Assembly: GCF_014334325.1 (NCBI RefSeq)
Contig: NZ_JACSET010000006.1
Span: forward strand, 135,149 to 199,148
Direction: 5' to 3'
DNA: 64,000 bases
Origin: Treponema sp. Marseille-Q4130
GTDB lineage: Bacteria; Spirochaetota; Spirochaetia; Treponematales; Treponemataceae
Shown: positions 1-64,000 of the stretch, one piece after another
Position numbering within the stretch: the stretch's first letter is position 1
Layout of the letters: every line of letters starts with the position of its first letter
The notes under the pieces: generated by a model
The model's input: the letters and a program-made list of their open reading frames with translations, nothing else
Told to the model about the DNA's origin: nothing
The model's database searches: none
Program-made: the position numbers and the translations under genes

Positions 1-959
1 TTCTCACGGTTTATCGCGACGAAAACGGCAAGCCGAAATTCTACGGCCGCTTTAACCAAGGCGTGGTTACGCTGAACCTCGTCGACGTCGCCTGCTCTTC
101 GGGCGGCGATACGGAAAAATTTTGGCGCATTATGGACGAACGGCTTGAGTTGTGCCGCCGCGCGCTCATGATCCGCCACAAGAGGCTTCTCGGAACGAAA
201 AGCGATGCGGCTCCGATTCTGTGGCAAAACGGAGCGATCGCGCGCCTGGCAAAGGGTGAAAAAATCGATAAGCTTTTGTTCGACGGCTATTCGACGATTT
301 CGCTCGGATACGCGGGACTCTGCGAATGCGTGCGCTATATGACAGGAAAATCGCACACCGATCCCGAAGCGACGCCCTTTGCACTGGAAATCATGCACCG
401 CTTAAACGACGCGTGCGCCGAATGGAAAAAAGAAACGACGATCGCCTTTTCGCTGTACGGCACGCCGCTTGAAAGCACGACGTATAAATTCGCCAAGTGT
501 TTAAAACAGCGCTTCGGCATCATCCCCGGCGTTACCGATAAAAACTATATCACCAACAGCTACCACGTGCACGTCACCGAGCCGATAGACGCGTTTGCAA
601 AACTGACATTCGAATCGCAGTTCCAAGAGCTTTCTCCCGGAGGTGCGGTCAGCTATGTCGAAGTGCCGAACATGGAAAATAATATGGAAGCGGTTATGAC
701 GCTTTTAAAACATATCTACAACAATATCATGTACGCCGAACTCAATACGAAAAGCGATTTTTGCCAAAGCTGCGGCTTTACCGGCGAAATTCATATCGCT
801 TCCGATACCGACGGCAAGCTCGTGTGGGAATGCCCTGCCTGCGGCAACCGCGATCAGGCGAAGATGAACGTAGCGCGCCGTACCTGCGGCTATATCGGCA
901 CGCAGTACTGGAATCAGGGACGCACGCAGGAAATAAAAGAGCGCGTGCTGCACTTATAA
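1..959 (+). CDS. nrdD: Anaerobic ribonucleoside-triphosphate reductase, C-terminal part (5' end outside window)
   Basis: This enzyme makes deoxyribonucleotides without oxygen, using a glycyl radical that NrdG installs. The open frame runs from base 3 with no stop upstream, so the gene enters from outside the window; the GTG at 63 is internal. Near the C-terminus are the two CxxC pairs of the zinc site (CQSCGF and CPACGN), followed by the glycyl-radical segment RRTCGYIGTQYWNQG, whose Gly after RTC is the radical site. The stop TAA overlaps the ATG of nrdG as TAATG, so the two genes are translationally coupled. The family assignment is secure; only the C-terminal 318 or so residues are visible. 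Confidence 0.96.
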   Translation, partial: LTVYRDENGKPKFYGRFNQGVVTLNLVDVACSSGGDTEKFWRIMDERLELCRRALMIRHKRLLGTKSDAAPILWQNGAIARLAKGEKIDKLLFDGYSTISLGYAGLCECVRYMTGKSHTDPEATPFALEIMHRLNDACAEWKKETTIAFSLYGTPLESTTYKFAKCLKQRFGIIPGVTDKNYITNSYHVHVTEPIDAFAKLTFESQFQELSPGGAVSYVEVPNMENNMEAVMTLLKHIYNNIMYAELNTKSDFCQSCGFTGEIHIASDTDGKLVWECPACGNRDQAKMNVARRTCGYIGTQYWNQGRTQEIKERVLHL

Positions 960-1453
960 TGTACTACGGCGCCATAAAAAAAACGGATGTGACCGACGGA
1001 GAAGGAGTACGCGTTTCGCTCTTCGTCTCCGGCTGCCGCAACTGCTGCAAGGGATGCTTTCAAAAAGAAACATGGGATTTCCTCTACGGCAAGGAATTTA
1101 CAAAGGAAACCGAAGATGAAATCCTCTGCGCCCTCGAACCCGATTATATCGCGGGTCTTACCGTGCTCGGAGGAGAGCCCTTCGAAGAAGAAAACCAGCG
1201 GGATATCCTCCCCTTTTTGCGCCGCGTCAAAAAAGCCTTTCCGCACAAAACGATATGGTGCTACACGGGCTACGTGTATGAAGCGGATTTGCTTTCCGGC
1301 GGACGGAAACACTGCGAAGCGACGGACGAAATGCTCTCCCTCATCGACGTGCTCATCGACGGACCTTTTATCGAAGAAGAGCGGGACATAACGCTCGCGT
1401 TCCGAGGCTCACGGAACCAGCGCATCCTGTATTTGAAAAACCGCAGCGAGTAA
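959..1453 (+). CDS. nrdG: Anaerobic ribonucleotide reductase activating protein (radical SAM)
   Basis: This radical SAM activase forms the glycyl radical on NrdD. The 164-residue protein starts MYYGAIKKTDVTDGEGVRVS and carries the cluster-binding motif CRNCCKGC (CX3CX2C) near residue 30. Further on is the glycine-rich VLGGEPFEEENQ segment typical of NrdG. The start is the ATG that overlaps the nrdD stop (TAATG). A longer frame reaching back to 761 is open but overlaps nrdD and lacks family similarity upstream, so it was not used. Length and motifs match the family. Confidence 0.96.
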   Translation: MYYGAIKKTDVTDGEGVRVSLFVSGCRNCCKGCFQKETWDFLYGKEFTKETEDEILCALEPDYIAGLTVLGGEPFEEENQRDILPFLRRVKKAFPHKTIWCYTGYVYEADLLSGGRKHCEATDEMLSLIDVLIDGPFIEEERDITLAFRGSRNQRILYLKNRSE

Positions 1454-1535
1454 ATTGCCGTCCGCATATTTTTAGGCCGAATGTCGCGTTTTTCAAAATG
1501 CGTTGTTTTTCCAACGTATTCATTCTTTAAAAAGC

Positions 1536-1564
1536 GGTATAATTTAACAAGATTGAATTATACC
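1536..1564. promoter_or_regulatory. Perfect 9-bp inverted repeat with an embedded TATAAT, upstream of the ferredoxin gene
   Basis: GGTATAATT (1536-1544) and AATTATACC (1556-1564) form a perfect inverted repeat with an 11-base spacer. The left arm contains TATAAT (1538-1543), a good -10 box for the gene at 1627. The arrangement would suit a repressor operator over a promoter, or a hairpin near the 5' end of the transcript. No cognate regulator can be named from sequence. Confidence 0.45.
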
Positions 1565-1626
1565 GATAAAACAACGTTCGCTCAAAAACGCTTGTTAATT
1601 AACACGGAAACTTTTACGGAAAAATT

Positions 1627-2454
1627 ATGAAACGGCAAATCATTCATATCGATCGGGAAAAATGTAACGGCTGCGGCGCCTGCGTGACCGCATGTCATGA
1701 AGGCGCTATCGCCATGGTAGACGGAAAAGCGCAGCTCATCCGCGACGATTACTGCGACGGCATGGGAGACTGTCTCCCCGAATGCCCGACGGGGGCTATC
1801 ACTTTTGAAGAGAGGGAAGCTGCAGCCTACGATGAAAAAGCGGTCGAACTTCACAAAGCCTCTCGCGCCGCCCTTCACGCGCGGCAGAGCGAGCGCAGCC
1901 CTGCAGGAAGCTTTCATCGCTCAGGAGGCTGTCCCGGATCCGCTTTGCGCACCTTCGATCGCAGCGCCGCATCTCCCCTGCATGAGCACCGTCCGACTGC
2001 CTGTCCGGGTTCCGCACTCCGAGCGTTTGATCGGGAAAGCGCCGACGCTTCGCCCTCCCCTGCTTTTCAAGCGATGCACGTCCTCTCATCGCAGCTTCGG
2101 CAGTGGCCGGTGCAGATCAAACTCGCCCCGCTCCGCGCTCCGTATTTCGACGGCGCGCATCTTTTGATCGCGGCGGACTGTACCGCTTACGCATACGGAA
2201 ATTTTCACAACGATTTTATCAAAGGTAAAACGACGCTCATCGGCTGTCCGAAACTCGACGAAGGCGACTACACGGAAAAGCTCGCTGCGATTATCGGCGA
2301 AAACGATATCAAAAGCCTCACCGTCGTCCGCATGGAAGTGCCCTGCTGCGGCGGCATCGAAAACGCTGCGGTAAACGCGTTGAAAGCGAGCGGAAAATTT
2401 ATTCCGTGGCGGGTCGTCACCGTTTCATGCGACGGCCGTATTTTGGACGAATAA
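1627..2454 (+). CDS. Ferredoxin-type 4Fe-4S protein with a conserved C-terminal cysteine domain
   Basis: This 275-residue protein is probably an electron carrier or redox-sensing iron-sulphur protein; its partner is unknown. Residues 8-25 hold CNGCGACVTACHEGAI and a second, looser cluster motif follows (CDGMGDCLPECPTGAI), as in two-cluster bacterial ferredoxins. The C-terminal half (from about residue 160) holds AADCTAYAYGNFHND, GCPKLDEGDY and EVPCCGGIENA, a block I associate with a family of ferredoxin-like proteins of anaerobes. Between the two parts, residues about 75-145 form a low-complexity linker rich in Ser, Ala, Pro and Arg with an internal duplication (GCPGSALRTFDR and ACPGSALRAFDR). 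It stands alone after nrdDG. Confidence 0.8.
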   Translation: MKRQIIHIDREKCNGCGACVTACHEGAIAMVDGKAQLIRDDYCDGMGDCLPECPTGAITFEEREAAAYDEKAVELHKASRAALHARQSERSPAGSFHRSGGCPGSALRTFDRSAASPLHEHRPTACPGSALRAFDRESADASPSPAFQAMHVLSSQLRQWPVQIKLAPLRAPYFDGAHLLIAADCTAYAYGNFHNDFIKGKTTLIGCPKLDEGDYTEKLAAIIGENDIKSLTVVRMEVPCCGGIENAAVNALKASGKFIPWRVVTVSCDGRILDE

Positions 2455-2509
2455 AAATAAGTGCGGTGTTATTGCGGAACTTGAGCGATAAAAGTATGAT
2501 ATGGTAACT

Positions 2510-2878
2510 ATGAAAGGAAAATTGCTTATCAAAAGAGTATATCTTCCCGCATCGGACGATGACGGAGAGCGCTGTCTCGTAGACCGCCTGTGGCCGCGAG
2601 GATTAAAAAAGGAAAACGTCGCCATCGACGGTTGGCTCAAAGACATCGCACCGTCGAACGAAATTCGAAAAGATTTCAATCACGAACCGGAAAAATTTCC
2701 GATGTTTCGTGCCGCATACAAAAAAGAACTTTCAAAAAACGAGGAAGCAAAACAATTTGCAGCCGAATGCGCCGAAAAGCTCAAAACGAAAAATGTAACG
2801 CTCCTCTACGGCGCCAAGGATGCCGAACACAATAACGCCGTCGTGCTCCGCGATTGGATTTTACAAAAGATAGGATAG
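2510..2878 (+). CDS. DUF488 family protein
   Basis: This 122-residue protein belongs to the DUF488 family, whose function is not established. Visible hallmarks are IKRVYLPASDDDGERCLVDR, followed by LWPRGLKKE, the charged middle part around HEPEKFPMF, and VTLLYGAKDAEHNNAVVL near the end. A -10-like TATGAT ends at 2500 with TTGCGG 17 bases upstream. That places the predicted start of transcription close to the ATG at 2510, so this ATG was preferred to the one at 2501, which touches the -10 box. The length fits the family. Confidence 0.85.
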   Translation: MKGKLLIKRVYLPASDDDGERCLVDRLWPRGLKKENVAIDGWLKDIAPSNEIRKDFNHEPEKFPMFRAAYKKELSKNEEAKQFAAECAEKLKTKNVTLLYGAKDAEHNNAVVLRDWILQKIG

Positions 2879-2898
2879 CGGTTCCCTAAAATCAATGA

Positions 2899-2986
2899 GC
2901 ACCGCTAAAGCGTAATCGATTGTTAGCGGTGCCCGGATTGTGCAATAAGACGGGAGAGCGCTGCTTTGCGCTTCTCCCGTTTTTTA
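2899..2986. terminator. Two hairpins between convergent genes
   Basis: The first hairpin pairs GCACCGCTAA (2899-2908) with TTAGCGGTGC (2923-2932). The second has ACGGGAGA (2950-2957) pairing with TCTCCCGT (2973-2980), and a T-run follows on the plus strand, so it looks like an intrinsic terminator for the DUF488 gene. It may also serve the permease gene that arrives from the other strand at 2987. Confidence 0.7.
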
Positions 2987-4378
2987 TCAGTGCAGGAAAA
3001 GAGACAGAATGAATATTTCAACGACGCCTGCGATACCGAGTACGAGCGTACCGAGTGTCTGCGTCCTATAACCGCGCTCGGGCGACATCGCGCCGAAGTT
3101 CGTGACGACCCAAAAATACGAATCGTTCGCGTGACTTACGGTCATGGCACCGGCGCCGATCGCCATACACGCGAGAGCCGCCCGCACCGGAGAATCGAGA
3201 CCGAGTACCGGAAGCAGCGGAGCGATGATGCCCGCCGAAGTTACGAGCGCGACGGTCGAAGAGCCTTGAGCCGTTTTCAAAATCGCCGAGAGTATAAACG
3301 GGAAGAGGATGCCCATCGTCTGGAGCACCGTCGCGTGCATTTTGATATAGTTCACCATATCGGAAGACGCGATAACTTTTCCGAGAACGCCGCCGGCAGC
3401 CGTGATAAACAGGATCGGACCGGTCACTTTGAGCGTTTCTTCGACGATAGCGTAAAAATCCTTTATTTTATCGGCGAGCTTGAGCTGGAGCACTGCAAAG
3501 GCGGTACCCACGCCGAGCGCGATAACCGGAGTTCCGAGAAATTTAACAACATCGATTCCGAAGCCTTGCATCTTTGCCATCGAGACAACGGATGACGCCG
3601 CCATGAGGAGAACGGGAACGACTATCGGCGCGAGCGCATTAAAGCCGTTCGGAAGTTTTTTAAATTCGGCGACGAGCTGTTCGTAGCTTTTCGTCACCTG
3701 TCCCGCATCGGCTTCATCATCCGCGCGTACGCGGGCACCGATGTATTTTGCAAAAAAATAACCTGCGATGAGCGGCAAAATAGAACAGAGCGCGCCCATG
3801 CCCATAACGAGCAAAAGGTTATCGCCGATACCGAGCGTATTCGCAGCGGCGATCGGGCCCGGCGTCGGCGGGATAAATACGTGCGAAATATACAAACCGA
3901 ACGAAAGCCCCGTCGTCATTGCGACGGAAGAAGCGGCGGTTCTGTTGACGAGCGCTTTGCGGATGGGGTTTAAGATAACGAAACCCGAGTCGCAGAATAC
4001 GGGAATGGAAACAACCCAACCCATGAGCTCTATGGCGAGAACGGGATGATTTTTCCCGACGAGATGAATGATCATATCGGCGAGTTTCAAAGCAGCGCCT
4101 GTTTTTTCGAGTATCGAACCGATGAGCGCACCGAGGATGATGACGATACCGATGCTCGTAAACGTGCCGGCAAAGCCCGCTCCGATGACGTTTGCAAGTC
4201 CCTGCACCGTTTTTCCGTCGGCGGTTTTCACGTTGACGAGCGGAATGCCGGCGATCAAGCCGAGCAGCAGTGAAATGCACATGATCGAAATAAAGGGGTG
4301 AATTTTAAATTTTGAGATCGCAAACACCATGACGATGATCGCAATGACAAAAACAAAAATAAACGGTAAGCCTGTCAT
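2987..4378 (-). CDS. GntP-family permease (gluconate or organic-acid transporter)
   Basis: A 463-residue inner-membrane permease of the GntP/CitMHS-type fold. It is hydrophobic throughout, with about 12 predicted membrane segments starting at MTGLPFIFVFVIAIIVMVFA. The stretches FIPPTPGPIAAANTLG and TAQGSSTVALVTSAGI are typical of gluconate/H+ symporters. The real substrate (gluconate, lactate, glycerate or another acid) cannot be read from sequence. The start at 4378 was chosen because GGGAGG lies 8 bases upstream; an in-frame extension to 4456 would lie inside the structured leader. The gene stands alone, and regulation probably acts through the leader at 4379-4700. Confidence 0.88.
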   Translation of the reverse strand: MTGLPFIFVFVIAIIVMVFAISKFKIHPFISIMCISLLLGLIAGIPLVNVKTADGKTVQGLANVIGAGFAGTFTSIGIVIILGALIGSILEKTGAALKLADMIIHLVGKNHPVLAIELMGWVVSIPVFCDSGFVILNPIRKALVNRTAASSVAMTTGLSFGLYISHVFIPPTPGPIAAANTLGIGDNLLLVMGMGALCSILPLIAGYFFAKYIGARVRADDEADAGQVTKSYEQLVAEFKKLPNGFNALAPIVVPVLLMAASSVVSMAKMQGFGIDVVKFLGTPVIALGVGTAFAVLQLKLADKIKDFYAIVEETLKVTGPILFITAAGGVLGKVIASSDMVNYIKMHATVLQTMGILFPFILSAILKTAQGSSTVALVTSAGIIAPLLPVLGLDSPVRAALACMAIGAGAMTVSHANDSYFWVVTNFGAMSPERGYRTQTLGTLVLGIAGVVEIFILSLFLH

Positions 4379-4711
4379 ATATAATGACCTCCCATAAAAA
4401 CTTTTGCAGGAAATAGCAATTTCCGAAAAAGTTTTTAGCCGTGCGCGTGCGCGCACACGTTCAATAGTCGAGTTTGCAAAATAAAGCGTATCGTATTCAT
4501 GCGATTTTTATCGAAACGGCACGTATACACGTCTTCTGCAAACATCCGCGCAAACTCGAGATAAGAACGCTGCGATTTCGAGCAATGCGCAGAAATCGCG
4601 AGTGTCTCCCATATATAGAAAAACGCTTCAGCGTTTTTCGTCTCCGGACTTTAGTGTCGGCGATATTTCAGACGACACTTTTTATCATGCCTCCTTTTTT
4701 TGTCAATTATA
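4379..4711 (-). ncRNA. Structured 5' leader, copy A (with -10 box), upstream of the GntP permease
   Basis: This untranslated region closely matches two others in the window, at 19630-19855 and 51219-51470. A TATAAT on the minus strand (4706-4711) would start a leader of about 320 nt. Helix I is AGTGTCG with CGACACT (4653-4659 and 4673-4679). Helix II is TCGAGTTTGC with GCAAACTCGA (4468-4477 and 4550-4559). Helix III is GTGCGC-GTGC-GCGCAC on the plus strand (4441-4456). Helix IV (4396-4436) has AAAAACTTTT paired with AAAAGTTTTT and an inner GGAAAT/ATTTCC. Copy A alone carries an insert of about 90 nt (4561-4652) with two more perfect hairpins (4572-4599 and 4618-4639). GGGAGG follows helix IV directly. 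The type ncRNA here means a cis-acting leader; its function is inferred. Confidence 0.75.
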
Positions 4712-4841
4712 GTAGCACGGGTCTTTCATTTTTGCAAGATTTTTTTTACGGAATGTCCATATCGAAGTTGTACGGGATAAGAACGATACGCGCACACGTC
4801 TGAAACAAAAAGCGATGCCGCAGCTTTTGTGCGCCTCAGAT

Positions 4842-4915
4842 TGACGCATGGCGGACTCGAACCGCCTACCTACTGCTTAGAAGGCAGTTGCTCTATCCAG
4901 ATGAGCTAAAGCGCC
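4842..4915 (-). tRNA. tRNA-Arg (anticodon TCT)
   Basis: On the minus strand a cloverleaf can be folded. The D arm contains AGCTCATCTGGATAGAGC. The anticodon stem ACTGC/GCAGT encloses loop CTTCTAA, which gives anticodon TCT. The T arm is GGCGG-TTCGAGT-CCGCC. The acceptor stem has a G-T pair and one T-T mismatch. CCA is not encoded. It reads codon AGA. Confidence 0.93.
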
Positions 4916-5027
4916 GTAAGGCTTATACTACAGTAAACGCGGGATTCTTGCAAGTTCAAGATATCGATTTTTGAGACAGCTCTTTCATTTTTCGGTATAA
5001 TCAATCGGATCATGAAGAGGAATTTCT

Positions 5028-5813
5028 ATGACGCAAAATGAACGGCGCATTTTTTTAATCGAATATCTTTTAAAGGAAAATCCCGGCTATCACGATGTAC
5101 AGATACCGGACGATGAGAATGAACAAAAACGCCTGCTCCGCTCCCTCATGAATGTCCGTCCGCCCGAGCCTGCAAGCGAAGGATTTTTGCGCATACAGGA
5201 CGAGTATTTACAGGAAGCAGGTCGAGAGCGCGGCATTACCGACTTTGCCGATTTAAGACCGGTTACCGGACAAGGCGGCGGGAATATGTACCTCTGGCAA
5301 GGGGACATCACGACGCTCAAAGTAGACGCGATTGTAAACGCGGCAAACAGCGGCATGACCGGATGCTGGCAGCCCTGCCACGCATGCATCGACAACTGCA
5401 TCCACACATTCTCAGGCATTCAGCTGCGCGCCGTGTGCGCCGACATTATGCAAAAACAGGGGCACGAAGAGCCGACGGGAAGCGCAAAAATCACTCCTGC
5501 ATTCAATTTGCCGTGCAAGTATGTGATCCATACCGTAGGGCCTATCGTGCAGGGGCGATTGCAAAAAAAACACGAAGAGCAGCTCGCGTCCTGCTACCGT
5601 TCCTGCCTTGAGCTTGCCGAGCAACATAAAGTGCGGAGTATCGCTTTTTGCTGCATTTCCACCGGGGTCTTTATGTTTCCGAATGAAAGAGCGGCGGAAA
5701 TTGCGGCGGAAACCGTCCGAAAATACTTCGAGCAAACCGAAAGCGGGATGAAAGTTGTTTTTGACGTATTCAACGACGAAGATTTTGCAATTTACAGCGA
5801 AATTTTATCATAA
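5028..5813 (+). CDS. Zinc-dependent macrodomain protein (protein ADP-ribosyl hydrolase type)
   Basis: A 261-residue macrodomain protein likely to remove ADP-ribose from proteins. The ADP-ribose-binding core begins with WQGDITTLKVDAIVNAANS near residue 90. The next segment, GCWQPCHACIDNCIHTFSG, is the signature of the zinc-containing bacterial macrodomains, in which Cys and His side chains hold a catalytic zinc. A second loop, CCISTGVFMFPNERAA, contacts the phosphates. The start has GAGGAA upstream and TATAAT near 4996. In some Firmicutes such genes sit with a sirtuin ADP-ribosyltransferase and lipoylation genes. Here no such partner is adjacent: the next in-frame sequence is a DUF523 fragment. 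Confidence 0.88.
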   Translation: MTQNERRIFLIEYLLKENPGYHDVQIPDDENEQKRLLRSLMNVRPPEPASEGFLRIQDEYLQEAGRERGITDFADLRPVTGQGGGNMYLWQGDITTLKVDAIVNAANSGMTGCWQPCHACIDNCIHTFSGIQLRAVCADIMQKQGHEEPTGSAKITPAFNLPCKYVIHTVGPIVQGRLQKKHEEQLASCYRSCLELAEQHKVRSIAFCCISTGVFMFPNERAAEIAAETVRKYFEQTESGMKVVFDVFNDEDFAIYSEILS

Positions 5814-6080
5814 GTAGATGCGGAATTCAGAAAAGGAGCACAAATCGCCCTGAAAAAGATTCGCGACCGGAAAATTGAACTTGTAATTCTTCAGGCGCGA
5901 AGCCCCTCTTGCGGTGTAAATATGATATATGACGGCTCTTTTTCAGGAAAACTGATTTCGGGACAAGGAGTTTTTGCAAAACTTCTTAAAGAAAACAATA
6001 TTAATGTGATAGATGTTGGAAAATTATCACATGTGAGCAGGCGGCATTTTAAGGATGTTTACAAAAAAAATTATGAATAG
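5814..6080 (+). pseudogene. DUF523 family remnant (N-terminus missing)
   Basis: Directly after the macrodomain stop, and in the same frame, the sequence encodes 88 residues that match the C-terminal half of DUF523 proteins: a GAQIAL helix, LQARSPSCGV, IYDGSFSGKL and a GQGVFAKLL helix. The N-terminal half with its first cysteine motif is absent and there is no start codon with a ribosome-binding site. A deletion that joined the macrodomain gene to the tail of a DUF523 gene would explain this. DUF523 is often found with DUF1722/YbgA, and a YbgA-like gene lies at 7112-7564. Confidence 0.7.
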
Positions 6081-6088
6081 AGAAAAGA

Positions 6089-6738
6089 ATGGAAAATCAG
6101 ACCTCTAAGCAAAACCGAAACTATTTTTTAATCTCAGTGATGTTCCTTATCGGTATTTTGTATATATGGGGATTCGGATTGGATTTTTATATTTCGGCCT
6201 CAAACTGCAGTTTACAAATTCCTTGCAGGAAACCGTAAATCAACATCGTACTCTACTGATGATTATAGATGAATTGCTTATGCTTTCAACTATCCTTTGC
6301 GGAAGCAGTTTTTATAATGTGCGCAAGGTATATTCTCAAAATAAAAATATACTGATCGGATTTTTAACGACAAGCTTTATACTAATGTTAACAGCATGGC
6401 TGCTGATAATGTTTGAAACCGGAAGACTTGTATATCCTGTCAACGGTCTGCCTGTTGTTACGGGTGACACGCTCCGAACGACTTTAGCCGAAATTTACGC
6501 CGCTTGGCATTTATGCGATATCTTGCCGGGACTGTTTATAATTTTCTGGTCGGGATTATTATCCCATTCTCTTTAGAAATACAGCGGGATAACGATTGGA
6601 CTATTGCAAATGATCTGTACTTATTTCGGACAAAGCATAAAGCCGATCCCTTTGTTCATTGCTATTATATTATCAACAATTTGGCTTTTAAAACAAAGTA
6701 TTTCAATCGTTAACGATCTTAGAGAGAAAAATTTATGA
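6089..6738 (+). pseudogene. Broken small membrane-protein gene
   Basis: From ATG 6089 the frame encodes MENQTSKQNRNYFLIS and a membrane segment, but it stops at about 6239. The continuation in another frame (from about 6166) encodes at least three further hydrophobic segments, for example LIGFLTTSFILMLTAWLLIM, up to a TAG at 6574. After this TAG the same frame continues as a coherent membrane segment (IPLFIAIILSTIWLLKQ) to TGA at 6738. One frameshift near 6165-6200 and one nonsense codon therefore separate pieces of one multi-spanning protein. A further ATG overlaps the last stop as ATGA (6735) but that frame ends after 14 residues, which suggests a truncated next gene. I do not recognise the family. 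Confidence 0.55.
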
Positions 6739-6810
6739 CAGAAAAAAAGATTAATTCACGCAGAGGGAGCTTTTATTAAGCAAACCCGCAGGATACGGTA
6801 TAGCCGCCGT

Positions 6811-7176
6811 TTACTTCAGCGTAATTCCCTTGCCCTCTAAATTTTTGACGCACTCAAGATGATAGCGTTCATCGTGTTCGGCGTACACGGGCTTTCGTAC
6901 TTCAACGACCTCCAAGTTGTCGTACGGCGGGCATGTTTTACCGCGGTAGTTTTTATCCAACCACTCGGGACTCACTTTGTAGCCTCGCCGCTGCATCTCT
7001 TCCATAACGAGCCGGTGGTACCGATAGAGCAAATACGGTGAATAGTTAAACACATAGTTGACCGTTGCGTGCGGCCTGCCCCAGCCGTTTCCGCGCAGGG
7101 CACAGCACTCCCTATGTTGCCCCAACAACTGCTGACGCGGGAGTTTGTTGATCATATCTTGATGCCAAAGTCTCAT
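6811..7176 (-). CDS. TIGR02328-like protein (pyrimidine-dimer DNA glycosylase-type family)
   Basis: This 121-residue protein starts MRLWHQDMINKLPRQQLLGQ and continues HRECCALRGNGWG, VNYVFNYSPYLLYRYH and GYKVSPEWLDKNYRGK. That pattern matches a small family annotated as TIGR02328 or as pyrimidine-dimer DNA glycosylase-like. Its activity has not been shown here. The start at 7176 was chosen because the family begins with MRLWH. The frame is open up to 7416, but that upstream part is the antisense-frame shadow of the YbgA gene. The gene overlaps the 3' end of the YbgA-like gene by 65 bases. The last third is duplicated at 9169-9285. Confidence 0.75.
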   Translation of the reverse strand: MRLWHQDMINKLPRQQLLGQHRECCALRGNGWGRPHATVNYVFNYSPYLLYRYHRLVMEEMQRRGYKVSPEWLDKNYRGKTCPPYDNLEVVEVRKPVYAEHDERYHLECVKNLEGKGITLK

Positions 7177-7564
7177 CTTGTTCTCCGAATAATAGATGCG
7201 ATTGCTGCAAATAGTTGTTAGGGTAGACTGCAAAGAGCTTGCGAACAGCGCCCAACAAAATTTCCTGTTCCGACTGACCGCTGCGATATTGCTCCAAACA
7301 ATACATAAACTCCGCCTTTTCATCCCGAGTAGCCTGCTTCTTAAAATATCCCCAGATATGCTGAAACGCGTTGCAGACTTGTCCTCGATTCTCCGGTAAA
7401 GTGCGCGCCTGATCAATGAGAGTCAACACATGCCGCACTTGTGCATTCTCCCGCTTTAAATACTCGCGAATCTCGTTATAAATAGTGCCGGACTTGCTGA
7501 GAACGAGATACTTATGTGCTGCCCAAAGTTTCTGACATTCTTTTAATTGATTTGATTCTCTCAT
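7112..7564 (-). CDS. YbgA-like protein (DUF1722)
   Basis: A 150-residue protein matching the DUF1722 domain: WAAHKYLVLSKSGTIYNEI, NAFQHIWGYFKKQ, FMYCLEQYRSGQ and LFAVYPNNYLQQ correspond in order to the conserved blocks of YbgA. DUF1722 is often fused to or beside DUF523, and a DUF523 fragment survives 1 kb away on the other strand. The last 20 or so residues overlap the next gene and are unlike the family, so the 3' end may have been altered by rearrangement. No clear ribosome-binding site precedes the ATG. It may be functional or an early pseudogene. Confidence 0.65.
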   Translation of the reverse strand: MRESNQLKECQKLWAAHKYLVLSKSGTIYNEIREYLKRENAQVRHVLTLIDQARTLPENRGQVCNAFQHIWGYFKKQATRDEKAEFMYCLEQYRSGQSEQEILLGAVRKLFAVYPNNYLQQSHLLFGEQDETLASRYDQQTPASAVVGAT

Positions 7565-8163
7565 ACCGTTTCTTTAAATCTCGAACAAATTCGCCCAAGG
7601 TCAATTTTTCGAGATGCCCTATCACTTATTCGAAAACCCCTAAAAATATTTTTTAATTGACCCAACGATTATACAAAAAAATATAAGTATTGAGAATATA
7701 GGCAATCCGACGTTGATCTGCCGACTGATAGAAAATGTATCGTAAAACCGATATACTATTTATAAATAAGAAGAGATAAAAATTTGCATAACGGAGATAT
7801 AAAATGCAAACAGTACAGACGGAAATCGGCAGAGTATATGCGGATAAGGAGAAGTAAGAGTGTCCCTTGCTTATCTTGATCAGCAGGCAACTTTAACTTG
7901 GATTCATAATAATATCAACTCATTCGGCGGATTTCAGCGACGCAAATGCTTTGGAAAATCTTTTTGTGCTGATCCGCATCCGGGCAAAATTCGTTGCGGA
8001 TATTGAAATTCATTCGGAAACGGAAAATCTGAAAATCCGCGACATTACATTTGAAACCTTGGAATTTTCCGGTAAAGTTTCAAACTGCTTTTTTACAAAT
8101 ACCGGCGGCCACACCGAACTTGATACCGATTTGAATCTTCAAGCATGCCGGAGGAGGAGCCGA
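7565..8163. other. Decayed intergenic stretch without an intact gene
   Basis: About 600 bases hold only fragments. A 17-codon frame begins at ATG 7804 behind GGAG and stops at 7855. A second fragment at 7860-7932 resembles a carboxylesterase. The part from 7951 to 8163 is open in frame with the acetyltransferase at 8164 but has no family similarity that I recognise. The stretch 7565-7800 is A+T-rich and shows no gene. Confidence 0.5.
7860..7932 (+). pseudogene. Fragment resembling type-B carboxylesterase
   Basis: Twenty-four codons encode SLAYLDQQATLTWIHNNINS followed by FGG. This resembles the segment of type-B carboxylesterases that precedes the catalytic serine, usually of the form LLDQ-AALRWV--NI--FGGD. 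The match ends at once, and no serine-elbow motif follows in frame. It is best read as a gene relic. Confidence 0.4.
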
Positions 8164-8724
8164 ATGATTTTGGAAACAAAAAGATTGACGCTTCGTCCGT
8201 GGAGGGAATCGGATGCAAAAGATCTCTTCCGATACGCAAGTCATCCCGACGTGGGGCCGACAGCCGGATGGGCTGTCCATACGAGTGTTGAAAACAGCAG
8301 AACCGTCATCAGTAATATCCTCTCCGTACCGGAGTCATACGCGGTCGTACTCAAAGAGACGGGACAGCCTGTAGGCAGTGTCGCCTTAATGATCGGCAAG
8401 TTAAGCAATATCGGCCTTCCCGATACGGAAGGTGAAATAGGGTTTTGGATCGGCGTACCGTATTGGGGACAAGGACTTATTCCGGAGGCGGTTCGCGAGC
8501 TGATGCTGCACGGCTTCGAAGATTTGAAACTCGAAAAACTGTGGTGCGGATATTTTGACGGAAACGATAAATCGAAACGGGCGCAGGAAAAATGCGGCTT
8601 CCGATATCATCATACGAAAGAAAACGTTCCCTGTGCTTTAAAAGGGATTCTGCGGACGACGCACTTTACCTGCATATCGAAAGAAGCGTGGTTGTTACAG
8701 GATCATGGTAAGTGCGTATGGTAA
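8164..8724 (+). CDS. GNAT N-acetyltransferase, RimJ/RimL type
   Basis: A 186-residue acetyl-CoA-dependent acetyltransferase. It opens with MILETKRLTLRPWRESDAKD, the usual beginning of the RimJ/RimL group, and has GEIGFWIGVPYWGQGLIPEA as the acetyl-CoA-binding loop, then EKLWCGYFDGNDKSKRAQEK, followed directly by CGF. The substrate may be a ribosomal-protein N-terminus or a small molecule. AGGAGG sits just upstream of ATG 8164, so this start is preferred to the longer open frame from 7951. It overlaps the next GNAT gene by 7 bases, which implies co-translation. Confidence 0.87.
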   Translation: MILETKRLTLRPWRESDAKDLFRYASHPDVGPTAGWAVHTSVENSRTVISNILSVPESYAVVLKETGQPVGSVALMIGKLSNIGLPDTEGEIGFWIGVPYWGQGLIPEAVRELMLHGFEDLKLEKLWCGYFDGNDKSKRAQEKCGFRYHHTKENVPCALKGILRTTHFTCISKEAWLLQDHGKCVW

Positions 8725-9155
8725 GAGAAGCGGTTAAAGAAGATTTACATGAATTATTGGGTTTGTATCTGTTTTTACATGAAACCGATATTCCGGAAAA
8801 CTCGAAGCATTTGGAAAATACATGGAAAACGATTATTGAAGATGAGAACCATCATATTATTGTCAACGAAATAAACGGCAAAATAATTTCATCCTGCGTG
8901 TGTGTTATCATTCCGAATTTAACAAGAAACATACGCCCGTATGCGTTTATTGAAAACGTAGTTACTCATACGGATTTTCGCGGCAAAGGGTACGCAAGCG
9001 AATGTTTGAATTATGCCAAAGCGATTGCAATAAAAAATAACTGCTATAAGATGATGCTTTTAACCGGCACAAAAAATAAAAATACATTGAACGTCTATAG
9101 AAACGCAGGGTACAACAGTGAAGATAAAACCGCATTTATACAATGGCTTGAGTAA
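8718..9155 (+). CDS. GNAT N-acetyltransferase
   Basis: A 145-residue GNAT protein. The acetyl-CoA pyrophosphate loop is seen in VVTHTDFRGKGYASECLNYA, and the late NTLNVYRNAGYNSEDKTAF segment is typical of the fold. The substrate is unknown. The start ATG 8718 lies inside the end of the preceding GNAT gene, so the two form a small operon. Its end abuts the duplicated TIGR02328 fragment at 9169-9285. Base use is more A+T-rich than in its neighbour, so the two acetyltransferases may have different origins. Confidence 0.85.
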   Translation: MVREAVKEDLHELLGLYLFLHETDIPENSKHLENTWKTIIEDENHHIIVNEINGKIISSCVCVIIPNLTRNIRPYAFIENVVTHTDFRGKGYASECLNYAKAIAIKNNCYKMMLLTGTKNKNTLNVYRNAGYNSEDKTAFIQWLE

Positions 9156-9168
9156 TACGCTCTATTTT

Positions 9169-9285
9169 AATTCCCTTGCCTTCTAAATTTTTGACGCACG
9201 CAAGATAATAGCGTTCATCGTGTTCGGCGTACACGGGTTTCCCCACTTCAACGGTCTCTAAGTTGGCATACGGCGGACATGTTTT
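9169..9285 (-). pseudogene. Duplicate of the 3' part of the TIGR02328-like gene
   Basis: These 117 bases match 6823-6939 at most positions and in the same orientation, and encode the same C-terminal part (KPVYAEHDERY and CVKNLEGKGI). The N-terminal two thirds of the gene are absent. The piece is a gene relic left by a duplication or by recombination around the accessory block. Confidence 0.85.
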
Positions 9286-9608
9286 GCTCGATAATCTTTC
9301 GTATTATGTGTTCGATACATTTTCGATTTTATCAAATAAACGATATACAATATAAAAAAAGCCGCCGTATAAATCGGCAAACATCTCTTTTTCAGATATA
9401 TTGAAGAGTCGGTATAAAATTGATAAATTTTCATCAGCACCGAACCCTGATACGGTCCGTTCATCGCTATGAAAACCATTTGCATTATTGTCAATAACAA
9501 GCAAATTAAAAACGCATTCCTTGCATAGATGCAATTTTTTTTTGCCTTTTGTCTTTTTCTGCGGATACTTTGCCGCTTTGCGGAGGAGCTTTTATCGTGA
9601 TCGTCCAT
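9258..9608 (-). CDS. Small membrane protein of unknown function
   Basis: A 116-residue protein not assigned to any family. A basic N-terminus (SIRRKRQKAKK) precedes two predicted membrane segments, NAFLICLLLTIMQMVFIAM and YTAAFFILYIVYLI, with a short loop between. The C-terminus runs into the duplicated fragment at 9169-9285, so the last 10 residues are probably not original and the gene may be truncated. Confidence 0.45.
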   Translation of the reverse strand: MDDHDKSSSAKRQSIRRKRQKAKKNCIYARNAFLICLLLTIMQMVFIAMNGPYQGSVLMKIYQFYTDSSIYLKKRCLPIYTAAFFILYIVYLIKSKMYRTHNTKDYRAKHVRRMPT

Positions 9609-9774
9609 TCGTTTTTTCTCCCCGCTTTGCGGAACATAGGCTCTCAGTGTGAACCGTTACCAAAGAATTAATTATTAATATTACAGAAATAATTTTCAAT
9701 GTTTTTTCAAGCATATTGTTTCTGCATATTGTTCCTACATTTTCCCCCACCTCGCGCATCCATTGCCCTAACCG

Positions 9775-10803
9775 CTATCGCCTCCGCACCTGTTCCAATC
9801 CGCGCTTGAACTGAGGAATGCGCGCCGAAGCTGTAGTGTTGAGCGGACTCGTATCACCGCGCTGCAAAAAATGATAGGCGACGCCTGCGATCATCGCGCC
9901 GTTGTCGCCGCAGAGTTTAAGCGGCGGAAATATGCACGTGATGTCGCGCCTCTCGGCGAGGAGCGCGCGCAAGTGCGAATTGGCGGCGACTCCTCCGCCT
10001 GCGACGACGGTCGTAAGACCCGTGTCTTCCACCGCACGGAAAAGGCGCGATGTGAGCGTACGGCACGCAACATCCTGAAACGACGCGCACATATTTTCCG
10101 TCGTCGGCTCGAAGCCTTCGTTCAAAAAGAGATCGCGCTGATGGATGACGGCGGTTTTCAATCCGCTGAACGAAACGTCGTAGCGGTGTTCGCTTTCGTC
10201 GAGTTTGGGAACGGGAAAGGAAAATGCGCGCGCATCTCCCTCTTTCGAAAGTTTATCGATAATGACGCCGCCGGGATAGCCGAGGTCGTAAAACTTGGCG
10301 ACCTTATCGAAAGCTTCGCCGACCGAATCGTCGACTGTCGTACCGAGCACTTCGATATCGTCGAATCCGTGTACTTTGCAGATGATGCTGTGACCGCCTG
10401 AAACGAGAAGACCGAGATACGGGTAGGCGATATCGTTTGCGAGGTGCGCCGCGTAGAGGTGACCGAGCATGTGGTTGACCGCGATAAAGGGTTTTCCCGC
10501 CGCCCATGCGAGCGTTTTGCCGTAAGTCAAACCGACGAGGAGAGAGCCCATCAACCCCGGACGGTTCGTCGCAGAAACCGCATCGATGTCGCCGAGCGAA
10601 AGGCCGGCTTCTTTGAACGCCTGCTTTACGACGGGCAAAATCCATTCGGCGTGCTTTCTGCTCGCGATTTCGGGGACGACGCCTTTGTATATTTCGTGAA
10701 ACGGGATCTGCGTCGCAACGACGTTGCTTAAAATAACGCGGCCGTCTTCGACGATCGCCGCCGCCGTTTCATCGCATGAAGATTCGATACCGAGAACTTT
10801 CAT
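9775..10803 (-). CDS. tsaD: tRNA N6-adenosine threonylcarbamoyltransferase
   Basis: TsaD transfers the threonylcarbamoyl group to A37 of tRNAs reading ANN codons, working with TsaB and TsaE. The 342 residues show the ASKHA fold: MKVLGIESSCDETAAAIVED at the start, the metal-binding HMLGHLYAAH near residue 110, LLVSGGHS, VAGGGVAANSHLRA and CGDNGAMIAGVAYHF. Length is normal. GGAG precedes the start. It is monocistronic here as far as can be seen; an A+T-rich palindrome lies upstream at 10864. Confidence 0.97.
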   Translation of the reverse strand: MKVLGIESSCDETAAAIVEDGRVILSNVVATQIPFHEIYKGVVPEIASRKHAEWILPVVKQAFKEAGLSLGDIDAVSATNRPGLMGSLLVGLTYGKTLAWAAGKPFIAVNHMLGHLYAAHLANDIAYPYLGLLVSGGHSIICKVHGFDDIEVLGTTVDDSVGEAFDKVAKFYDLGYPGGVIIDKLSKEGDARAFSFPVPKLDESEHRYDVSFSGLKTAVIHQRDLFLNEGFEPTTENMCASFQDVACRTLTSRLFRAVEDTGLTTVVAGGGVAANSHLRALLAERRDITCIFPPLKLCGDNGAMIAGVAYHFLQRGDTSPLNTTASARIPQFKRGLEQVRRR

Positions 10804-10863
10804 AGCTTCTCCAAAAGATTATCAATCGGCAATTTCAAGAAATCGCGATTTTTTAAATCATTC

Positions 10864-10883
10864 AAATTATTAATTAATAATTT
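10864..10883. repeat. 20-bp perfect A+T palindrome
   Basis: AAATTATTAATTAATAATTT reads the same on both strands and lies about 60 bp upstream of tsaD. It could act as a promoter element, a protein site or simply an A+T-rich hairpin. Similar TTAATTATT-type strings occur at gene borders near 25575, 28403, 29301 and 32560. Confidence 0.6.
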
Positions 10884-10952
10884 AATAAATTATCAATATA
10901 CCGCATTGCAAACGCCACACGACCGCAGACCGATAAAAACACGACCGCACAA

Positions 10953-12308
10953 CTACGGGCGGATAAGCGCGCCGGAATTGCTCACCGTCGTAAACGCATA
11001 TCCCTTGTTTTTCAGTACGGGGTAAAATTCGATCAATATGCCCGGCAAAATATCCGCCGACCATATATGCCCTATCATGATCGCAGCGCCGTTCGCATTC
11101 GCAATGCCGATGCCGCGCATGAGTTCGCGGATGATTTTTTCGCGGTCTTTGGTATTGTCGAGAAACACGTTCCGCGAATAGTAGGGTATACCGAGCGCCA
11201 TAGCCGCCTGCGGTACGCGCGTTTGACTCGTCGTTCGCGAATCGAGAAAAAAGACGCCGCTCTCCTTTGCCGCAATCATCGCAGCTCCGATTTTCATTTC
11301 GTCTTCGCTGATGAGAGAGCCTTCATGATTATTGATTCCGGCGACAGGCCCGATTTCGGCGATATTTTCTTTTATAAGCGCTTCGATCGAAGACGTCTGC
11401 ATATCCGCCGTAACCGCGCCGGGACCGGGATTGACGTTCAAGTTTACCGCCTGCATGGGCTGGTGCAGCATCACTTCGTTGCCCGACGCGCGCACTTTGT
11501 CGGCGCACGCTTTCGAATGCGCGAGCTTCGGCAAAACGGACACGGTGATCGGAAAGGGGAGCGAAATGAATTTTTCAAGCTGCGAAAGGCTTTGACCCGC
11601 ATCGTCGAATACGAAAACGAGCTTCGCGCCGTTTACCGCCTGCGGAATGTCGGGAAGAGGCGAGGCAGGTACTGCGGGAGACAGGGGCACGGAAGACGAC
11701 GGCTTTACCGACGAAAGCGGTTTTACGGATGGGGGATTTGCCGGCTGCCCCTTGGGCGAGGAAGACGAGGGCTTTGCGCTGCCGGAGGATTTATTGTCCG
11801 CGCTTCGGCGAATCTGCGCTTCAGGTACGCGCTCCCCCTCGGTTGAAGCTCCCGCTGCTGCATTTTTTTTCGGCACATCGCTCGATTGCGTTTCCCGCCC
11901 TGAGCTTTGCCGCACGTCGAGATTTTTTGCACTTTGTACGGCGTCGGAGCTCTCAACTTTTCGGCTCGACGAAGAGCGCGAACTTTGCTGCGGATCCTTC
12001 GAACTTTGCAGATCGGCATTTTGCCGACTCTCCGCTCGGCCCGACGCATCACCTGCACTGTCCGCGTTTTGTGAGGCGATCTGATTTTCGACGGCGGTGT
12101 TTTTCGGATTCCGTCCCGAATTGACGATGAGGACTGCAAAGCACAAAGCGACGATTACGACGCACAGGATCGCCGTCTGCACGGAGGAAAATACGATTTT
12201 ATGTTTTTTGTCCGCTCTCCGCCCCGATGCGGGTTTTATCCGCGTTGACGGTTTTGCGGAAGATCGAGAAGCTGTTTTCCGCCCGCGCGTGCGTCCGTTT
12301 TGTGCCAT
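10953..12308 (-). CDS. Membrane-anchored divergent polysaccharide deacetylase (YibQ-like)
   Basis: A 451-residue protein. An N-terminal basic region is followed by one membrane segment (residues about 43-65, VQTAILCVVIVALCFAVLIV). A 150-residue Ser/Pro/Ala-rich linker follows, then a C-terminal domain of about 220 residues of the divergent polysaccharide deacetylase family (YibQ, once DUF610). LVFVFDDAG, EVMLHQPMQ, GINNHEGS and FFLDSRTT are visible in that order. The domain would lie outside the inner membrane. Substrate and activity are unknown. A TAGAAT seven bases before the ATG suggests a very short or absent 5' leader. The low-complexity linker may span periplasm and peptidoglycan. Confidence 0.87.
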   Translation of the reverse strand: MAQNGRTRGRKTASRSSAKPSTRIKPASGRRADKKHKIVFSSVQTAILCVVIVALCFAVLIVNSGRNPKNTAVENQIASQNADSAGDASGRAESRQNADLQSSKDPQQSSRSSSSRKVESSDAVQSAKNLDVRQSSGRETQSSDVPKKNAAAGASTEGERVPEAQIRRSADNKSSGSAKPSSSSPKGQPANPPSVKPLSSVKPSSSVPLSPAVPASPLPDIPQAVNGAKLVFVFDDAGQSLSQLEKFISLPFPITVSVLPKLAHSKACADKVRASGNEVMLHQPMQAVNLNVNPGPGAVTADMQTSSIEALIKENIAEIGPVAGINNHEGSLISEDEMKIGAAMIAAKESGVFFLDSRTTSQTRVPQAAMALGIPYYSRNVFLDNTKDREKIIRELMRGIGIANANGAAIMIGHIWSADILPGILIEFYPVLKNKGYAFTTVSNSGALIRP

Positions 12309-12487
12309 AAGGCGTATTCTATCACGGATCGCAGATTTTGAAAACGGCGATGATCCCGGTCGAAGAATCGATCAAAAAAAGTTTTCCGCTACTGTCGCAC
12401 AGTACTATGAATAAAACGCAAAATTCCGTCCGGCTGTGCGATAGCTGTGCGGCAACGTCGATCGCTTACCGCCTCCTCCCCACGAAT

Positions 12488-12530
12488 AAAAAAAGCCGCC
12501 GCAAAGCACCCGTATCGCTCTGCAGCGGCT
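12488..12530 (-). terminator. Intrinsic terminator after the sigma-factor gene
   Basis: On the minus strand AGCCGC, GC and a loop are followed by GCGGCGGCT and a run of seven T. It lies 40 bases after the stop of the sigma gene. Confidence 0.75.
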
Positions 12531-12569
12531 ATCACTCTCTCTTTCTCCGATGTTCTCTATGCGGTATGG

Positions 12570-13412
12570 TTATGCCGTCAGCGTCTCCTCTTCCGCTTCA
12601 CCGAAAGCGCTCGCGTTTTCTTTTATAAAACGCAGGGCGCGTATTTCGGCTTTGCGTACGGTTTCCGAAGATACGCCGAGCAGCTCGCTCGTTTCAAATA
12701 ATGTCCGCTGTCCCATGCCGTCGAAATCGTAACGGCAGCACATGACGCTGCCCTCTTCTTTCGGGAGCGTATCGATGAACGCGCGGACTTCCTGTTTTAA
12801 TATCCTGCCGATCGCAGTCTCCTCGGGTCCCGCGCTCGTATCGGGTATACTATGGCCAAAAGCGGCTTCGTCGTATTCGCCGGACGGAGCGTCGAGGCTT
12901 ATGACGTTCCACGGCATGACGGCGATATCGCGCACGGCTTTTTCTTCGACGTTCAAAACGCGTGCAATGTCGGCATCGGACGGCGCAAAACCGTTTTTTG
13001 AAAAAAGCTCCGAGCGCGCTTCGTTTACTTTTCGAAGCAAATCGATTTTATTATCGGGGATATAGATATCCGTCGATTTTGTGTGCACGTAGCGCTGCAT
13101 ATATTGCAGAATCCACGGGTACGCGTACGTCGAAAAACGCGTATGAAACGAAGTTTTGAATTTGGAAAGGGCGGTCATCAAGCCGATATTGCCTTCCTGT
13201 ATCAAATCCATAAAGGGCGTATGCGAATCCGCAAAGCGTCCGGCAATGCTGATGACGAGGCGCAGGTTCGAATTGATAAAACGCTTTCGCGCGTCTTCGT
13301 CGCCTGCGGCAATCTTTTCCAACAGCGCTTTTTCTTCTTCCGCCGTAAGCAGGGGGTAGTTTTTGATTTCATTGAGATACAGAGCATAAACAGTATCAGT
13401 TTGTTTTTTCAT
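12570..13412 (-). CDS. Alternative sigma-70-family RNA polymerase sigma factor
   Basis: A 280-residue sigma factor that lacks the long region 1.1 of a housekeeping RpoD, so it is an alternative sigma of group 2/3. Region 1.2 (YLNEIKNYPLLTAEEE) is followed by the region 2 core NLRLVISIAGRF, DLIQEGNIGLMTALSKF and FSTYAYPWILQYMQRY, then a region 3. Region 4 has the helix-turn-helix LLGVSSETVRKAEIRALRFI. GGGAG stands 7 bases before the start. The regulon is not visible here. Acidic residues close the protein. Its nearest relatives are probably RpoS- or RpoH-type factors, but the subgroup cannot be fixed by eye. Confidence 0.9.
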   Translation of the reverse strand: MKKQTDTVYALYLNEIKNYPLLTAEEEKALLEKIAAGDEDARKRFINSNLRLVISIAGRFADSHTPFMDLIQEGNIGLMTALSKFKTSFHTRFSTYAYPWILQYMQRYVHTKSTDIYIPDNKIDLLRKVNEARSELFSKNGFAPSDADIARVLNVEEKAVRDIAVMPWNVISLDAPSGEYDEAAFGHSIPDTSAGPEETAIGRILKQEVRAFIDTLPKEEGSVMCCRYDFDGMGQRTLFETSELLGVSSETVRKAEIRALRFIKENASAFGEAEEETLTA

Positions 13413-13774
13413 ACATGTGCTCCCATAAAAACCCGTTCATATCACCGAGCGGCCGCCCCTTCCCGACCGTCGGTATTCGCCTCTCTCCGATATGGTTTAT
13501 CAAAAGCCGAACTCTCGATTATTTATTTGCAAATATCATGCCAAGTAATTTATTTTTTCGATATTTGATAATATGTTTAATTCTTTATAATACAATAAAT
13601 TAAATACCGGCAATAAAGAAAACGATATTTTTCGATGAAAACAAAATAAGACACTGTATACTTTTTTATACTACGGCAATGTGCGGTAGGCTCAAGCTGT
13701 CTACTTTTGTGCACAGTAAAAGGCGCGTACCGGGCAGACCGAGCCACGCTCTTTCACAAAATAATCTTATGCGG
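13413..13774. other. A+T-rich intergenic region between divergent genes
   Basis: About 360 bases separate the sigma gene from thrH. The part 13520-13670 is A+T-rich with several TATAAT-like strings (for example near 13582 and 13658), so promoters may be present, but no gene or clear hairpin is seen. Confidence 0.5.
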
Positions 13775-13780
13775 TATAAT
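13775..13780 (+). promoter_or_regulatory. -10 box placed six bases before the thrH start
   Basis: TATAAT at 13775-13780 is followed by six bases and then ATG at 13787, with TTTCAC 17 bases upstream. The predicted transcription start coincides with the A of ATG. Confidence 0.65.
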
Positions 13781-13786
13781 CATCGT

Positions 13787-14392
13787 ATGTTTATCACTTG
13801 TCTTGACCTTGAAGGCGTGCTCGTCCCCGAAATATGGATCGCGTTCAGCGAAGCGACCGGCATTCCCGAACTGCGGCGCACAACGCGCGACGAACCGAAC
13901 TACGATACGCTCATGCGCTACCGGATCGATATCCTCGACAAACACAATCTCGGTTTGAACGAAATCCGCGAAACGATTAAAAAAATCGACCCGATGCCCG
14001 GTGCAAAAGATTTTCTCGACAAACTGCGTTCGTTTACGCAAGTGCTCATCTTGAGCGATACTTTCGAACAGTTTGCCGCTCCGCTTATGGAAAAGCTCGG
14101 TCGTCCGACGATTTTCTGCAATACGCTGGAATACGACGCAAGCGGAAAGATCACCGGTTACAAAATGCGCTGCCCCGAAAGCAAACTCGCAACGGTAAAA
14201 GCGCTGCAGTCTGTCGGTTTCGAAACGATCGCGGCGGGAGATTCGTTTAACGACCTCGCGATGATCAAGGCTTCCAAAGCGGGATTTTTATTCAAATCGA
14301 CGGAGCAGATTATTAAGGATAATCCTTCTCTGCCGGCATACACCGAATACTCGGAGCTCCTCGCAGGCATTAAAAACGCGATGGGGCGCTGA
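13787..14392 (+). CDS. thrH: Phosphoserine phosphatase / homoserine phosphotransferase
   Basis: ThrH is a HAD-fold enzyme that hydrolyses phosphoserine and can move its phosphate to homoserine, so it may serve serine or threonine synthesis. The 201 residues show MFITCLDLEGVLVPEIW (motif I, where the second acidic residue is Glu as in ThrH), LILSDTFEQF (motif II), the lysine in CPESKLATVKAL, and AAGDSFNDLAMI (motif IV). The start at 13787 fits the family. The upstream in-frame extension to 13679 passes through the promoter and was dropped. No ribosome-binding site is present, which agrees with a leaderless mRNA. Confidence 0.93.
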   Translation: MFITCLDLEGVLVPEIWIAFSEATGIPELRRTTRDEPNYDTLMRYRIDILDKHNLGLNEIRETIKKIDPMPGAKDFLDKLRSFTQVLILSDTFEQFAAPLMEKLGRPTIFCNTLEYDASGKITGYKMRCPESKLATVKALQSVGFETIAAGDSFNDLAMIKASKAGFLFKSTEQIIKDNPSLPAYTEYSELLAGIKNAMGR

Positions 14393-14397
14393 CGGTT

Positions 14398-16503
14398 TTA
14401 AACCGTGAATACGCGGCGCAATTTTTTATTAAAGCGCTCCGTGTCGTCTTTCAGCATCGTTAAAAAGTCATCTCTGTCTATCGTGCCGAGTACCGCGTCC
14501 ATCTCTTCGCGGTTCCGGTACGTCATTTTTCGGTAGTAATCGGTATAATCCTTTTCACGCGACGACACCGACAATGCGTACATATCGTCGGAAACGGCGG
14601 CGACGCTTTCGACGAGGTTGCGGTACTGCTCCGCGCTGCATCGCTCAAAGGGAACGCCGTAGATGCATTCCAAAAGATAGAGCGCATAGCGCGTTTTGTC
14701 GGCGAGGTAGGAAGCCGCACACGCATCGTAAAAGGCGTGCACTTTTTCCCAACTCGCGATTTCCCCGCGCTTTACTTTTTCACGCAGCTCATCGATTTTT
14801 TCGAGCGGGATAATCTGTCCGCCCGCGTTGAGCCACCCGGTGTACAGCGGATGCCGCGCGATTTCCGCAAGGACGGCAGGCGAAACGGATGCGATGCCGT
14901 TTTCATCGCAGTATTCGATTATCGTTTTCGCGGAAAAATATTTAATAATTTTTCGGTATTGGTGATACGCATACGCCGGCCGAAATACCGTCGCGCCGTA
15001 TCTTTTCTGGCACTGCGCGTCGGAAAGGGTAAAATCGGCGTCGGGATTTTTTTCAAAAAACGCTTTCGCTTCCGCGAGCCGTTCTTTCGCCGTCAAACGG
15101 ACGATGCGGTCGAGCGCCGTCATAATCTCCTGCATCGTATCGGGAGCAAAGGGATCCGTTTCGATGTGCTGCACCGGCACGACCCGCTTATCGCGTTTTT
15201 TGAATTTGTAACGGTTTCGAACGAGGGCAAACATATCGTACATAAACCACCACGCCGGAAAAATGCGTATGCTCCGATCGCCGTTTTCCCCGAGCGCAAC
15301 GAGCGAAAACGGATACGGGATATCGAGCTCGTATTGGTATGAGCCTTTTGCGATGAGGACGAACGACGCGAATCGGCTGTTGTGTTTAAAATCGCTCGAA
15401 AGAGAAGGCCAAAATCCGCGCGAAGCGATGAGCTCGCCGTCGGGACTGCGCGAATTGTGATTGCTGCCGATCGTCGCGCCCGATGCGATATTCGATTGTC
15501 CCATGATAGTCGATGCGATGAGGAAAGACGAATTGTGATGCTGCTCGTGAAACGGAAATATCAAATTATTAAGAATCTCGCAGCACGACACGGTCGAATT
15601 GTCTCCGAGCACCGAATTCAAAAGCCGCGCGCCGTATTTGAGCTGGCAGTTTTTGCCGATGACAAAGCGTACCGCAACCGCCTGATAAAAAACGCGGCTT
15701 CCGTATCCCATGATGCCGTTTACCATTTCGACGCCTTCGCCGATCTGCGACGGCTCCGCCTCCGAAGAGAGCACTGTGATGTTTTTCAATTTGAATGCGC
15801 CTTTGATGTACGCGCATTCTCCGATTTCCGCATCTTTTAAAAGCGTCGTATTTTTTATGACGGCATTATTTTTAATAATTCCGTGTGTCGCCTCGTCGCG
15901 GGACGAGCCCTGTTCCGTGAGCGCGACAAATCGCTTCATAAGAGAAGTGTCTTCACGATAGCGCGACCACAGATACGCATCGGCGGTAATCATGCTTTTA
16001 AACGGAAGCACTTCTCTGCCGCCGTTTTCGTTTGCGACTCCGATCCATATACGGTTTTCTTCAGGCTCACCTTTTTTTAAAATCCCTTCGCCGAATTTCG
16101 AATGCGGCGTACAGCTCATCTCCTGTATATTGAACAGCATGACGTTTTTTCCGAGCCGATAATTTTCAAAATATGCGACGTTCCGGATCGCATTGTCGTC
16201 GCCCGTCACGGCGTTTATTAATTTTGAATTATAGATACCCTCTTCAAGTTCGAGGTCGTGATACTTAAGCATTGCGCGCCTGAGCTTTCCCAAAACGATA
16301 AAACCGGAAAACGACGAATCGCGTATGAGAGAGGCATCGAAACATTCGGCATCAACGTAAAAATTTTGCCACGAAGAATCGTCCGACGTGTTATGATTTT
16401 TTTCGAGCGCTTCGATTTCTTCTTTCGTAAGACCCCGCTTTCCCGCCGTAAGCTCGGACGGAACGGAGAACGATCGCTTATCCGTATACGTTACCTGCAC
16501 CAT
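14398..16503 (-). CDS. DUF4954 family protein with left-handed beta-helix repeats
   Basis: A 701-residue protein of a family found in treponemes and Bacteroidetes (DUF4954); its function is unknown. The middle part (about residues 215-370) has the spaced hydrophobic pattern of hexapeptide repeats, with segments such as NAVIKNTTLLKDAEIGECAY, IGKNCQLKYGARLLNSVLGD and MGQSNIASGATIGSNHNS. These resemble the beta-helix of sugar-nucleotide acyltransferases. The N-terminal 200 and C-terminal 300 residues show no motif I know. No signal peptide is present, so it is likely cytoplasmic. It ends 5 bases from the end of thrH on the other strand, and faces the M16-like gene back to back. Confidence 0.82.
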   Translation of the reverse strand: MVQVTYTDKRSFSVPSELTAGKRGLTKEEIEALEKNHNTSDDSSWQNFYVDAECFDASLIRDSSFSGFIVLGKLRRAMLKYHDLELEEGIYNSKLINAVTGDDNAIRNVAYFENYRLGKNVMLFNIQEMSCTPHSKFGEGILKKGEPEENRIWIGVANENGGREVLPFKSMITADAYLWSRYREDTSLMKRFVALTEQGSSRDEATHGIIKNNAVIKNTTLLKDAEIGECAYIKGAFKLKNITVLSSEAEPSQIGEGVEMVNGIMGYGSRVFYQAVAVRFVIGKNCQLKYGARLLNSVLGDNSTVSCCEILNNLIFPFHEQHHNSSFLIASTIMGQSNIASGATIGSNHNSRSPDGELIASRGFWPSLSSDFKHNSRFASFVLIAKGSYQYELDIPYPFSLVALGENGDRSIRIFPAWWFMYDMFALVRNRYKFKKRDKRVVPVQHIETDPFAPDTMQEIMTALDRIVRLTAKERLAEAKAFFEKNPDADFTLSDAQCQKRYGATVFRPAYAYHQYRKIIKYFSAKTIIEYCDENGIASVSPAVLAEIARHPLYTGWLNAGGQIIPLEKIDELREKVKRGEIASWEKVHAFYDACAASYLADKTRYALYLLECIYGVPFERCSAEQYRNLVESVAAVSDDMYALSVSSREKDYTDYYRKMTYRNREEMDAVLGTIDRDDFLTMLKDDTERFNKKLRRVFTV

Positions 16504-16595
16504 AATTGTTTTTATTGTATATATGTAGACGGCGCTTTGTCAAACCGTACACGGCACGTATCCCGACTATCCGTGTCAAAAAATATATTTTACGC

Positions 16596-16601
16596 TATAC
16601 T
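16596..16601 (+). promoter_or_regulatory. -10 box placed six bases before the M16-like start
   Basis: TATACT at 16596-16601 is followed by GCTTTC and then ATG 16608. This is the same spacing as in thrH and several other genes of the window. Confidence 0.6.
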
Positions 16602-16607
16602 GCTTTC

Positions 16608-19472
16608 ATGACGTTTCGACGAATATTGCGCGCGCAGATTTATACTTTGCTCTTTGCTGTTTGCGTTTTTTCGGCTTTAGGCGATGAAGCAGGCATCCTC
16701 CGGGGCTTTGCCGAATACACGCTCCAAAACGGTATGCAAGTGTTCGTACTCGAGGACTTCGCCGCCGCCCCGATCAGAATCGAATACGCGGTAAAGGCGG
16801 GCACAAGAGAGCAGACGCCGAAAACGGCGGGATTTTTTCCGCTCTATACGCGGCTCTTTGCGGAAGCGGGCAAAGCTTCGTATCCCGAACAGGCGGACGA
16901 TTGGATCCCCGACTCGGCAAAGATTTCATGCGATGCGGATGCGGCGCGCTGCGTCGTGACGATCGCGCCGGCGGAAATCGAAAAAGCGCTTTCCGAACTT
17001 GCGTACTGCGCGTTTTCCCCGGCGTTCAGCGATGCGAACATAGCGGCGCAGTTTACCGCGCTCAAAAGCGAAGTGATGAATTATTCGCTCAGCTCTGCGG
17101 GATTTATCAACGCAAGCATAGACGCGCGCATCTATGCTGCAGCCCCGTGGAAACGGGATTCGGGAGTTTATCCCGCGCTGTTTACGAAAACACCGCTCGC
17201 AGGTGTCCGTTCGATTCTCATGCATATAGCCCGATCTTACTATGTGCCGCAGAACAGCGCGCTCTTTATAAGCGGCGGCATACGAAAAGAAGCGGCGCTC
17301 AAAGCCGCGGAAAAGACATTCGGCGCATGGCCTGGAAGCGCCGCCCTTCCCTCACAGACAAAAACCGCTTCCGAAACCGCCGCGCACAAAACACAAAAGC
17401 GGAAATTCGTCATCAGCGACCCGCTCTTTTCATCCGACTTGACGCAGATCGTCGTGCAGTATACATCCCTTTCGGCGGCACAGGCAGATATGGCGGCACA
17501 AGCGTTCAACTTTCGCTCATCGTCGTTCAAATCGGCCGTACTGTCGCGCAAAGAACTCGGTATCCGTTCGTCAGATTATATCGATGCCGCCTCAACGCAT
17601 AAAAACGGAGAAGTGCGGCTCGTCTTTCAATCGCTCTTCGAAAAATCGAAAACGTCTCCCGACAAACAGGCTGCCGCCTTTATCGCGTGCGTAAAAGATG
17701 CCCCTCGTTCTTTATCGAGCGCGGAACTCATGCGCGCACAGCAAAACCTCGCAGCCGAATATCGAATGCGCTTCGGTAATGCGGCATCCCTTATGAACGC
17801 GCTTTCCGAACAGTGGGCGTCCGATCGTACGGGGCAAAAAACGGAACCGCTCGTTTCGCAAATTTTCGGCGTTTGCGAAGATATCATCAATTTCGACGCC
17901 GCGGCATTCGAAGCCGACTATGCGAGCGAAGAGCCGTTCGTGTTCGTGCTCGTCAACAGCAGCGTCTACAAACGCTTTGCAAAAGCTTTTGCACATGCCG
18001 GCTATGAATCGGTAACGCAAAAAAACGGATCGTGGTACACGCAGGAATTGTACAAAAACATAACGAGCGAAAACATCGCCGAAGAAAAAGCGTCCGCTTT
18101 CTCCGACGACGTTTCGGCCGCGGCGTTTTACCGGGCGAAAAACCGTACGGCCTTTTCGTCGTTTACGCTCGCAAACGGCATCCCCGTCGTATGCAAACAA
18201 AACGCGTCTTCGCCGTCCGCCCTCGTCATGCTTTCCGTAAGCGGCGGAGAACTCGGTTCCGCATCGAACCCGGGCTTTTTTTCGCTCCTCATCTATGCGC
18301 TCGCCGACAATATCCAAAAAGAAATCGATACGCAAAGAGCGCTCGGCACGATCGACGGCACGCCTTCCGTCCGAGCGGAAATCGGTTTAACGAGCGGAAC
18401 GATTTCGGTCGAAAGCTTCGCCGACGATATGAGCGTCATCATGCCGTGCATATCGCGCGCGCTCATTTACGGCGACATACGGCCCGCCCAAGCGGACGGA
18501 CTTGTGTACAACGCGCGCTCGCAAAAGCGCCTGCGCGACGGAAATACCGCTCATCAATTATACAGCCGCGCCGTCGCCGAACTCTTTCCCGGTACACCGT
18601 ACGCCGCGGTATTCGACAACAACAGCGACATCCTCGAACGCACGCAGTATGCCGATGTACTCGCCTCTTATCCGTCGCTCCTCGACGCAAGCCGCTACAC
18701 GATCATCATTGCAGGCCGCTTCGACCCCCTCATCATACGCGATGCGCTCTCATCTTCTCTCGGTATGCTCGCCCCGCAGACGCCGCGCGAAAAAGCGAAG
18801 ACTGCAGTCTCCACCCCCGTCTTTCCGAGCGACGAAAAAGGGAAGCGGATTTCCGTAGCACTTCGCCATCTTTTTTTGACCGACACGCCGGCAAAAGATG
18901 CGGGTCCCCGCCCCGAAACGCTCGTTCCGACAAAGGATTTTTCCGATCCCGTGCAGTATTGGCTTCCGTCTCCGACCGACGCGAGAGAGCGCACCGTATT
19001 CAATGCACTCCTTTCGGCGCTTCGAAACCGCCTTCGAAAAAGCGCCGCCTCTCTCTCAGCGGATATCGCCGTGCATACGGACGGAGCGACACATGCGATG
19101 CAGGCGGCCGTCATCACTTTTACCCATGCCGGGCGTACCGATGCAATCGATAAATGCTACGCCGAAACAATCGCAGCGTTCGACAGGGAACTCGAAGACG
19201 ATGCGACCTTTACGCGCGTTAAAGCGGAGATGCAAAACATCCGGGTGCTGGAAGAGCTTTCGCCTACGCAGACAAACCGCGGAACGGCGCTTCTCATGCA
19301 TGAAGGACTCGAAGCGGCGGAATGCGGAGACGCGCTCACCGACGCGCAAACCTATCTCGCCTCCTACGAAATCATCGACGATCTTTCGCGCGAAGAAGCC
19401 TGCGCCGTTTTCAAAGCGTACTTTCCGGCACCCGCGCCGCTCAGGCTTTATTCGAAAGATTCGAAGCGGTAA
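16608..19472 (+). CDS. Secreted M16 (insulinase/pitrilysin)-like protein lacking the zinc motif
   Basis: A 954-residue protein with an N-terminal signal sequence (AQIYTLLFAVCVFSALGD) and two M16-like halves. The first half begins with FAEYTLQNGMQVFVLEDFAA, the usual opening of M16 peptidases. The second half restarts with FSSFTLANGIPVVCKQNASS near residue 515. In the first half the place of the HxxEH zinc motif reads TAGFFPLYTRLFAEAGK, with no His or Glu pair, so hydrolysis by the standard mechanism is unlikely. It may instead be a periplasmic scaffold or chaperone-like subunit, as in other inactive M16 partners. No catalytic M16 partner is seen nearby. Start 16608 gives a clean signal peptide. 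Confidence 0.85.
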   Translation: MTFRRILRAQIYTLLFAVCVFSALGDEAGILRGFAEYTLQNGMQVFVLEDFAAAPIRIEYAVKAGTREQTPKTAGFFPLYTRLFAEAGKASYPEQADDWIPDSAKISCDADAARCVVTIAPAEIEKALSELAYCAFSPAFSDANIAAQFTALKSEVMNYSLSSAGFINASIDARIYAAAPWKRDSGVYPALFTKTPLAGVRSILMHIARSYYVPQNSALFISGGIRKEAALKAAEKTFGAWPGSAALPSQTKTASETAAHKTQKRKFVISDPLFSSDLTQIVVQYTSLSAAQADMAAQAFNFRSSSFKSAVLSRKELGIRSSDYIDAASTHKNGEVRLVFQSLFEKSKTSPDKQAAAFIACVKDAPRSLSSAELMRAQQNLAAEYRMRFGNAASLMNALSEQWASDRTGQKTEPLVSQIFGVCEDIINFDAAAFEADYASEEPFVFVLVNSSVYKRFAKAFAHAGYESVTQKNGSWYTQELYKNITSENIAEEKASAFSDDVSAAAFYRAKNRTAFSSFTLANGIPVVCKQNASSPSALVMLSVSGGELGSASNPGFFSLLIYALADNIQKEIDTQRALGTIDGTPSVRAEIGLTSGTISVESFADDMSVIMPCISRALIYGDIRPAQADGLVYNARSQKRLRDGNTAHQLYSRAVAELFPGTPYAAVFDNNSDILERTQYADVLASYPSLLDASRYTIIIAGRFDPLIIRDALSSSLGMLAPQTPREKAKTAVSTPVFPSDEKGKRISVALRHLFLTDTPAKDAGPRPETLVPTKDFSDPVQYWLPSPTDARERTVFNALLSALRNRLRKSAASLSADIAVHTDGATHAMQAAVITFTHAGRTDAIDKCYAETIAAFDRELEDDATFTRVKAEMQNIRVLEELSPTQTNRGTALLMHEGLEAAECGDALTDAQTYLASYEIIDDLSREEACAVFKAYFPAPAPLRLYSKDSKR

Positions 19473-19629
19473 GCCGATGACTGCGCGTGATTGACACGGC
19501 ATTTGATTTTGAATACAGTAAATTTATCAATGTTATCTGCTATGGATATCGTACGACAGAACAACGTAAAACCTCATTGTACTATCCCCAAAATTACACT
19601 TTTTCCGTCTTTAATATTCTTCACACAAC

Positions 19630-19855
19630 AAGGAGGTACGATAAAAAGCGCCGTCTGAAATATCGCCGTCGCTTTTTATCTCGAGTTTGCTTGGATGTTT
19701 GCAGAAGACGTGTATACGTGGCGTTTCGATAAGAATCGCATGAATACGATACGCTTTATTTTGCAAACTCGACTATTGAACGTGTGCGCTCACGCGCACG
19801 GCTAAAACTTTTTCGGAAATTGATATTTCCTGCAAAAGTTTTTATGGGAGTTAAC
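19630..19855 (+). ncRNA. Structured 5' leader, copy B, upstream of the FadL-like gene
   Basis: This is the second copy of the leader seen at 4379-4711 and 51219-51470. It opens with AGGAGG (19631-19636). Helix I pairs GATAAAAAGCG (19640-19650) with CGCTTTTTATC (19670-19680). Helix II pairs TCGAGTTTGC (19681-19690) with GCAAACTCGA (19763-19772) and encloses small hairpins. Helix III is GTGCGC-TCAC-GCGCAC (19784-19799). Helix IV (19804-19842) pairs AAAACTTTT with AAAAGTTTT around GGAAAT/ATTTCC. GGGAG (19846-19850) follows and ATG is at 19856. A weak promoter (TTACAC and TAATAT near 19590-19615) lies upstream. An open frame across 19487-19732 is not thought to be coding. Confidence 0.78.
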
Positions 19856-21115
19856 ATGAAGAGATCGATCATCGTCGCAGCGCTCGTCGCTGCAGTCGTC
19901 GGAACCGCGGCTTTTGCCAACGGTGTTGAAAACAAAACGAATATGAATCCCGGATACTTGCGAAATCCGAGCCGCAATGCGGAAACGAAGCGCCCCGAAG
20001 CGGTGTTTTACAATATCGCGGGTACGGGCTTTTTGGAAGACGGCCTGTACTTCGATGCAGGCAATCAATTCGTATTTAAAAAATACACGAACTCGTTTCC
20101 GAAAAACGCACTTCCTCCTGCTATCGTGGACGAAAAGGATTTCAGTGATACGACGACCGTGTGGCTCTACCCGAACGCCGACATCGTATACAAGCGCGGC
20201 CCCTTTGCCGTGTTCGGAAATTTCGGCATCTACGCCGGCGGCGGAAAACTTTCGTACAAAGACGGTACGACCGTAACAGCCGGTGCACTTGCAAGAAATC
20301 CCCCTCTTATCGCCGCCGCACAAAATCATTCGGTAGAGCTTTCGTCCATGACCTACGGAGAGCAGGTCGGATTTACGTACTGCCTGAAAAATTTTATCTC
20401 TTTTTCCGGCGCGCTGCGCCTGCTCCAGGCGACGCAATCGATGGAGTTAAAGAGCGATAATGCGGTTTTTGTCGGTGTTAACGGCGGAAACAAAGTGAGC
20501 TACGATGCAAGCGCGTTCGGCGTCGGCGGCGTGTTCGGCATCGACGTGCGCCCCTTCCCCGCCCTCACGCTTTCGACGCAGTTTCAGCTTCATTCCGATA
20601 TGAAATATGAAGTAAAGAACGCCAAGGGAAATATAGGAGCCGGACTCGGTATCGCGGACGGTGAAACGTTCCACACCGATTTGCCTGCGGTGCTGAACAT
20701 GGGAGCGGGCTATCAAGTGCTGAAACCGCTGTACGTATCCGCAAGCTTCAACTACTACTTCAACTCGTTCGCACAGCTCAATTCCGTACTCAGCAAAAAA
20801 TTCGGCAAATCCGACTACAGCGATTCGTGGGAATTGGCGGCGGGAGCGGACTACGACATCAACGATAAAGTGACGGCGAGTTTGGGATTGTCCTACGGCA
20901 ACCAGGGGACAAAGAAAACGGTAAACAACGCATTCAGCCCCGTTTTGGACAACATCGCGATCGGTACCGGCGTCGAATATCGGCCTATCGATAACCTCAC
21001 GCTCACGCTCGGCCTCTTGTACATACAGTATTTTAAGCAGGATTATGGAGCCAGTGAACTCAACAAGCAGATCTTTATGACGAGCATCGGTGCAACCTAC
21101 CGGCTCCCCATATAA
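19856..21115 (+). CDS. FadL/OmpP1-family outer-membrane beta-barrel protein
   Basis: A 419-residue protein with a signal peptide (KRSIIVAALVAAVVGTAAFA, cleaved near residue 21). The mature protein resembles FadL-type hydrophobic-compound channels: a short plug-like start (NPGYLRNPSRNAETKRPEA), then alternating aromatic and polar strands such as LYVSASFNYYFNSFAQ, and a C-terminal strand ending MTSIGATYRLPI. Treponemes carry several such homologues, thought to move fatty acids or other hydrophobic nutrients across the outer membrane; the ligand here is unknown. Start 19856 has GGGAG upstream and gives the signal peptide. The longer in-frame reading from 19784 is leader RNA. Confidence 0.82.
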   Translation: MKRSIIVAALVAAVVGTAAFANGVENKTNMNPGYLRNPSRNAETKRPEAVFYNIAGTGFLEDGLYFDAGNQFVFKKYTNSFPKNALPPAIVDEKDFSDTTTVWLYPNADIVYKRGPFAVFGNFGIYAGGGKLSYKDGTTVTAGALARNPPLIAAAQNHSVELSSMTYGEQVGFTYCLKNFISFSGALRLLQATQSMELKSDNAVFVGVNGGNKVSYDASAFGVGGVFGIDVRPFPALTLSTQFQLHSDMKYEVKNAKGNIGAGLGIADGETFHTDLPAVLNMGAGYQVLKPLYVSASFNYYFNSFAQLNSVLSKKFGKSDYSDSWELAAGADYDINDKVTASLGLSYGNQGTKKTVNNAFSPVLDNIAIGTGVEYRPIDNLTLTLGLLYIQYFKQDYGASELNKQIFMTSIGATYRLPI

Positions 21116-21151
21116 GTTTTTTAATCATCGGTACGCAAAACCGTTGCAAAA

Positions 21152-21329
21152 GGGGCTGTCCCGAAAGTAATTCGTGCGGAGGGTTTAATACCCCGACGCT
21201 TGCGTCGTAACAAAGGGTATTAAAGCCGACTGCAACCACCTTATGAGAACATACAGTGCGAAACGTTGAGCACTGTACCCGACGCTTGCGTCGGGGTTGT
21301 TGATTGAAAACTTCACAAAGGACAGCCCC
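21152..21329. repeat. 178-bp element with terminal inverted repeats and nested hairpins
   Basis: GGGGCTGTCC (21152-21161) and GGACAGCCCC (21320-21329) are perfect inverted ends. Inside, TTTAATACCC pairs with GGGTATTAAA around the hairpin CGACGC-TT-GCGTCG. Next comes ACAGTGC with GCACTGT, and then CCCGACGC-TT-GCGTCGGG. A T-rich run follows on the plus strand, so the outer stem may act as a terminator for the FadL-like gene. It looks like a small non-coding repeat inserted in or derived from a terminator. Confidence 0.75.
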
Positions 21330-21364
21330 TTATTTTTTATTCACGGATCGCATCTTCGCGCCGT

Positions 21365-22594
21365 TTAGGCGCCGAACAAAAATGCGAGCGTCTGTGCGTC
21401 GGAAACGATATTGTCGAGGATGCAGTATTCGTCGGGTTGATGAGCCATGTCGTCTAGCGTGCTCCATACGGCGGCGTTGTAGCCGAGCTCCCGGAGCGGA
21501 GCCGCGACGGTGCCTCCTCCGATGCCGATCGTCCGAGCGGTTTTTCCGTGCACCGCTTTGAGCGCTTCGGAAAGCTTTTGCACGACGGGAGCGTCGACGG
21601 GAGTTGCCGGCGATTCGCCTGCCTGCGGCATCGTATATTCGATTTTTACACCGTATTTTTTTTCTATCGCTTTGCAACGCTTATCGACTTCAGCGTACAC
21701 TTCTTTGAGCGTATAGCACGGGATGATCCTGCAGTCCATGCAGAACACGTCTTCTCCCGGAATGATATTGATGCCGGCTACGTTTTGCATCCTCATCGTC
21801 GGCTCGAACGTCGAACAGTCGGGCGTAAAAAGCGGATCGCGCTTGTCGAACACGTCTTTCATATCGTGGAGCGAAAGCGCGAGGGCATCGGAGGCAAGGC
21901 AGGCGTTGCATCCGGTGTCGGGACGCGAACCGTGCGTCTGTTTTCCCGTTACGCGGAAGCGGAGCCATAAAATATTTTTTTCGGCAACTTCGATCGTTTC
22001 GCCCTTTGCGTCTCCGCCGTCGGGAATGACGATGATGTCTTCTTTACGGAAAAGTTTATGCGCTTTTAATAAATATTTTATGCCGTATTCGCTGCCCACT
22101 TCTTCGTCGGCCATAAATAAAAGTTTGACCGTGTGTTCGGGGACAATGCCGCACTTCATATACGCGAGGGCTGCAAAGACGCCGGACGTGAGTCCCTGCT
22201 GATTGTCTTCGACGCCGCGCCCGTAGAGCTTGCCGTCTTTTTCGACGACTTTCCACGGATCGGAATGCCACAGCGATTTTTCGCCGACGGGCACGACATC
22301 CAAGTGCGCCATAACCCACACCGAAAAATCGTCCGATTTGCCGGGAAGGGTCACGACGGCGTTCGGACGTATGCCGCTTGCAACGCGCGGATCGCTCGCG
22401 TCGTAGCGTTCGATATTCGTAAAACCCTGTTCGCGGAGCCACGCGATAAGCGCTTCGCATTTTTCGATTTCACCCTGCCCGCCGTTTTCCGGAGCGAGGG
22501 CGGGATGGCTCGTCAAAAGCGTTTCGAGCGCGACGATATCGCGTTTCGAAGATGCGATATAATCGAAGAGTTTTTGTTTCGTATCTTTATCCAT
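21365..22594 (-). CDS. M20-family metallopeptidase (dipeptidase/deacylase type)
   Basis: A 409-residue cytoplasmic zinc hydrolase of the M20 clan. Metal and catalytic residues are seen in MAHLDVVPVG (His and Asp), GRGVEDNQQG (bridging Asp), MADEEVGSEYG (catalytic Glu pair) and GGGTVAAPLRELG near the end. A dimerisation domain lies between about residues 200 and 320 (VTGKQTHGSRPDTGCNACLA). It probably cleaves dipeptides or deacylates amino acids. ATG 22594 has GAGGTG upstream, so it was chosen over an upstream in-frame ATG. It is 23 bases after galE on the same strand and may be co-transcribed. Confidence 0.9.
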   Translation of the reverse strand: MDKDTKQKLFDYIASSKRDIVALETLLTSHPALAPENGGQGEIEKCEALIAWLREQGFTNIERYDASDPRVASGIRPNAVVTLPGKSDDFSVWVMAHLDVVPVGEKSLWHSDPWKVVEKDGKLYGRGVEDNQQGLTSGVFAALAYMKCGIVPEHTVKLLFMADEEVGSEYGIKYLLKAHKLFRKEDIIVIPDGGDAKGETIEVAEKNILWLRFRVTGKQTHGSRPDTGCNACLASDALALSLHDMKDVFDKRDPLFTPDCSTFEPTMRMQNVAGINIIPGEDVFCMDCRIIPCYTLKEVYAEVDKRCKAIEKKYGVKIEYTMPQAGESPATPVDAPVVQKLSEALKAVHGKTARTIGIGGGTVAAPLRELGYNAAVWSTLDDMAHQPDEYCILDNIVSDAQTLAFLFGA

Positions 22595-22617
22595 TTTTTT
22601 CACCTCACAGCGCAATA

Positions 22618-23595
22618 CTATTGTGCATTGTATTTTTGATACGCGTTCCACGTCGTGCGGACGAGCGTATCCGTATCGGAATACTCCGCTTTCCAGCCGA
22701 GCTTTTCGTACGCATATTTGCTCGTCGCAACGAGGGACGCGGGATCTCCTGCGCGGCGCGCGACATAGTCGGCGGGGATCGGGCGTCCTGTGATACGCCG
22801 CGCGGCGTCGACCATTTCCGTCACCGTCGTGCCTTTTTCGCTTCCGAGATTTACCGAAATGCTTTCGTCGTGCTCTGCTATGTATTCGAGCGCTTTTACG
22901 TGTGCGGCGGCCAAATCGCTTACGTGCACGTAATCGCGGATACAGGTTCCGTCGCGCGTATCGTAATCGCTGCCGAATATTTTGAGCTTTTCGCGCATAC
23001 CGCAGGCGACTTCCATGATCACCGGCAAAAGGTTTGCGGGATTTTGTTCGAGGCCCGAGAGTTCTCCGTCGACGTCGTAGCCTGCGGCGTTAAAATAGCG
23101 GAGCGCTGCAAAACGCAAGCCTCGCAGTTTTTCGTACCATGCCATAAACTCTTCGATCGAAAGCTTCGTATAGCCGTAATAATTTTCGGGATGCTTCGGA
23201 TGGCTTTCGTCAATCGGAAGATACTGCGGCTCTCCGAATACGGCTGCGGACGACGAAAACACCATGCGCTTGCATCCGTGAGAAACGGCGGCGTTCAAGA
23301 TATTGAGCGTACCGTTGATATTGTTAATAGAATATTTTTCGGGAGCGATCATCGATTCGCCTGCCGCTTTGAAAGCCGCCAAGTGTATAAAGGCGTCAAA
23401 GCCTTTTGCAAAGGCCGCGTCCAAATCACCCGGGATCAAAATCGTCCCGTATATGAATCCGTTTTCTTTAAAAAGATTTTGCCGCAGTCCGCTCGAAAGA
23501 TTGTCGAAAACGGTCACGCGATGATTTTTCTTCATCAATTCTTTAACGACGTGGCTGCCGATATACCCTGCGCCGCCGATTACCAACACGTTCAT
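22618..23595 (-). CDS. galE: UDP-glucose 4-epimerase
   Basis: A 325-residue extended short-chain dehydrogenase that interconverts UDP-glucose and UDP-galactose, supplying surface polysaccharides. The NAD site is VIGGAGYIGSHVVKELM. The catalytic parts are SSSAAVFGEP and YGYTKLSIEEF (Tyr and Lys). RDYVHVSDLAAAHVKAL and NLGSEKGTTVTEM are also typical of GalE. Length is normal. GGAGG precedes the ATG and a TATACT lies about 25 bases upstream, so it has its own promoter. Confidence 0.95.
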   Translation of the reverse strand: MNVLVIGGAGYIGSHVVKELMKKNHRVTVFDNLSSGLRQNLFKENGFIYGTILIPGDLDAAFAKGFDAFIHLAAFKAAGESMIAPEKYSINNINGTLNILNAAVSHGCKRMVFSSSAAVFGEPQYLPIDESHPKHPENYYGYTKLSIEEFMAWYEKLRGLRFAALRYFNAAGYDVDGELSGLEQNPANLLPVIMEVACGMREKLKIFGSDYDTRDGTCIRDYVHVSDLAAAHVKALEYIAEHDESISVNLGSEKGTTVTEMVDAARRITGRPIPADYVARRAGDPASLVATSKYAYEKLGWKAEYSDTDTLVRTTWNAYQKYNAQ

Positions 23596-23732
23596 GTATG
23601 CCTCCGCTACGGCGGTAAGTATAGCGCATTTTCAGCGCAGCTGCCATAGTCCATCCGCACGCTGATTGTTCGGCTCGGCGATATGCGATCGATTTATCTG
23701 CTTTTTTTATATATCGATAAAAGTTGCTGTAG

Positions 23733-24170
23733 TTATTGCACGGAGCTTTCGCTTCCGACGAGGCACATCCATTCGGCTTCCGCAGCCAAAACGTCGCCGA
23801 CATAGGCCTTGCCCGACTGCTTTACCATGTGCGGTGAAACGCGCAGATTCGTGATTTCCATGCGCACCGTATCGCCGGGACGCACTTGATTTCGAAACTT
23901 TACTTTATCGACCGTAGCGAGAAAAAACAAACTGCTTTCCTGAAATTTCTTTTGAAAGCTGAGCGCCGCTCCTCCCGCCTGCGCCATCGTTTCAACGAGG
24001 ATAACGCCGGGCACGACGGGATACTGCGGAAAATGTCCTTTAAAAAAGAAATCGTCGTCGGTAAATTTTCGCGTGCTTACGCTGCCGTTTTCATCGCACG
24101 AAAGTATTTCGTCGACAAATAAAAACGGCTTTCGGTGCGGTAAAAGAGAAGCGATATCGTTCGTAACCAT
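23733..24170 (-). CDS. fabZ: 3-hydroxyacyl-[acyl-carrier-protein] dehydratase
   Basis: FabZ removes water from 3-hydroxyacyl-ACP in fatty-acid elongation. The 145-residue hot-dog protein has LLPHRKPFLFVDEIL near the start and the active-site stretch GHFPQYPVVPGVILVE with the catalytic His, followed by the Glu/Gln helix MAQAGGAALS. A strong GGGGGG-type ribosome-binding site precedes the ATG. It follows fabF in the operon but is separated by a 122-bp gap with a hairpin. Confidence 0.95.
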   Translation of the reverse strand: MVTNDIASLLPHRKPFLFVDEILSCDENGSVSTRKFTDDDFFFKGHFPQYPVVPGVILVETMAQAGGAALSFQKKFQESSLFFLATVDKVKFRNQVRPGDTVRMEITNLRVSPHMVKQSGKAYVGDVLAAEAEWMCLVGSESSVQ

Positions 24171-24204
24171 AAGTCCCCCCTAATGCGTTTGCAGGCTGAA
24201 TATC

Positions 24205-24264
24205 GAGTTTGAAAACATTAATTTTAACGCCGTGCTTTCGGCGTTATTGTTCGTTTTCAAACCC
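24205..24264. promoter_or_regulatory. Long two-part hairpin between fabF and fabZ
   Basis: GTTTGAAAAC (24207-24216) pairs with GTTTTCAAAC (24253-24262), and inside it TAACGCCG (24225-24232) pairs with CGGCGTTA (24239-24246). No long T-run follows on the minus strand. It may be a weak terminator, an RNA-processing site or an attenuator that sets FabZ level against FabF. Confidence 0.55.
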
Positions 24265-24292
24265 TCCATTCAGTTTTACAAAAAGGAAAATA

Positions 24293-25543
24293 TTAAATTC
24301 TTTTCAGTACGATAACGCCGTTGTGTCCGCCGAAACCGAAGGTCGAACTCATGGCGCAGTCGACTTTGCATTCGATGCCTTTGTTCGGCGTATAATTCAA
24401 ATCGCAGCCGCCTTCGACATCCTGTTCGTCGAGATTGATCGTCGGAGGGATAAAACCTTCTTCGATCGCTTTGATCGCAAACATCGCTTCGATTGCACCT
24501 GTAGCTCCGAGGCAGTGTCCGGTCATGCTCTTCGTCGACGATATGTGCAGCTTTTTCGCGTTTTCTTCGCCGAACGCGATCTTCAGCATCTGCGTTTCAC
24601 AAGGGTCGTTCTTTTTCGTCGCCGTTCCGTGCGCGTTGTAATACTGCACTTCTTCCGGCTTTACGCCCGCGTCTTTAAGCGCTTCCGTCATAGCGGCCGC
24701 ACCCCAAACGCCGTCGGGGTTCGGAGCGGTCAAGTGATAACCGTCGCTCGTTCCGCCGTAGCCTGCGAGTTCGGCGTATATCTTCGCTCCGCGTTTTTTC
24801 GCATGTTCGTATTCTTCGAGCACGAATACCGCGCTGCCTTCACCCATGACAAAGCCTTCGCGCTTTTTGTCGAAGGGGCGGCTCGCCGCTGCGGGATTGT
24901 CCGCAAAGGAAGTCGAAAGCGCGTGGAGCACTTCAAAACCCGCGATGCCGAATCCGTTGATCGTACTCTCGGCTCCGCCGGCCAGACAAATATCGCGCCT
25001 GCCGCCTCTGATAAAATCGAGTGCATCGCCGAGCGCGTCCGAACCGCTCGCGCATGCGGTCGTCACCGTGTGTGCCGGCCCGTGAATGCCGAAGGCCATG
25101 GAAATATTGCCGCATGCTTCGTTCGGAATCAGTTCGGGAATCGTCATAGGCGGCAGACGGTGCTGCGGACTCTGCGAATATTTGATACAGCAATCTTCGT
25201 TCACTTCGAAGCCGCCGATACCGACGCCCATAAAGATCGCAGCGTCTTTGATAACATCGCTGTTCGCTTCGATAGACGCATCGTCGAGCGCCATCTTTGC
25301 CGCGGCAACCGCATACTGCGAAAAGCGCGCCATCTTGCGCGCCGCTTCGGGATTCATATACTTGGTCGCGTCGAAGTTTTTCACTTCGCCCGCATAGCGC
25401 GCTTTAAATGTACTCGCATCGAAATGCGTGATGAGAGCAACTCCGCTTTTACCCGCTTTTGCCGCAGCCCACGTTTCCGCAACCGAATTTCCGATCGGGG
25501 TAACAGCTCCCATACCCGTTATAACAACACGCCTCTTTTCCAT
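24293..25543 (-). CDS. fabF: Beta-ketoacyl-[acyl-carrier-protein] synthase II
   Basis: FabF condenses malonyl-ACP with acyl-ACP. The 416 residues keep the Cys-His-His triad: VTTACASGSDALGDALD (Cys), YNAHGTATKKNDPCET (His) and KSMTGHCLGATGAIEA (His). The ending TFGFGGHNGVIVLKRI is the family's glycine-rich C-terminus. The start has AGGAG about 9 bases upstream. It lies 54 bases after fabG; an acpP gene, common at this place in other bacteria, is absent. Confidence 0.97.
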   Translation of the reverse strand: MEKRRVVITGMGAVTPIGNSVAETWAAAKAGKSGVALITHFDASTFKARYAGEVKNFDATKYMNPEAARKMARFSQYAVAAAKMALDDASIEANSDVIKDAAIFMGVGIGGFEVNEDCCIKYSQSPQHRLPPMTIPELIPNEACGNISMAFGIHGPAHTVTTACASGSDALGDALDFIRGGRRDICLAGGAESTINGFGIAGFEVLHALSTSFADNPAAASRPFDKKREGFVMGEGSAVFVLEEYEHAKKRGAKIYAELAGYGGTSDGYHLTAPNPDGVWGAAAMTEALKDAGVKPEEVQYYNAHGTATKKNDPCETQMLKIAFGEENAKKLHISSTKSMTGHCLGATGAIEAMFAIKAIEEGFIPPTINLDEQDVEGGCDLNYTPNKGIECKVDCAMSSTFGFGGHNGVIVLKRI

Positions 25544-25597
25544 AACCGCAAACTCCTGTTTATTCCGTTATAAAATTAATAATTAATAATATGAGCT

Positions 25598-26341
25598 TTA
25601 TGCGCCCATGCCGCCGTCTACGCCGAGCACTTGGGCCGTAACGTATGCCGACAGATCGCTTGCCAAAAACAGCACCGCGTTCGCAACGTCTTCGGTTTGC
25701 CCCGCGCGTTTGAGCGGAATCTGAGCGACCCACGCTTCGCGCGCTTTTTCATTCACCGCCTTTGTCATGTCCGTTTCGATATAGCCGGGCGCTACGGCGT
25801 TTACGCGTACGCCGCGGGAACCGACTTCTTTTGCAAGGCTTTTCGTATAGCCGATGAGACCCGCTTTGCTCGCGCTGTAGTTGACCTGCCCCGCCCCGCC
25901 GTGTATGCCGACGATACTCGACATATTGATTATCGAACCGGATTTTTTGTGAATCATATCGTTTGAAACGATCTGCGTTGCAACGAATACTGCAGTGAGA
26001 TTGACGTCGAGAACTTTTTGCCAATCTTCGATTTTCATGCGGAACGAAAGACCGTCCTTCGTGATGCCCGCGTTATTGACGAGCACGTCAAATCCCCCTG
26101 AAGCCGAAAGCGCTTCTTTAACGACTTCCGAAAGGCGGGCGGCATCTCCCGCATCGGCAGAGATTTCGTGAAAAGCCGTACCCTGCGATGAGGCGAACCG
26201 TTCCAGCTCCGATTTCGCTTCCGACGGATGCGAGCAGAGACCCCACACTTCCGCGCCTTCGCGCAAAAAAGTTTCTACGATCTTTCGACCGATGCCGCGG
26301 CTCGATCCGGTGACGAGCGCCTTTTTACCTGTAAGCAGCAT
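25598..26341 (-). CDS. fabG: 3-oxoacyl-[acyl-carrier-protein] reductase
   Basis: FabG reduces 3-oxoacyl-ACP with NADPH. The 247-residue short-chain dehydrogenase has ALVTGSSRGIGRKIVETF for the cofactor, LVNNAGITKDGL, the catalytic Ser in INMSSIVGIHG, and VNYSASKAGLIGY for Tyr and Lys. It closes with AYVTAQVLGVDGGMGA. The ATG at 26341 overlaps the fabD stop (ATGA), so translation is coupled. A longer frame to 26419 overlaps fabD and was rejected. Confidence 0.96.
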   Translation of the reverse strand: MLLTGKKALVTGSSRGIGRKIVETFLREGAEVWGLCSHPSEAKSELERFASSQGTAFHEISADAGDAARLSEVVKEALSASGGFDVLVNNAGITKDGLSFRMKIEDWQKVLDVNLTAVFVATQIVSNDMIHKKSGSIINMSSIVGIHGGAGQVNYSASKAGLIGYTKSLAKEVGSRGVRVNAVAPGYIETDMTKAVNEKAREAWVAQIPLKRAGQTEDVANAVLFLASDLSAYVTAQVLGVDGGMGA

Positions 26342-27297
26342 CACTCGACTCCGCCGATCGATTCGAACGAATTGACGGGAGTGCTCGGCCGCTTTTCGCC
26401 GAAAGGAGAATCGCGCCAAAGCCCGCTCAGCACTTTGCCGACGCCCGGCTCAAGCACGCGCCATTCGTTCGCGGAATCCGCATCCATGACATCGGCGAGC
26501 ACTTTTTCTTCCAAAGTCCACCGTACCGGATTCGTCAAGTGCAGCACCGCATTTTTTTTCGCATCGCTTCCTTTGACGACTTTTTCTCCGGTTACGTTGC
26601 TGAACAAATCGATTTTAGGATCGGCAAAGTTCACATCAGCGATAGCCTTTTCAAATTCGTCGGCGGCTTTTTGCATAAGCGGACAATGGAAGGGACCGGC
26701 GACCGAAAGCCTGATCGCACGCCGCGCGCCCGCTTCGGTACACGCTTTTTCGGCTGCGGCAAGACCGTCGGCCGTACCGCTGATAACCGTCTGTTTGACG
26801 CTGTTTAAATTTGCAGCGTACACGTCTTTAAGACCTGAACAGATCTCCTGCACCTTTTCAGGCGGCAAACCGATGATCGCGCTCATGCCCGGAGCATGGC
26901 CCGCATTTGCGGAAGCGATCTCTTCACACACGCGCTGCATTATATCGCCGCGCTTTTGCACGACACGGATGAGGTCTTCAAACGAAAGAACTCCGGAAAT
27001 GCCGAGCGCCGGAAATTCGCCGAGGCTGAATCCCATAGCAGCGGACGGCACGATACCCTTCGATTTCAACGCTTCGGAAACCATGAGAGACGCGGACGTG
27101 ATCGCGAGTTGACTGTTGTCGCTGCGGCTCAATTCCGCCTGATCCGTTTCCCACAAAAGCTTTGCCATATCCCTCCCTGTAATCGATGAAATCGAGTCGA
27201 GCAGCGTCCTCGCTTCGGGAAAAGATTCGCACACGTCTTTCATCATGCCGGGTTCCTGTGCGCCCTGACCCGGAAACAAAAAAGCATATTTTTTCAT
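26341..27297 (-). CDS. fabD: Malonyl-CoA:ACP transacylase
   Basis: FabD loads malonate onto ACP. The 318 residues begin MKKYAFLFPGQGAQEPGMM, the usual start. The nucleophile Ser lies in GFSLGEFPALGISG; in most relatives this reads GHSLGE, so Phe replaces the His before the Ser here. The second catalytic His is in SVAGPFHCPLMQKA. Start 27297 has GAGGT upstream. It is the first gene of the fab operon, under the operator at 27319-27343. Confidence 0.95.
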   Translation of the reverse strand: MKKYAFLFPGQGAQEPGMMKDVCESFPEARTLLDSISSITGRDMAKLLWETDQAELSRSDNSQLAITSASLMVSEALKSKGIVPSAAMGFSLGEFPALGISGVLSFEDLIRVVQKRGDIMQRVCEEIASANAGHAPGMSAIIGLPPEKVQEICSGLKDVYAANLNSVKQTVISGTADGLAAAEKACTEAGARRAIRLSVAGPFHCPLMQKAADEFEKAIADVNFADPKIDLFSNVTGEKVVKGSDAKKNAVLHLTNPVRWTLEEKVLADVMDADSANEWRVLEPGVGKVLSGLWRDSPFGEKRPSTPVNSFESIGGVE

Positions 27298-27318
27298 TGG
27301 TACCTCATCAAAATCAAA

Positions 27319-27343
27319 ATGACAAAACACGATATTTTGTCAT
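27319..27343 (-). promoter_or_regulatory. Perfect palindromic operator upstream of the fab operon
   Basis: ATGACAAAA (27319-27327) and TTTTGTCAT (27335-27343) form a perfect 9-bp inverted repeat with a 7-base spacer. The site lies between the fab promoter (27359-27386) and the fabD start, just after the predicted transcription start, as expected for a repressor site. Whether it binds a fatty-acid regulator is inference. Confidence 0.65.
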
Positions 27344-27358
27344 ACTCAATACAATTAT

Positions 27359-27386
27359 ATAATAGTGAAATTACGGATTTTGTCAA
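27359..27386 (-). promoter_or_regulatory. Sigma-70 promoter of the fab operon
   Basis: On the minus strand TTGACA (27381-27386) is followed by a 16-base spacer and TATTAT (27359-27364), with an overlapping TATAAT. The predicted start is near 27352. Confidence 0.65.
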
Positions 27387-27497
27387 GACGAGGATTGACA
27401 AGGCGAAGATTGATATGCACGGACACTGTCGAGGACAGATATCGCCGGGTTTTCAAACTTTACGTGATCAAGCTTTACGAATATCGTCGTTTCGGAC

Positions 27498-27503
27498 TAT
27501 AAT
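27498..27503 (+). promoter_or_regulatory. -10 box placed six bases before the DMT transporter start
   Basis: TATAAT at 27498-27503, then CGATAT, then ATG 27510. TTTACG lies 18 bases upstream. No ribosome-binding site is possible in six bases, so the message should be leaderless. Confidence 0.65.
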
Positions 27504-27509
27504 CGATAT

Positions 27510-28403
27510 ATGTCCCAAAAATACAGCAAATCTCGCACCGCGCGAGGCGTCTTCTATATCATCTGTTCATCTTTTTGCTTTGCGCTTATGGGAATGCTTG
27601 CGCACCTTGCAGGCGACATACCCTTTATGCAAAAAGCGTTTTTCCGCAATGTCATCGCCTTTTCGATCGCATTCGCCGTATTGGCAAAAGAACAGCGTGA
27701 AGGAAAACATCCTTTCGCATTGCCGAAAGGAAGCGCTTTGTTTCTCCTCTTGCGCTGCATCGGAGGAACGATCGGCATATTCGGAAACTTCTATGCCCTC
27801 GATAAAATCAATATCGCAGACGCATCGATTCTCAACAAGATGTCGCCTTTTTTTACCGTCATCTTCAGCTTTTTCATACTCGGCGAAAAGATCATGCCCG
27901 TTCCGCTTGCAGCAATCTGTATTTCAATTGCAGGTGCGGCTCTTGTCATAAAGCCTTCGTTCGACATTGCGGCGATGCTTCCCGCCCTTGCAGGCTTTTT
28001 GGGCGGCGTCGGCGCGGGATTTGCATATACGTGCGTGCGCCGTCTAAGAATGATAAACGTAAACGGTAAACTCATCGTCGCAGCTTTTTCGCTTTTTTCA
28101 TTACTCGCAGCTCTTCCGTTTTTGATCTTTCATTTTTCGCCGATGACTCCCCGTCAGCTCCTTATCATGCTCGGAGCGGGCATCGCGGCGGCAGGCGGAC
28201 AGTTTTTTATAACGGCGGCTTACGGCGCAGCACCTGCCGCAAAGATCAGCATATTCGATTATTCGCAGATCGTTTTTTCATCGCTTATGGGATTTTTCGC
28301 ATTCGGCCAAATACCCGACGCTTTAAGCTTTGCTGGTTACACCGTCATCATCGCAATGGCGATCGTCGTGTTCGTGTATAACAGGCGGCACAGCGATTAT
28401 TAA
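27510..28403 (+). CDS. DMT-superfamily transporter with two EamA domains
   Basis: A 297-residue inner-membrane exporter with ten predicted membrane helices and two EamA repeats (residues about 12-145 and 155-290). The first begins GVFYIICSSFCFALMGMLAH, and the repeat junction reads IAMLPALAGFLGGVGAGFAY. Such proteins export amino acids, nucleosides or other metabolites; the substrate here is unknown. It meets the next gene tail to tail, with a 4-base overlap of the stops. Confidence 0.9.
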   Translation: MSQKYSKSRTARGVFYIICSSFCFALMGMLAHLAGDIPFMQKAFFRNVIAFSIAFAVLAKEQREGKHPFALPKGSALFLLLRCIGGTIGIFGNFYALDKINIADASILNKMSPFFTVIFSFFILGEKIMPVPLAAICISIAGAALVIKPSFDIAAMLPALAGFLGGVGAGFAYTCVRRLRMINVNGKLIVAAFSLFSLLAALPFLIFHFSPMTPRQLLIMLGAGIAAAGGQFFITAAYGAAPAAKISIFDYSQIVFSSLMGFFAFGQIPDALSFAGYTVIIAMAIVVFVYNRRHSDY

Positions 28404-29299
28404 TTATTGATTTGACTGAGAAACCACGCGTAGAGCGCATCGGTGCGGCGTTTAAATGAATCGGCCAAATCCACTTTTATAAAGAGAACGGTTACCGTCT
28501 GCTTTTGCCCCGTAACGATTGCAGCGGAAGAAAAGAAAATGCCTTCTTCGAGAGGGTAAAGCGAAATGCACATTTCCATTTCCCGCTCTTTTAAGCACGT
28601 CACACCGTGATACTTCATCGGCGTCAAGTTCGTGATTTCGACGAATATTTCGGATGCGGAATCAGTGTACGTGTGGAGATACGTATTTTCGCCGAACGAC
28701 GTATCTTCCTGAAACACGTAGCGCCGGTCGGAAGGGGGCACTTCGCTTGCTGCGGGATCGGCGAGCGCATTTTCCGTATGCTCGGTATCTGCAATGTAGT
28801 ACGAGCGCGTAAAAAGCGTTTTCGGCTTATAGCCCGCGCGGCGCGAAATATACGTAATGCCCTTTTGCGCGGAAACGCGCCCGATCGCATTGTAGAGTGC
28901 AAGCAGCTTTTCGTCCGCGCTCATATTTTTCCACGCAGCGGGATACGGGATGAGAGCACAGGATACGACAGCAAAGCCCTGTTTGCCTTGCGGAGCCGCC
29001 GCCAATTTTTTCGCGACGGCGCTCGCAGAGGGCACGTACTTTGTCAAATCTTCCCCGCTTCCGTTGCCGAAAGAAATCACCTTTCCTCCGACAAGATCGG
29101 CCGCCGCTTTTTCGTCGAGGTTCGGAAGGACCGCCGAAAGAGTCTCAATTTTTTTCACAGCGAATTTGTGCTCCGCATCCCCGTATGTCGGGAAAATCAC
29201 GGTAGACGGATCGGACATCGCTTCATCGCCTGCGTAAGCGGAAATCATGCAGAGCGATGCCGCAGCGGCGAAGATAATTTTTTTGACAATGTGTTTCAT
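28400..29299 (-). CDS. Secreted protein of unknown function
   Basis: A 299-residue protein with a signal peptide (KIIFAAAASLCMISAYA, cleavage near residue 23), so it should be periplasmic or exported. No motif that I recognise is present. Visible features are a central SRRAGYKPKTLFTRSYYIAD segment and later strands (MEMCISLYPLEEGIFFSSAA). It resembles conserved hypothetical proteins of treponemes. It starts 9 bases after the argG stop and has no clear ribosome-binding site, so it may be read from the argG transcript. Confidence 0.7.
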   Translation of the reverse strand: MKHIVKKIIFAAAASLCMISAYAGDEAMSDPSTVIFPTYGDAEHKFAVKKIETLSAVLPNLDEKAAADLVGGKVISFGNGSGEDLTKYVPSASAVAKKLAAAPQGKQGFAVVSCALIPYPAAWKNMSADEKLLALYNAIGRVSAQKGITYISRRAGYKPKTLFTRSYYIADTEHTENALADPAASEVPPSDRRYVFQEDTSFGENTYLHTYTDSASEIFVEITNLTPMKYHGVTCLKEREMEMCISLYPLEEGIFFSSAAIVTGQKQTVTVLFIKVDLADSFKRRTDALYAWFLSQINN

Positions 29300-29308
29300 T
29301 TATATTAA

Positions 29309-30577
29309 TTATTCCGTCGGTCGCTTTTTCAAAGAACGGCTTTTTACGACAGCCTGTCCTTTGCCCGCTTTTTGTTCCATCATCGCGCGCACGGTAAGCG
29401 GCAAACCGAAGAGCGTGATAAAGCCGTCCGCGTCGCGGTGATCGTAGAGATCGCCTGTCGTAAAGCTTGCGATGCTTTCGTTGTACAAGCTGTACGGCGA
29501 GAACGACCCCGCACCCTGCATCGTGCCCTTGTACAATTTGAGGCGCACCCAGCCGCTCACGGTCTCTTCGACTTTGTCGTTGAACGCCATGATACCGCTC
29601 ATGAGAGAGGTGAACCACAAACCGTTGTAGATGAGTTCCGCCTGCTTGAGCGCGATCTGCTGCTTGTAGTGATAAGTATCGCGGTCGAGGCATAAGTGTT
29701 CAAGCTGTTCATGCGCGTAATACAAAATCGTCCCGCCCGGCGTTTCGTATACGCCCCGGCTTTTCATGCCGACGCAGCGGTTTTCGACGAGGTCGATTAG
29801 TCCGATACCGTTTTTCCCGCCGATTTTGTTGAGCGTTTCCATGAGTGAAAGCGCATCCGTCTTTTTTCCGTTGACCGCGACGGGAATACCTTTTTCGAAT
29901 TCGATCTTTACGTATTCGGCTTTGTCGGGAGCCGCTTCCGGCAGCTTTGTGATTTTGAGCATGTTTTTCCAGTCGGGTTCGTTTTCCGTCTTTTCAAGTT
30001 CGAGACCCTCGTGGCTGATATGCCAAATATTTTCGTCGCAGCTGTAGGACGACGATTTTTTTACCGGAACGGGAATGCCTCTTTTTTCAAGGTATTCGAT
30101 TTCGTCTTCGCGGCTTTGGAGATCCCACTTCGGATCGCGCCACGCGGCGATGACGCGGAGATCCGGCGCAAACGCTTTGATCGCAAGTTCGAAGCGGACT
30201 TGGTCATTGCCCTTTCCCGTCGCGCCGTGACAGATTGCACAGGCTTTTTCCTGCCGAGCGTATTCGACGAGAATTTTTCCGATAAGCGGACGCGCCGTCG
30301 ACGTGCCGAGCAGATATCGGTCTTCGTAGAGCGCACCGCCTTTCAGCGCAGGCCAAATATATTCTTCGATATATTCTTTTCGCGCATCGACGACATAGCA
30401 CGCCGAAGCGCCCGTTTTGATCGCGCGCGCTTTTACCGCTTTCCAATCATCGCCCTGTCCCAAATCGATGCAGACGGCGATAACGTCGTAATCGTAATTT
30501 TCTTTTAACCACGGAATGATGACTGTCGTATCGAGCCCGCCCGAATACGCGAGAATCACTTTGCTTTTTTTAGCCAT
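29309..30577 (-). CDS. argG: Argininosuccinate synthase
   Basis: ArgG joins citrulline and aspartate with ATP. The 422 residues show the P-loop [63 protein letters not shown] and [13 protein letters not shown], all in family order. Start 30577 has AGAGGCG upstream. No argH, carAB or other arginine gene is next to it, so it may serve citrulline recycling rather than full synthesis; that is inference. Confidence 0.96.
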
Positions 30578-30730
30578 GCGAACGCCTCTTTTCGATAAAC
30601 AAATTTCTGAGGAGGATTGTACCAGCAATCGCGCACTATGGCAATCGCACGAATTCCCGATTATCGAGGACACGTGATATTTTCGCACGAATTCCCGATA
30701 CCGTACGCATTCGAACAAAGTATGCGGCAA

Positions 30731-30759
30731 TTGAAAAAGCGCATATTTATCGCTACAAT
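30731..30759 (+). promoter_or_regulatory. murE promoter close to the start codon
   Basis: TTGAAA (30731-30736), 17 bases, TACAAT (30754-30759); ATG follows 9 bases later at 30769, so any untranslated leader is at most a few bases. Confidence 0.6.
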
Positions 30760-30768
30760 CGCTGTATT

Positions 30769-32523
30769 ATGGAAAAGCTCCTGTCACAGTTGCTGCCTTC
30801 TTTTGCGCACAAAGCGCTTGCAGCCGACGGAATCAGCCCCGTCGAAACCGTCGATATCATGAATATTCCGATCACGAATCTCGCATTCGATTCGCGCGAC
30901 GTAAAAGAAGGCTCGCTTTTTTTTGCGCTTCCCGGAACGCATCGGAACGGAAACGATTTTATATCCCAAGCGCTTGAAGCGGGCGCGAATGCAGTCGTCT
31001 ATCAGGGAGATATTCCTCACGAAGTTCGGCGCGAATGTGCAAACGTCATCGCACGCCGCGCTATCGAAAGCGCCGTCGGAAAAACGAAACAATATCTTCC
31101 GGCCTTTTTGCGCGTAAACGATGCGCGTTTTGCCATGGCGCCCGTTTCCGACGCTTTTTACGATTCCCCGTCAAAGCGCCTCATCGTCATAGGAGTGACG
31201 GGTACGGAAGGGAAAAGCAGTACGGTTTCGTTTATCTGGCAGCTCTTGCGCTTGTGCGGAGAAAAAGCGGGCTTTATTTCGACAGTCGAATATTCACTCG
31301 GAGGCGATGCCCTCCCCAACCCCGAACATCAGACGACGCCGGAAGCGCCGATCATCCAACATCACCTCAACGCGATGCTTGAAAACGGCTGCACTTATGC
31401 GGTTATCGAATCCTCTTCTCATGGGCTTTCCGTTTTGACGAACAGACTCGGCAATGTCCAATTCGACTGCGCGGTTTTTATGAACGTCACGCTCGAACAC
31501 CTCGAATTTCACAAAACTTTCGAGCAGTACCGAAGCGATAAAGCGAATCTTTTCCGCGCACTCGACAAGTGCGACCACGTAAAAACGATCGCCGGCACTC
31601 CGATGAAAATTCCATCCATCGGAGTCGTGAACGCCGAAGATCCGTCGGCGGTCTATTGTATCAATTCGACAAAGCATCCCGTCTATGCGTTTACGACCGA
31701 AGGACAAGCGGGAAAAGCCGCAGCGGAAACGGGAGCCGACGCGGTCGCTCTTCCGCCCGTACCCGAAGGAGTCCGCTGCATGACGGCTCGGAACATCGCA
31801 TCGGCGCGATTCGGCATTTCGTTTACGATCGACGCGGACGGGGAAGACGCCGTATTCCGAGCGAGCGACGATCCCGCTTTTCCGAGAAAACGTCCCGTCA
31901 TCCACGTCACCGCTCCGCTTCCCGGTGCGTTCAACGCATACAATCTCATGGCGTCCCTCATCGCGGTGAGCAGCGTTACGCAAAAATCCTTTGAAGAGGT
32001 CGCGCATCACTTTCCGTCACTCACTCCCGTCAAAGGGCGCATGACGGTCATCGACAGGGGACAGCCCTTTGAACTCATCGTCGATTACGCGCACACGCCT
32101 TCGTCATTCGAAACGATATTCCCTCCGATCAGAAAAAGATGTACGGGAAGGCTTTTCGCCCTCTTCGGTTCGGGAGGAGAGCGCGATTTGACAAAGCGGC
32201 CGCTGCAGGGAGAGATTGCCGCAAAATTCTGCGACGTCATCGTGCTCGCCGATGAAGATCCGCGAGGCGAAGATCCCGTAGCGCTGCTCGAAATGATCGC
32301 AGAAGGTGCCGAAAAGCGCGGCAAAAAAAAAGGCATCGATCTCTTTATCATTCACGACAGACCGAAAGCGATCCGCGAAACTTTTAAAATGGCGGCAAGC
32401 GGAGACATCGTGCTGCTCCTCGGAAAGTCGCACGAAAATTCGATCATCTACAAGGACAAAACCCTGCCCTACGATGAAATACGCGAAGCGCTCGCCGCCC
32501 TGTCCGAACTTGGCTACGCGTAA
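30769..32523 (+). CDS. murE: UDP-N-acetylmuramyl tripeptide synthetase (Mur ligase)
   Basis: A Mur ligase that adds the third residue to the peptidoglycan stem peptide. The 584 residues, longer than the usual 480-510, show the N-terminal substrate domain (NLAFDSRDVKEGSLFFALPG), the ATP loop IGVTGTEGKSSTVSF, YAVIESSSHGLSVLTNRLG, MNVTLEHLEFHKTFEQY and the C-terminal domain with VDYAHTPSSFE and FGSGGERDLTKRP. At the residue-selecting loop the DNPR motif of diaminopimelate ligases is replaced by DEDPRGEDP. Treponemes are reported to use ornithine at this position, so an ornithine- or lysine-adding enzyme fits, though this is inference. The extra length comes from inserts near residues 105-125 and 300-350. 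Confidence 0.9.
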   Translation: MEKLLSQLLPSFAHKALAADGISPVETVDIMNIPITNLAFDSRDVKEGSLFFALPGTHRNGNDFISQALEAGANAVVYQGDIPHEVRRECANVIARRAIESAVGKTKQYLPAFLRVNDARFAMAPVSDAFYDSPSKRLIVIGVTGTEGKSSTVSFIWQLLRLCGEKAGFISTVEYSLGGDALPNPEHQTTPEAPIIQHHLNAMLENGCTYAVIESSSHGLSVLTNRLGNVQFDCAVFMNVTLEHLEFHKTFEQYRSDKANLFRALDKCDHVKTIAGTPMKIPSIGVVNAEDPSAVYCINSTKHPVYAFTTEGQAGKAAAETGADAVALPPVPEGVRCMTARNIASARFGISFTIDADGEDAVFRASDDPAFPRKRPVIHVTAPLPGAFNAYNLMASLIAVSSVTQKSFEEVAHHFPSLTPVKGRMTVIDRGQPFELIVDYAHTPSSFETIFPPIRKRCTGRLFALFGSGGERDLTKRPLQGEIAAKFCDVIVLADEDPRGEDPVALLEMIAEGAEKRGKKKGIDLFIIHDRPKAIRETFKMAASGDIVLLLGKSHENSIIYKDKTLPYDEIREALAALSELGYA

Positions 32524-32586
32524 ACCACGCGCTCCGCGTTTATTAATTTTAAGAAGCAATCTTATTAATTAGTAAAATCGTCTTTG

Positions 32587-34320
32587 CTAAATCTTCCAGC
32601 TTACGGCGAGCTTTCGCGCATCGACGAATCGACGGTATATGCCGTTTTTTCTCATAAGCGATGCATGAGTTCCCCGTTCGGCGATTTTTCCCTTATCGAC
32701 GACGACGATCTGATCCGCATCGCGCACCGTCTTCAAGCGATGCGCTATCATCAAAATCGTTTTCTTTTTCGTCAGCGCGTCGATCGCTTCCATAAGTTCT
32801 TTTTCATTTTCGGGATCGACGTTCGCGGTCGCTTCGTCGAGTACGATTATCGGAGCGTCTTTCATAATCGCACGCGCGATGGAAATACGCTGTTTTTCTC
32901 CGCCCGAAAGACTCGCCCCTCCCTCTCCGATGACCGTATCGTAGCCGTCCGGAAGAGCTGAGATAAATTCGTGGCAACACGCTTTTTTTGCCGCGGCGAT
33001 AACTTTCGACATGGGCGCGTCGCTCTGCCCGAAGCGTATATTGTTCGCTATCGTATCGTGAAAGAGGTAGACGTTTTGGAACACGAAACTGAAATTTTTC
33101 ATAAGGCTGTCCATGCTGTACGCTTTCACGTCTTTGCCGTCCAAAAGCACGCGCCCTTCCTGCACGTCCCAAAAGCGCGAGATAAGGCTGCACAGCGTCG
33201 TCTTTCCGCCGCCCGAAGGCCCGACAAAAGCCGTCGTCGTTTTTTCGGGAATATGCAGCGACACGCCGTCGATGATCTTTCGAGTATCGTACGAAAAGCC
33301 GATATCTTCGATATCGATATCGCATTTTTTCGGCGCAATGTCTTCACCGCTCGTATCCATCGGCTGCAAATCGAGGATGGCTTTCGCTTTATCGATACTC
33401 GCGTCGATAACGCGAAGCAGCGCGGAATAATTCCCCGCCGCATCGAGGTGCGCGTAAATCATAAACGAGCTTATGATCATAACGACAGCGACGAGCAGCT
33501 CCATAGAACCCGCGATATACAATGCTATCGAAAGCGCGCTCATCGCAACTCCGAGCGCCTTTGTGATGAAATTCTGTGCAGTCATGTAACCGATAAATTT
33601 CATCTCCATCCGAATGTTGATATCGGCGTTGCCGTCGATCGCTTTGACAAGTTTTTTCGCGGCCGCTCCGGTCAGATTGTAGGCTTTTACTTCCGCAATA
33701 CCTTGAATATATTCGAGGATGCTCTCGACGAGGTCCGTATCGGCTTTCATCTTTTGCGGAGCAAGGTGCGCCGCCTGACGCTGCATAGCCCGGTTTACGA
33801 GCGAATAGAGCGCGAGGCCCAGAACGACGACGATGCCGATTCTCCGGTCGTAAAACAAAATCATCGCCGCAACAAGCACCGTATTTAAAATACCCTGCGT
33901 CGTCATCATCACCACCCGCGCGGCGATATCTCCGAGGCTTTCCATCGTATTCGTCGTCACGGATGTGATGGAGCCGAGACTGTTATTGTTAAAATAGCCC
34001 ATCGGAAGATAGCGCAAGTGCTCTGCGATTTCGATCCGCTTGTCCGCACATGCCGTATAGCCCGCTTCCGTTTGCAGCATCGTCGACGTATAGCGTACGA
34101 AAAAATTGACGACCATACTGCCGAGCATGATGGCGGTAGAGGTAAAGATCGTCCGGGTCGTAAGCGAGTTTGAAACGATCGCTGAAATCATAACGGCGAT
34201 CGCGGGAATTTTCATCGCGTCGCACATAGCAATGACGATACCGAGCACGACGGCTATATGGAATTTCTTTTTATTGATGCCGCCCGCAAAATCAAAAAAC
34301 TTAAACAATATTTTAAACAT
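32587..34320 (-). CDS. ABC transporter, exporter-type half transporter (second of pair)
   Basis: A 577-residue protein with a six-helix membrane domain (about residues 15-300) fused to an ATPase. The ATPase shows Walker A GPSGGGKTTLCSL, the signature ASLSGGEKQRIS and Walker B IIVLDEATANVD. It ends with AHRLKTVRDADQIVVVDKG. It follows its partner by 12 bases and the two probably form a heterodimer. The metal box upstream of the pair points to YbtPQ/IrtAB-type uptake of an iron chelate or haem despite the exporter fold. Confidence 0.9.
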   Translation of the reverse strand: MFKILFKFFDFAGGINKKKFHIAVVLGIVIAMCDAMKIPAIAVMISAIVSNSLTTRTIFTSTAIMLGSMVVNFFVRYTSTMLQTEAGYTACADKRIEIAEHLRYLPMGYFNNNSLGSITSVTTNTMESLGDIAARVVMMTTQGILNTVLVAAMILFYDRRIGIVVVLGLALYSLVNRAMQRQAAHLAPQKMKADTDLVESILEYIQGIAEVKAYNLTGAAAKKLVKAIDGNADINIRMEMKFIGYMTAQNFITKALGVAMSALSIALYIAGSMELLVAVVMIISSFMIYAHLDAAGNYSALLRVIDASIDKAKAILDLQPMDTSGEDIAPKKCDIDIEDIGFSYDTRKIIDGVSLHIPEKTTTAFVGPSGGGKTTLCSLISRFWDVQEGRVLLDGKDVKAYSMDSLMKNFSFVFQNVYLFHDTIANNIRFGQSDAPMSKVIAAAKKACCHEFISALPDGYDTVIGEGGASLSGGEKQRISIARAIMKDAPIIVLDEATANVDPENEKELMEAIDALTKKKTILMIAHRLKTVRDADQIVVVDKGKIAERGTHASLMRKNGIYRRFVDARKLAVSWKI

Positions 34321-34332
34321 CTGTCGTATCTC

Positions 34333-36090
34333 CTAGTCTTTCACTGCGCTCAAGCCGTCTTTAACCGATATGTGCGCTTCCCACATCTTCGCATACAGAC
34401 CTCCGCGCGAAAGGAGTTCGCGGTGCGTCCCTTCATCGTCGAGTGTTCCGTCTTTGATAACGAAGATTTTGTCCGAGTCTTTGATCGTCGAAAGGCGGTG
34501 CGCGATGACGAGCAGCGTTTTCCCTTTTACGAGCTTTGCGACCGACGACTGGATGACCGCTTCGTTTTCGGGGTCGGTGTACGACGTCGCTTCGTCGAGG
34601 ATGACGACGGGCGCGTCTTTGAGCATGGCGCGCGCGATCGCGATGCGCTGCCGCTCGCCGCCTGAAAGGTGTCCGCCTGAGTCTCCGACGATCGTATCGT
34701 AGCCGTGTTCGAGGCTTTCGATGAATTCGTGGCAGCCGCTTTTTTTCGCAGCTTCTTCGACTTCTTTATCGCTCGCGCCTTCTTTTCCGATGCGGATATT
34801 TTCGCGCACGCTTTCATTGAAAAGGTAATTATCCTGCGACACGAAGGCGATGCGTCTGTTGTACGCTTCGAGCGGAATCTTTCGGATATCGACGCCGCCT
34901 AAAGTGATGACACCCTCGCCTGCGTCCCACAAAGACGCGATGAGCTTTGCGATCGTCGATTTGCCGCTTCCCGAAGGCCCCACCAAAGCGCACACCGAAC
35001 CGTCGGGGATTTCAAGACTTATGCCGTGCAGCACTTCTTTTTCGCGGTATGCGAAGCGCACGCCGTCGAGGCGGATCGCATTTCCCTCAGGTTCTTCGGT
35101 CATTTTGTCGGGACGCGAAAGTTCTTTCCGTTCGAGGATATCCGAAACTTCTCCGATAACGACGCTCACTTTTGCCATATCGTCGGTATACGACATTGCA
35201 GTGATGAGCGGCGATATCAATCCGACGCTCAAAATGATTATTTGAATAAAATCGCTCGCGGCAAGTGATCCGTTTTTAACAAAAAATCCGCCTGCGGGCA
35301 GAACAAACAAAAGCGTCGCGGGCGTGATCACCATCGTAAGCGTAAAAAATATATTGGCTCTCCTCATCCAGTCGATAAAACAGGAGGCGCCTTCTTTCGC
35401 CGCAACGACAAAGCGGTCATACGAACTTTTCACTTTGCCGAACACTTTGATAACTTCAATGCCGTTGATGTATTCGACCGCGGTATCGTTGAGCGCTTTC
35501 GTTTTGTCGATAACCCGCTTCCACGACGCTTCATAGCCTATCCACATGCATGAGCCGAAAATAATACCGATCGGAAGCGAGATGAGCGATATGAGAGCCA
35601 TGCGCCAATCGATAAAAAAGAGATAGATGAGTACGCAAAGCGGTCCGAAGAGGTTTCCCGTAAACTCGGGCACGACATGCGCGAGCGTCGTTTCGATGCT
35701 GTCGATTCTTTCGACGAGCGTATTTTTGAGAGAACCAGACGGAATATCGAGCACGCTGCCGAGCGGCAATCGAGCAAGTTTATCGCAGCATCTCTTCCTG
35801 ATTTCGGCGAGCACGCGGAATGTCGCTTTGTGCGAAAGAGAAGTCGACACGGCATGCAGGACGACGCGAAGTGCCCAAAACAACATTATTAAAATAAGAT
35901 CCGCGGCAAAAGCGCCGAAAACGCGTGTGCACGACAAAAGTTTTTTTATGATATCGGCGATAAAAAAATACGGAGCGATACCGCATAAAACGCCGAGAGC
36001 TGCCGTAAGCACGCTCAGCGCGTAGTACATTTTCCGATCTTCCGCAAATTCCGTGATCCAAGAAACTGCGGAACGTTTTTTCTTTTCCAT
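34333..36090 (-). CDS. ABC transporter, exporter-type half transporter (first of pair)
   Basis: A 585-residue half transporter with a six-helix membrane domain and an ATPase domain: Walker A GPSGSGKSTIAKL, signature GHLSGGERQRIAI, Walker B VVILDEATSYTD, and the switch His in IAHRLSTI. Both members of the pair have intact catalytic motifs. GGAGGAAGGGTG lies about 6 bases before the ATG. A DtxR-like box at 36154-36172, 64 bases upstream, suggests control by metal. Pairs of this design near DtxR/Fur sites import siderophores or export metal-stress molecules; uptake of an iron complex is the leading guess. Confidence 0.9.
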   Translation of the reverse strand: MEKKKRSAVSWITEFAEDRKMYYALSVLTAALGVLCGIAPYFFIADIIKKLLSCTRVFGAFAADLILIMLFWALRVVLHAVSTSLSHKATFRVLAEIRKRCCDKLARLPLGSVLDIPSGSLKNTLVERIDSIETTLAHVVPEFTGNLFGPLCVLIYLFFIDWRMALISLISLPIGIIFGSCMWIGYEASWKRVIDKTKALNDTAVEYINGIEVIKVFGKVKSSYDRFVVAAKEGASCFIDWMRRANIFFTLTMVITPATLLFVLPAGGFFVKNGSLAASDFIQIIILSVGLISPLITAMSYTDDMAKVSVVIGEVSDILERKELSRPDKMTEEPEGNAIRLDGVRFAYREKEVLHGISLEIPDGSVCALVGPSGSGKSTIAKLIASLWDAGEGVITLGGVDIRKIPLEAYNRRIAFVSQDNYLFNESVRENIRIGKEGASDKEVEEAAKKSGCHEFIESLEHGYDTIVGDSGGHLSGGERQRIAIARAMLKDAPVVILDEATSYTDPENEAVIQSSVAKLVKGKTLLVIAHRLSTIKDSDKIFVIKDGTLDDEGTHRELLSRGGLYAKMWEAHISVKDGLSAVKD

Positions 36091-36153
36091 CAGTTACACC
36101 CTTCCTCCGCATATCGGTCTTGCGCCGGTACGCGCTCTGCAACGCCGCTTTAA

Positions 36154-36172
36154 TTAGCTTAGGCTAACGTAA
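36154..36172 (-). promoter_or_regulatory. DtxR/IdeR-type metal-regulator box
   Basis: TTAGCTTAGGCTAACGTAA agrees with the classical DtxR consensus TTAGGTTAGCCTAACCTAA at 16 of 19 positions and keeps its dyad. It lies 64 bp upstream of the ABC pair. Treponemes have a DtxR-family regulator (TroR), which makes a metal-responsive operator plausible. Confidence 0.65.
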
Positions 36173-36222
36173 AAATTGTAGCGCATCTCGATAAAATCCG
36201 CAAGTAAGCGCTTCAAGGCGTC

Positions 36223-36326
36223 ATAACAATATCCCGATACATAACAATATCCCGATACATAACAATATCCCGATACATAACAATATCCCGATACATAACA
36301 ATATCCCGATACATAACAATATCCCG
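36223..36326. repeat. 18-bp tandem repeat, five full units and a 14-base partial unit
   Basis: The unit ATAACAATATCCCGATAC is repeated without change from 36223 to 36312 and continues for 14 bases to 36326. It lies between the ABC operon and the lipoprotein gene, directly upstream of the lipoprotein promoter. Copy number is likely to vary between strains. Confidence 0.95.
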
Positions 36327-36327
36327 C

Positions 36328-36356
36328 TTGTTAATTTTTATTATATACTGTATACT
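36328..36356 (+). promoter_or_regulatory. Promoter of the lipoprotein gene, directly after the tandem repeat
   Basis: TTGTTA (36328-36333), a 17-base spacer and TATACT (36351-36356) form a good promoter. ATG follows exactly six bases later at 36363. The -35 box touches the last repeat unit, so copy-number change would move whatever lies upstream of the promoter. Confidence 0.7.
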
Positions 36357-36362
36357 GAAGCC

Positions 36363-37658
36363 ATGAGAGAGCATATAATTCACAATATAAAGGCATATAC
36401 CTTTAAGAGAGGGGCGGCGCTCATCACGGCTGCACTTATTGCAACGACACTGCTGTTTACCGCCTGCACGGACAGCTCGGACGCAAGCGGCGGAACGCCT
36501 TCAACGCCTTCAACGCCTTCAACGCCTTCAACGCCTTCAACGCCTTCAACGCCTTCAACGCCTTCAACGCCTTCAACGCCTTCAACGCCTTCAACGCCTT
36601 CAACGCCTTCAACACCTTCAACACCTTCAACGCCCTTAACACCTGCGGATGTAGGATCTTTTGAAGATGCAGGCACCTTTGTAAAAATAATACCTCCGAC
36701 AACCGGCACCGAAGGCGTTACCCCTGACTACACCTTACCCGAATCAGGAAAAGCGTTTTGGAAAGGCGTATTTATTGCAGGACGAAAGGTAAAATTAAGC
36801 CCCTATGTGCTCGATAAAACTGAGGTAACGTACGAATTATGGCACAAGGTACTGACATGGGCAAAAAGTAACGGCTACACCTTTGCAAAGAAGGGAAGAG
36901 AAGGCAGTAAAGGAATCGAAGGAGCGGCTCCCACAGAAACAGGAAAAAATGAACCTGTAACAACTATAAGCTGGCGGGACTGTATTGTGTGGTGTAATGC
37001 GTATACGGAAAAAGAAAAAGGAATAGAGCACTGCGTATACCGCAAAAGCAAAACCGATACTGCGGTATTAAAAGACGCAACGAATACATCTGATTGCGAT
37101 GCCGCCTATGCCGATATGAGTAAAAAAGGCTTTAGGCTGCCGACTGAAGCCGAATGGGAATATGCGGCCCGCTGGCAGGGAAATGATAGCACAAATGCGG
37201 TACAATACGGCGATGTATGGCTTACCAAACTTGACAGTGCAAGCGGAGCAAAAAAGCCGATAGGCTTTAAAGAACTGCCCTCTTTACCCGATGGAGAAAC
37301 TTGGATAAGTTTACGGGATGAGCTTACGAGGGTAGCCGTATATGGCAAATGGTGGGACGGAACCGGATGGGTGTCCCAAGACACTAAGACGACTGTAGTA
37401 AAAAGCAAAGCGCCGAATGCACTTGGTTTATATGACATGTCGGGAAATGTCTTGGAATGGTGTTTTGATTGGTACAAAGAGGCGATAACAACCGGAGCGG
37501 TTACCGATCCTCAAGGTCCCGCGGAGGGCACTCGCCGTGTTGTACGCGGCGGTAGTTGGAGGCTCTACGCGTATAACTGCTCTGTAGGCATACGGAACAG
37601 CGGCGAACCTAAAGCCAGGGGCGATGCTCTCGGCTTCCGCTTGGCGTGGCGGCCGTAA
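36363..37658 (+). CDS. Lipoprotein with a sulfatase-modifying-factor (FGE/SUMF1-like) domain and a Thr-Pro-Ser repeat
   Basis: A 431-residue lipoprotein. The signal sequence ends in LLFTAC, so Cys35 would carry the lipid. Residues 45-89 are fifteen Thr-Pro-Ser units, a rod-like spacer. The rest is an FGE/SUMF1-type domain: LDKTEVTYELWHKVL, ISWRDCIVWCNAYTE, GFRLPTEAEWEYAARW, LYDMSGNVLEWCFDWY, VVRGGSWRLYAYNCSVGIRN and GFRLAWRP. In true formylglycine-generating enzymes two cysteines flank this last region; here only one is seen after RGGSW, so oxidase activity is doubtful and a binding or other enzymatic role at the cell surface is more likely. Treponemes have many such proteins. Confidence 0.88.
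   Translation: MREHIIHNIKAYTFKRGAALITAALIATTLLFTACTDSSDASGGTPSTPSTPSTPSTPSTPSTPSTPSTPSTPSTPSTPSTPSTPSTPSTPLTPADVGSFEDAGTFVKIIPPTTGTEGVTPDYTLPESGKAFWKGVFIAGRKVKLSPYVLDKTEVTYELWHKVLTWAKSNGYTFAKKGREGSKGIEGAAPTETGKNEPVTTISWRDCIVWCNAYTEKEKGIEHCVYRKSKTDTAVLKDATNTSDCDAAYADMSKKGFRLPTEAEWEYAARWQGNDSTNAVQYGDVWLTKLDSASGAKKPIGFKELPSLPDGETWISLRDELTRVAVYGKWWDGTGWVSQDTKTTVVKSKAPNALGLYDMSGNVLEWCFDWYKEAITTGAVTDPQGPAEGTRRVVRGGSWRLYAYNCSVGIRNSGEPKARGDALGFRLAWRP
36495..36629 (+). repeat. 9-bp in-frame tandem repeat (15 units) coding Thr-Pro-Ser
   Basis: Thirteen copies of ACGCCTTCA are followed by two of ACACCTTCA. Since the unit is three codons, changes in copy number alter the spacer length and not the frame. 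Confidence 0.97.
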
Positions 37659-37700
37659 TTCGGTAAGCGCCAAGCCATTCCCGCGCTGCACCGAAAGTGT

Positions 37701-37706
37701 TATACT
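37701..37706 (+). promoter_or_regulatory. -10 box placed six bases before the ddl start
   Basis: TATACT at 37701-37706, then CACTCT, then ATG 37713. No ribosome-binding site is present before the start codon. Confidence 0.6.
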
Positions 37707-37712
37707 CACTCT

Positions 37713-38828
37713 ATGACGATAGCACTTATTTACGGCGGAAAAAGCGGCGAACACGAAGTATCGCTCATGTCGGGTGCGGCGGTCGCGCGGCACATCGACA
37801 AAAAGCATAAAATCATTCTCATCGGCATCACAAAAGACGGACGATGGTTTTTACAGGACGATGCCGAACTCGACCGCGTGAGAGCCGACGCAAAGGCGGC
37901 GCTTAAGGTAACGGAAAAAGAAGGCGCTGAAATAAGGGTCGCACCCGGAATGAAAAATGCGGCCTTTTCGGCAGGCGGCAAATCATTCAACATCGACGTC
38001 GCGTTCGCAGTCCTTCACGGTACGAACGGCGAAGACGGCACCGTTCAGGGACTCTTCGAAACGGCGGACATCCCCTATGTCGGCTGCTCCGTCGCATCGA
38101 GCGCGCTCACGATGGATAAAGAAAAAACAAAGGTCGTCCTTCAGGCGGCGGGCATTCCCGTCGTCCCCTACGTTACGATTCGAAGAGCGGATGTCCTCGA
38201 TTCGCGCGCGTACGATGCGCTCGTAGAAAAAGCCGTCAGTACGCTCGGCTTTCCGCTTTTTGTAAAGCCATCCGCGGCGGGCTCTTCGAACGGAGCGGCG
38301 AAAGCGGAAAACGCAAAGGCGCTTTCACTCGCACTCGCGGACGCTTTTTTGTGGGACGATAAAGTGCTCATCGAAAAGGCGATAAACGCCCGAGAACTCG
38401 AATGCGCCGTCACCGGCAATACGACGGCAGCGGAAGGCGTGCGCGAAAGCGTTAGCGTATACGGACCGGGTGAAATCGTTTTGACGCACGAGTTTTACGA
38501 TTACAACGCAAAATACAAAGACAGCGACGGCGTTCGCATACCGGCGGACATAAGCGAAAGCCTCCGCGAAAAAATCAGAAACACCGCACTGAACGCATAC
38601 AAAATCGTCGACGCATCGGGTTTGAGCCGTATCGATTTTTTTCTCGACAAAGACTCGGGCGAAATCTATCTCAACGAAATCAATTCGATGCCGGGCTTTA
38701 CGGCTATCAGCATGTTTCCGAAAGCCTGCGAAAGCGAAGGCTTGAGTTTTACCTGCCTCACCGAATTGCTGATCGAAGAAGCGATCCTCCGCCGGAAAGA
38801 GCGAAGCGTTTTGAAAACATCGCGCTGA
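37713..38828 (+). CDS. ddl: D-alanine--D-alanine ligase
   Basis: Ddl makes the D-Ala-D-Ala dipeptide for peptidoglycan. The 371-residue ATP-grasp protein starts MTIALIYGGKSGEHEVSLMS. It shows VLHGTNGEDGTVQGLFE, GFPLFVKPSAAGSSNGAAKA for ATP, RELECAVTGN, the omega-loop region and FLDKDSGEIYLNEINSMPGF for Mg. Length is normal. It works downstream of MurE in the same pathway, at 30769, but each gene has its own start-proximal promoter. Confidence 0.96.
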   Translation: MTIALIYGGKSGEHEVSLMSGAAVARHIDKKHKIILIGITKDGRWFLQDDAELDRVRADAKAALKVTEKEGAEIRVAPGMKNAAFSAGGKSFNIDVAFAVLHGTNGEDGTVQGLFETADIPYVGCSVASSALTMDKEKTKVVLQAAGIPVVPYVTIRRADVLDSRAYDALVEKAVSTLGFPLFVKPSAAGSSNGAAKAENAKALSLALADAFLWDDKVLIEKAINARELECAVTGNTTAAEGVRESVSVYGPGEIVLTHEFYDYNAKYKDSDGVRIPADISESLREKIRNTALNAYKIVDASGLSRIDFFLDKDSGEIYLNEINSMPGFTAISMFPKACESEGLSFTCLTELLIEEAILRRKERSVLKTSR

Positions 38829-38837
38829 GCATACATC

Positions 38838-39899
38838 TCATGTGCCGAGTTCCGCACGGATCCGCTCGAGGATGTCGAGAGTCTGCAATCCGTCTTCAAG
38901 CGTCGATTTGAGCGGAGCCATTCCGTCGAGGAAATCGACGCAGCTTTTCACCATATTCGAAAAGCAGCGTGTCTTTTTCGGCGCGGAAACTTTTTTATCT
39001 TCGGCAAGCGAATAAAATCCCGTGTACAGCTTCGCCTTTTCGCGCCGGTAAAATTTCGCGTAACCGTTTCCGATCGCGACGGCCCCTTCGGTTCCGAGTA
39101 TGTCGACACCGAACGAAAAAAAACGCGAGCGCCCGCTCATCGTAAGCGTGATGTCGGAACAGACATCGGATGCAAAATGCGCGGAGAGATTTTGCACGAC
39201 CGAAGGATCGCTTTCATCGCGATGTATTCCCGTAATCGACATATTGTACAGTATGCTCCGCCTCCTCTCCGTATCCGCGACGTTCGGATCGCCTGCCAGC
39301 AAATACTGCACGATATCGACGAGGTGCGTGCCGTCGTGAAAGAGACTGTATTCGCCGGAGGCTTCGTATTTTTTTCCGTAGACGCGAAGACCGGAGCAGA
39401 GTTCGGCACGCACGCGCTGGAGAGCGCCGATTTTTTTTATGTAGGATTTTGCTGCCGCATAATCGTCGGCAAAACGCCGCTCGTGATTTACGAGTACGGG
39501 TACGCCGTATTTTTTCGCTTCGTCCGCGATCGCAAGTCCGTCTTTCACGGAGAGCGCGACGGGCTTTTCCAAAATTATTAATTTCGGCTTAGTCCGTATC
39601 GCTTCGAGCGCTACTTCCAAATGCGCGCTTTCGTTGACCGCAACGACGACGATATCGGGACTGCATGCGGCAAAGAGATAGCTTGTCGTATGATAAGACG
39701 CCGCCCCCTTGCAGTACCGTTTCCACGCCGCAAGTTTTTCGGCATCGGTGTCGCAGCCCGCGATGATGCGTATGCGGGGATTTTTGAGGAGAGATGCCGT
39801 GTGGCTTGCCGGCTGTTCGCGCTTTTTATCGAAACCGAGCGTAAAACCGATCCTCCCCGTGCCGATTATAGCCGCAGTATATTTTTTTTTACTGCGCAT
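38838..39899 (-). CDS. Gfo/Idh/MocA-family oxidoreductase
   Basis: A 353-residue NAD(P)-dependent sugar-type dehydrogenase. The Rossmann part has AAIIGTGRIGFTLGFD, then VVAVNESAHLEVALEAIRT and LIILEKPVALSVKDGLAIAD, where the Lys of EKP is catalytic in this family. The second domain has LFHDGTHLVDIVQYLL with the usual His/Asp. The substrate is unknown. ATG 39899 with GGGGTG upstream was chosen; the frame is also open from 39932. It overlaps the ispH end by 11 bases and is likely co-transcribed with it. Confidence 0.88.
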   Translation of the reverse strand: MRSKKKYTAAIIGTGRIGFTLGFDKKREQPASHTASLLKNPRIRIIAGCDTDAEKLAAWKRYCKGAASYHTTSYLFAACSPDIVVVAVNESAHLEVALEAIRTKPKLIILEKPVALSVKDGLAIADEAKKYGVPVLVNHERRFADDYAAAKSYIKKIGALQRVRAELCSGLRVYGKKYEASGEYSLFHDGTHLVDIVQYLLAGDPNVADTERRRSILYNMSITGIHRDESDPSVVQNLSAHFASDVCSDITLTMSGRSRFFSFGVDILGTEGAVAIGNGYAKFYRREKAKLYTGFYSLAEDKKVSAPKKTRCFSNMVKSCVDFLDGMAPLKSTLEDGLQTLDILERIRAELGT

Positions 39900-40749
39900 C
39901 TTTGCACCCCGTAAGAGAAGCTTCGACTTCATCGATTATGTAATCGGGCGTACTCGCTCCGGCGGTAATGCCGACCCTTTTCATTTTAAAATAATCGCTC
40001 GGAATCTCATCCGCCGTTTCAATCAAATCGGCGCGGCACGATTGTGCTCTTGCGGCAAGCAAAAGCCGCTTCGTATTCGCGCTGTTTTTTCCGCCGACAA
40101 CGAGTACGCCGTCCACGTTCGGACAGAGCTTTAAAAGCGCATCCTGCCTTGCTTTCGTCGCAGGGCAAATCGTATTTATGACGGTGAGCGAGGGACACTT
40201 TCGTTTTAACAATTCCGCAATTTTTTCGAATTCCGTTTTGCTGAACGTCGTCTGAGAAAGGAGCACCGCTTTTTCATTTTCCGAAAGCGGGAGAATCTCG
40301 GCTTCTTCCGCGCTTTGCACGAGCACGAAACGCTCTTTCGCATAGCCCGCAATGCCTGCCACTTCGCCGTGTTTTTCATCGCCCGCAAACACTACCGTGC
40401 AGCCTTTTTGCGCGGAAGAGGCGGCAAGTTTTTGGCTTTCGGTAACGCGGGTACAGGTCGCATCGACGACCGTACAGTTCCGCCTTTGAAGCGTTTCGAT
40501 CGTTTCAGGCGGCACGCCGTGCGCGCGGATGATGACGACGCTGCCGCATTCGGCTTTTTCGGCATCGTTTTCGCCGAGCACCGAAAGCCCCTGCTTTTCA
40601 AGCGCTTCGAGGGCGAGACGATTGTGGATGAGCGGACCGAGCGTATATACTTTTTTTCCGGGATTGTCCGAAAGCGCCTTTTGCGCCGCATCGAGGGCAT
40701 GGCGCACACCGAAACAACAGCCGAGGACATCGGAGCGGATGACAGTCAT
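39889..40749 (-). CDS. ispH: 4-hydroxy-3-methylbut-2-enyl diphosphate reductase
   Basis: IspH catalyses the last step of the non-mevalonate isoprenoid pathway with an iron-sulphur cluster. The 286 residues keep the three cluster cysteines in LGCCFGVRHALD, VVDATCTRV and INTICPATKARQ, plus the His pairs in TLGPLIHNRLAL and IRAHGVPPE, and VVGGKNSANTKRL near the end. On the minus strand TATACT (40756-40761) stands six bases before the ATG, so the transcript should be leaderless. It is the first gene of a pair with the oxidoreductase. Confidence 0.96.
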   Translation of the reverse strand: MTVIRSDVLGCCFGVRHALDAAQKALSDNPGKKVYTLGPLIHNRLALEALEKQGLSVLGENDAEKAECGSVVIIRAHGVPPETIETLQRRNCTVVDATCTRVTESQKLAASSAQKGCTVVFAGDEKHGEVAGIAGYAKERFVLVQSAEEAEILPLSENEKAVLLSQTTFSKTEFEKIAELLKRKCPSLTVINTICPATKARQDALLKLCPNVDGVLVVGGKNSANTKRLLLAARAQSCRADLIETADEIPSDYFKMKRVGITAGASTPDYIIDEVEASLTGCKDAQ

Positions 40750-40896
40750 AGAGGCAGTATAGCTTGAACGGCGAATTTAGTACACCGCACGCACAAAAAC
40801 AAATGACGCGATAAGGAAATTTCGACTGCAGGTTTTTAGCGTCGCGCGAGATACACAGTATAAATAACCGTCTCACGCATCCAATCGTCATAAAAA

Positions 40897-40924
40897 AAAT
40901 ACCGCGCATTCCCGCGCGGTATTT
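40897..40924. terminator. Bidirectional intrinsic terminator
   Basis: AAATACCGCGC pairs with GCGCGGTATTT around a 6-base loop. The minus strand has a run of eight T after it and the plus strand five T. It lies 26 bases after the secF stop and serves the yajC-secD-secF operon. Confidence 0.9.
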
Positions 40925-40950
40925 TTCAAAACTGTATCAATAAAATGCGC

Positions 40951-42195
40951 TTACACGCTTACTCCGACGTCGAACACGCCTTTTTGGAGTTTCAGCGAAT
41001 GGTGAATGCCGTATTCGGGCTTCCAACTTTTTCGCGTCGCGGCAATAAATCCGCTCGAAATAAATATGGACGAATAACAGCCGCTGACAAGTCCTACAAG
41101 AAGTGCGAGCGCAAAGTTTTTGATATCGCCCTGCGTAAACACGTAGAGGGATGCCGCAGCAAACATCGTCGTCACCGTCGTGATGATAGAACGGCTCAGC
41201 GTATCGGTGAGCGCCTGATCGATAATGTCGGTAAATTTTTTCGTGTCCCGCATGATCGGCAAAAGCGCGCGTTCACGGTCGAGGATAACGATCGTCGCGT
41301 TGATCGAATAACCGACAATCGTCAAAATCGCCGCTACCGTCATCGTCGAAAATTCCATCTGCGACCACACGATAAACGTTATCATGATAAGCGAGTCGTG
41401 GATGAGCGCGAGCACGGAGCCGAGCGCGAAATCCCAGTGAAAGCGGATCGTCGCATACAGCCATATAAGCACGATAGCAAAGGCAAGCACGATGATCGAC
41501 TGCACTGCAATCGCGCGCGAAAAATTCGAACCGATAAAATCGGTACGGACGACGACTACGTTGTCATTTCCGAATTTGTTTTTCAGATTCGTCAAAACCG
41601 TATTTTGCAGATCGGCGCTCGATTTTCCGTCGCCCTTATCGGCCATGCGGATTTGAAAACTCGCCGCTTCTCCCGCACCGAGCTGCTGAATCGAAATGCC
41701 TTCGACCGACGAAAGCGCTTCGCGCACTTGCGAAACGGCGACATCGATTTTTCCGGCGGAATACAAACGGTACGGAGTCGACGAAAGCTTGTTCGACGCG
41801 TTCGTATCGACGAACAAATCCGCCGTCGAAGAAGATGCGTTCGAATTGACTTGCGCGCGGATTCCGTCGATCGCATTGAGGTGAGATGCGAGATCGGAAA
41901 CCGTTCGGTTTGCGGCAAACGAAAGCTTTTCTGTTTTGTTTTCCGAACCCGTTCCGCTTATGACGACATCGATCCCCTCACCGCTCATGTCGAGGCTGAC
42001 GTTCGCGCTGCCGGAATAACTCACGTCCAAAACGGCGGGCGCAATGCGCACTTCTTCGAGCAAACCGGGACGATAGTCGAGACCGAAATTGATGCCGCGT
42101 ATAAAAAATCCCGCAATGCCCGAAACGATGATCGCCGCGCTGATGACCGCACACGGAAGGAAACCTTTGCTGAAATGTATCGTCTTTCGCGTCAT
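40951..42195 (-). CDS. secF: Protein translocase subunit SecF
   Basis: SecF, with SecD and YajC, helps the SecYEG channel by using the proton gradient. The 414 residues start MTRKTIHFSKGFLPCAVISA. They include the first-helix exit GINFGLDYRPG, a large periplasmic domain (about residues 45-240) and five more membrane helices with GYSINATIVILDRERAL. It ends with YGIHHSLKLQKGVFDVGVSV. The ATG overlaps the secD stop (TAATG). The periplasmic domain is larger than in E. coli SecF. Confidence 0.94.
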   Translation of the reverse strand: MTRKTIHFSKGFLPCAVISAAIIVSGIAGFFIRGINFGLDYRPGLLEEVRIAPAVLDVSYSGSANVSLDMSGEGIDVVISGTGSENKTEKLSFAANRTVSDLASHLNAIDGIRAQVNSNASSSTADLFVDTNASNKLSSTPYRLYSAGKIDVAVSQVREALSSVEGISIQQLGAGEAASFQIRMADKGDGKSSADLQNTVLTNLKNKFGNDNVVVVRTDFIGSNFSRAIAVQSIIVLAFAIVLIWLYATIRFHWDFALGSVLALIHDSLIMITFIVWSQMEFSTMTVAAILTIVGYSINATIVILDRERALLPIMRDTKKFTDIIDQALTDTLSRSIITTVTTMFAAASLYVFTQGDIKNFALALLVGLVSGCYSSIFISSGFIAATRKSWKPEYGIHHSLKLQKGVFDVGVSV

Positions 42196-43937
42196 TATTT
42201 TACCCTCCAGCTGATGCTCACGGTATTTTTGCGGAACACGTCGGTATTGAAATCGAACATGAGGTGCGATACGAACAAGGCGGTAAATACCGAAGAGACG
42301 ACACCGATCGCCAAGCTGACCGCAAAGCCCTGAATCGCGCCGCTGCCGAGCTGAGACAGGAACATCGCCGCGATAAAGGTCGTAATATTCGAGTCCATGA
42401 TCGCCCAAAACGCATTGCGGAAACCTGCGGCGATCGCAGCCGTACGTCCTTTGCCGTCGGAAAGCTCTTCTTTGATGCGCTCGAAAATGATAACGTTCGC
42501 ATCGACCGCCATACCGATGGTCAAAATCATACCGGCGATGCTCGAAAGGGTAATCGTCATATTGAACGCCGAGAGCACCGAAAACATGATGTAGAGGTTG
42601 AGAATCTGCGCGACGCACGCGTTCACGCCCGCACCTTTATAGTAGACGAGCATAAAAAACATGATTGCGCCGAGACCGACCAACACTGCGATGATGCCCA
42701 TCCGCTTCGCCTTCTGCCCGAGAGAGGCGCCGATGACTTGCTGGCTTTCGACCGAAAGCGGCACGGAAAGCCACGCCGTCTGCAGCACTTTTTGCAGCGT
42801 CTGAGCTTCTTCGAGATTGAAACCCGTTATCGCAACGCGGCCGCCGGTGATCGCGTCGTTGATTGTCGCCGCCGAGCGGATTCTGTTGTCGTTTACGATG
42901 GCAAGCCGCTCGCCGACGTGAGCCGATGTAAACTCGCCGAAAATCACGGCACCGTCGCCGTCAAGCACGAAATCGACTTCGGGGCGGTTCGTTAAATTGC
43001 TCGAACCGACTTCCGCCGATTTGATATGCCGACCGTCGAGCGCGATTTCTTTTTTTACTGCAAGCCAGCCGATCCGGTCTTCAAGACCGTAGTCGTCGTT
43101 TTGATAAAGACCGAGCACTTCACAGTCGGCGGGCACGACGGAAGCGTCAAGCAGCGTACCGTCTGAAGCGAAGACGTTTCCGGGATTTTGCAGATAATAA
43201 TTATTAAACGCCTGAGTTGCCGCATCGTCGACGAGACGGAAATTCAAAATGCCCTTTCCCATGATGATCGTATTGATCGCATCCGCTTCAGCCGCTCCCG
43301 GTATTTCGATATAGATGCGGTCTTCACCCTGCTGACGGATCACCGGAGACGTAAGACCGAAGCGGTCGATCCTGCTCGAAAGCGAGTCGATCGCCTGCTG
43401 CATCGCGTTCGCTTTGAGCGTCGCGCTCGATTCGGCCGTATCGGCACCTTCCTGATTTTTTACGGCGGCGTTCAAATCGGCTTTGACGATGATGTTCATA
43501 CCGCCGGACAGATCGAGTCCGAGCTTTACCGAATTTTGATATTGCTTTTTCGCTTTTAAAATGGCGTCGCGGTAGCGGGCCTGCACCGCCTCTCGAAATT
43601 CCTGTTCGCTCGAAAATGCGTTGAGCACCGCGCTTTTCGTCAAAGGTGACGGCACTTTCGCACCCATATTTTTATAGTTCCGCGCGACGATCTTTTTTAT
43701 CCAGCCGTAGGATTCGTCGAGCTGAGCGTTCGGATCTTTTCGCGCCGCATCCGTAAAGGCCTTTACGTCGTCGGACGCTTTTACGGTCGCGTAATCTTTA
43801 ATGCTCTGCAGCGAACCGAGTGCGAGCGCTTTCATCTCTTTCGGCGTGCCGTAGTACCAGCTGATCGACGGCCACAAAAAAGCGAAACAAACGGCAAGCA
43901 CCGCAAGCAGGATTACAAAACGAGTACGTTTATTCAT
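42195..43937 (-). CDS. secD: Protein translocase subunit SecD
   Basis: A 580-residue membrane protein with six helices and a large periplasmic domain. KLGLDLSGGMNIIVKAD after helix 1, IDRFGLTSPVIRQQGEDRIY, ITGFNLEEAQTLQKVL and GMAVDANVIIFERIKEELSD are the usual SecD blocks in order. It lies 15 bases after yajC and overlaps secF. An extra Ala/Lys-rich segment lies at residues 35-130. Confidence 0.96.
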   Translation of the reverse strand: MNKRTRFVILLAVLAVCFAFLWPSISWYYGTPKEMKALALGSLQSIKDYATVKASDDVKAFTDAARKDPNAQLDESYGWIKKIVARNYKNMGAKVPSPLTKSAVLNAFSSEQEFREAVQARYRDAILKAKKQYQNSVKLGLDLSGGMNIIVKADLNAAVKNQEGADTAESSATLKANAMQQAIDSLSSRIDRFGLTSPVIRQQGEDRIYIEIPGAAEADAINTIIMGKGILNFRLVDDAATQAFNNYYLQNPGNVFASDGTLLDASVVPADCEVLGLYQNDDYGLEDRIGWLAVKKEIALDGRHIKSAEVGSSNLTNRPEVDFVLDGDGAVIFGEFTSAHVGERLAIVNDNRIRSAATINDAITGGRVAITGFNLEEAQTLQKVLQTAWLSVPLSVESQQVIGASLGQKAKRMGIIAVLVGLGAIMFFMLVYYKGAGVNACVAQILNLYIMFSVLSAFNMTITLSSIAGMILTIGMAVDANVIIFERIKEELSDGKGRTAAIAAGFRNAFWAIMDSNITTFIAAMFLSQLGSGAIQGFAVSLAIGVVSSVFTALFVSHLMFDFNTDVFRKNTVSISWRVK

Positions 43938-43952
43938 GCTGACAGCTCCGTT

Positions 43953-44360
43953 TTATTTCTTTTCCTCTGAAGGTTTTTCCGAAGATTTTTCCGCATCGGC
44001 GTCGGAAGATTTTTTCGCGTCTTTTGCAGGAGCTTCGGGATTTTCTATTGCGGCGATAGCGCTCCGCGTAAATTTGATCTTTGTCGCATCGTCCACTTTC
44101 ACGATGACGTTTTTTTCATCAACCGAAGAAACGACGCCGTGAATGCCGCCTATCGTAACGACTTTATCGCCTTTTTTCAGCGCGTCGAGCATTTTCTGCG
44201 TTTCTTTTTGTTTTTTGCTCTGCGGGCGGATAAGGAAAAAATAGAAAATAACGACGAGCAGCACCATCATCACGATCGATGACATAAAACCGCCGGTTGT
44301 CGACGCACCGCCGGCCGCTCCGCCTTCGGCTGCGCCCATTAAAAAAGGAATAAACGACAT
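43953..44360 (-). CDS. yajC: Preprotein translocase subunit YajC
   Basis: A 135-residue protein with one membrane helix (IVMMVLLVVIFYFFLIRPQS) followed by the conserved KKQKETQKMLDALKKGDKVV and IGGIHGVVSSVDEKNVIVKV. The acidic, Lys/Glu/Ser-rich tail is longer than usual. It is the first gene of the secretion operon; AAGGGG precedes the ATG. Confidence 0.95.
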   Translation of the reverse strand: MSFIPFLMGAAEGGAAGGASTTGGFMSSIVMMVLLVVIFYFFLIRPQSKKQKETQKMLDALKKGDKVVTIGGIHGVVSSVDEKNVIVKVDDATKIKFTRSAIAAIENPEAPAKDAKKSSDADAEKSSEKPSEEKK

Positions 44361-44410
44361 TGTATAGCCCCTTCATTTTATTAAAATTTGACAAAAATGC
44401 CAGTTTTATG

Positions 44411-44440
44411 AGCATATCACGAGAGAAGTCGGCGCGTCAA
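44411..44440 (-). promoter_or_regulatory. Promoter of the yajC-secD-secF operon
   Basis: On the minus strand TTGACG (44435-44440), 18 bases and TATGCT (44411-44416), about 50 bases before the yajC start. Confidence 0.55.
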
Positions 44441-44486
44441 GAGCGATGAAATGCGACAAATACGCTGTGCGCGATGCCGTCCCGCG

Positions 44487-45350
44487 CTATCGTTCGAACG
44501 CAAAGAGGCGGCGGCAGTTTTCATCGACGGTTTCGCTCAGCGTTTCGGGACTTACATTTCGCGCTTTTGCGATATAACGGTAAACGTGTTCGACAAAGAG
44601 CGGCGTATTCGTTTTGCCGCGGTACGGAACGGGAGCGAGGTACGGGGAATCGGTTTCGCAGAGGATCCTGTCCGAGGGAATGTAGTTCAAAAGCTTTTGC
44701 ATTTCGTCCGCGTTGCCGCGCTTTGCGTACGTAACCGAACCGCTGAAACTGATGTGCCAGCCGCAGTCGAGAAAGGCGCGCGCTTCTTCGATGCCGTACG
44801 AAAAACAGTGGATGATCCCTCTGTCGTATTTCGAATTTTTTATGCATCGATACGTATCTTCAAAACCGTCGCGGCTGTGTACGACGACCGGCACATTGAG
44901 TTTTTTTGCAAGGGCGATCTGCATTTCAAAAAGCTCGCACTCCCCTTCCCTCATCGCCCGATCGGAATCGCTTTCACATTTTCCGTCGGCGGCCGGATTC
45001 CAATGCCGGTCGATGCCGCACTCTCCGACAGCCGCTATTTTTTCAGGAAAGGAAGCGATATCTTTTTCAAGCGCTTCGACAAATTCTTTTCGATGAACAA
45101 TCGCATCGGGAGAGGGCCACAAGCCCGCAGTGTAATGCAGCATGCGCCGGACATTTTTTTGCAGTTCTCCGCTTACGAGCGAAAGCGCTTTTTCCAATGC
45201 GGCTTTGCGCGCAGACAAATCGCCGCTTTCCGTGCCGATATCGAGCGCAAAAAAACAATTGCGCTTTGCCATTTCGGAAAGGATTTCCGCGCCGTCGCCG
45301 CCTGTGCGTTCGCACATCTTGAAAAAATGAAAATGAGTATCCGAAAACAT
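44487..45350 (-). CDS. TatD-family metal-dependent hydrolase
   Basis: A 287-residue TIM-barrel nuclease-type protein. FSDTHFHFF gives the HxH metal site. GECGID, VPVVVHSRDGFEDTYRC, GIIHCFSYG and ILCETDSPYLAPVPYRGK follow as in TatD proteins, which act on DNA ends or D-Tyr-tRNA-like substrates. ATG 45350 was chosen since it begins the barrel; the open frame upstream runs through tRNA-Leu. The start lies only 10 bases after the tRNA 3' end, so the mRNA is probably cut from a tRNA-Leu co-transcript. Confidence 0.9.
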   Translation of the reverse strand: MFSDTHFHFFKMCERTGGDGAEILSEMAKRNCFFALDIGTESGDLSARKAALEKALSLVSGELQKNVRRMLHYTAGLWPSPDAIVHRKEFVEALEKDIASFPEKIAAVGECGIDRHWNPAADGKCESDSDRAMREGECELFEMQIALAKKLNVPVVVHSRDGFEDTYRCIKNSKYDRGIIHCFSYGIEEARAFLDCGWHISFSGSVTYAKRGNADEMQKLLNYIPSDRILCETDSPYLAPVPYRGKTNTPLFVEHVYRYIAKARNVSPETLSETVDENCRRLFAFER

Positions 45351-45360
45351 AAAGATTTTT

Positions 45361-45446
45361 TGCCAGGAACCGGAATCGAACCGGCACGGCATTTAACTGC
45401 CGAGGGATTTTAAGTCCCTTGTGTCTACCAATTCCACCATCCTGGC
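45361..45446 (-). tRNA. tRNA-Leu (anticodon TAA)
   Basis: A class II tRNA of 86 nt on the minus strand. Acceptor GCCAGGA pairs with TCCTGGC, anticodon stem AGGGA/TCCCT encloses CTTAAAA (anticodon TAA), a long variable arm (CGGCAGTTAAATGCCG) follows and the T arm is CCGG-TTCGATT-CCGG. CCA is not encoded. Confidence 0.96.
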
Positions 45447-45460
45447 GACACATACATTAC

Positions 45461-45489
45461 ACTATAACTTGTATGTCGGTTTTTGTAAA
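45461..45489 (-). promoter_or_regulatory. tRNA-Leu promoter
   Basis: On the minus strand TTTACA (45484-45489), 17 bases and TATAGT (45461-45466), 15 bases before the tRNA 5' end. Confidence 0.7.
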
Positions 45490-45566
45490 TAACTCGATGC
45501 GGCGTTTTGATACGACGATATCGAGGACAGGTGATATTTTGTAACTCGGTGCGGCGCTTGTACGCG

Positions 45567-46058
45567 CTAGACTTGGCTGTAGAGGCTGCTCAGTTCGCTT
45601 CGCCACGGAAGTTTTGCGTCGCGTCCTTCCCACTCTATCGTTTTAATAATTTTAAATGATTTTACGTCGCGCGGATCTTCGTAGCGCAAAAGCGCAAAGC
45701 GTCCCTGACCGATATATGCGATCCTTTCGTTTTCACCGAGCGTTTCCGTTTTATTCAGCTGCTCCAAAATGCAATCGAAGTGCGCCGGATTTCCCGACGC
45801 TTTATCGATGACGGCGCTTGCCATATCTTCGATATCTTTTCCGCATACGGGACACACGACGCGGCGCTGCTTGAGTTCACGGATCGCTTCGTCTTTTTTC
45901 TTTTGATCGGCTATATTGTCATAGAGATGGCGCTGAATAGCAGCCTCTCGAATTTTCACATTTTTATCATCGGCCTGTTTGCCGCCGGTGCGCGCGTTTT
46001 GCGTATTTTGATTTTTCCAATCCCGCCTGCCGCGTCCCCGCTTTGCATTCTTTCCCAT
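45567..46058 (-). CDS. Conserved hypothetical protein with a CxxC zinc-ribbon-like motif
   Basis: A 163-residue protein, very basic at the N-terminus (MGKNAKRGRGRRDWKNQN). A helical part follows (HLYDNIADQKKKDEAIREL), then RRVVCPVCGKDIEDMASAV with a CxxC pair and later HFDCILEQ, which could complete a metal site. A nucleic-acid-binding role is possible. It looks like a treponemal conserved protein, but I cannot assign a family. GGGAG precedes the start. It follows the next two genes in the same direction. Confidence 0.75.
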   Translation of the reverse strand: MGKNAKRGRGRRDWKNQNTQNARTGGKQADDKNVKIREAAIQRHLYDNIADQKKKDEAIRELKQRRVVCPVCGKDIEDMASAVIDKASGNPAHFDCILEQLNKTETLGENERIAYIGQGRFALLRYEDPRDVKSFKIIKTIEWEGRDAKLPWRSELSSLYSQV

Positions 46059-46069
46059 GGTGTCTCCCG

Positions 46070-46261
46070 TTATTCCATGAACAGCGGATCGTCTTCAGGA
46101 TTTTCAATCAATTTTTTGCTGATAACCTGAGCGATCCTCTGTACGGCCGTATCGATATACTCCGCGTCCCGAATCATTTCCCGCAGCGCGAGCAGGCGGG
46201 GCGGTATATCCGCTTTTTGTTTTTCGAGAACGAGAGTAGTTGTTTTCAGACCGGAAATCAT
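46070..46261 (-). CDS. Small conserved hypothetical protein
   Basis: A 63-residue, mainly helical protein (PPRLLALREMIRDAEYIDTA). Its ATG overlaps the end of yraN (ATGA), which supports real translation in an operon. No family recognised. Confidence 0.65.
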   Translation of the reverse strand: MISGLKTTTLVLEKQKADIPPRLLALREMIRDAEYIDTAVQRIAQVISKKLIENPEDDPLFME

Positions 46262-46626
46262 ACAAGCTCCGAAAAAGCGTTTTCAATGTGATATACGGCC
46301 GGCAAAGACGGCATATCCACAACAATCACATCGTATCTGATATAGTACTTACTATATTGTCGATTGTTTGAGAGAAAACGTTTAGACGTTTCTATAATTT
46401 TTTTTTGTTTCCGGCCGTCGAGTACGTGCGAAAGCATATCGGCGTTTCCGTTCGGAAGCGTCTTCACTTCGGCAAAAACGAGCACGTCGTTCGACAAAGC
46501 TATTATATCGATTTCGCCGCTTTTTGTCTGCCAATTCCGCGCCACGATCGAATAACCTTTTTCGGTCAAATAACGCGCAGCTTTTTCTTCTCCGGCTTTT
46601 CCGATCGATTTTTTTGAATCGCTCAC
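46258..46626 (-). CDS. yraN: UPF0102 protein, YraN type
   Basis: A 122-residue protein with the nuclease-like fold of the YraN family: GKAGEEKAARYLTEKGYSIV, then NWQTKSGEIDIIAL and LVFAEVKTLPNG, the pattern of the PD-(D/E)XK-type core with Glu, Asp and ExK. Function in vivo is unsettled; links to DNA uptake or repair have been proposed for homologues. It is in a chain of genes on the minus strand. Confidence 0.9.
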   Translation of the reverse strand: MSDSKKSIGKAGEEKAARYLTEKGYSIVARNWQTKSGEIDIIALSNDVLVFAEVKTLPNGNADMLSHVLDGRKQKKIIETSKRFLSNNRQYSKYYIRYDVIVVDMPSLPAVYHIENAFSELV

Positions 46627-46672
46627 AGGAAGATCGAACCCGCTTCGAACGACTGACGATTTTCGCTTTGCG

Positions 46673-46948
46673 TCACGCGTTTACCGGTGTATCGTCGTCA
46701 ATGGGTTCGAGTTCGTCCACATCTTCGAGGTTCGCGTTCGTTTGCGCATCGATTTCGGCCTGCGAAAGGACGTGCCCGACGGTGAGCAAAAACGGGATGT
46801 TCCATGTTTTGAGCGCCGCAAGATGATACGGCTTTGCCGGCTTTCCCGCGGCGAGAAACATATTTTTTCCGTCGTCGAAAAATATCGGCGCGGAAAAGCG
46901 CATACCTTCTTTGATATCGTTTTGCGTAAGTTTTAAAAAACCTGCCAT
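46673..46948 (-). CDS. Hypothetical protein resembling the N-terminal domain of HD-GYP-type regulators
   Basis: A 91-residue protein. The pattern LTQNDIKEGMRFSAPIFFD, with AGKPAKPYHLAALKTWNIPF after it, is like the short N-terminal domain that precedes HD-GYP domains, but no HD domain follows. It ends in an acidic tail (DVDELEPIDDD). It may be a stand-alone regulator or the remnant of a larger protein. Resemblance by eye only. Confidence 0.55.
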   Translation of the reverse strand: MAGFLKLTQNDIKEGMRFSAPIFFDDGKNMFLAAGKPAKPYHLAALKTWNIPFLLTVGHVLSQAEIDAQTNANLEDVDELEPIDDDTPVNA

Positions 46949-47050
46949 ACAACCCCCTCGTATTTTTTAGGCTGAACCTCGAGTTTTGAAAGCATCACTC
47001 GAAATCGAACCTTCAATAAGTTTCGTCCCTTAAAAATCCGATCGATTTTT

Positions 47051-47314
47051 TTAAGATGTCCTTTTATCGTTTTTAGCCTGTGCGTGCAGCACAAAGGCGA
47101 ATATCCCCGCAAGCACGCCCCAGGTCTCTTCCGGCACATACGAGCCGATTTCTCCGAGCGTCAAAACATCGGCGAGGTTCGCATTTTCGACGACGGCGAT
47201 GCCCTGCTCTTTTGCGATTGCGGCAAGCCTTTCCGCAGCTTCGCCGCGAGCCGATGCCGTTATAAAAGGCGAAGGCGCTCCTTCGGGATATTTCAGCGCA
47301 ACCGCTTTTTTCAT
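47051..47314 (-). CDS. FlhB C-terminal-domain homologue (YlqH type)
   Basis: An 87-residue protein matching the cytoplasmic domain of FlhB/YscU export-switch proteins (AVALKYPEGAPSPFITASAR and AKEQGIAVVENANLADVL). The NPTH autocleavage site found in full FlhB is absent, as in stand-alone YlqH-like proteins. It overlaps the FliK-like gene by 4 bases. In Bacillus a similar pair, ylqG-ylqH, lies beside the same rpsP-trmD-rplS region, so the pairing is conserved. A role in flagellar export is plausible. Confidence 0.85.
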   Translation of the reverse strand: MKKAVALKYPEGAPSPFITASARGEAAERLAAIAKEQGIAVVENANLADVLTLGEIGSYVPEETWGVLAGIFAFVLHAQAKNDKRTS

Positions 47315-48543
47315 ACGCTGCCTCTGACAACGGAAATACGGCTTTTTTCGTAAAACCCTGAAAGCGCGCTGCCGTCCGAGCGTTCGACACTGAACGATTT
47401 TCCGCCGAACGCCGCTTCGAGCGCTTTTTCGAGCGCCGCGCTTTCATCTGCAGAGTCCGTGCCCTGTACAGCGTAAAGCACGCGCCCTTTCTGTAAGTAT
47501 ATCACAAAATAATAAAATTGCCCACCGAAATCGAGCGTCACCGTACATTTTTCCGCTTTTTTTTGTCGCACATCCGTAAAAAAACGGAGAACGCCGCTTC
47601 CCGTCTTTGCCCCGCCGTCGAACGAAATCTCGAAAGGGATCTGAATCCAGCCCGCGCCGGAAGAAAACCCGCGGTGATTGAAAAGAGTGAGGACACCAGA
47701 TTCGCGTTGTTCAAGCGCGCGCTCCGCTCTTACATCGTATGCCGCATCGGACGCCTCAGTGTCGATCGTTGCGGTTTTGCCCTGCACCGCGCCGTTTGCA
47801 GCTCTCTTTCCCGACAGCATGCCGCAAAAAAATCGCCGAACTTCCGCTTCGACTTCGGAAACGAGCGCTTTCAGCGGCCGATCCGTATCGATCCCTCTCT
47901 TTCCGTCCGCCTCTCCTTTCTCTGCCCGAGCGCCGCTTTGCGATGCGGCGTCTCCTTCGGAGTCCTTATCGCTCTTTTCGTTTTCACCGACGATAGCGGC
48001 GACGGCATCTTTTCCCATGGGGATGCCTTTTTGCTCCAAAAGCAGAGCCGCTTCCGCGGCTTCTTTTTCACGCCGGGGAAAAGCCAGCGCGATGCGGCGC
48101 GCATCGTTAAAAATTCTCTCGTCGAATTTCATGCCGAGCGACTGCATCGCGGCAAAAAGAGCTGCTGTGACAGAATCGGGTGGAAGATTGAGCGAAGTGA
48201 AATAGCGGACGAGTTCCGCATCGGAGAGCGTTCCGTCGGGGTTGAGCGCCGTCGAAAACGTCGTTACGAGATGTTCGTTTGAAAAGGGGGCATCGTCCAT
48301 AAGCGGTGAAAGGACGAGCGTTCCGTCTTTGAGAGAAACGGAAGCTGAAAAAAGGGCACCCTGCACAAACGGTCTTTCCGACGTAACGGAAAACCTGCCG
48401 CCTGCAAAAGAAGCGATATACGAGTTCTGTCCCGTCTGCGAAAGGATGCGCACGGAAACGACATCCCCTTCGCGAAGCTCGTGCCGGTTCGGCATACCGG
48501 AAAGGGAAGCCGTCTGAACATATACGCGAGAAATCGTATCCAT
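47311..48543 (-). CDS. FliK-like hook-length-control-type protein (YlqG type)
   Basis: A 410-residue protein upstream of the FlhB-like gene. The first 110 residues look like an OB-type start (LREGDVVSVRILSQTGQNSY). The middle is low-complexity and charged (EKSDKDSEGDAASQSGARAE). The C-terminal 120 residues (WIQIPFEISFDGGAKTGSGV, then CTVTLDFGGQFYYFVIYL) have the strand pattern of FliK-type C-terminal domains. Pairing with an FlhB domain supports a flagellar export function, but direct homology is weak by eye. Confidence 0.65.
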   Translation of the reverse strand: MDTISRVYVQTASLSGMPNRHELREGDVVSVRILSQTGQNSYIASFAGGRFSVTSERPFVQGALFSASVSLKDGTLVLSPLMDDAPFSNEHLVTTFSTALNPDGTLSDAELVRYFTSLNLPPDSVTAALFAAMQSLGMKFDERIFNDARRIALAFPRREKEAAEAALLLEQKGIPMGKDAVAAIVGENEKSDKDSEGDAASQSGARAEKGEADGKRGIDTDRPLKALVSEVEAEVRRFFCGMLSGKRAANGAVQGKTATIDTEASDAAYDVRAERALEQRESGVLTLFNHRGFSSGAGWIQIPFEISFDGGAKTGSGVLRFFTDVRQKKAEKCTVTLDFGGQFYYFVIYLQKGRVLYAVQGTDSADESAALEKALEAAFGGKSFSVERSDGSALSGFYEKSRISVVRGSV

Positions 48544-48603
48544 GCGCCGGAAAAATTATCGAGGAGCTGTCGAAAAAGTAAGCGACTTTTGAGACAGCCC
48601 TAT

Positions 48604-48637
48604 CCGCTTCTAAAAACCGCTTGAGTTTTCAGAAGCG
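48604..48637. terminator. Hairpin after rplS
   Basis: CCGCTTCTAAAAAC (48605-48618) pairs with GTTTTCAGAAGCG, giving a long stem directly after the rplS stop on the minus strand. A second weaker hairpin (GAGCTGTC with GACAGCCC) follows at 48561-48601. Together they may end the ribosomal operon. Confidence 0.6.
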
Positions 48638-48642
48638 ACACA

Positions 48643-49119
48643 TTATTTCTTTTTCGCTTTTTCAGCCGCTTCCGCTGCATGTTCTTCTTTTTGCTCTTCT
48701 TTTATTGCGGCTTCCTGAGCTGCAGCGGCCGCATCGGCTCGCGCGTTGCGTTCGGCAAGAGCCGCGGCGATGTTTCCGCCGACGCGCGTTTTAATGCGCT
48801 TCGCTTTACCGACTGCATCGCGGAGGTAATAGAGTTTTGCACGGCGGACTTTGCCCGGACGCACGATTTCGACTTTTGTAATACGCGGCGAGTGCATCGG
48901 GAATACGCGCTCGACTCCGACGCCGTACGACTCTTTGCGAACAGTGAACGTTTCCCGCGTACCGCCGCCGTTTTTCGCGATGACGACACCTTCGTACACT
49001 TGAATGCGTTCCGTTTTGCCTTCGACGATTTTAAAGAAAACTTTTACCGTATCGCCGACATTAAATCCCATGGCGCTCGCGCGCTTTTGTTTTTCTTCAA
49101 TACCCTTAATGATATCCAT
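48643..49119 (-). CDS. rplS: 50S ribosomal protein L19 with a C-terminal extension
   Basis: Residues 1-115 are L19 ([59 protein letters not shown]). A 40-residue Ala/Glu/Lys tail ([20 protein letters not shown]) makes it longer than the usual protein. It lies one base after trmD and completes the rpsP-khpA-rimM-trmD-rplS operon. Confidence 0.97.
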
Positions 49120-49120
49120 C

Positions 49121-49912
49121 TCAGTCTCCAGCTTCCCGAGTCCGTTTCGCCCGCTTCTTTTTTCCGGCGGTTTTAAGCGAAACCTGCTCCGTAATTTCCT
49201 TAATAATTTTCTCGGCTTCCGATGAAAGCGTACCCGCGCTACGCGCAGACGCGATCAAATCCGGCCGATTGGCAAGCGTTTTCGCAACGCTCTTCCGCAG
49301 CCGCCACGCGCGTATCGCTTCGTGGTTTCCCGACCGCAGCACTTCGGGTACTTCTTCTCCCCGATAATTTTGCGGCCGCGTATACTGCGGATATTCAAGC
49401 AACCCGCCCGAATAACTTTCTTCGTCGAGCGATTCCGCCGAAATGACGCCGTCGATCAGGCGGTACACCGTGTCGATGACGACTTCCGCTGCAACCTCTC
49501 CGCTCGACATAACGTAATCCCCGATCGAAATCTCTTCGTCGACATATCGATCGATTATCCGCTGGTCGATCCCTTCGTACCGTCCGCAGATAATGACGAT
49601 TTCGCTTTCGCGGCTCAACTCAAGCGCTTTCGCCTGCGTAAAAGGCTTTCCTCCGGGCGTCACATAGATGACGCGCTTTTTGTACGCCTCTACGCTGTCG
49701 AGCGCTTCTCCGAGCGGCTCCGCAAGCATAAGCTGCCCCGCGCCGCCGCCGTACGGACCGTCGTCACAGGAACGGTGTTTATCGCGGGCAAAATCCCTGA
49801 TATCCGTCAAGACGCAGGAAATAATTCCCTTTTCAACCGCTTTCGCCATAATCGAATTTTCGAAGTACGCGCGCAGGATATCCGGGAATAAGGTCAGCAC
49901 GGTAAATTGCAT
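49121..49912 (-). CDS. trmD: tRNA (guanine-N1-)-methyltransferase
   Basis: TrmD methylates G37 of tRNAs. The 263 residues show [59 protein letters not shown] and [20 protein letters not shown] (the knot), then [20 protein letters not shown] and the C-terminal domain. An extra basic tail ([13 protein letters not shown]) ends the protein. Confidence 0.98.
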
Positions 49913-49916
49913 GGAA

Positions 49917-50501
49917 TCACTCCAGAATCCAGAGGTGCATCAGCTCCACCGTTTTGCCTTCGATATCGACCGCGCCGATATGCTCCTCCGTAAAAGGAAC
50001 ATAGACCGTTTTCGGCTTTCCCGAAACGGTGCGTTTGACATCGTCCGCAAGAACGCTGCAAGCCTCGGAGATGCGCACTTCCAAGAGCTGCGCCGCTCCG
50101 CCTTCCAATACGTCCGTGATCTTGCCTATCGTTTCGACAGGCGCGGCCGAAGCCGCCGATCCGTTTTTCCTCTCATATACGAGAGAACAATCTTTCAAAT
50201 CATCGATGTACCATTCTCCCTTTTTCAAAGGATAGGCACACTCGCGCGGTACGACCACTTCCCATCCGTTGTACTTTCGTACCGCATCGGGAGAATCGAT
50301 CCCCGCCAATTTCATAAACACGCAGGTACCGCCCCAGTCCGCAGATTCGACTCTGCGCCGTTCGGTTTCCTCACCGTGCCGTAAAGTGACATCCTTGAGC
50401 GAAACGATATGATCGTACGCGCCGGAAGCACTCTCCACTTTACATTCACCCGTAATCCCGTGCGGACCGCGGATAAAGCCGACTGCAAGCTGATCTTTCA
50501 T
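49917..50501 (-). CDS. rimM: 16S rRNA processing protein RimM
   Basis: A 194-residue ribosome-maturation factor. The N-terminal barrel starts QLAVGFIRGPHGITGECKVE and the PRC-barrel domain has the linker KKGEWYIDDLKDCSLVYE. VYVPFTEEHIGAVDIEGKTV near the end is the usual closing strand. It lies 4 bases before trmD. Confidence 0.95.
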   Translation of the reverse strand: MKDQLAVGFIRGPHGITGECKVESASGAYDHIVSLKDVTLRHGEETERRRVESADWGGTCVFMKLAGIDSPDAVRKYNGWEVVVPRECAYPLKKGEWYIDDLKDCSLVYERKNGSAASAAPVETIGKITDVLEGGAAQLLEVRISEACSVLADDVKRTVSGKPKTVYVPFTEEHIGAVDIEGKTVELMHLWILE

Positions 50502-50508
50502 CTGCCTT

Positions 50509-50742
50509 TCAGTCTAAGATGTCGAGACTGTAATGATTTCCGTCCCTTGCCGCCGATGCGCTCAACACCGTGCGCATCGCTTTTGCGATACGGCCGTATT
50601 TGCCGATCACTTTACCGATATCGCTTTCAGCCACTTTCAGCTGCAAAACGGGTCCGCGTTCACCCTCCGCTTCGGTCACCGAAACCGCGGAAGGATCATC
50701 GACAAGCGACTTTGCAATATATTCGATTAAATCCTTTTCCAT
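50509..50742 (-). CDS. khpA: KH-domain RNA-binding protein
   Basis: A 77-residue single KH domain (VIGKYGRIAKAMRTVLSA, with the GxxG loop GKYG). It belongs to the KhpA/YlqC type that usually sits between rpsP and rimM, as it does here. It binds RNA and probably pairs with a KhpB/Jag protein. Confidence 0.95.
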   Translation of the reverse strand: MEKDLIEYIAKSLVDDPSAVSVTEAEGERGPVLQLKVAESDIGKVIGKYGRIAKAMRTVLSASAARDGNHYSLDILD

Positions 50743-50760
50743 TCAACCGCCTCGATGCAA

Positions 50761-51009
50761 TCACTTTGCGGAACGGATCTGTTTGTTGAGCAGCTTACCG
50801 ACGATGTCCGTCGGCTGTGCACCGACTCCGAGCCAATACTTTGCGCGTTCGACATTGATGTTGATCTGCTTTTCCGCAGCTTCAATCGGCATATAGGTAC
50901 CGATTTCTTCGATCGCCCGGCCGTCGCGCGGAGAACGCTCATCCATGACAACGACGCGATAGTAGGGACGTTTTTGCGTACCGAACTTTTTCAGTCTGAT
51001 TTTGACCAC
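50761..51009 (-). CDS. rpsP: 30S ribosomal protein S16
   Basis: The 82 residues include [20 protein letters not shown], then [19 protein letters not shown] and [19 protein letters not shown]. The start is GTG at 51009, behind GGAGG with a 6-base spacing; the frame open to 51063 was rejected because family proteins begin here. It is the first gene of the operon. Confidence 0.97.
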
Positions 51010-51218
51010 TGTAATCCTCCGTAGAACTCGAACCGAACGGGGCCAAGTCCTAAAATAGCACACCTATCGGTGCGAATATTCATTATAGCGGAAGCGGGGG
51101 GAGAGCGTCAATCGGAAGGAAATCTTATTATCAAGGGAGATCTTATCGTTAAAATCGATGTGAAAGTTAAATGCAAAAATTAAATGCAAAAATTCTTTTC
51201 AAAAAAAAAGGCTTATGC

Positions 51219-51470
51219 TATACTGTGCCGATTTGTATCACACAGGAGACATGGTAAAAAGCGCCGTCTAAACTATCGCCGTCGCTTTTTACCTCGAGTT
51301 TGCGCGGATGTTTGCAGAAGATGTGTATGCGTATTGTTTGATGATAGACGTATGAATATGATACACTTTATTTTGCAAACTCGATTATCTGACGTGTGCG
51401 CTCGCGCGCACGACTAAAAACTTTTTCGAAAGTTGCAACTTTCTGCAAAAGTTTTTATGGGAGTTTCTTT
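51219..51470 (+). ncRNA. Structured 5' leader, copy C, with promoter, upstream of the UraA-type permease
   Basis: TTTTCA (51196-51201), 17 bases and TATACT (51219-51224) would start a leader of about 240 nt. Helix I pairs GGTAAAAAGCG with CGCTTTTTACC (51253-51293). Helix II pairs TCGAGTTTGC with GCAAACTCGA. Helix III is GTGCGC-TCGC-GCGCAC (51396-51411). Helix IV pairs AAAAACTTTT with AAAAGTTTTT, and here its inner stem is GAAAGT/ACTTTC, a compensatory change from GGAAAT/ATTTCC in copies A and B. GGGAG follows, then ATG 51471. Cis-acting role inferred. Confidence 0.78.
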
Positions 51471-52784
51471 ATGGATTCATCGAAAATTTTAGGACCTCAC
51501 GACAAACCGCCGCTCGCGCAGTGGATTCCGCTGAGCTTTCAGCACGTGTTCGCCATGTTCGGCGCGACGATCCTCGTGCCGCTTTTGACGGGTTTGAGTC
51601 CGTCGACCGCGCTTTTTACCGCGGGTACAGGAACGCTCATCTACATCCTCATTACGGGAGCGAAAGTGCCGGCATTTTTAGGTTCGTCATTTGCCTTCAT
51701 CCCCGCGCTTATCGGAATCGGCGAGCAATACGGCGCCGCCTATGCGATGGGAGGGGCGATTTGCGCAGGTTTGTTCTACTGCGTCGTCGCACTCATTATT
51801 AAATTTACAGGCAAAGGCTGGATCGACAAAGCGCTTCCTCCGGTAGTCATCGGCTCGGTCATCGTAGTCATCGGTATGAACCTTGCGCCGACCGCGATCA
51901 AAGAAGCGATGTATGTCGGATCAAGCGGTGCGATGCAGGATTATTCGCTCGCATACGTGAGCATCGCAGTCGTAACGCTCGGCATCGCCATAGTCGCGAC
52001 AATTTTTTTGAAAGGGTTTTTCAACACGATTTCGATATTGATCGGACTTGTCGGCGGTTATATCTTCGCACTCGTCATGGGCGCCTTTTTCCCCGCATAC
52101 CGCGTCATCGATTTTTCAGTCGTGCGCGAAGCGAAGTGGTTTGCGCTCCCGTTTTTGCAAACCGATGCGACCGGTAAGTATTTTTGGCTCGCACCGAAAT
52201 TCAATTTCGTCGCCTCACTCACCTTCGTCATCGTCTCGCTCGCTACGATCTGCGAACACTTGGGCGATACGCTTACGACATCCCGTGTCGTCGGGAAGGA
52301 TTTTTTGAAAGACCCCGGCTTGCACCGAACGCTCGTCGGCGACGGCCTTGCGACGGCGTGGGCTGCAGTGTGGGGCGGTCCGCCGAACACGACATACGGA
52401 GAAAACATCGGCGTTATGGCGATTACGAAAGTGTACAGCGTGTGGGTTATCGGAGGGGCTGCGGTCATCGCATTCGTGCTGTCATTTTGCCAAAAATTCG
52501 GTGCCGTCATTCAAACGATCCCCGGCCCCGTGCTCGGCGGCGTTTCGATGCTCCTGTACGGACTCATCGCATCCAGCGGTTTGCGCACCCTCGTCGAAGA
52601 AGGCGTCGATTATAAAGACAAACGCAACCTGACGATTTCGTCGGTCGTCATGGTCATCGGAATCGGCGGCGGTATTTTACAGTTTACCGTCGGAAGCGAT
52701 TTCGTGTTCAGCTTGGGCGGAGTCGCGCTTTCGACCGTCGTCGGCATCATATTGAATTTAATAATTCCGAAAACGATGGAATAA
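51471..52784 (+). CDS. Uracil/xanthine permease (nucleobase:cation symporter 2 family)
   Basis: A 437-residue permease with 14 predicted membrane helices. LAQWIPLSFQHVFAMFGATI opens the protein. The family signature regions are seen in VGDGLATAWAAVWGGPPNTT and YGENIGVMAITKVYSVWVIG. By its NTTYGENIGV loop it is closest to UraA/RutG-type uracil transporters; xanthine use cannot be excluded. The start behind GGGAG at 51471 fits; the in-frame reading from 51396 is leader RNA. No pyrimidine-salvage gene is adjacent. Confidence 0.92.
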   Translation: MDSSKILGPHDKPPLAQWIPLSFQHVFAMFGATILVPLLTGLSPSTALFTAGTGTLIYILITGAKVPAFLGSSFAFIPALIGIGEQYGAAYAMGGAICAGLFYCVVALIIKFTGKGWIDKALPPVVIGSVIVVIGMNLAPTAIKEAMYVGSSGAMQDYSLAYVSIAVVTLGIAIVATIFLKGFFNTISILIGLVGGYIFALVMGAFFPAYRVIDFSVVREAKWFALPFLQTDATGKYFWLAPKFNFVASLTFVIVSLATICEHLGDTLTTSRVVGKDFLKDPGLHRTLVGDGLATAWAAVWGGPPNTTYGENIGVMAITKVYSVWVIGGAAVIAFVLSFCQKFGAVIQTIPGPVLGGVSMLLYGLIASSGLRTLVEEGVDYKDKRNLTISSVVMVIGIGGGILQFTVGSDFVFSLGGVALSTVVGIILNLIIPKTME

Positions 52785-53019
52785 GCGAGACGTAACAAAA
52801 CCTCGCGCATCGCATCTTCGACGGAAGGCATTCGGACGACACCGTTTTGCGATCCCGCCCTCCGCAATTCCGCAGCCGCTCCAGCCGCCTCGCATCCGCT
52901 CCGGCGGCCGCTCCGCGTTGCTCCGGTCGGGCGTAGGCGCATCGTGCATACGGGCGCCTTTATGCACCCAAAAAACGTTGTACCGATTCTCCGATTCAAT
53001 TCAAAGGCGTTCGACGTAC

Positions 53020-53049
53020 TTGACATAAAAAATTAAATTATGCTATAGT
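53020..53049 (+). promoter_or_regulatory. Promoter of the tRNA-Asp/tRNA-Pro pair
   Basis: TTGACA (53020-53025), 18 bases and TATAGT (53044-53049), 11 bases before tRNA-Asp. Confidence 0.8.
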
Positions 53050-53060
53050 ATGGAAATCAC

Positions 53061-53134
53061 GGGGGCGTAGCGAAGCTGGTTATCGCGCTGGCCTGTCACG
53101 CCGGAGACCACGGGTTCGAGCCCCGTCGCTCCCG
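53061..53134 (+). tRNA. tRNA-Asp (anticodon GTC)
   Basis: Acceptor GGGGGCG pairs with CGCTCCC with one G-T pair. The anticodon stem CTGGC/GCCGG encloses CTGTCAC (anticodon GTC), and the T arm is ACGGG-TTCGAGC-CCCGT. CCA is not encoded. Confidence 0.97.
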
Positions 53135-53188
53135 TAACCACCCATTCCGCGGAATGGGTATTTTTTTCACGCCGGAAAAACCGACGAA

Positions 53189-53261
53189 CGGGCAATAGCG
53201 CAGTTGGTAGCGCGCTTGGTTCGGGACCAAGAGGTCGGCGGTTCAAATCCGCCTTGCCCGA
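53189..53261 (+). tRNA. tRNA-Pro (anticodon CGG)
   Basis: Acceptor CGGGCAA pairs perfectly with TTGCCCG. The anticodon stem CTTGG/CCAAG encloses TTCGGGA (anticodon CGG). The T arm is GGCGG-TTCAAAT-CCGCC. It lies 54 bases after tRNA-Asp under the same promoter. Confidence 0.96.
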
Positions 53262-53310
53262 CTGCTAATTCCTTGCTATATATAGACTTATCGAACACGG
53301 GGCTTTTTGC

Positions 53311-53326
53311 GACTTTTTAAAAAGTC
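53311..53326. terminator. 16-bp perfect palindrome after the tRNA pair
   Basis: GACTTTTTAAAAAGTC is a perfect palindrome 50 bases after tRNA-Pro, at the border with the A+T-rich polysaccharide locus. It could help end transcription from either side. Confidence 0.4.
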
Positions 53327-53418
53327 AATTCGAGGTTTGTATATGGACGCGATTAGACCAATATTTACTCATTAGACACTAGAACTTCATAATCCTTGAA
53401 GAGAATCTAGAAAATCAA

Positions 53419-54396
53419 TCATTTTCTTACATCTCCATGCAAAAAGTCATCATAACTAATTTCCACACCTTCTTTCACATCTACCTTAGCTTTCCAACCA
53501 AGTGCATTCAATCGTGTTACGTCACACAGCTTACGCGGTGTACCATTAGGTTTTGATGAATCCCATTCCATCTTACAGGTGCGACCGCTGGAAGCTACAT
53601 CAGCATATACCACATCGCGAACAGTTTCTGCAAGTTGTGCTATCGTGCATTCTTTCCCTGTCCCCACATTTACAAAATCACCTGTAGGAGTTCGTAAATC
53701 ACTAGCATTCTTGTTTTCCATAAGATATACAACCGCATCTGCAAGGTCTCCCGCATACAAAAACTCACGGAGCGGAGAGCCGTCCCCCCATAGGTGTACC
53801 ACATCTTTCCCAGTTTCTTTAGCCTCATGGAATTTTCGAATCATTGCTGGAAAAACGTGGCTTCCCTGTAATTCATAGTTATCACCAAGACCATAAAGAT
53901 TTGTAGGCATAACGCTTAAATAGTTAGTACCGAACTGTTTGTTATATGCCGTACAAAGTTTTATTACGCTTATTTTTGCCAACGCATAGGCATCATTTGT
54001 CGGCTCAAGAGAGCCTGTCAATAAAGCTTCTTCTTTTATTGGTTGTTCGGCCATCTTTGGATAAATACAAGTCGAACCAAGATTCATAAGTTTTTTTACA
54101 CCGTTTAGTCGAGCAGATTCAACTACATTGAAGCCTATAACCATATTCTTATAAAGAAAATCAGCTGGATAGATTGAATTTGCACCGATACCTCCTACAT
54201 GAGCAGCTGCAAGAAAAACATAGTCAGGTTTTTCAGAAGCAAAAAAATCGAATACAGCTTTTTGGTTTAATAAATCAAGTTCCTTATGTGTACGAGTAAT
54301 AATATTTGTATAGCCTCTGTCGTTAAGAGCTCTAACAATTGCTCCTCCTACCAATCCTCTGTGTCCTGCTACATAGATTTTTTCATTTTTTAACAT
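53419..54396 (-). CDS. fcl: GDP-L-fucose synthase
   Basis: The 325-residue epimerase-reductase turns the Gmd product into GDP-L-fucose. It shows KIYVAGHRGLVGGAIVRAL, AAAHVGGIGANSIYPADF, NLGSTCIYPKMAEQPIKE and NDAYALAKISVIKLC (Tyr and Lys), all typical of WcaG/Fcl. Together with gmd at 55083 it gives the full path from GDP-mannose to GDP-fucose. The phase-variable acyltransferase lies between the two. Last gene of the polysaccharide locus. Confidence 0.96.
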   Translation of the reverse strand: MLKNEKIYVAGHRGLVGGAIVRALNDRGYTNIITRTHKELDLLNQKAVFDFFASEKPDYVFLAAAHVGGIGANSIYPADFLYKNMVIGFNVVESARLNGVKKLMNLGSTCIYPKMAEQPIKEEALLTGSLEPTNDAYALAKISVIKLCTAYNKQFGTNYLSVMPTNLYGLGDNYELQGSHVFPAMIRKFHEAKETGKDVVHLWGDGSPLREFLYAGDLADAVVYLMENKNASDLRTPTGDFVNVGTGKECTIAQLAETVRDVVYADVASSGRTCKMEWDSSKPNGTPRKLCDVTRLNALGWKAKVDVKEGVEISYDDFLHGDVRK

Positions 54397-54400
54397 ACTA

Positions 54401-55079
54401 TTAACCTTCCCATTCTACGTTTTCTTTTAACAAGCGAACTGGTGTGCCACCATAAATACAATTACTTTTTTTTAATTTCTTAGCAACTGTAGAGTTGGCG
54501 GCAATAATAACATCCTTTGGAATATATGACCCCTTCAATATAGTATTTCTACAGCCAATCCAAACATGGGAGCCTATATAAACAGGCTTATCGTCATTGA
54601 CTACATTACCATTCTCCATAATTTTATGAAAATCAGTATCCATTATAAGACAATCCCAACTGATAATTGTATCACTACCAATCTCTATGCCACAGCAACA
54701 AATAAGTGAAGTATTTCCTGTAACGGTTACATTATTTTCAATAATAACTTTAGATTCAGCTCCAACTACAATCCTTGTTCCAGAACACAGTCTTACCCCC
54801 CCCCCCCCGAAATATCAATTTACCAGTTCTAGAAAATTGTAAAATACTTCTCTGATACCGACTATCAATAATTCCTGCATTATCATAGCCTATTTGAACC
54901 ATTCCAGTCTTTACAATATTTGAATCAATCTCGATATTACCTTTATGAATCCTCAAAATTTTAAGATTCTTAGAAAAAAGAATTGGTAATTTATAAGCTT
55001 GATGGAATGGTAACAAATAAAAGTTCAGATAGATTGACTTTATATTTATCATTCGAAAAAATTTGAGTAGCCGATTCAT
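54401..55079 (-). pseudogene. Hexapeptide acyltransferase, out of frame at a 13-G tract (phase-variable, OFF)
   Basis: From ATG 55079 the frame runs 107 codons to a stop at 54756, past the G-run that encodes four glycines. The frame after the G-run that would be used with one G fewer is open for 132 codons. It contains NNVTVTGNTSLICCGIEIGS, KPVYIGSHVWIGCRNTILKG and IIAANSTVAKKLKKSNCIYG, then GTPVRLLKE, a typical left-handed-helix acyltransferase such as maltose or sugar O-acetyltransferases. With 12 or 15 G the whole gene would encode a protein of about 225 residues. It is therefore a contingency gene and probably not dead. It should acetylate a sugar of the surface polymer. Confidence 0.82.
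54796..54808. repeat. Homopolymer of 13 C (13 G on the coding strand)
   Basis: Thirteen consecutive C lie within the acyltransferase gene. Runs of this length change size often by slipped-strand mispairing. Confidence 0.95.
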
Positions 55080-55082
55080 TTT

Positions 55083-56162
55083 CTATCTCTGATGCAAAAC
55101 TCTTTCAGCTTTTACATACTCCATATCATATCCCATCATTAATTTTACGAGCTCAGGGAATGACGTTTTTGTTGGATTCCAGCCAAGAATTTCTTTCGCT
55201 TTTGTTGGATCGCCAAGTAAGGTTTCAACTTCAGCAGGACGGAAATATCTAGGGTCAACTTCTATAAGAACATCTCCATTTGCTTTATTATAGCCTTTTT
55301 CATTTAAACCATCACCTTTAAACTCAAGCTCAATACCTGCTTCTCTAAAAGCATATTGACAAAATTCACGTACTGAATGCTGTTCCCCAGTAGCAACCAC
55401 AAAGTCATCAGCTTTATCTTGCTGCAAAATTAACCACATACATTCTACATAATCTTTTGCATATCCCCAGTCTCGAAGTGCATTCAAATTTCCAAGATAG
55501 AGTTTTTTCTGTAATCCTTGAGCGATACGACTTGCTGCAAGTGTAATCTTGCGAGTTACGAAAGTTTCTCCGCGACGTTCCGACTCATGATTAAATAAAA
55601 TACCATTAGCACAGAACATATTATAACTTTCCCGATAATTTTTCATAATCCAAAAACCGTACATCTTAGCAACAGCATACGGAGAGCGAGGATAAAAAGG
55701 AGTTGTTTCTTTTTGCGGAACTTCTTGAACTTTACCAAATAACTCTGATGTAGATGCTTGATAAATACGGCAAGTTTTTTCCATACCTAAAAAGTGAACC
55801 GCCTCTAAAATACGCAAAACACCGGTTGCATCACAGTCGGCAGTGTATTCAGGAACTTCAAAAGAAACTTGAACATGGCTTTGTGCACCAAGGTTATAGA
55901 TTTCAGTTGGTTTTATTTCCCGAATTAAGCGGATAAGACTTTCAGAATCTGTAAGATCCCCATAGTGAAGATAAACTTTGCGGTTTTTGTGCATGTCCTC
56001 AATAACATCATCAAGATAAAGATGTTCAATGCGTCCTGTATTGAATGATGACGAGCGTCGGATGATTCCGTGTACTTCATAGCCCTTCTCAAGCAGAAAT
56101 TCCGCAAGAAAAGAGCCGTCCTGACCTGTTATTCCTGTAATGAGGGCGATTTTGTTTGACAT
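55083..56162 (-). CDS. gmd: GDP-mannose 4,6-dehydratase
   Basis: Gmd makes GDP-4-keto-6-deoxy-mannose. The 359 residues show [77 protein letters not shown] and [19 protein letters not shown], all standard. It lies three bases from the acyltransferase start. Confidence 0.98.
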
Positions 56163-56189
56163 TGTAATAATCTCCTGTAATTTGCAAAT

Positions 56190-57020
56190 CTATTTTTCTT
56201 GTAATTCTATAAGTATTGCTTTATTCATTGCTTTTCGTTCATTATCAAATACCCAACCGAATTTGTTAAAATACCTTATAGCACTTTTTATATGCATCAT
56301 AAGATTTTTTTTATTTTTATAGCTTTCTTTTGCATGATTATGAACGATGGTTACGCAAGGAAAGTAAATGGTTTTTGCTACTCGGTGTATTCTTCTAATT
56401 AAATCAAAGTCTTCACAATACATAAAGTATCTTTCATCAAAAAAAAGATTATTTTTTTTGAGAGTAGAAAGACGCATAAACATAAAACATCCACTTAAAC
56501 ACGGTGGGTTTATAATTTTATAATAGCCAGAATTGCGAAGCTCATATCGATTATTAAGGCTGGTAATCCATTTTATCTTTGGCATAAATCTACGAAAAAT
56601 CAAATCAAATGGTGTCGGCAGTAATTTACAAAGATATTGCAATTCTCCATTTGGATATGTCACACGAGGAAGGATATATCCGACGTCCAGATTTAAATTC
56701 ATATAACTAAGTAGTTCAGGCAGAACATTTGCTTCAAAATAAATATCTGGGTTCAATACCAAATGATAATCGCCACCTGCTTCGATTGCTTCCTGCAGTG
56801 CGATATTATGGCTTGCACCATAGCCAAGATTAATATTATGAATATAACGAATTTCTATCCCACATCCAACATATTCTTTTTCTAAAATCCGCCATTTATC
56901 ATTTGGTGAATTATCAATTATATATAAAATATGAACGCACAAAGAATCAATAAGTGATTTCATTACTGTATTAATCTGAATGCGAGGCGTATTAAAAAGA
57001 ACAATACTTACTGTTAACAT
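56190..57020 (-). CDS. Glycosyltransferase, GT2 family
   Basis: A 276-residue GT-A enzyme without membrane segments. It begins MLTVSIVLFNTPRIQINTVM. YIIDNSPNDKW and YHLVLNPDIYFE (the metal-binding DxD-like part) follow, then YFMYCEDFDLIRRIHRVA, the acceptor-side ED motif of rhamnosyl-type GT2 enzymes. Donor and acceptor are unknown. Confidence 0.9.
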   Translation of the reverse strand: MLTVSIVLFNTPRIQINTVMKSLIDSLCVHILYIIDNSPNDKWRILEKEYVGCGIEIRYIHNINLGYGASHNIALQEAIEAGGDYHLVLNPDIYFEANVLPELLSYMNLNLDVGYILPRVTYPNGELQYLCKLLPTPFDLIFRRFMPKIKWITSLNNRYELRNSGYYKIINPPCLSGCFMFMRLSTLKKNNLFFDERYFMYCEDFDLIRRIHRVAKTIYFPCVTIVHNHAKESYKNKKNLMMHIKSAIRYFNKFGWVFDNERKAMNKAILIELQEK

Positions 57021-57023
57021 TGT

Positions 57024-58115
57024 TTACCTTATAATAATACCTATCAGCTGTTTTGCTGAGTTTTGCCAAGAAAAAGCAAACGAATCTTTTTCAGCTTGAT
57101 TTGAAAGCGATTTTTGCAAATCAGGATTTTCAATCAATTTTATTAAACAAGCAATACATTGATTCACTTTTTTAGGTTCAAAACACAAACAATTCTTCTT
57201 ATCAAAAGCATATTCTCTGCATCCCTTGCTGTCGCTTGTAATCACAGCGCAACCACAACTCATGGCTTCAAGACCAGGAAGTCCGAAACCTTCCCACCAT
57301 GAAGTTGAGACAAAAATATTTGATTTATTATAATATTCTGCAATTTCAGTATCGGATTTGGGCTTAATAATTTGTACCTGTTTTGGAAACTGAAATTCAG
57401 ACAAATCATCATTACTTATCACATAGATATTGGTTATTGAACTTAAAATATCTTCCGGCATTTGTTCTAATGCAAATTGAAAGGTTTTTAGACCTTTCCA
57501 TTTGTGTCGTCTACCAACGACACAAATGGAATTTCCGCTTTCGCGAATGGGATTATTCTGATTACAAAAAATTTCGTGATTTACAGCTGGATAAACAAGT
57601 TTATAAGGAATATCCGTTCTTCTTGAAATTTCCAGATATGCATCATAAGTAAATTTTGAGTTAAAAATATAATTAATTTTTTCTTTATATGATTTTTTGC
57701 ACATTAATTTATAAATCTTTTTAAGTACAAAGTTATTAAAAATATGATTATGATCAAAAATAGAGTAATCATCAGCTTGTATGAACCTATAGATATTTTG
57801 TTTATCCTTAAATTCTTTGATAAAAAGACAAAAAATAGGATCTGAAACAATTATAGGAATATCTTTATAATTCTGATTCACAAATGCAATTGTCTTTTTT
57901 ATATTTCGTATTTTCTGTAGTTTTGAATTTGATTTTATTCCAATCGTTTTGATTTGAATTTTAAACTCTACATTGAAAGTGTTTCCTTCATCACTATTGT
58001 TTGGATAAATAATATCAATTTCATATTGAGCCGATAAACAATTTGCTAGTTCAAAAAAAACCCTATTCCCACCACCGGTTTTCAAAGATGGAACTACAAA
58101 AACAATCTTACGCAT
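57024..58115 (-). CDS. Glycosyltransferase, GT4 (group 1) family
   Basis: A 363-residue GT-B enzyme. The N-terminal FVVPSLKTGGGNRVFFELAN and the C-terminal donor site STSWWEGFGLPGLEAMSCGC (EX7E) define the family. The specificity is unknown. The gene starts 3 bases before gene 56190-57020 ends its upstream gap, so the two are co-transcribed, and it overlaps the next gene by 8 bases. Confidence 0.9.
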   Translation of the reverse strand: MRKIVFVVPSLKTGGGNRVFFELANCLSAQYEIDIIYPNNSDEGNTFNVEFKIQIKTIGIKSNSKLQKIRNIKKTIAFVNQNYKDIPIIVSDPIFCLFIKEFKDKQNIYRFIQADDYSIFDHNHIFNNFVLKKIYKLMCKKSYKEKINYIFNSKFTYDAYLEISRRTDIPYKLVYPAVNHEIFCNQNNPIRESGNSICVVGRRHKWKGLKTFQFALEQMPEDILSSITNIYVISNDDLSEFQFPKQVQIIKPKSDTEIAEYYNKSNIFVSTSWWEGFGLPGLEAMSCGCAVITSDSKGCREYAFDKKNCLCFEPKKVNQCIACLIKLIENPDLQKSLSNQAEKDSFAFSWQNSAKQLIGIIIR

Positions 58116-59184
58116 TCTCTATTTCCTTTATTAGGTTTTTATAATTTTCAGTTCTTGCATTAAGAGAATAATACTCTTCAAATATTTTTCGTAGATTCTC
58201 ACAAAAAGAAGGAAGTTCGGTATTTTTCAATGCAACTAGTGTATTTATAAACTCTTCAGAAGTATCACATCTATAAACATATTTCAATTCATTAATATAT
58301 CCTACAAGCCCCTCTGAAGTTGATATTAAAGGCTTTCCATACATTAAACATTCTGCTGTCTTTGTTTTCATTCCGGAGCCTTCAAAAACAGGCTGAACAA
58401 CAATATCAGCACGTTCATATTCTTTATCTAAACTATCGACATAGCCCATTATATTAATTTTTGACTTATCATTCAATTGTTTCAGGAATTCTTCTTTTTC
58501 AAACCCTCTTCCAATTATGGTCAACCTATAATCAACATACGGAAGTACTTTATTTATAAACCAGACAAGACCATGAATATTAGGGAAAAAATATGAACCG
58601 ACAAATAACAACTCTTTTGGTTTTTTTATTATATTTTTTTTATTAAAAATATAATAATTTTCTAATGCGATAGGAGATAAAAAAGAGTTTGGGATAAAAC
58701 CATACCTTTTTATGCAATCTTTATTATCTCGTTCGGTAAGAAAAACACATCTTGCAGAATATTTCAAAGAAAAATATTCATTTATATAAACAGAATGCAA
58801 CAAAGGAATTGAAACTATTTTTCTTTTTATTGATTGTTTATATATCTCATACTCACAATTATGGAAAAATGTAACAACTTTTGCAGTTGTTCTTTTATTA
58901 ATTCCTTTTGAAAGTTTTCCGTATAAAGAAGTATCGATAAAAACAATATCGATTTTTTCTTTATTAATTTTTCTTATTATTGTATTTATATGCATTTTAG
59001 TAAGACCACATTTATATCCACGCAAAGTATCATAAATTTTGGATAACTTACTTTTTCTTAAAGTAATATAATATTCTGAAAACTGTAATGTATTATTTTT
59101 TAGAGCCAGCCGATTAATTTTGCGACAAATAATCCCACCGGTAGCGAATAATTCATTAGCAATAGAAATGTATAAAAGATTCAT
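58108..59184 (-). CDS. Glycosyltransferase, GT4-like
   Basis: A 358-residue GT-B enzyme. LLFVGSYFFPNIHGLVWFIN and VVQPVFEGSGMKTKTAECLM are the donor-domain motifs. The rest of the N-terminal domain is divergent, basic and A+T-rich. Specificity unknown. It overlaps the preceding gene by 8 bases. Confidence 0.85.
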   Translation of the reverse strand: MNLLYISIANELFATGGIICRKINRLALKNNTLQFSEYYITLRKSKLSKIYDTLRGYKCGLTKMHINTIIRKINKEKIDIVFIDTSLYGKLSKGINKRTTAKVVTFFHNCEYEIYKQSIKRKIVSIPLLHSVYINEYFSLKYSARCVFLTERDNKDCIKRYGFIPNSFLSPIALENYYIFNKKNIIKKPKELLFVGSYFFPNIHGLVWFINKVLPYVDYRLTIIGRGFEKEEFLKQLNDKSKINIMGYVDSLDKEYERADIVVQPVFEGSGMKTKTAECLMYGKPLISTSEGLVGYINELKYVYRCDTSEEFINTLVALKNTELPSFCENLRKIFEEYYSLNARTENYKNLIKEIENA

Positions 59185-59198
59185 AATATTGTAAAACT

Positions 59199-60332
59199 CT
59201 ATTTAAAGGTTTCATTGTATGCTTGCCGCTCTTTATAAGAGGAAGCCCCAAAAAGCCAATTTTCATATCTTTGTACAGGTTGATGATATAAACTTATTTT
59301 TAAAAGGCAATATGAAAGTATACATATTGAATATATAAGCTGATTTTTCTTTGTTTGTTTTCTTATGAGCAAAGGAATTATTATCCAATAACAAAAAACA
59401 AAAATTAGTGAAACCCGATTTGAAACCTCATTGAATCCAAAAAATAAAAAATATAGCGAAAAATAAATTAGAAATAATTTCATAGCTATTATTCCAATCT
59501 TTTCTTTTGTAAATTTCTCAAAATTAATATATACAAGGGAAAATGTAATAATTTTTTCCAAAACTCCAAAAGTGAGCATCCTAGCTGCGGAAAAATTATT
59601 TTGCTCGAGCATATAAGATGTAATTGCCTTTTGTATTATTGGAGGTAGTATAGAGCCAAATAAAGTATTAACTATAAAAAAAAGAGGTCGTGATATAAAG
59701 GCTACCAATACACTTAATATACCTGTATATAAAAATGATTTCCTTGACATGTTAATACAAAAAAAAGGGTAACATATCAAATAAATTACTGCCGATTTAT
59801 GAAAAGATATTGCTATTAAACATAAAAAATAATATTTGATAACTTTTTTTTCGTTTATATATCTTAGTGCATTAAAAAACAATAATATTGCTTTTATATT
59901 TCTAAAAAGATCTATAAATGCAATCATTCCTGACATTGCAAGAAAAATCACAATATTAAGTGCTCTTTCAGAATCAAAATATTCCAAAGCTTTATGTAAC
60001 AAAAACAAATCTATAGTTGCATCGATTATCTGGAAAGTGAGAAAATCATTCGTAAACAACTTTAAGAATCCACAATAGTAAACATATCCAGGCTCCCACC
60101 ATGTATATTTTAAATAATCACTATTAATAATCTCCCAAATATTCGGTACATGGTCAAAGAAAAAAGCATAATTAAAGCAATCAGTAAAGATATATCCTCT
60201 AAATGCAAAGAAGATCCACAAAATAAAGTATATAAACAATTTTTCAGATTTTTGATATACCAATGCAGAATTTGAGGCATAATGTCTGAGAAAAAAAACA
60301 AGAACTAGAGTTATATACGGAAGAGCTATCAT
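59199..60332 (-). CDS. EpsG/Wzy-type polysaccharide polymerase
   Basis: A 377-residue, very hydrophobic protein with about ten predicted membrane segments. It shows FRGYIFTDCFNYAFFF after the second segment and SFHKSAVIYLICYPFF in the middle, two features of EpsG-like O-unit polymerases. It most likely polymerises repeat units on the outer face of the inner membrane. No Wzx flippase is visible in the window and it may lie upstream. Confidence 0.8.
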   Translation of the reverse strand: MIALPYITLVLVFFLRHYASNSALVYQKSEKLFIYFILWIFFAFRGYIFTDCFNYAFFFDHVPNIWEIINSDYLKYTWWEPGYVYYCGFLKLFTNDFLTFQIIDATIDLFLLHKALEYFDSERALNIVIFLAMSGMIAFIDLFRNIKAILLFFNALRYINEKKVIKYYFLCLIAISFHKSAVIYLICYPFFCINMSRKSFLYTGILSVLVAFISRPLFFIVNTLFGSILPPIIQKAITSYMLEQNNFSAARMLTFGVLEKIITFSLVYINFEKFTKEKIGIIAMKLFLIYFSLYFLFFGFNEVSNRVSLIFVFCYWIIIPLLIRKQTKKNQLIYSICILSYCLLKISLYHQPVQRYENWLFGASSYKERQAYNETFK

Positions 60333-61643
60333 TTATAAAAATAAATCCTTAGGGGAACATTTATAATCTAAATTTGTTATACGTTGATTAATTATTTTCG
60401 CAGGAACGCCAGCTACAATCCCATAATCAGGAACATCTTTTGTAACAACGGCTCCGGCACATACCACAGCTCCTTTCCCGATCCTTACACCTTGCAAAAT
60501 TGTAGTTCCAAAACCTATCCAGGCAAAATCTTTAATAACGATTGGAGCAAGTTTTACAGGAAACTTACTATTTTGCATGTTATGGCTTCCTGTTATTATT
60601 GCTGATTTATATGAAATGGAAACATTATTTCCTATGGCAATTCCTCCTCTACCATCCAGAAAACAATATCTGTTTATATGACAATTCTTTCCAATCCGTA
60701 TTTTTGAAGGAGATATAAAATGTTGAAACATATTTATAACAGAACCTCTCCCCAATGACATTCTGCTAAGAGAATAAAATAGTTTTCTGATAATCCAGAT
60801 GGGTACTACGTTTATAATACCGTTAAGAATCATATTCTGATAAAATAAAGAAAATACAGTATAAACTTTGTGTAAAATTATTATCTGCTGTAAAAACGCC
60901 TTAAATAGCTGCACATAATATTTTAAATTTGAAGAACCTGAAATTAAATGATTATATTTTATTTGCAGATATCGATTACCTGAGGCTCCGTCAAATTCCC
61001 AAACTAAGATATTTTCAGGAATATATTCAAAAACACAACCGTCAATATATGCTGAATGAATAAACAAAAAATCCAATGCGAACCCACAATCTTTTCTTTC
61101 CAAATTAAACAAGTGTTCTTTATGGTAAATCGATTTCACAAACGATGCACCGTGTCTATACAATGGAGAAAAAAGTAATGTTTTAATTGAGCTATCTGCA
61201 AAAACTGTAACTGCTGTTCCATCAGGTTTTATATATGTCGAATCCCCATAAATAATTGAAACTTCATCAGGATAATCTTTTTCAAATACTTGTTTTAAAA
61301 CATATTTACTATAAAACACATCTCCTGCATTCATAAAGTTTATCCAGTCTCCCTTCGCAAGACTAATCCCTTTATTCATCGCATCATAAATACCTTTGTC
61401 CGGTTCACTCTGCCAATAATCAATTTTATCCTCATACTTTTTAATAATATCAATGGTTCCGTCTTTACTGCCTCCATCTATCACTATGTATTCGACATTT
61501 TCGTAAGTCTGGCTAAGAACACTTTGGATTGTATTTTCTAATGTAGATTCATCGTTATAAACAACCGTTACAACAGTAATGAGAGGTTTTCCATCTGTTG
61601 ATGTTTTTGTTATTCCGCGAGTACGGAGTCCACCACAAAGCAT
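60333..61643 (-). CDS. Fused GT2 glycosyltransferase and hexapeptide acetyltransferase
   Basis: A 436-residue two-domain protein. Residues about 20-240 are a GT2 domain (ITVVTVVYNDESTLENTIQS, IVIDGGSKDGTIDIIKKYED, WINFMNAGDVFYS). Residues about 315-425 are a WcaF/maltose-acetyltransferase-like beta-helix (IGKNCHINRYCFLDGRGGIA, ITGSHNMQNSKFPVK, AGAVVTKDVPDYGIVAGVPA). The two could transfer a sugar and then acetylate it. The fusion is uncommon. The start overlaps the stop of the Nmad2-like gene (TAATG), so the polysaccharide locus and the cassette after it are translationally joined. Confidence 0.88.
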   Translation of the reverse strand: MLCGGLRTRGITKTSTDGKPLITVVTVVYNDESTLENTIQSVLSQTYENVEYIVIDGGSKDGTIDIIKKYEDKIDYWQSEPDKGIYDAMNKGISLAKGDWINFMNAGDVFYSKYVLKQVFEKDYPDEVSIIYGDSTYIKPDGTAVTVFADSSIKTLLFSPLYRHGASFVKSIYHKEHLFNLERKDCGFALDFLFIHSAYIDGCVFEYIPENILVWEFDGASGNRYLQIKYNHLISGSSNLKYYVQLFKAFLQQIIILHKVYTVFSLFYQNMILNGIINVVPIWIIRKLFYSLSRMSLGRGSVINMFQHFISPSKIRIGKNCHINRYCFLDGRGGIAIGNNVSISYKSAIITGSHNMQNSKFPVKLAPIVIKDFAWIGFGTTILQGVRIGKGAVVCAGAVVTKDVPDYGIVAGVPAKIINQRITNLDYKCSPKDLFL

Positions 61644-62269
61644 TATTTTTCACCTCCATATCTTTTGAATTCATCAGAAAACTCTTTAGGAAAACCATAA
61701 ATGCCACAATCACCTTGACTTTTAATCCATTCTACAAATTTTCCTACTCTAATATCATTTGTAGAATCAAAAACTCGGTGACTTCTACATTCAGGCGCAA
61801 AACGTCTATATTTTACATCACATAAGATTGCATCTTTTCCCCAATACCAAAAGGTATGACCATATACCACATATTCACAACTTAAATCTCGTTTCTTATT
61901 GTATATATTTTCATTTCCGTCTTTATAACTATGATGCGAATTTTCTTGTACATATTTTCCATTAATCTTATGGTAAATATTATCTCCATAACATTGTTTT
62001 AAGCTGCCCTGCAAGTATGGATGCTTTTGAAGAAATTGTTCAGAATTCCAATATTCATCAAATGTCATTTTTCCTTCTACTTGCATCGCAAATATAATTC
62101 TATTTTTTAATTTACTATCTTGTGCAAAACTTCCAAAGCCGACAATCCAATCTCCTATTATGGCAGCTTTTCGTATTCTAGGTTTACAAGTCGCTAATGT
62201 ACAACAGCCATAAAATGGGTTGGGGGCAAAACCAAAATCACGTGTAATCACATAGGTATATAATTTCAT
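61643..62269 (-). CDS. Nmad2-like protein (nucleotide modification associated domain 2)
   Basis: A 208-residue protein that opens with MKLYTYVITRDFGFAPNPFY, followed by GCCTLATCKPRIRKAAIIGD and WIVGFGS. I recognise this as the Nmad2 pattern, described in computational work on DNA base-hypermodification systems of phages and bacteria. The reaction is not known. The later HTFWYWGKDAILCD and FVEWIKSQGDCGIYGFPKEF are also conserved-looking. ATG 62269 with GGGGA upstream is preferred to an ATG at 62284 inside the TIR gene. It is the third gene of a four-gene run. Confidence 0.7.
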   Translation of the reverse strand: MKLYTYVITRDFGFAPNPFYGCCTLATCKPRIRKAAIIGDWIVGFGSFAQDSKLKNRIIFAMQVEGKMTFDEYWNSEQFLQKHPYLQGSLKQCYGDNIYHKINGKYVQENSHHSYKDGNENIYNKKRDLSCEYVVYGHTFWYWGKDAILCDVKYRRFAPECRSHRVFDSTNDIRVGKFVEWIKSQGDCGIYGFPKEFSDEFKRYGGEK

Positions 62270-62270
62270 T

Positions 62271-62741
62271 TTAACATTCCCCATGATTCATTGCTGTTCC
62301 AAGTGCAATAGAAGTTCCATGTGCATCTTTGTATATAATATTACCATCCAGGGCCTTTTTTATATCATTCCCATTCCATGGGACAATGGAATCCGCAAAG
62401 TCTTTCAGACCTTCTGGAATTTCATAATTATAATCTTTTGAAACATGAACTCCGATAACTTGTTTCCCAAGTTTTATAGCTTCCTCAATTTCCCAGTTTA
62501 CCCAATCGGACTTTGAAGTTTCTTTTCCTATAAGAACAACAACAGTTCCTGCCCATTCCATTTTGGGTTTTATGATTGAATATTTTATATAATTTTCATC
62601 ATGAGCATTATTTGGCCTTTCAGAAGTTAATGATGAATCTTTAAAGGAAAAGCCTTCTTTTTCCATCATTGATTTAAAATCTGAAATCAATTCTTCATGC
62701 TCACCACAATGTGCTACAAAAATATTCTTTTTGTTTGCCAA
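62271..62741 (-). CDS. TIR-like domain protein
   Basis: A 156-residue protein with the TIR-type core: NIFVAHCGEHEELISDFKSM (first strand and helix), AGTVVVLIGKETSKSDWVNW and EIEEAIKLGKQVIGVHV. The Glu in WVNWEIEEA is at the place of the catalytic glutamate of NAD-cleaving TIR enzymes. It resembles the TIR-like DUF1863/ThsB-type group used in Thoeris-like defence. No second enzymatic or binding domain is fused, so it should work with a partner. The start is TTG at 62741; only a weak purine-rich ribosome-binding site precedes it. Confidence 0.72.
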   Translation of the reverse strand: MANKKNIFVAHCGEHEELISDFKSMMEKEGFSFKDSSLTSERPNNAHDENYIKYSIIKPKMEWAGTVVVLIGKETSKSDWVNWEIEEAIKLGKQVIGVHVSKDYNYEIPEGLKDFADSIVPWNGNDIKKALDGNIIYKDAHGTSIALGTAMNHGEC

Positions 62742-62754
62742 CGTTTTTCTCTCT

Positions 62755-63717
62755 CTATTTTTCTATAATACAATGCCATTTAGGAGGAAAGTTATAATCA
62801 ATTCTTTTTTTTTCAATGTATTCATATTTTTGCTTTATTCGCGAATGACCAATATTAAACTCTGGATTGGATACTCGTGTATATTTATCTAACTCACAAA
62901 AAATATTCTGACAATCTATAAGTTGTAAAGGTCTGTTTCCGATTCTCTTGAAATCTAATCCCCGCTTTTTAAACTCTTCATCTTGATGTTCTGCTGCATA
63001 ATGAATTATCTCTTCATCAGATAAACATATTCTAGGAAAACATTTTTTTATTCCGTGTTTTGCTCCCGGCCCAGCCACAACAAAAGACATTTCATCAAAA
63101 TTACAAATCTCGCTGTAATTAAGATCGATAGCATATTGAAATGCAAGGAACTTTCCTATTGTCGGATAAGAAAGCAACAGCAAATATAAGTCTTCTAAAG
63201 TTTTACAATTAGATATTTTCTTTACAATTCCATCCTTGAACATATATTTTATAAATGCCAAATGATTCTTGTGCTTTCTTGGACTTCCAAATGAAGTCGT
63301 TCCAGATGGCATTATATATGCAGCTGAATATATTTTTTCTCCGGCTTCTTGTAAAACGTCCAAAAAAGCTCCATATTTTTCTTCATCAAAAGAACCATAA
63401 TCAATCTTATTAAAGTGACTTTCAATTTTTTGCCACGTCTCTATTTTATTAAATATTTTAAATAAAAGGATTCTGAAAACAGTATCCTCATCGGAATAGT
63501 TTTCACCATTATAAATTACATTGTTGATTAAATACTGTGAGACTCTATCGGTTGCCCTATATACATTGGTGAATTTATATGTTTGCAAAATCTGATCGTC
63601 GGACCAAGGAGTAGACTTTTTATTAATACGATTAAAAAAGATCTCTTGTCTTTTTACAGCAAATTGCCAATATAAATCATATATTGAAGAATTTTGAATT
63701 TCTTGCTTCTTATTCAT
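62755..63717 (-). CDS. HMUDK-helical / aGPT-pyrophosphorylase-type protein
   Basis: A 320-residue protein. The key block TPWSDDQILQTYKFTNVYRA, then TDRVSQYLINNV, matches the helical domain of 5-hydroxymethyl-dU DNA kinases (HMUDK_hel), related to aGPT-Pplase and alkyl-adenine-glycosylase-like domains. Later FGSPRKHKNHLAFIKYM, IGKFLAFQYAIDLNYS and FVVAGPGAKHGIKKCFPRI fit the same fold. Such domains act on hypermodified thymines in phage genomes or defend against them. A separate kinase domain is not seen. It overlaps the upstream gene by 8 bases. Confidence 0.65.
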   Translation of the reverse strand: MNKKQEIQNSSIYDLYWQFAVKRQEIFFNRINKKSTPWSDDQILQTYKFTNVYRATDRVSQYLINNVIYNGENYSDEDTVFRILLFKIFNKIETWQKIESHFNKIDYGSFDEEKYGAFLDVLQEAGEKIYSAAYIMPSGTTSFGSPRKHKNHLAFIKYMFKDGIVKKISNCKTLEDLYLLLLSYPTIGKFLAFQYAIDLNYSEICNFDEMSFVVAGPGAKHGIKKCFPRICLSDEEIIHYAAEHQDEEFKKRGLDFKRIGNRPLQLIDCQNIFCELDKYTRVSNPEFNIGHSRIKQKYEYIEKKRIDYNFPPKWHCIIEK

Positions 63718-64000
63718 TTTCTGTCTTTTCTTCTGGCTTATAATTTACTTCTTCAAGTAAATTATTATCTTCTAAGTATCTCATTAACTCTTTTCTGATA
63801 GTTTCCTTTTCATTATATTTTGTACAATCAATTGTGAATTTATTTTTTTCTTTTGAATTTAATTCATAGTTAATCTCAACAAGATTCTCTGAAGTACCAT
63901 TGGTTTTATATTCAAATTTTATTGATTTATGAAAATCAAACTCCCTTTCTTCGGTATATTGTCCATCCCTGAAAATAATTTTATAAACAAAATATTGTCT
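63710..64000 (-). CDS. Unknown protein, C-terminal part (5' end outside window)
   Basis: An open frame enters at the window edge and ends at TAA 63710, giving 96 residues with no motif I can name. It is rich in Lys, Glu and Asn (IRKELMRYLEDNNLLEEVNY). The stop overlaps the next ATG by eight bases (ATGAATAA), so it belongs to the same operon as the HMUDK-like, TIR-like and Nmad2-like genes. Identification needs the sequence upstream. Confidence 0.6.
   Translation of the reverse strand, partial: RQYFVYKIIFRDGQYTEEREFDFHKSIKFEYKTNGTSENLVEINYELNSKEKNKFTIDCTKYNEKETIRKELMRYLEDNNLLEEVNYKPEEKTENE

Follow-up and report, generated by a model that had tools for sequence, protein, structure and literature searches.

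Three palindrome-rich sequences of one family lie in the 64,000-nucleotide stretch of Treponema sp. Marseille-Q4130 DNA analyzed here (the window), each directly upstream of a protein-coding gene (Table 1). The copies, A, B and C, align over the whole element except for the insert in helix I of A. The alignment bears out the first-pass annotation, which had described three leaders matching over nearly their full length in front of unrelated genes; Pfam places these genes in the GntP permease, FadL/OMPP1 barrel and xanthine/uracil permease families. Each copy contains, in order, hairpin I, helix II, hairpin III and hairpin IV, followed by a Shine-Dalgarno (SD) sequence and the start codon. The ribosome-binding site was thus correctly placed right after helix IV, and the paired differences in helices I and IV reported among A, B and C are present in the alignment. 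Copy B taken as DNA (19628-19855) has a more stable predicted fold than shuffled sequences (z -5.7), as does the copy B region taken as RNA (19600-19900; z -2.8). Functionally related downstream genes, as for a riboswitch or RNA leader, were not found, by Pfam family for the genes behind A, B and C and by eye for further downstream genes. Two other places in the window where the sequence differs from that of relatives (near 5813 and 15079) do not contain the element.

Table 1. Element copies, Shine-Dalgarno (SD) cores, downstream genes and Rfam TD-1 matches (window coordinates)
Feature	Position	Strand	Remarks
Copy A	4389..4690	minus	302 nt, read from 4690 down to 4389; ~87 nt insert in hairpin I
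Left SD core before copy A	4691..4694	minus	G-G-A-G; part of the original target
Right SD core, of gntP	4389..4392	minus	3' end of copy A
gntP start codon	4376-4378	minus	behind copy A
GntP-family permease gene	2987..4378	minus	PF02447; behind copy A
TD-1 match in copy A	4390..4568	minus	50.2 bits
Copy B	19636..19850	plus	215 nt
SD cores of copy B	left 19632-19635, right 19847-19850	plus	
FadL/OMPP1-type outer membrane protein gene	19856..21115	plus	PF03349; start codon 19856-19858; behind copy B
TD-1 match in copy B	19674..19849	plus	52.2 bits
Copy C	51249..51463	plus	215 nt
SD cores of copy C	left 51245-51248, right 51460-51463	plus	
Xanthine/uracil permease-family gene	51471..52784	plus	PF00860; start codon 51471-51473; behind copy C
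TD-1 match in copy C	51286..51462	plus	51.8 bits

A search of the whole window against Rfam at gathering thresholds returned tRNAs only. With lax thresholds, A, B and C all match TD-1 (RF03155) over model positions 1-120 (E ~1e-5), at scores that in every window copy stay below the TD-1 gathering cut-off of 64.5 bits. TD-1 covers helices II-IV of all three, so the layout, for which the first-pass annotation knew of no described riboswitch, is not undescribed. The window copies also share the TD-1 arrangement of helices II-IV ending at an SD upstream of a gene. All of six related loci match TD-1, one of them above the cut-off (L119, 65.5 bits). In three of these six, the opposite strand of hairpins I-III matches TD-2 (RF03162), below the TD-2 cut-off; TD-2 seems to be the same element as TD-1, read in antisense. 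The family is already catalogued, as a cis-regulatory RNA (TD-1) and as an sRNA (TD-2). TD-1 reportedly originates from Weinberg et al. 2017. Within the parts of the literature covered, which include PMC8040213 and PMC1590033 and have the founding paper outside their scope, there is no description of TD-1 as a mobile element or insertion.

The element is abundant. A DNA search of the Marseille-Q4130 genome (G000) with copy C recovered B at E 1.6e-63 and A at E 1.8e-51, and yielded 93 pieces in total, which group into 41 copies. A covariance model derived from nine natural short copies, two of them from other species, gave 108 matches at E<=0.01 in the same genome; ~99 were retained, some of them weak or partial, after nine rows were dropped (six opposite-strand hairpin-IV hits, two merged pieces and one partial). 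The 99 comprise 54 of type 1, to which the window copies belong, and 45 of type 2, as assigned by sequence patterns in a script that misfiled some rows. At E<=0.001 the totals are 102 in G063, 99 in G066, 98 in G000 and 97 in G136. Across the genus, 112 of 200 Treponema genomes contain a match (57 of 85 among the good genomes), counted with strict filters and at most 15 candidates scored per genome. In species with few copies the architecture is unchanged and the stems differ.

The short form of the element is ~150 nt and the long form ~215 nt, and copies with extra hairpins are longer. Between the strands of helix II lie ~75 nt in long-form copies, as against a few bases in natural short ones. 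Type 2 includes tandem arrays, often lies after a gene end as judged by eye, and for the most part is not ahead of start codons. Head-to-tail arrays of three to four type-2 copies with a common boundary motif were seen at G000:C1:29016-29643, C14:91462-91904 and C2:59759-60205. Inserts occur at a fixed spot in hairpin I (L014, L015, L017, L021-L026, L061) and at a fixed spot in hairpin IV (L018-L020, L022-L024, L066, L193); L022-L024 have both of these modular inserts, as if copies had exchanged parts. Four copies (L057, L064, L065, L193) are truncated at the 5' end and start at nearly one place, between helix II and hairpin III, a pattern that could reflect a stalled polymerase, a founder deletion or a mobile unit of shorter length. 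Two further candidates for 5' truncation were rejected, L190 because it keeps a diverged hairpin I and L063 because it keeps helix II.

Comparison with related genomes revealed sites that do not contain the element. The site of copy A is empty in G063 and G066, where the upstream region and the gene are continuous through a single SD core; in the Marseille-Q4130 genome the element stands between the same flanking sequences and has an SD core at either side. In G074 the element is absent from this site and the SD is altered. At the site of copy C, G074 is empty and again runs unbroken through one SD core, and G063 carries the element. G066 also lacks the element there, but its sequence before the SD resembles the element 3' end, so a copy may once have been present and left this scar when it was lost. 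The copy B site is filled in G063 with a longer variant. A copy also precedes tpiA in the Marseille-Q4130 genome. No element match was found at any of 44 spirochaete tpiA loci searched (44 of 80 were fetched, one of them with only 108 nt upstream), and 27 of the 30 tpiA loci displayed have just a plain G-G-A-G ahead of the start codon.

A DUF2992 gene of G029 is interrupted by a divergent copy, which splits the coding frame exactly. The joined flanks form one open frame; the upstream piece matches positions 2-21 of the DUF2992 profile (21.1 bits, E 4e-4, below the cut-off) and the downstream piece positions 27-128 (29.4 bits, E 1e-6). The empty sites of A and C and this coding frame make it well supported that the element is an insertion. 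The first-pass annotation had named a shared ligand as one possible signal for the three leaders. With ~99 matches at many loci and empty sites in relatives, a riboswitch or sensor leader serving three transport genes is no longer our main reading, and we find dispersed insertion in its place.

Two other copies in the Marseille-Q4130 genome (C5:45722-45874 and C10:222293-222445) each have a long open frame on one side and a short one on the other. The ends of the short frames resemble an Rpn-family C-terminus (TIGR01784, below the cut-off), no protein family matched the long upstream frames, and PF12784 has 14 matches elsewhere in this genome. The parts on either side may belong together, perhaps as one gene split at an internal start site.

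Copy-specific repeats flank the element, as target-site duplication would leave. Among 110 non-tandem type-1-like copies from many genomes (17 of 127 were left out as tandem or nested), the left and right flanks of the same copy score 6.22 on average, versus 5.38 (sd 0.11) for flanks of different copies, and 0 of 5000 permutations gave a value as high. Agreement extends at least three bases past the SD core in 13 of 73 copies, where 2.5 would be expected and the highest permutation gave 9; agreement of the bases before the core is likewise above expectation. The effect is partial: only some copies have a repeat that extends beyond the SD core, a common 5' start is kept in many, and the left spacer of copy C is not target-derived. 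We interpret the flanks in one of two ways: insertion at an SD duplicated the core and sometimes its neighbors, or the junctions combine sequence from donor and target. Because a filled site has SD cores on either side, the gene keeps one SD.

Type-1 copies are concentrated in front of genes. A same-strand start codon with a frame of at least 50 codons follows just downstream in 46 of the 54 type-1 rows, and in 35 of those 46 an SD-like motif lies within 15 nt of the start chosen by the script. The eight failures include two tandem neighbors and two misfiled type-2 rows; the rest are cut, truncated or located before short frames. For rough contrast, since the test applied to the copies allows a wider range, 61 of 381 G-G-A-G sites in the window pass a narrower start-codon test. 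The first-pass annotation took copies located mainly inside genes or far from start codons as the sign of an ordinary mobile repeat, and type 1 does not show that distribution. Position alone cannot tell a regulatory RNA from a mobile element, but empty sites can. The SD bias could arise from target choice by an enzyme, from loss of harmful insertions elsewhere, or from both; that the enzyme itself targets the SD is a reasonable supposition.

The four helices are supported by extensive covariation. In the alignment, 41 of 44 pairs change on both sides, and 95.6% of the cells are paired, versus 42-52% when the alignment is slid; within 24 copies of the Marseille-Q4130 genome, 26 of 44 pairs change on both sides. 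If selection acted on the fold as RNA, G-U should be tolerated much more readily than A-C. Among 111 distinct rows, the inner helix cells contain 15 G-U and 21 A-C of 3920, so the pattern in which G-U is tolerated and A-C is not was not found there. In the outermost pairs there are 81 G-U, and 76 of these fall at the feet of helices I and III, two positions where the bases may not truly pair. In 15 tRNAs the corresponding counts are 7 G-U and 0 A-C of 194 cells, a small and biased control because ARAGORN chose the pairs. Of the conserved RNA structure proposed in the first pass, the four helices with compensatory changes stand and the RNA-type pairing does not. That G-U is no commoner than A-C inside the helices argues that pairing is maintained in the DNA, and either the transposition process or palindrome correction would preserve the palindromes there; alternatively, an RNA might require perfect helices.

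After insertion, copies are conserved in place. In 14 of 15 orthologous pairs between genomes (12, two and one from separate comparisons), the element is at least as conserved as the DNA downstream of it. The element between a tsf-like gene and frr is identical at 131 of 131 positions in three species (G084:C29, G206:C1 and G134:C47), and the next 300 nt differ by 6-11% (identity 89-94%). Between G063 and the Marseille-Q4130 genome, a helix I pair of copy C has changed on both sides. These observations indicate that the structure is maintained in place, and some placed copies may be under selection there, or homogenized. Such conservation exceeds the constraint that a spent insertion should experience and counts against a purely mobile reading. 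It is also the best support for a regulatory role, and a regulatory function acquired after insertion is possible for some copies.

These data bear on a different explanation, in which the element is a cis-regulatory RNA leader that precedes many genes and answers a shared signal, its mobility being incidental. The location directly before start codons and the Rfam type Cis-reg are consistent with such a leader, as are the orthologous pairs, exemplified by frr, and the double change in copy C. The genes behind the copies are unrelated, sites are empty in relatives, one copy splits a gene, and the inner helices lack the G-U excess seen in the (biased) tRNA control. On balance we consider a primary role as RNA leader unlikely.

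We searched for an enzyme that could mobilize the element. The sole Y1_Tnp hit in the Marseille-Q4130 genome is a truncated IS200-like remnant of ~102 aa (G000:C12:13986-14192), and the 3.2 kb locus around it contains no element match. Y1_Tnp domains occur in 61 of 196 genus genomes. At 31 Y1_Tnp/RAYT loci, with ~1.5-2 kb of flank where the contig allows, no convincing copy was found; there were two weak matches (E 0.0085 and 0.11). RAYT-like Y1 genes (~250 aa; L358-L377; G197, G006, G161, G010 and others) have a different short palindromic repeat nearby, with a core seen by eye as G-G-T-C-T-G-T-C-C-C plus its complement, apparently a separate REP/RAYT system. A reverse transcriptase (RVT_1, PF00078) has no match in the Marseille-Q4130 genome and is present in 55 of 196 genus genomes, with one in the element-rich G136. 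Terminal inverted repeats of ~7 nt are visible by eye in some copies and absent in others, and no autonomous copy was seen.

Movement as single-stranded DNA by an IS200/IS605- or RAYT-type Y1 transposase, cutting 3' of a purine core in the target and at the right end and making no true target duplication, would account for the terminal hairpins, for the same core in target and right end, and for the common 5' start within subfamilies; copies A and C and the G029 copy fit it. The 31 Y1 loci lacking a convincing copy, the presence of only a Y1 fragment in the Marseille-Q4130 genome, the different repeat beside RAYT-like genes, and the copy-specific repeats that extend beyond the core all argue against it, and we regard it as improbable. 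We assign still less weight to a SINE-like retroelement whose RNA is reverse transcribed at a nicked target, which would generate 5' truncations and variable duplications. The four copies that start near one spot, where a polymerase may have stalled, and the varying length of the flanking repeats would suit it. But the Marseille-Q4130 genome has no RVT_1 match, the pairing is not RNA-like, and the truncations perhaps descend from one founder deletion, so that a retroelement appears very unlikely.

The element occurs in dispersed copies, with empty sites, copy-specific flank repeats, one split frame and a four-palindrome fold. From these observations we conclude that the three leaders are probably copies of a short, non-autonomous, four-palindrome mobile DNA element that inserts at an SD-like purine motif. 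Insertion at such a motif would leave one SD core upstream and another at the element 3' end, placing an SD at the normal distance from the gene. The palindromes may be needed as single-stranded or cruciform DNA by a putative enzyme acting in trans. A placed copy would form a structured 5' leader of its gene, and an effect on that gene may be the reason why some copies have persisted. Besides the conservation in place, the Y1 loci lacking a convincing copy, the Y1 fragment as sole hit in the Marseille-Q4130 genome, the partial repeats, the possible loss of the copy C element in G066, the altered SD at the empty copy A site of G074 and the location of type 2 mostly off starts count against this mobile element.

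More tentatively, and with rather less than even confidence, we suggest that the element represents a class of mobile DNA that targets the SD itself. Its enzyme would read the ribosome-binding site as DNA and regenerate the site, and the element would serve as an interchangeable 5' leader and later as a regulatory part, with TD-1 and TD-2 as its two strands. If the target preference is real, an insertion can land where a gene is most sensitive and yet leave it functional, and whole sets of genes could gain one common leader. The analysis reinterprets a structured RNA family known from Rfam as mobile DNA associated with the SD. It also carries a warning that covariation upstream of genes is not proof of a regulatory RNA, for which the count of G-U versus A-C is a simple check. 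The copies in 112 Treponema genomes precede core genes such as frr, dapA and tpiA, which makes an effect on expression directly testable.

TD-1 (clan CL00124) corresponds to the element in helices II-IV and in the 3' end at an SD in the three window copies and in all six related loci. It differs in that Rfam types it as a cis-regulatory RNA of 120 nt, whereas the unit that is inserted extends over hairpin I as well, is missing from empty sites and pairs in a DNA-like manner. TD-2, in the same clan, is typed as an sRNA gene and matches the opposite strand of the element in three of the six loci. MITEs and the palindromic repeats derived from REP/RAYT or IS200/IS605 systems are short, non-coding and multicopy, have hairpin ends and are presumably moved in trans. 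The element resembles these repeats also in its subfamilies, nested inserts and tandem arrays. Unlike them, it has no linked transposase at the Y1 loci searched and no clear terminal inverted repeat, and one of its subfamilies lies mostly at ribosome-binding sites.
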